Below, one piece after another: positions 1 through 12,428 of a stretch of DNA of 12,428 nt. The position numbers were made by a program, and so were the translations under genes. Source of the DNA: Desulfobacteraceae bacterium. Lineage in GTDB: Bacteria > Desulfobacterota > Desulfobacteria > Desulfobacterales > Desulfobacteraceae. Within the stretch, counting starts at the first letter, position 1, and every line of letters starts with the position of its first letter. Below the pieces are notes generated by a model, which saw nothing but the letters and a program-made list of their open reading frames with translations, was not told where the DNA came from and ran no database searches. Location: the NCBI GenBank assembly GCA_024225895.1, contig JAAEMC010000202.1, positions 1-12,428 of the forward strand, read 5' to 3'.

Positions 1-1
1 C

Positions 2-586
2 AATATGTCAAAATTATCTATTGATCCTAAGCAAATTGACGAATTAGTGATTTCCCATGACCACCCGGATCATGTGGGCGGTGCCATGAAGCTTATAGAA
101 TCCCATCCTGACATGAACACAACCCTGGTAAAATCCTTTCACTCCATCTCTAAATCGTCTGTACAAAAACTTGGGGGCAAGTTTGTGGCAATAGATCAGC
201 CAGCCATAATTACCAAAAATTGTCTTTCCACAGGACAGATGAAAAACATTTCAAAAAATGAACATTCCCTTGTAATCTCAACAGATAAGGGAAGCATTGT
301 TATAACCGGATGCGCCCATCCCGGCGTATCAGACATCGCAGCACGGGCCAAAAAGATAACCGGTCAAAAAATCTTATTGGTGATGGGGGGATTCCACCTG
401 ATGAACACCCTTCGTCCTGCTGTCCGTAAAATCACAAAACAGCTAAAGGATCTCGGGGTTCAATATGTTGCACCCAGTCATTGCACCGGAGGAGAAGCCA
501 GTGAAGTTTTTGCCGAGGCGTTTGGCAAAAACTTTTTGGACAGCGGAGTCGGCCGGGTAATTACTGCCAAAGATCTTATTGTATAA
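2..586 (+). CDS. MBL-fold metallo-hydrolase, COG1237-like (5' end outside window)
   Basis: The reading frame is already open at the left edge, so the N-terminal part of the gene is missing. Counting from the Met codon at base 5, the visible part has the metallo-beta-lactamase signature SHDHPDH (His18, His20, Asp22, His23), then TGCAHPG (His105), GGFHL (His131) and PSHCTG (His159). This set of motifs matches the branch named after 7,8-dihydropterin-6-methyl-4-(ribofuranosyl)aminobenzene 5'-phosphate synthase, cytosolic enzymes binding one or two metal ions. The family normally has about 80 further residues before the HxHxDH motif, which supports truncation by the window edge and not a true start at base 5. 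The exact substrate cannot be told from sequence; family members are often annotated only as MBL-fold hydrolases. The 3' end is intact, and no clear terminator follows. Confidence 0.85.
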   Translation, partial: NMSKLSIDPKQIDELVISHDHPDHVGGAMKLIESHPDMNTTLVKSFHSISKSSVQKLGGKFVAIDQPAIITKNCLSTGQMKNISKNEHSLVISTDKGSIVITGCAHPGVSDIAARAKKITGQKILLVMGGFHLMNTLRPAVRKITKQLKDLGVQYVAPSHCTGGEASEVFAEAFGKNFLDSGVGRVITAKDLIV

Positions 587-662
587 AATAAATTCACATT
601 TCTTTCACATCAAATTCATCTGTTTTTCCTTAATATTTAATTGTGAACCACTCGTAATTATT

Positions 663-920
663 ATGGCAAATCGCAGAAATAAGGTTCTGATAAGCCTATT
701 TAATATAGATACAACTGATTATGATATTGCGGCCCAAAACAATCTTGAACATGTCAGATCAGATCTTAAAACCACCCAATTGAATATACAGCGATGTATT
801 ATAATAGCCCCTTTTACCGGCAGGATAAAACAAGAATCCGCTGATAAAGGCACTGGGCTGTTAAAGTTTCAGGGGGAACCTTTCTGGTGCCTGGAATTGA
901 ACTCTGTGGTGCTTACCTAA
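663..920 (+). pseudogene. Remnant of an RND/HlyD-type periplasmic adaptor (membrane fusion protein)
   Basis: The frame contains a stretch (about bases 690-835) that reads like the coiled-coil-to-lipoyl transition of efflux adaptor proteins: a helical segment (DIAAQNNLEHVRSDLKTTQL) followed by NIQRCIIIAPFTGRI. The pattern 'LxxxxIxAPFxGxI' is the hallmark of HlyD/AcrA-family adaptors. Complete adaptors have 350 residues or more with an N-terminal membrane anchor or lipoprotein signal. Here there are at most 86 residues, no signal sequence, no Shine-Dalgarno before the Met codon at 663, and the similarity stops abruptly after the lipoyl motif. No outer-membrane or RND pump partner is nearby. I read it as the decayed remains of an efflux operon. 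Family assignment rests on one motif, so confidence is moderate. Confidence 0.55.
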
Positions 921-1131
921 ATACGGTCAATCCAGGCAAACTAATTTTTAAAATAATATTGTCCCCTCCCATGTTTTTTTGATATGATTTACGTATTATT
1001 TGATCCATACTTCATTCGGAATAAGCAGATAAAACAGTTGAATTTGCAGCAATAAGGCCTTCTTCGAGATAGCAAACAGAATAAAAACAAAGCGCCATTT
1101 ACTTTGGATGCGCGAAAGAAAAGGAGTTTCC

Positions 1132-2265
1132 ATGCAGAACGTTATGGGTGATTTTCAATTCGACGGCCGCATGATGCGCTACAGTGAATTTGTGCCCCGA
1201 TTATATAACATGTGCAAGTCCTACGGGTTTGAACCAGGGCGCATCATGCCCTCCCGGGCTTTCTGCTCGGATGAAAATCAAGGATTCCCAATCATTCTCA
1301 TTACCAAGCATTTTGGTGCCTTTCCCTTTAACCATGGAATGGTAGGCGGCATCGTGGCTACCGACCGCCACGGCCCTCACGCTCACCATGGAAAGGATTT
1401 GGTAATAATTCAAGCCAGCCATGTAGGGTATGATCCTGAAACTGAAAACTTTGGTGTTTATCGCCGTCTGCAAATGGATTCGTCCGTCCACACTGCATCA
1501 TGCGGGAAAATTGATGCAGTTCTTGAATGGTATCAACAAGAATACCAATTCGCTAAAAAAAACATCCTGTTTACCCTTATGGACAGTGAGGCGGTTGTAA
1601 TTATTGATAACCAGTTCCTGGACACCAAACGTGAAAAGGGGTTGTTTCTTGCACTTGACCGCATCGTTGATATGGGAAAAACCAACCGGCTTGAACCGTT
1701 GTATGTATTAAGCACATCAAAAGCATTCCGGATTCATCCTGATTATAAAGCGAAATTGCCGCACTCATTATGGAAATCCATTTCTCGTGTGCCCATTAGC
1801 GAGCAAATGACTGCAGACCTGTTTTATTTTAAACAAAAGGTTTCAAAAACCGTTGAGGGGCGTGACCAATTGGAACGCAACCTTGGCCGATACATGCCCC
1901 AGATTGTCACGGCCAGTTTTCCAGCGCTGACTGCTGCATTGGCAAATACCCAAATAGAATTTGACAGGACTTACCGCACTTTGCTCAAAGAACCCGGTTA
2001 TCAGGGTAAAAACTTAGCGTTCATTGCCGGTATCAATATCGATATTTCACCCCAAAAGGGACAATTATTTCCTTTGACCAAGTTTGTTCCCTGGGCAGCC
2101 TACGTCCAGACCCGGGACGGAAAGCAGTTCATACTGGAACAAAAAGAGATAGTGGAGGCTCTAAAGGCTCAGAGTTCAGTAAACCCGGAAAGAATTGAGT
2201 TGTCAAAAGCCATCCAGATTATGGAAAAAACCTCTGAAATTAAAATTGCCTTTCCTAGCAGTTAG
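1132..2265 (+). CDS. Probable LCIB/C-family beta-type carbonic anhydrase
   Basis: The start at 1132 is chosen because an AAGGAG Shine-Dalgarno lies at 1121-1126 with ideal spacing; an upstream in-frame ATG at 1108 would put that site inside the gene. The product has 377 residues. Its N-terminal third carries the order of motifs I associate with limiting-CO2-inducible B/C proteins: FCSDE (Cys45, Asp47), GAFPFNHGMVGG, HAHHGKD (His85/His86), SHVGYD and ASCGKI (Cys124). In that family a Cys-His-Cys set binds zinc and an Asp/Arg pair assists, giving reversible CO2 hydration. Cys45, a His of 84-86 and Cys124 are the natural ligand candidates (inference). No signal peptide is seen, so it is probably cytosolic. 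The C-terminal half (after about residue 180) is not recognised and may be a second domain. It stands alone on its strand. If the assignment is right, the gene would interconvert CO2 and bicarbonate near a CO2-fixing gene pair. Confidence 0.6.
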   Translation: MQNVMGDFQFDGRMMRYSEFVPRLYNMCKSYGFEPGRIMPSRAFCSDENQGFPIILITKHFGAFPFNHGMVGGIVATDRHGPHAHHGKDLVIIQASHVGYDPETENFGVYRRLQMDSSVHTASCGKIDAVLEWYQQEYQFAKKNILFTLMDSEAVVIIDNQFLDTKREKGLFLALDRIVDMGKTNRLEPLYVLSTSKAFRIHPDYKAKLPHSLWKSISRVPISEQMTADLFYFKQKVSKTVEGRDQLERNLGRYMPQIVTASFPALTAALANTQIEFDRTYRTLLKEPGYQGKNLAFIAGINIDISPQKGQLFPLTKFVPWAAYVQTRDGKQFILEQKEIVEALKAQSSVNPERIELSKAIQIMEKTSEIKIAFPSS

Positions 2266-2343
2266 CCACTGGTCCACCGCGGTGATTATAGATACAGACT
2301 CATTGCTTTAATTCATATCGGAAAAGGGCTTATTAAGGTGATT

Positions 2344-2370
2344 AATAGTGAATCAGGAGGAACCACTATT
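2344..2370. other. Short inverted repeat between convergent genes
   Basis: AATAGTG at 2344-2350 pairs with CACTATT at 2364-2370 around a 13-base loop. It lies in the 172-bp gap between the convergent carbonic anhydrase and MFS genes, where a two-way terminator would be expected, but no good T-run follows on either strand, so the role is unproven. A 10-bp palindrome CACCGCGGTG (2275-2284) sits directly after the carbonic anhydrase stop. Confidence 0.3.
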
Positions 2371-2437
2371 CGGTGACCGGCCGGCAATACATCCCAAATC
2401 ATATCTGACACATCGCCCGCAGCTGCCATAAAGGAGA

Positions 2438-3715
2438 TTACAGTCCTGATGCCTCTCTTTTCAGATCAGTTGATGAGAGGGTGTCCTTCGCGCTGGCGAC
2501 TCGAATGAGGTATATGGCAGCTCCAAGACCGCAGGTGAGAAAAAACAGGCCTGCATGAATAAGGGCGGATGGTACGCCCGCCCGGTCAGTCTGCCATCCC
2601 AGCACAGGGCCCAAAATTGCAAAAGCAAAGCGAATGATCAGGTTTCTTACAGACAAAACCGTGGCCCGGATGTCCGAAGGTATGATTTCGTTGATCTGGT
2701 TCCTGAGCACAGGAGTAGCAACGCCGCGGACACCATAAAAGGCAAAAAGGAAGATCAAACCCATGGCACTGCCGGTAAATCCCATGAGAAGATAGCCACC
2801 GGCAATGCCCAGGGCGATTAATATCATTATGCTGTTTCGGCCAATTCCTTTTTCCACTCGCCAGGCATTCATGGAAACAAAGCCTGTCAGCAGGTTGAGC
2901 AGGGGAATAAGTATGCCGTACCAGGCCAAAGGCAGCACAAGATAGGCAAAATAGGGCTGAACAAACCAAGCCATGGTCAGTGTGGCCGTCCCCATGAGGG
3001 ACGAAAAGAGAATGGCGGCCCGAAGGCCTTTGTGGTCTTTTACAGTATACCGGACAATGACCAGTATCTGGCTAAAACTGGTGTGACCCCGCATTTTTTG
3101 GCGGGTTGGTTCAACCAGAGTCAGGGCGGCTGGTACGGCGGCAAAAGCGACGATGGTCTGGAAGAAAAACGGGGTCCGAAGGCTGATCATCGCGATTAGG
3201 ACGCCCAGGGGGGCAGCCACTGCTTCTGCAAAATTACCGGCTGAGATCATCCTTCCCTCTTGCTTAAGATAGTCTTTTTCATTGTTTGCGGCCTGAAGGC
3301 TGTCGTAAAGCAATGCGGAATCGGAACCTGATATAAAACTCTGGCCGATGCCCAGAATGATTTCACAGATCAGAAAAGTCCAGAAACTGGTTGCCATGCA
3401 ATACATGGCAAATCCGGCAAACCCCATGATACTCCCCAGAATCAATGAGTTTTTTCTACCCCATACATCTCCCAGATAGCCGGACGGAACCTCCAGTACA
3501 ACAATGGAAAAGGAGTATACGGCCTTGAGTATAAACAGATCCTGGGTGGCCAGTCCGTTTTCCCTGTAAAAAAGGAAAAGGATGGGCATAGTCAGCATCA
3601 GCCACTTGGACAGTTTGATGATGTATAGGCGGATTATATTGCCTTTTGCAGCCCGGAACACTTCTTTTTCCCTCATTGAATTAAAATTGGGGAACATATC
3701 ATATTTACCAGGCAT
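2438..3715 (-). CDS. MFS transporter, 12 TM
   Basis: The 425-residue product is strongly hydrophobic, with about twelve membrane segments separated by a polar central loop (around residues 200-225, rich in Arg, Lys and Gln). Between segments 2 and 3 it has GYLGDVWGRKNSL (about residues 79-91), the classical MFS motif A (GxLaDxxGRkxxl). The length is normal for the family. Transport substrate cannot be predicted; a drug or metabolite exporter is the usual guess. The start is uncertain: no Shine-Dalgarno lies at a proper distance from the first Met (3715), the nearest GGAG being about 20 bases away, and Met14 is an alternative with no better site. The gene is convergent with the carbonic anhydrase and divergent from the tetR gene, but a repeat element and over 500 bp separate it from tetR, and its upstream region has no copy of the operator seen at tetR and acsA. 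It is therefore probably not a member of that regulon. Confidence 0.85.
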   Translation of the reverse strand: MPGKYDMFPNFNSMREKEVFRAAKGNIIRLYIIKLSKWLMLTMPILFLFYRENGLATQDLFILKAVYSFSIVVLEVPSGYLGDVWGRKNSLILGSIMGFAGFAMYCMATSFWTFLICEIILGIGQSFISGSDSALLYDSLQAANNEKDYLKQEGRMISAGNFAEAVAAPLGVLIAMISLRTPFFFQTIVAFAAVPAALTLVEPTRQKMRGHTSFSQILVIVRYTVKDHKGLRAAILFSSLMGTATLTMAWFVQPYFAYLVLPLAWYGILIPLLNLLTGFVSMNAWRVEKGIGRNSIMILIALGIAGGYLLMGFTGSAMGLIFLFAFYGVRGVATPVLRNQINEIIPSDIRATVLSVRNLIIRFAFAILGPVLGWQTDRAGVPSALIHAGLFFLTCGLGAAIYLIRVASAKDTLSSTDLKREASGL

Positions 3716-3739
3716 TTGCCATGGTTTTGCTATTTACTC

Positions 3740-3867
3740 CCCTGATCCACCATCAAGGCGCCACCTGCCGCGTTGCCTGCGATCGTTCCTCCCTGCGGAG
3801 TATGACTTATACGCCTCAGTCGTCACTCCTTGGCGCCTTGCATCTGACACCTTGATGGTGGCCAGGG
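3740..3867. repeat. Imperfect terminal inverted repeat, possible MITE or REP-like element
   Basis: A perfect 12-bp inverted repeat, CCACCATCAAGG (3747-3758) and CCTTGATGGTGG (3850-3861), bounds a segment of about 115 bp. Pairing continues outward after a small bulge as CCCTG (3740-3744) with CAGGG (3863-3867). A second inverted pair, CAAGGCGCCA (3754-3763) and TGGCGCCTTG (3831-3840), overlaps the first, so the left arm can pair with either right arm. No reading frame inside looks like a protein. The size and structure resemble a non-autonomous miniature element or a dispersed palindromic repeat. No clear target-site duplication was found. Confidence 0.45.
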
Positions 3868-4157
3868 ATGTGCCTTTTTGTTGTTATTGTGGCATGTTAT
3901 GTAATTTGATGGTGGATTTGGGTACTCATTCCTTTATCGGAATAGACCAACCTGGTGATATTTTTCAAGGAAATGAATAACCATTAACGAAAAACGTAAA
4001 TTCACTTGGACGATAAAAAGTGCTACTCATCCCGTGCTTTGATTTTTGTCGCCGGTGTTTTTCAGTGTGAAAAGGCAGGGAGGCGCAAGGCACTTATTCT
4101 AATTTGGGCCTGATTTTGATTCAGGGTCGGAATTATACCATAATTTTTTGAATTTTC

Positions 4158-4186
4158 TTGACACAAACGTAACCAGCAATTATTAT
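4158..4186 (+). promoter_or_regulatory. Sigma70-type promoter of the tetR gene
   Basis: A perfect -35 box TTGACA (4158-4163) and a -10 box TATTAT (4181-4186) are separated by exactly 17 bp, in AT-rich DNA, 38 bp before the tetR start codon. Transcription should begin near 4193, inside the operator at 4188-4202. This is the best promoter in the window. Confidence 0.75.
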
Positions 4187-4187
4187 T

Positions 4188-4202
4188 GTGGCTGACGGTC
4201 AT
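4188..4202. promoter_or_regulatory. Operator copy a (tetR promoter)
   Basis: The sequence GTGGCTGACGGTCAT includes the perfect core TGACGGTCA and is one of five copies of a 15-bp dyad with consensus GTGGCYGAYGGTCAC. It directly follows the -10 box and covers the predicted transcription start, the typical place for a repressor to block initiation. Binding by the adjacent TetR protein is an inference from position. Confidence 0.6.
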
Positions 4203-4223
4203 AATATGAATGAATAGGAAAAT

Positions 4224-4835
4224 ATGGGGATAGCAGAAAGAAAAGCAAGGGAGTTTGAAAGACGGGAGAGGGAAATCCTTAATGCCGCCTTTAAATTGTT
4301 TATGGAAAAAGGACCGGATGCCGTGACCAATGAGATGATTGCCAGGGCATCGGAGATCGGCAAAGGAACCATTTACAAGCATTTTAAGTCAAAGAATGAT
4401 ATTTATGCGGTATTGCTGATTGAACAGGTTGAAAAAATCCACCGTTTTATTAAAAATCACCTGGATTCGAAGGCAGATGTCATCGATCAGATGAGCCAGT
4501 TTATGCTGCTCCACCTGTCCTTTTATGATGCAAATCCGGGTTCTTTTAAAATCTGCTATGAATTCCGTCGCTTTATTACTGATGACAGCCTTGACCCGGC
4601 CGTTGCGGAGCGGTATGAGGATATGTACCGCAGAAAAAACTTTTTGCTGCAGAAAATATTTGAAAAGGCACTGGATATGGATCTTGTTATTGACCTGCCG
4701 CCTGCGGATCTGACCATACTGGCATCTGGAATGTTTTTGGGCGCTATCAATGAGATGCCTAATGAGTTTATCTCCAGCCGGGAGGTGATTAATGCCACTA
4801 TTGTGGAGAGTGTTATCAAAAGCCTTTTAAAATAG
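4224..4835 (+). CDS. TetR/AcrR-family transcriptional regulator
   Basis: The 203-residue protein has the usual length and layout of the family: a basic N-terminus, a first helix (ILNAAFKLFMEKGPDAV, about residues 18-34), then the helix-turn-helix VTNEMIARASEIGKGTIYKHF (about 34-54), where IGKGTIYKHF is the typical recognition helix. The C-terminal 140 residues are the variable ligand-binding and dimer domain, so the effector cannot be read from sequence. The start at 4224 has only a weak AGGAAA site (4216-4221) but fits the domain start. The gene has its own strong promoter with an operator on the transcription start, and the same operator occurs four times before acsA just downstream. I infer that it represses itself and controls acsAB; it may alternatively regulate other genes outside the window. 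Confidence 0.9.
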   Translation: MGIAERKAREFERREREILNAAFKLFMEKGPDAVTNEMIARASEIGKGTIYKHFKSKNDIYAVLLIEQVEKIHRFIKNHLDSKADVIDQMSQFMLLHLSFYDANPGSFKICYEFRRFITDDSLDPAVAERYEDMYRRKNFLLQKIFEKALDMDLVIDLPPADLTILASGMFLGAINEMPNEFISSREVINATIVESVIKSLLK

Positions 4836-4870
4836 ATATCCGGAACAATAGCATGACAAGGCCCATGTTG

Positions 4871-4944
4871 GTTTGTACGGGTTTTGCTAAGACAAACATC
4901 CTCCGGATAAAAGATGTTCCGGCTGGAATAGGATAGAGCCGGAA
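4871..4944 (+). promoter_or_regulatory. Cluster of overlapping hairpins after tetR
   Basis: Three stems follow each other: GTTTGT (4871-4876) with ACAAAC (4892-4897); AACATC (4895-4900) with GATGTT (4913-4918); and TTCCGGCT (4917-4924) with AGCCGGAA (4937-4944), a perfect 8-bp stem with a 12-base loop. Neighbouring stems share bases (4895-4897 and 4917-4918), so they cannot all form in full at once. The segment may be the 3' end of the tetR transcript or a structured leader. I do not recognise a known riboswitch class. Confidence 0.35.
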
Positions 4945-4956
4945 GTGTTAAACCAT

Positions 4957-4984
4957 ATGCAGGAAGGGTAACTGCATTTTTTTT
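4957..4984 (+). terminator. Hairpin plus T-run, first copy (end of tetR unit)
   Basis: ATGCAG (4957-4962) pairs with CTGCAT (4972-4977) around a 9-base loop, followed by an unbroken run of eight T (4977-4984). The stem is short, so termination may be partial. It is the first of two related hairpins with the same TGCAG/CTGCA core; the second is 170 bp downstream. Confidence 0.45.
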
Positions 4985-4994
4985 GAATTTTTGC

Positions 4995-5009
4995 GTGGCC
5001 AATGGTCAC
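4995..5009. promoter_or_regulatory. Operator copy b
   Basis: GTGGCCAATGGTCAC is the most symmetrical copy of the 15-bp dyad (only one transition-type mismatched pair). A further TGGCC half-site follows at 5014-5018. It is paired with copy c, 36 bp downstream centre to centre. Confidence 0.55.
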
Positions 5010-5030
5010 AAAATGGCCGTTGTCTTAAAT

Positions 5031-5045
5031 TTGGCCGATGGTCGT
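5031..5045. promoter_or_regulatory. Operator copy c
   Basis: TTGGCCGATGGTCGT is a weaker copy of the dyad, 36 bp from copy b. A strong AAAGGAG (5057-5063) follows, but only a 13-codon reading frame (5065-5106) starts there. Confidence 0.45.
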
Positions 5046-5121
5046 AAACTGAATATAAAGGAGAATGCTTAAACATAGCAACCGTATAACCCGGTTAATG
5101 ATCTGACCGGCAATACAATTG

Positions 5122-5154
5122 AAATTGCAGAATAAACGAACTGCAATTTTTTTT
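5122..5154 (+). terminator. Intrinsic terminator or attenuator before acsA
   Basis: AAATTGCAG (5122-5130) pairs perfectly over 9 bp with CTGCAATTT (5141-5149) around a 10-base loop, and the T-run reaches 5154. This is a good intrinsic terminator for any transcript that starts upstream, yet it lies 85 bp before the acsA start codon. Transcription of acsA must therefore begin after it, or readthrough must be regulated. Confidence 0.6.
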
Positions 5155-5164
5155 GAACCTGAGT

Positions 5165-5179
5165 GTGGCTGGCGGTCAC
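5165..5179. promoter_or_regulatory. Operator copy d
   Basis: GTGGCTGGCGGTCAC is a dyad copy followed by a TGGCT half-site (5184-5188). It corresponds to copy b with an exact 170-bp shift. A weak TTGAAC (5153-5158) is the only -35-like hexamer nearby. Confidence 0.55.
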
Positions 5180-5200
5180 AAAATGGCTATTAGAAATTCT

Positions 5201-5215
5201 GTGGCTGCTGGTTGC
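5201..5215. promoter_or_regulatory. Operator copy e
   Basis: GTGGCTGCTGGTTGC is the most diverged copy, 36 bp from copy d and corresponding to copy c with a 170-bp shift. It ends 14 bases before the acsA ribosome binding site (AAGGAG, 5228-5233). Confidence 0.45.
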
Positions 5216-5238
5216 GTAATGAATCTTAAGGAGAAACC

Positions 5239-7269
5239 ATGAATAAAAAAACAGAGCATAAGAAAACTGGCAAAACACCAAAGACAGCAGATGCACAAAA
5301 GGTAACAATAGACAGGGCAACACGTGATATGCTGCTTAGAGCCCAGGCCTTGGGTGTTGAAACCATATTTGACCGGGCACAGAACATGAAGCCCTGTAAT
5401 ATCGGCTCCCAGGGGACCTGCTGTAAAATTTGCGGCATGGGGCCATGCCGGTTGCCGCTGTCCAAAATTGACCAGGATGGCGAGGATAACCGCAAAGGGC
5501 TTTGCGGGGCAACAGCCAATACCATTGCGGCCAGAAATTTTGCAAGAATGGTGGCCGGAGGCGTTGCTGCCCATTCCGACCACGGCCGGAACGTGGCAGA
5601 GATATTTTTATCTGCGGCCTTAAAGGAAACCTCAAACTATACAATAAAAGACACCATAAAACTGCTTGCAGTCGCCCGGCACCTGTCCGTGGACACAACC
5701 GTTGATGTTGACGGGGAAAAAGTGGACCGGGATGTTGATGAAATCGCTGTGGAGGTAGGAGAGAAAGCTTTAAGTGAATGGGGCAAGGCAAGCGGTGAGC
5801 TGCTGTATTTAAAACGGGCGCCTGAAACATTGTATGAGAAATGGCAAAAGAACGGTGTGCTGCCCCGAAATATTGACCGGGAGATCGTGGATATCATGCA
5901 CCGCACCCACATGGGGGTTGACCAGGATTATGTCAATATTACCAGACAGTGCACCAGGGCCGCCCTTGCCGACGGATGGGGCGGGTCCATGCTGGCTACC
6001 GATCTGCAGGATATACTTTTCGGAACCCCTTATCCCTTGGAAACCCAGGCCAACCTGGGCATTTTAAAAGAGGACCATGTCAATATTATTGTTCACGGAC
6101 ACGAACCTGCACTGTCTGAAATGATCGTGGCAGTGGCCCAATCCGAAGAGATGCTGTCCTATGCTGCCCAAAAAGGTGCTAAAGGAATTCAGCTTGGCGG
6201 TATCTGCTGTACGGCCAACGAAATTCTGCAGCGCCACGGGGTGCCGGCGGCTGGCGGTTTTCTGCAGCAGGAACTGGTCATCGTCACCGGTGCCTGTGAT
6301 GCCATGATCGTGGATGTGCAATGTGTATTTCAAAATCTTGCCAACGTGGCCAAGTGCTTTCACACCAAGCTGATCACCACCAACCCCATTGCAAAAATGG
6401 AACAGAATAACGTCCTGCATATTGAATTTGACGAACATCACGCCTTGGAAGACGCACAGCGTATTGTCAAAGCCGCCGTGGACAACTTTGAAAACCGGGA
6501 CGCCGAAGTGATGATCCCGCAAGAAAAGGCCACTCAGATAGCAGGCTTCAGCGTTGAAGCGATTGAGTATCATTTGGGGGGAACTTTCCGGGGCTCTTTT
6601 TATACCCTCAACGACAACATCATCAACGGCCGTATCCGCGGAATTGCAGGGCTGGTGGGTTGCAACAATGCCAGGACAAAGCACAATGAAAACCACATCA
6701 CCATTATCAAAGAGCTGATCAAAAACGATGTCATTGTCTTGTCAACGGGATGCAATGCCATTGCCTGCGCCACAGAAGGGCTGCTCACACCGGAATCAGC
6801 TGCCGCCTACTGTGGTCCGGGCCTGGCTGAAATCTGCGAAACTGTGGGCATCCCGCCGGTTCTCCACATGGGCTCCTGTGTTGATAATTCAAGGCTTCTT
6901 TTGGCGGCAACCAAGGTTGTTGAGGCAGGCGGCCTTGGAAATGATATCTGCGATCTGCCTTTGGCTGGAAGTGCGCCGGAATGGATGAGTGAAAAGGCCA
7001 TCAGTATCGGTCACTATTTTGTCAGCTCCGGTGTTTATACGGTTTTCGGATATGGCATCCCCACATCCGGGGCGCCTGTATTTCATAATCACTTAAGCCG
7101 CGATATGGCAAAGATTTACGGCGGCATGTGGGATGTGGAACCCGATCCTGTTGCCCATGCCCGAAAGATGATCGCCCATATCGATAAAAAAAGACAGGAA
7201 CTCGGGATCGACAGAGCACGGGAACGGGTACTCATGGATATGGCTTCGCGTCAGGCCCTGGAAGCGTAG
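5239..7269 (+). CDS. acsA: Anaerobic Ni-Fe-S CO dehydrogenase, catalytic subunit of the CODH/ACS complex
   Basis: This cytosolic enzyme interconverts CO2 and CO and feeds CO through a tunnel to acetyl-CoA synthase. The 676-residue length fits AcsA of acetogens (about 674) better than free-standing CooS (about 640). The B- and D-cluster cysteines are Cys53, Cys61, Cys62, Cys65, Cys70 and Cys89. The C-cluster ligands are visible as HGHEP (His288 probable), GICCTANE (Cys324), VQCVF (Cys362), LVGC (Cys475), STGC (Cys505) and HMGSC (Cys547). SEKAISIG (Lys586) holds the conserved catalytic Lys. Two local differences from the Moorella and Carboxydothermus enzymes as I remember them: about 5 extra residues between Cys70 and Cys89, and a shorter loop between Cys505 and Cys547. 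The start has AAGGAG at 5228-5233. acsB follows after 104 bp on the same strand, which supports a CODH/ACS role. Symbol acsA is chosen over cooS because of this pairing. Confidence 0.95.
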   Translation: MNKKTEHKKTGKTPKTADAQKVTIDRATRDMLLRAQALGVETIFDRAQNMKPCNIGSQGTCCKICGMGPCRLPLSKIDQDGEDNRKGLCGATANTIAARNFARMVAGGVAAHSDHGRNVAEIFLSAALKETSNYTIKDTIKLLAVARHLSVDTTVDVDGEKVDRDVDEIAVEVGEKALSEWGKASGELLYLKRAPETLYEKWQKNGVLPRNIDREIVDIMHRTHMGVDQDYVNITRQCTRAALADGWGGSMLATDLQDILFGTPYPLETQANLGILKEDHVNIIVHGHEPALSEMIVAVAQSEEMLSYAAQKGAKGIQLGGICCTANEILQRHGVPAAGGFLQQELVIVTGACDAMIVDVQCVFQNLANVAKCFHTKLITTNPIAKMEQNNVLHIEFDEHHALEDAQRIVKAAVDNFENRDAEVMIPQEKATQIAGFSVEAIEYHLGGTFRGSFYTLNDNIINGRIRGIAGLVGCNNARTKHNENHITIIKELIKNDVIVLSTGCNAIACATEGLLTPESAAAYCGPGLAEICETVGIPPVLHMGSCVDNSRLLLAATKVVEAGGLGNDICDLPLAGSAPEWMSEKAISIGHYFVSSGVYTVFGYGIPTSGAPVFHNHLSRDMAKIYGGMWDVEPDPVAHARKMIAHIDKKRQELGIDRARERVLMDMASRQALEA

Positions 7270-7350
7270 GGTCGGACATATAAATCCCGGCACCAGAGAT
7301 CGGGGTAAAAGCCAGATATGTAACTATAAAAGTGTAAAAGCACCAATTAC

Positions 7351-7366
7351 AATGAATCTTAAGGAG
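7351..7366 (+). promoter_or_regulatory. Ribosome binding block of acsB, identical to that of acsA
   Basis: The 16 bases AATGAATCTTAAGGAG at 7351-7366 are identical to 5218-5233 before acsA. The block holds the Shine-Dalgarno AAGGAG and sets the acsB start at 7374. The rest of the 104-bp gap shows no promoter, terminator or operator copy, so acsA and acsB are probably cotranscribed. Confidence 0.6.
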
Positions 7367-7373
7367 TAGTAAT

Positions 7374-9587
7374 ATGTCCAAATTAATCGCATTTGCTGCC
7401 ATCCAGGGTGGGTATAAAGCGGTTTCCCAGGCTGAAGGGGAACTCAACAAGGCTCTTGCCACCTACGATGCCGGCACGAAAATAGGATTTCCAAACACAG
7501 CATACTATCTGCCGGTGATCTATTCTTTAACCGGCATGAAGGTCGAAACCCTTGAAGATCTTCAAAAACCCATGGCCTTTGCCAGGGAACTTCTGCCGCC
7601 CCATATCAAACTGAAACTTTGGCTGCCGTACTTAGGTCCCTTGCTGGACGCAGGCATGGCCGGTATTTTTTCCTATGAAATCATTGAAGCGCTGCGGTAT
7701 CTGAATGAACCTGATTTTTATGTTCAAGGAGAAGATCCAGATCTTGAAAACGGCAGAAAATGGGTAGGGGCGGCAGATGATACGGTCCTTAGAAAACGCG
7801 GTGTTGAGCTGGTTGACGGTTCAGCACCCGGATTCGCCGCCATGGTAGGGGCAGCACCCGATGCTGCAACAGCAAAAATGATTGTTGAGGATTATCAGAA
7901 AAAATCTCTGTACATCTTCTGTGCGGCCAACCATAACGGTAAAACCCTGATAGACCAGTGTATTGAAGAGAATATGCAGATCGGCTGGAACACGCGGATT
8001 GTTCCCTTTGGCCCGGATATCTCGTCTGCCGTGTTTGCCCTTGGGTTTGCCAACAGGGCAGCCATGGCATTTGGCGGTGTGACCCCGGGGGATTACAAAA
8101 AAGTATTAATGTACAACAAGGACAGGATTTTTGCCTTTGTGAATGCGCTGGGCGATGTGGGAACCGAATGGGGCGTTGCTGCCGGCGGCTGTGTTAACTG
8201 GGGATTTCCCACGATTGCCGACACCCCGATTCCTGAAATACTGCCCACCGGTATCTGCACTTACGAACATGTGGTGGCACCGGTTGCCCACGATGAGATC
8301 TGCCAGCGGTCCGTAGAAGTCAGGGGCCTTAAAGTTGCAGTTTCCCAGATTGATATTCCCTGTTCATTCGGCCCTGCATTTGAAGGGGAAAGGGTCAGGG
8401 GCGCCGATCTTTATGCCCAGTGCGGCGGGGGTAAAACCCAGTGTACGGAACTGGTCAAATCCGCTGAAATGGGGGATATCAAAGATGGTGAAATCATCAT
8501 CCAGGGACCGGATATAGACGGGATCAAGGAAGGCGGGACATTTCCTCTCGGGATTTTTGTCCAGATCGCCGGCCGTGAGTTCCAAAAGGATTTTGAGCCC
8601 ATAATGGAACGGCAGATCCATCACCTGGTCAATTATATCCAGGGGATCATGCATATGGGCCAGAGGGATATTTCCTGGATCCGGATCAGTAAAGCAGCCA
8701 TTGAAAAAGGGTTTGCACTCAGGGATATTGGTGTGGTCCTCCATGCCAAATTACACCAGGAATTCACCAAGATCGTAGATAAGGTCCAGGTCACCCTTTT
8801 CACGAAAAAGAAAGATGTGGACGACCTCACCAAAACAGCACGGAAAGAGTACAGAGCCCGTGATTCACGGGTTGACAACATGACGGATGAGGATGTGGAT
8901 ACCTATTATTCCTGCACCTTGTGCCAGTCGTTCGCCCCAAGTCATGTATGCTCGGTAAGTCCTGAAAGAACGGGCCTTTGCGGTGCATACAACTGGATGG
9001 ACTGCAAGGCTGCCTTTGAAATTAACCCCACAGGTCCCAACCAGCCCATAGAAAAAGGAGAATGCCTGGATGCAAAACTCGGTCAGTGGCAGGGGGTCAA
9101 TGATTTTGTCTTCAAGGCATCAAGGGGGGCGGTCACCCACTATAATTTTTACTCCATGGTGATTGATCCCATGACGACCTGCGGCTGCTGCGAGTGCATA
9201 GCATCCATGCTGCCGATGTGCAACGGGGTGATGACGGTCAGCCGGGATTACGGCGACCAAACCCCCTGCGGCATGAAGTTTACCACGCTTGCCGGTGTCA
9301 TGGGCGGCGGTGCCAGCTCCCCCGGATTTGTAGGCCACTCCAAGCATAATATTACCCAGAAAAAATTTATCCTGGGTGACGGCGGGCTTCTCAGAATGGT
9401 GTGGATGCCCAAAATGCTCAAAGAGGAACTAAAAGAGCGTATTGAACAACGGGCCACTGAGATGGGTGTTCCGGATCTTTTTGAAAAAATAGCCGATGAA
9501 ACAGTGGGAATGACAGAAGAAGAGATTTTGCCATTTTTGCAGGAAAAAGGACACCCGGCCATGGATATGGAACCGCTGGTCGGATAA
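7374..9587 (+). CDS. acsB: CO-methylating acetyl-CoA synthase, CODH/ACS complex subunit beta
   Basis: The enzyme joins CO from the CO dehydrogenase, a methyl group from the corrinoid protein and CoA into acetyl-CoA at a Ni-Ni-[4Fe-4S] A-cluster; it also runs in reverse during acetate oxidation. The 737-residue product has the full bacterial layout, including the N-terminal CODH-contacting domain (about 1-310) that archaeal versions lack. The A-cluster ligands are Cys514, Cys517, Cys526 and Cys536 (CTLCQ, HVCS, GLCGAYN) and the Cys603-Gly-Cys605 motif in TTCGCCEC. All six lie 8 residues after the Moorella positions I recall (506, 509, 518, 528, 595, 597), a good match. Two more cysteines follow directly (Cys606, Cys608). 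The start has AAGGAG 7 bases upstream. The genes usually found next (corrinoid protein subunits, methyltransferase, CooC/AcsF ATPase) are absent downstream. Confidence 0.96.
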   Translation: MSKLIAFAAIQGGYKAVSQAEGELNKALATYDAGTKIGFPNTAYYLPVIYSLTGMKVETLEDLQKPMAFARELLPPHIKLKLWLPYLGPLLDAGMAGIFSYEIIEALRYLNEPDFYVQGEDPDLENGRKWVGAADDTVLRKRGVELVDGSAPGFAAMVGAAPDAATAKMIVEDYQKKSLYIFCAANHNGKTLIDQCIEENMQIGWNTRIVPFGPDISSAVFALGFANRAAMAFGGVTPGDYKKVLMYNKDRIFAFVNALGDVGTEWGVAAGGCVNWGFPTIADTPIPEILPTGICTYEHVVAPVAHDEICQRSVEVRGLKVAVSQIDIPCSFGPAFEGERVRGADLYAQCGGGKTQCTELVKSAEMGDIKDGEIIIQGPDIDGIKEGGTFPLGIFVQIAGREFQKDFEPIMERQIHHLVNYIQGIMHMGQRDISWIRISKAAIEKGFALRDIGVVLHAKLHQEFTKIVDKVQVTLFTKKKDVDDLTKTARKEYRARDSRVDNMTDEDVDTYYSCTLCQSFAPSHVCSVSPERTGLCGAYNWMDCKAAFEINPTGPNQPIEKGECLDAKLGQWQGVNDFVFKASRGAVTHYNFYSMVIDPMTTCGCCECIASMLPMCNGVMTVSRDYGDQTPCGMKFTTLAGVMGGGASSPGFVGHSKHNITQKKFILGDGGLLRMVWMPKMLKEELKERIEQRATEMGVPDLFEKIADETVGMTEEEILPFLQEKGHPAMDMEPLVG

Positions 9588-9593
9588 TATAAC

Positions 9594-9779
9594 TTAAAAG
9601 CAAAGGCGGGCTTTGACGATAATTTTTAAATGAATTTCCTTTAATTCCATTTTGTTAGCGTGGCCCGCCCCTGTTTTTTCCAGTTCTTCAAAATGATTTT
9701 CAACACATTTGGAGTATGCACTTGCCTTGGGATTGCGGGGCTGGTAGACATCAAAATTATGTGCTGTTGTTTTGGGCAT
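9594..9779 (-). pseudogene. 5' remnant of an IS91-family transposase
   Basis: Read on the minus strand from the Met codon at 9779, the first 36 residues match my memory of the N-terminus of IS91-type (Y2, rolling-circle) transposases: YQPRNPKASAYSKCVENHFEELEK, the 'Y.PR.P..S..Y.CVE.HFE.L' pattern. Right after this the family sequence, which should continue with a DxRYxxxYGFWRP-like stretch, is replaced by unrelated residues and a stop at 9594. The zinc finger and the two catalytic tyrosines are absent. Complete transposases have about 370-400 residues, so over 85 percent is missing. It marks a past insertion and deletion event directly after acsB. Confidence 0.6.
9605..9679 (+). terminator. 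Possible long-hairpin terminator after acsB
   Basis: GGCGGGC (9605-9611) pairs with GCCCGCC (9663-9669); a T-run of six follows at 9674-9679. The 51-base loop can itself fold weakly (AAATG with CATTT). It begins 17 bases after the acsB stop, a suitable place, but the long loop makes it uncertain. The same bases overlap the tail of the transposase remnant on the other strand. Confidence 0.35.
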
Positions 9780-9854
9780 GGCGGAACCGGTATTGTTAAT
9801 AGAATTATTTGAGAGCATCCAGATAAGATTCAGAATAGGTGGACAGAAACGAAA

Positions 9855-10154
9855 ATGATTGTTGAAAATGTACAATATGTGTTGATAGAAATAATCAATT
9901 CAGGCGCAAAACCGGAATATCCTTTACAAAAACATGCTGACGGACAAGCTTTGGCCGTAGTCAAAGGTGAATCTACCACCCCACTACCCCGGGCCATTGA
10001 ACAAACCACTGCACATGGACAAGCCAGTGAGCTAAACATAAAAAGGTCTGTAGCCATATTAAAAAAAGGAGATGCTGTTTTAATTCTTTCAAACTCAATG
10101 CATGGAATCACTCACATCAATTTAATATCAAAAAACAAATGGGGGAAAAAATGA
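9855..10154 (+). CDS. Small protein of unknown function, coupled to the methyltransferase
   Basis: The 99-residue product is not recognised. It has no signal peptide, membrane segment or metal-binding motif; it contains a well-formed block rich in beta-type residues (RSVAILKKGDAVLILSNS, about residues 64-81), and GESTTPLPRAIEQTTAHG (about 38-55) before it. The stop codon overlaps the start of the methyltransferase in an ATGA (10151-10154), a typical sign of translational coupling, which argues that this is a real gene. The ribosome site is weak (AGGTGG, about 9837). It may be a complete small protein or the tail of a larger gene damaged by the IS91 event upstream; the frame cannot be followed farther upstream with confidence. 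Confidence 0.5.
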   Translation: MIVENVQYVLIEIINSGAKPEYPLQKHADGQALAVVKGESTTPLPRAIEQTTAHGQASELNIKRSVAILKKGDAVLILSNSMHGITHINLISKNKWGKK

Positions 10155-10828
10155 CAGATAAATCTAAAATTGCCCCTACCACCATTATGCGCAACGCCTA
10201 CGCTGTGTATCCTTCTTTTGCCATGCTTGCCGGGATGCAGCTTGATGTATTCACGCCGCTTAAAGACCAACCAATGGATGCCCAAAGTCTGGCTACAGTT
10301 TTGAAGGTCAAGGAAAACAAGTTATCTCCCCTGCTCTATGCTCTGGTATCAGCAGGACTGCTCACTGTTGACAACAAAATTTTTTCCAATACCATGGAGG
10401 CAGACACCTTCCTGGTTAAAGGACGTCCGGAATATATGGGAGGCCTGAATGAATTCTTTAATAATTTATGGCATGCTACGCTTAAAACAGCCGAGAGCAT
10501 TCGAACCAACGAACCCAAAGCAAAGCACGACTGGAACACACTAACTGAGGACAAATTGATGAAGTATTTCCGCAGTCAATATCCTTCGGGCCTGCAGGCA
10601 GGAAAGAACCTTGCTCAAAAAGTCGATTTCAGCAGGACAAACAGCCTCATAGACGTAGGCGGAGGGGCAGGCGGGCTCTGTGTTGGGATATGTGAAGCAT
10701 ACCCGGAACTTGAGGCAACCATAGCTGACCTGCCTAAAGTTGCGTCTATTTCAAATCAATTTATTTCAAAAGCAGGCTTGCCCCTTACTGATAAAACATA
10801 TTGTGTCCTTGAAATTATAGAATTTTAA
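10151..10828 (+). pseudogene. C-terminally truncated SAM-dependent O-methyltransferase
   Basis: From the Met at 10151 (GGGGGAAAAA just before it) the product has 225 residues. Residues about 10-85 form the winged-helix dimerisation domain of acetylserotonin/hydroxyindole-type O-methyltransferases (AYAVYPSFAMLAGMQLDVF, then LSPLLYALVSAGLL). SAM-binding motif I is LIDVGGGAGG (about 166-175), followed by ATIADLPKV (189-197), the usual second strand. The similarity ends after about residue 210, in FISKAGL; the next 15 residues are unrelated and a stop follows. Members have about 330-350 residues, so the second half of the Rossmann fold and the catalytic His region are missing. The 116 bases after the stop do not contain the lost part in another frame as far as I can see. 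It is most likely a broken gene; a functional half-length form cannot be excluded. Confidence 0.65.
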
Positions 10829-10944
10829 TATCTCCTTTACTGGAATGGGCCATCAAGGTATTAGAAAGATGATGAAAAAATAAAAAAACCTTTTGCCCAT
10901 GCATGACAGGCAATAGAGCCAGTATCAATAATAAGGAGATTAAT

Positions 10945-12428
10945 ATGAAAGCTAAATATTTTTTTTTGTTCCTTGTCTTTATAGTAATTAATTCCAGCTC
11001 TATTGTATATTCGGCTGAAAACCGGTTAACAATACTTCACACAAACGATCTTCATTCGCATTTCTTAGGTTTTTCTCCAAATGGTGACTATAGCCCGTTA
11101 ATTACGGGAAATGATAAAACACTTGGCGGCTGGGCAAGGGTTGCAACGGTTTTAAGGTCTGAAAAAGAAAAAAGCAACAATCCTTTTCTGGTTTTGGATG
11201 CAGGCGATTTTTTAATGGGATCGCTTTTTCATATGGTCAGCCGTGAGGAAGCGCTTGAGCTGGTGTTGATGAAAAAAATGGGATATGACCTGACAACCCT
11301 GGGCAATCATGAATTTGACCTGAAACCTGAGGGATTGGCGCAAATTATTGAATCTGCGGCTGCAAAGGGAGGAATGCCTCAAATTATAGCTTCCAATATA
11401 ATCTTCAATAAAGATGACAAAAAGGATGACCGATTGGAAAGGCTATTCACGCAGGGGCTGGTGAAACCATATGTTGTCCTGAAAAAAGGTGAACTTAAGA
11501 TAGGCTTTTTTGGTCTTATGGGAAAAGACGCTGCAAGTGTCGCCCCATTTGCATCTCCTGTAGAATTTGGCGACCCGGTTGAGTCTGCGCAAAGCATGGT
11601 TGAGCTGCTAAGAGAGCAGGAGAAGGTCGATATAGTCATCTGTCTTTCACACAGTGGTTTATCGGATGACGAGTCAAAATCAGAGGATGTCCTTCTTGCT
11701 AACAACGTACCCGGTATTGATATCATTATCAGCGGGCATACGCATTCGGCTCTTGCCAAACCAATTGTTCAAAACAATACGATTATTGTCCAGGCATGGG
11801 AATATGGAAAACAGGTTGGAGTGCTTGATGTGAAAGTAAATGCCACTGGTGTCGAACTTGAGAATTATAAAACTGTCTTAATAGACGATACAATAAAAGG
11901 AGATGCCGAAATTGTCAGGATGATCGAGTCAGCTAAAAAGACAGTCAATCAGAAAGTGCTGCAGCCATATAATTTGAAATTTGATCAGGTCCTTGTTGAA
12001 ACCGATTTTGATCTGCGCCTTAAAACAGATGAATCAAACCTGGGAAATCTTATTACAGACGCAATCAGATGGGCGGTTGACAAAGCAGAATACAATCCGG
12101 ACGATCCTTTGACCAGAGTGAATGTTTGCATACAGTCCAATGGAGTGGTTCGCGATAATATTATAAAAGGAAGTACAGGCTTAGTAACTGTCAGTGATTT
12201 ATTCAGAGTCGTTCCTTTAGGTATCGGCTGGGACGGCAGTTTGAGCTATCCGCTGGTCTCTTGTTATATCACTGCTTCTGAATTAAAAAAGGCCTGTGAG
12301 ATATTGACCACTGTTTATCCCATGAAACACAGCGATTATTTTCTTCAGCTTTCAGGTATTAAGATCTCTTATAATTCCAACAGGATGTTTTTTGACCGGG
12401 TGACTAAAATTTTAATTGAAGATGAAAA
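10945..12428 (+). CDS. Exported 5'-nucleotidase / metallophosphatase (3' end outside window)
   Basis: The gene starts at 10945 with AAGGAG at 10933-10938 and stays open to the right edge (494 codons visible). The first 23-24 residues are a signal peptide: KAK, a hydrophobic core FFLFLVFIVI, and a likely cut near VYSA-E. The calcineurin-like metallophosphatase domain shows LHTNDLHSH (Asp35, His37), LDAGDF (Asp85/Asp88), LGNHEFD (Asn121, His122), LSHSG (His236) and SGHTHS (His265, His267), the full two-metal site. From about residue 345 the 5'-nucleotidase C-terminal domain begins (TDESNLGNLITDAIRWAV, later the QSNGVVRDNI segment). The enzyme should remove phosphate from nucleotides outside the cytoplasm (UshA/NutA type). 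Nothing links it to acsAB functionally; it has its own ribosome site and follows 116 bp after the broken methyltransferase. Confidence 0.93.
   Translation, partial: MKAKYFFLFLVFIVINSSSIVYSAENRLTILHTNDLHSHFLGFSPNGDYSPLITGNDKTLGGWARVATVLRSEKEKSNNPFLVLDAGDFLMGSLFHMVSREEALELVLMKKMGYDLTTLGNHEFDLKPEGLAQIIESAAAKGGMPQIIASNIIFNKDDKKDDRLERLFTQGLVKPYVVLKKGELKIGFFGLMGKDAASVAPFASPVEFGDPVESAQSMVELLREQEKVDIVICLSHSGLSDDESKSEDVLLANNVPGIDIIISGHTHSALAKPIVQNNTIIVQAWEYGKQVGVLDVKVNATGVELENYKTVLIDDTIKGDAEIVRMIESAKKTVNQKVLQPYNLKFDQVLVETDFDLRLKTDESNLGNLITDAIRWAVDKAEYNPDDPLTRVNVCIQSNGVVRDNIIKGSTGLVTVSDLFRVVPLGIGWDGSLSYPLVSCYITASELKKACEILTTVYPMKHSDYFLQLSGIKISYNSNRMFFDRVTKILIEDE

Follow-up and report, generated by a model that had tools for sequence, protein, structure and literature searches.

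A palindromic operator shared by a clade of TetR-family regulators is predicted to place a CO dehydrogenase gene, cooS, of a Desulfobacteraceae bacterium under local repression

A gene encoding a 203-aa TetR-family protein, located immediately 5' of the CO dehydrogenase gene cooS in a Desulfobacteraceae genome, very probably specifies a local, autoregulated repressor of cooS and, through presumed read-through, of the acetyl-CoA synthase gene acsAB. Copies of a 17-bp dyad precede both tetR and cooS, the arrangement is conserved in a second genus, the dyad is associated with a clade of TetR proteins, and it is absent before cooS at the 28 loci examined that are devoid of such a tetR. The DNA analyzed, hereafter the window, is one whole contig of 12,428 nt (JAAEMC010000202.1) from a genome assembly in 1184 contigs that is 81% complete.

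Genes and dyad sites of the window

The tetR product contains PF00440 over residues 18-62 (54.8 bits vs a cut-off of 24); TetR_N was the only domain returned by the Pfam scan, which found no CRP/FNR, PAS or LytTR domain. Its AlphaFold model (10 helices, pLDDT 89.1) adopts an all-helical two-domain fold, and the top PDB matches were TetR-family proteins. The gap between cooS and acsAB is 104 bp, and their co-transcription is thus likely. In the matrix scan of the window, no site scoring at least 7 was found anywhere 3' of position 5200, and acsAB is therefore without an operator of its own. No full-length match to the CODH/ACS gamma subunit was found in the incomplete window genome (best E 3.4e-15, residues 320-446). 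A gene with a weak LCIB_C_CA match (beta carbonic anhydrase-like) is located at 1108-2265, near the CODH/ACS genes.

A sequence-only reading of this DNA had described five copies of a 15-bp operator. All five 15-mers are present, at 4188, 4995, 5031, 5165 and 5201, and positions 2-5 (TGGC) and 10-12 (GGT) are identical in 5/5 copies. They were said to occur nowhere else in the window, which has to be amended, as a sixth match with 2 mismatches lies at 3591 on the − strand, inside an MFS gene. When up to 3 mismatches were allowed, the 15-bp pattern had 6 matches in the window against 0.56 expected, and none of 200 shuffles reached 6. Only three of the five copies are strong. They form a 17-bp dyad, TGTGRCYNNYRGTCACA, at 4187, 4994 and 5164, and score 20.8-22.2 with a matrix that was itself built including these three sites; when 4 Mb of random sequence with the dinucleotide make-up of the window was scored on the dyad matrix, 18 was never reached. 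The copies at 5030 (12.7) and 5200 (10.8) are weak and near chance, with 0.14 and 0.55 such sites expected per window, and they are without independent support since the equivalent place in Desulfospira scores 2.6.

Table 1. Features predicted in the tetR–cooS–acsAB region of the window.
Feature	Position	Strand	Basis or remark
tetR promoter, sigma-70-like, TTGACA-17-TATTAT	4158..4186	+	consensus scan, 11/12 matches
Predicted operator O1, TGTGGCTGACGGTCATA	4187..4203	+	score 20.8; begins 37 bp 5' of tetR ATG
tetR, 203-aa TetR/AcrR-family regulator	4224..4835	+	Pfam TetR_N 7.7e-15
Promoter/operator module A (extra copy): T8 tract, O2, terminal Shine-Dalgarno-like AAAGGAGAA	4976..5057	+	
Predicted operator O2, CGTGGCCAATGGTCACA	4994..5010	+	score 21.5
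Weak copy, TTTGGCCGATGGTCGTA, 36 bp 3' of O2	5030..5046	+	score 12.7
Promoter/operator module B, immediately 5' of cooS	5146..5234	+	duplicate of module A
Predicted operator O3, TGTGGCTGGCGGTCACA	5164..5180	+	score 22.2
Weak copy, TGTGGCTGCTGGTTGCG, 36 bp 3' of O3	5200..5216	+	score 10.8, chance level
cooS/acsA, Ni-CO dehydrogenase catalytic subunit, 676 aa	5239..7269	+	TIGR01702 4.6e-182, above cut-off
acsAB, CO-methylating acetyl-CoA synthase, fused alpha/beta, 737 aa	7374..9587	+	NF007078, NF040764, E=0

Promoters and the duplicated cooS leader

The copy at 4188 had been placed on the tetR start site. The start codon of tetR is in fact the ATG at 4224, and this copy lies directly 3' of the −10-like hexamer of the predicted promoter, so that O1 would cover the transcription start. 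The end of O1 is separated from the start codon by 20 bp, which would be the normal place for the predicted autorepression. The same promoter element, TTGACAC...TTATTA, was found 5' of tetR in Desulfospira. The simple promoter scan, which gave 8 promoter-like matches against 3.0 expected, reported no consensus promoter 5' of cooS itself, and repression of cooS is thus proposed from the position of the sites.

Modules A and B share 60 of 92 aligned columns, operators included, and none of 2000 base shuffles aligned as well. Module A was also found to align with the Desulfospira cooS leader. Both O2 and O3 have a T8 tract on one side and, on the other, a block, AAAATGGC, shared with this leader. 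Because the promoter module is duplicated, a weak copy occurs 36 bp 3' of each strong site, and these two copies appear to behave as degenerate leftovers of the duplication. A set of five equal operators was ruled out, the two near-chance copies having come with the duplicated module.

Two other elements were observed in this region. A small hairpin followed by T8 lies 5' of each cooS module, at 4955-4985 (ATGCAG/CTGCAT) and 5120-5154 (TTGCAG/CTGCAA), and resembles an intrinsic terminator; both hairpins were read by eye, the scan admitting loops of 3-8 only and omitting both, and the computed fold shows the first. At 5057-5110, an ATG opening a short frame of ~13 codons comes after the terminal Shine-Dalgarno-like sequence of module A, AAAGGAGA; this frame may encode a leader peptide or else be a remnant of the duplication. 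The search for RNA elements in the leader returned one Rfam match only, below threshold (16.4 vs 34 bits).

Conservation of the locus in Desulfospira joergensenii

Sites conserved 5' of the acsA and tetR orthologues of related genomes had been named by the sequence-only reading as support for its proposal, and Desulfospira joergensenii DSM 10085, a member of the Desulfobacteraceae, keeps one site 5' of each gene. On its contig C1 (NZ_ATUG01000001.1), tetR (68% identical) is followed by cooS (85% identical), in the order of the window. The site TGTGGCTGTTAGTCACA begins 37 bp 5' of tetR, the same distance as O1, and the cooS leader contains TGTGACCAATGGTCACA, whose half-sites form a perfect palindrome, in the same setting, T8...GGTCACAAAATGGC. 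Predicted palindromic operators are thereby found 5' of tetR and 5' of cooS in two genera, and it is from these two loci only that the DNA context of the window-type TetR is known. In the 6.1-Mb Desulfospira genome, the tetR and cooS sites were the only zero-mismatch matches to TGTGRCYRNYRGTCACA, a degenerate pattern that was itself drawn from the tetR/cooS sites. O1-O3 and both Desulfospira sites are near consensus, although much of the flanking sequence has diverged.

Acetyl-CoA synthase, which the sequence-only reading had counted among the targets, does not appear to be the conserved one. The only acsAB match in Desulfospira (85%) lies at C1:920079, ~740 kb from tetR–cooS, and no site above 13.3 was detected in the 18-kb region around it, the 13.3 site being within a coding frame. 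Since acsAB is located elsewhere and without the operator in this genome, the conserved target of the TetR protein is predicted to be cooS, not ACS. The Desulfospira acsAB gene belongs to a full Wood-Ljungdahl cluster (C1:912000-930000, L188), behind a second cooS (76%), and the cluster also holds the genes for formate-tetrahydrofolate ligase and for the CODH/ACS delta and gamma subunits.

cooS loci with and without the tetR gene

Thirty cooS loci were compared, which were the best matches from a family in which 64 of 86 genomes had matches. A window-type tetR gene was present at two of them, and both bear sites. Among the 28 other loci, no site scoring at least 15 with the five-site matrix was found, and none 5' of cooS, three of these loci (L156, L165, and L167) comprising only ~300-460 bp 5' of cooS. 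The best site, at L162 (14.7 with the five-site and 15.7 with the seven-site matrix), is inside the coding frame of a gene lying 3' of cooS.

In the CooS tree, the tetR-linked pair from the window and Desulfospira forms its own clade (100/100), adjoining three orphan CooS genes without neighboring acsAB. These sister loci (genomes G092, G086, and G084) have no such tetR and no operator 5' of cooS. The orphan CooS genes at L204, L205, and L206 adjoin genes for small conserved proteins and nucleotide-binding proteins, and the latter, named by eye, look like metal-cluster carriers.

The operator in a wider TetR clade

Thirteen homologues, all 203 aa long, share 56-76% identity with the window TetR. 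Orthologue searches returned hits in 2 of 86 genomes of the family at 1e-40, in 2 of 389 genomes drawn evenly from the class at 1e-34, and in 10 of 389 genomes drawn from the order at 1e-28, among which only the window and Desulfospira proteins were close; up to 8 candidates per genome were scored in the latter two draws. Scanning of genome contigs yielded 174 relatives, and the 80 best of these included one close orthologue, from Desulfospira. No TetR relative was found in PLSDB at 1e-20.

Eleven loci encoding more distant relatives (30-37% identity; L052-L058 and L199-L202) were chosen by protein similarity, one of them being a paralogue from the window genome (C1001). They were scanned with a matrix from the five CODH-linked sites only, up to 150 bp 5' and 250 bp 3' of tetR, at a threshold of 14 that was set after scans at other thresholds. 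The operator was found 5' of tetR in 10/11 loci with scores of 19.9-24.0, the eleventh (L058) being without upstream DNA. It was also found 3' of tetR in 10/11 loci with scores of 14.1-23.7, two of which (14.1 and 14.3) are barely above the threshold, and the miss, L053, scores 10.0. The paralogous tetR gene of the window genome has a zero-mismatch site 22 bp 5' of its start codon. None of 22 non-clade TetR loci reached 14 (best 7.2). Unlike the window locus, none of 11 PvrA-like loci had an operator of at least 14 near tetR, the best site, at L075, being barely below (13.7); this is a weak test, as PvrA may not regulate itself, and in this set the solved PvrA sequence has a close counterpart only in L063, HTH likeness being the ground for labelling the remaining ten.

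An MMPL/RND transporter gene is next to tetR in 10 of the 11 relatives, and the contig of the remaining one (L057) ends ~350 bp after tetR. By Pfam content, one of these operons continues with LolA_like and DUF1302 genes. These loci resemble the window in dyad, protein family and tetR–target gene order, whereas their target is a membrane transporter operon and not cooS. The left half-site is TGTGAC in the transporter-linked loci vs TGTGGC in the CODH-linked ones, and the second operator lies 31-135 bp from the tetR stop codon vs 161 and 168 bp. The sequence TGTGACYNNYRGTCACA was observed 5' of tetR in the transporter-linked clade, and usually also 5' of the transporter gene. No description of this clade was found in the portions of the open-licence literature covered by our search.

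Five further loci with the dyad, from Gammaproteobacteria, Magnetococcales, Gemmatimonadales, and Elusimicrobia, have it before tetR in four cases and after tetR in all five. They were drawn from a scan in which 13 of 80 loci scored at least 14.5 with a seven-site matrix, and they illustrate rather than test the association because they were picked for sites already shown there.

In a tree of 64 TetR rows, one clade (100/100) unites the window-type proteins, which account for 15 rows and 14 distinct sequences, two of them with known gene neighbors, and the transporter-linked proteins are placed near it, deeper forks not being firm in this midpoint-rooted tree. Three PvrA-like rows (L063, L065, and P0036) branch separately and belong to neither the window group nor the transporter groups. 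With the midpoint root, the site-less PvrA-like rows branch off between groups that have the operator (93/87, not firm), and an old operator consequently requires a loss in these rows. Judged from the loci scanned, the operator belongs to a clade of TetR proteins in which one branch is directed at cooS. With this caveat about the PvrA-like rows, the simplest history suggested by the sequences combines an old operator with a cooS target newly gained in this branch. The locus provides a clear case of an operator that is kept with a different target gene, which is more instructive than a new target.

Proposed regulation and alternative explanations

From the sites and their placement, we infer binding, repression, co-transcription and response to an effector as follows. 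A dimer of the 203-aa TetR protein would bind the 17-bp dyad; at O1 it would sit over the transcription start of tetR and repress itself, and at O2/O3 it would block the two duplicated promoters before cooS, lowering CooS and, by presumed read-through, AcsAB. DNA binding would be released, or strengthened as reported for PvrA, when a small molecule occupies the C-terminal domain. The operator would be common to a clade of TetR proteins whose targets are for the most part MMPL/RND operons, the target having become CO dehydrogenase in this branch. A dedicated local repressor of the acetyl-CoA synthase/CODH genes had been suggested by the sequence-only reading. The link between site and regulator is supported: the site travels with the TetR gene, being kept in Desulfospira and missing 5' of cooS at the 28 tetR-less loci examined. 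The operator is not dedicated to CODH, however, because the same dyad serves paralogous transporter-linked TetR proteins, one of them in the same genome.

This paralogue raises the question of whether the cooS sites are mainly bound by the transporter-linked TetR of C1001, or by both proteins, in a shared network without a dedicated regulator. The operators found at its own gene, TGTGACTGACGGTCACA and TATGACCGATAGTCACG, score 24.0 and 18.4 with the matrix of the CODH-linked sites, and the two proteins have an identical recognition segment, GKGTIYKHF. However, Desulfospira keeps the sites while its next-best TetR relative reaches just E=3.2e-15 at 27% identity (25/25 candidates scored). Moreover, position 5 of the dyad is G in 4/5 CODH-linked copies vs A in 21/21 of the best transporter-linked sites listed from the 11 loci, a difference that could separate the sites of the two TetR proteins. 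We therefore consider such a shared network improbable. The TGTG...CACA half-sites superficially resemble those of CRP-type sites, and the dyad might be a site of CooA, HcpR or another CRP/FNR protein with tetR nearby by accident. Sites of CooA and HcpR were predicted before CO or prismane genes in other delta-proteobacteria, but the 16-bp CooA consensus given in the same account, TGTCGGCNNGCCGACA, has another half-site and another length parity than the dyad (PMC545781). The dyad also accompanies members of the TetR clade whether their neighbor is a transporter or a CODH gene, and is absent from the 22 non-clade TetR loci and from the DNA 5' of cooS at the 28 tetR-less loci, which makes a CRP/FNR site very unlikely. 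Equally little credence can be given to repeated sites being a functionless by-product of duplicated sequence. Modules A and B are clearly duplicated, and the two weak copies look like degenerate leftovers, but the strong sites of both genera stay near consensus within diverging flanks, and the same dyad recurs at loci with a different target gene.

The preferred reading is thus that of a local autoregulated repressor. A more speculative extension, to which we assign a rather low probability, is that a transporter-type TetR was captured by a CODH gene, keeping its operator and acquiring a new sensor domain for the state of the acetyl-CoA pathway, which would respond to acetyl-CoA or another CoA thioester, or to CO or a metal via the branch-specific residues His97 and Cys111. 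If true, sulfate reducers would have a TetR-type CODH regulator distinct from the CO regulators of the CRP and PAS types.

Sensor domain and relationship to PvrA

The nearest solved relative of the window TetR is PvrA (profile E 5.2e-35; next chain 8e-18), which is also among the closest folds to the window TetR model, with 27-29% identity in Foldseek alignments. The segment IGKGTIYKHFKSK is identical in the two proteins, and PvrA entry 8hjb was solved with coenzyme A. PvrA is a TetR-family protein of Pseudomonas aeruginosa that is described as responding to palmitoyl-CoA (PMC10418997, PMC12323585), and its ligand is stated to promote DNA binding (PMC12323585). The targets described for it in the text available are fatty-acid, PQS and PHA genes, unlike the predicted target cooS of the window TetR, and it is reported to activate as well as repress (PMC10418997, PMC12323585). 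Since the nearest solved relative is acyl-CoA-responsive, a CoA thioester linked to the pathway is our leading guess for the effector. The sign of regulation is not certain, because PvrA is reported to bind DNA more strongly with its ligand and both to activate and to repress. His97 and Cys111 are kept in 14/14 window-type proteins, and the three nearest outside proteins have His97 in 0/3 and Cys111 in 1/3; a role of these residues in sensing is a guess.

Comparison with known CO regulators

CooA senses CO with a heme. It belongs to the CRP family and, in Desulfovibrio and Rhodospirillum, also controls CO dehydrogenase genes; it differs from the window TetR in protein family, in its site and in being an activator that senses CO (PMC545781). 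In Geobacter sulfurreducens, the gene of the regulator RcoM is immediately 5' of a cooS operon, as tetR is in the window, but RcoM is a PAS-heme and LytTR protein, unlike the window TetR (PMC4703632). The CO regulators encountered in the open-licence texts covered were CooA, RcoM, CorQR, CoxC, and CutR. In those on Carboxydothermus pertinax and Calderihabitans maritimus, CO-responsive TetR genes adjoin a symporter or an efflux system. The genome paper of Desulfobacterium autotrophicum contains no whole-word TetR. No regulator of Desulfobacteraceae CODH/ACS genes was described in the excerpts of the open-licence literature searched, which is no proof of absence in print. A TetR regulator of acsAB had been considered new in the sequence-only reading. 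No TetR protein for cooS or acs was found in these excerpts, in line with that view, but the conserved target is cooS. The predicted regulator is an ordinary autoregulated local TetR repressor in kind, with a target new to the literature searched. With a base-defined site and a cultured relative, Desulfospira joergensenii DSM 10085, its regulation and effector are directly testable.

Further occurrences of the dyad

The short core TGGCNNNNGGTCA shows no genome-wide enrichment, occurring at 29 places vs 33 for the reversed control. With up to 2 mismatches, 39 sites were found in the window genome vs 43 in the reversed control, and 40 in the Desulfospira genome vs 57. Because these counts do not exceed those of the control, we do not propose a wider regulon. 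Two Desulfospira sites, C1:1219782 and C1:2260316, are located within coding frames. In the window genome, sites with up to 1 mismatch beyond those of the window and C1001 were C748:1515, in a coding frame, and C933:165 and C103:4481, both 5' of reading frames. The C933 site (L190:165), TTTGACCAACGGCCACA, scores 19.6 with the seven-site matrix and ends 116 bp 5' of a 109-codon frame, which is a possible further target.
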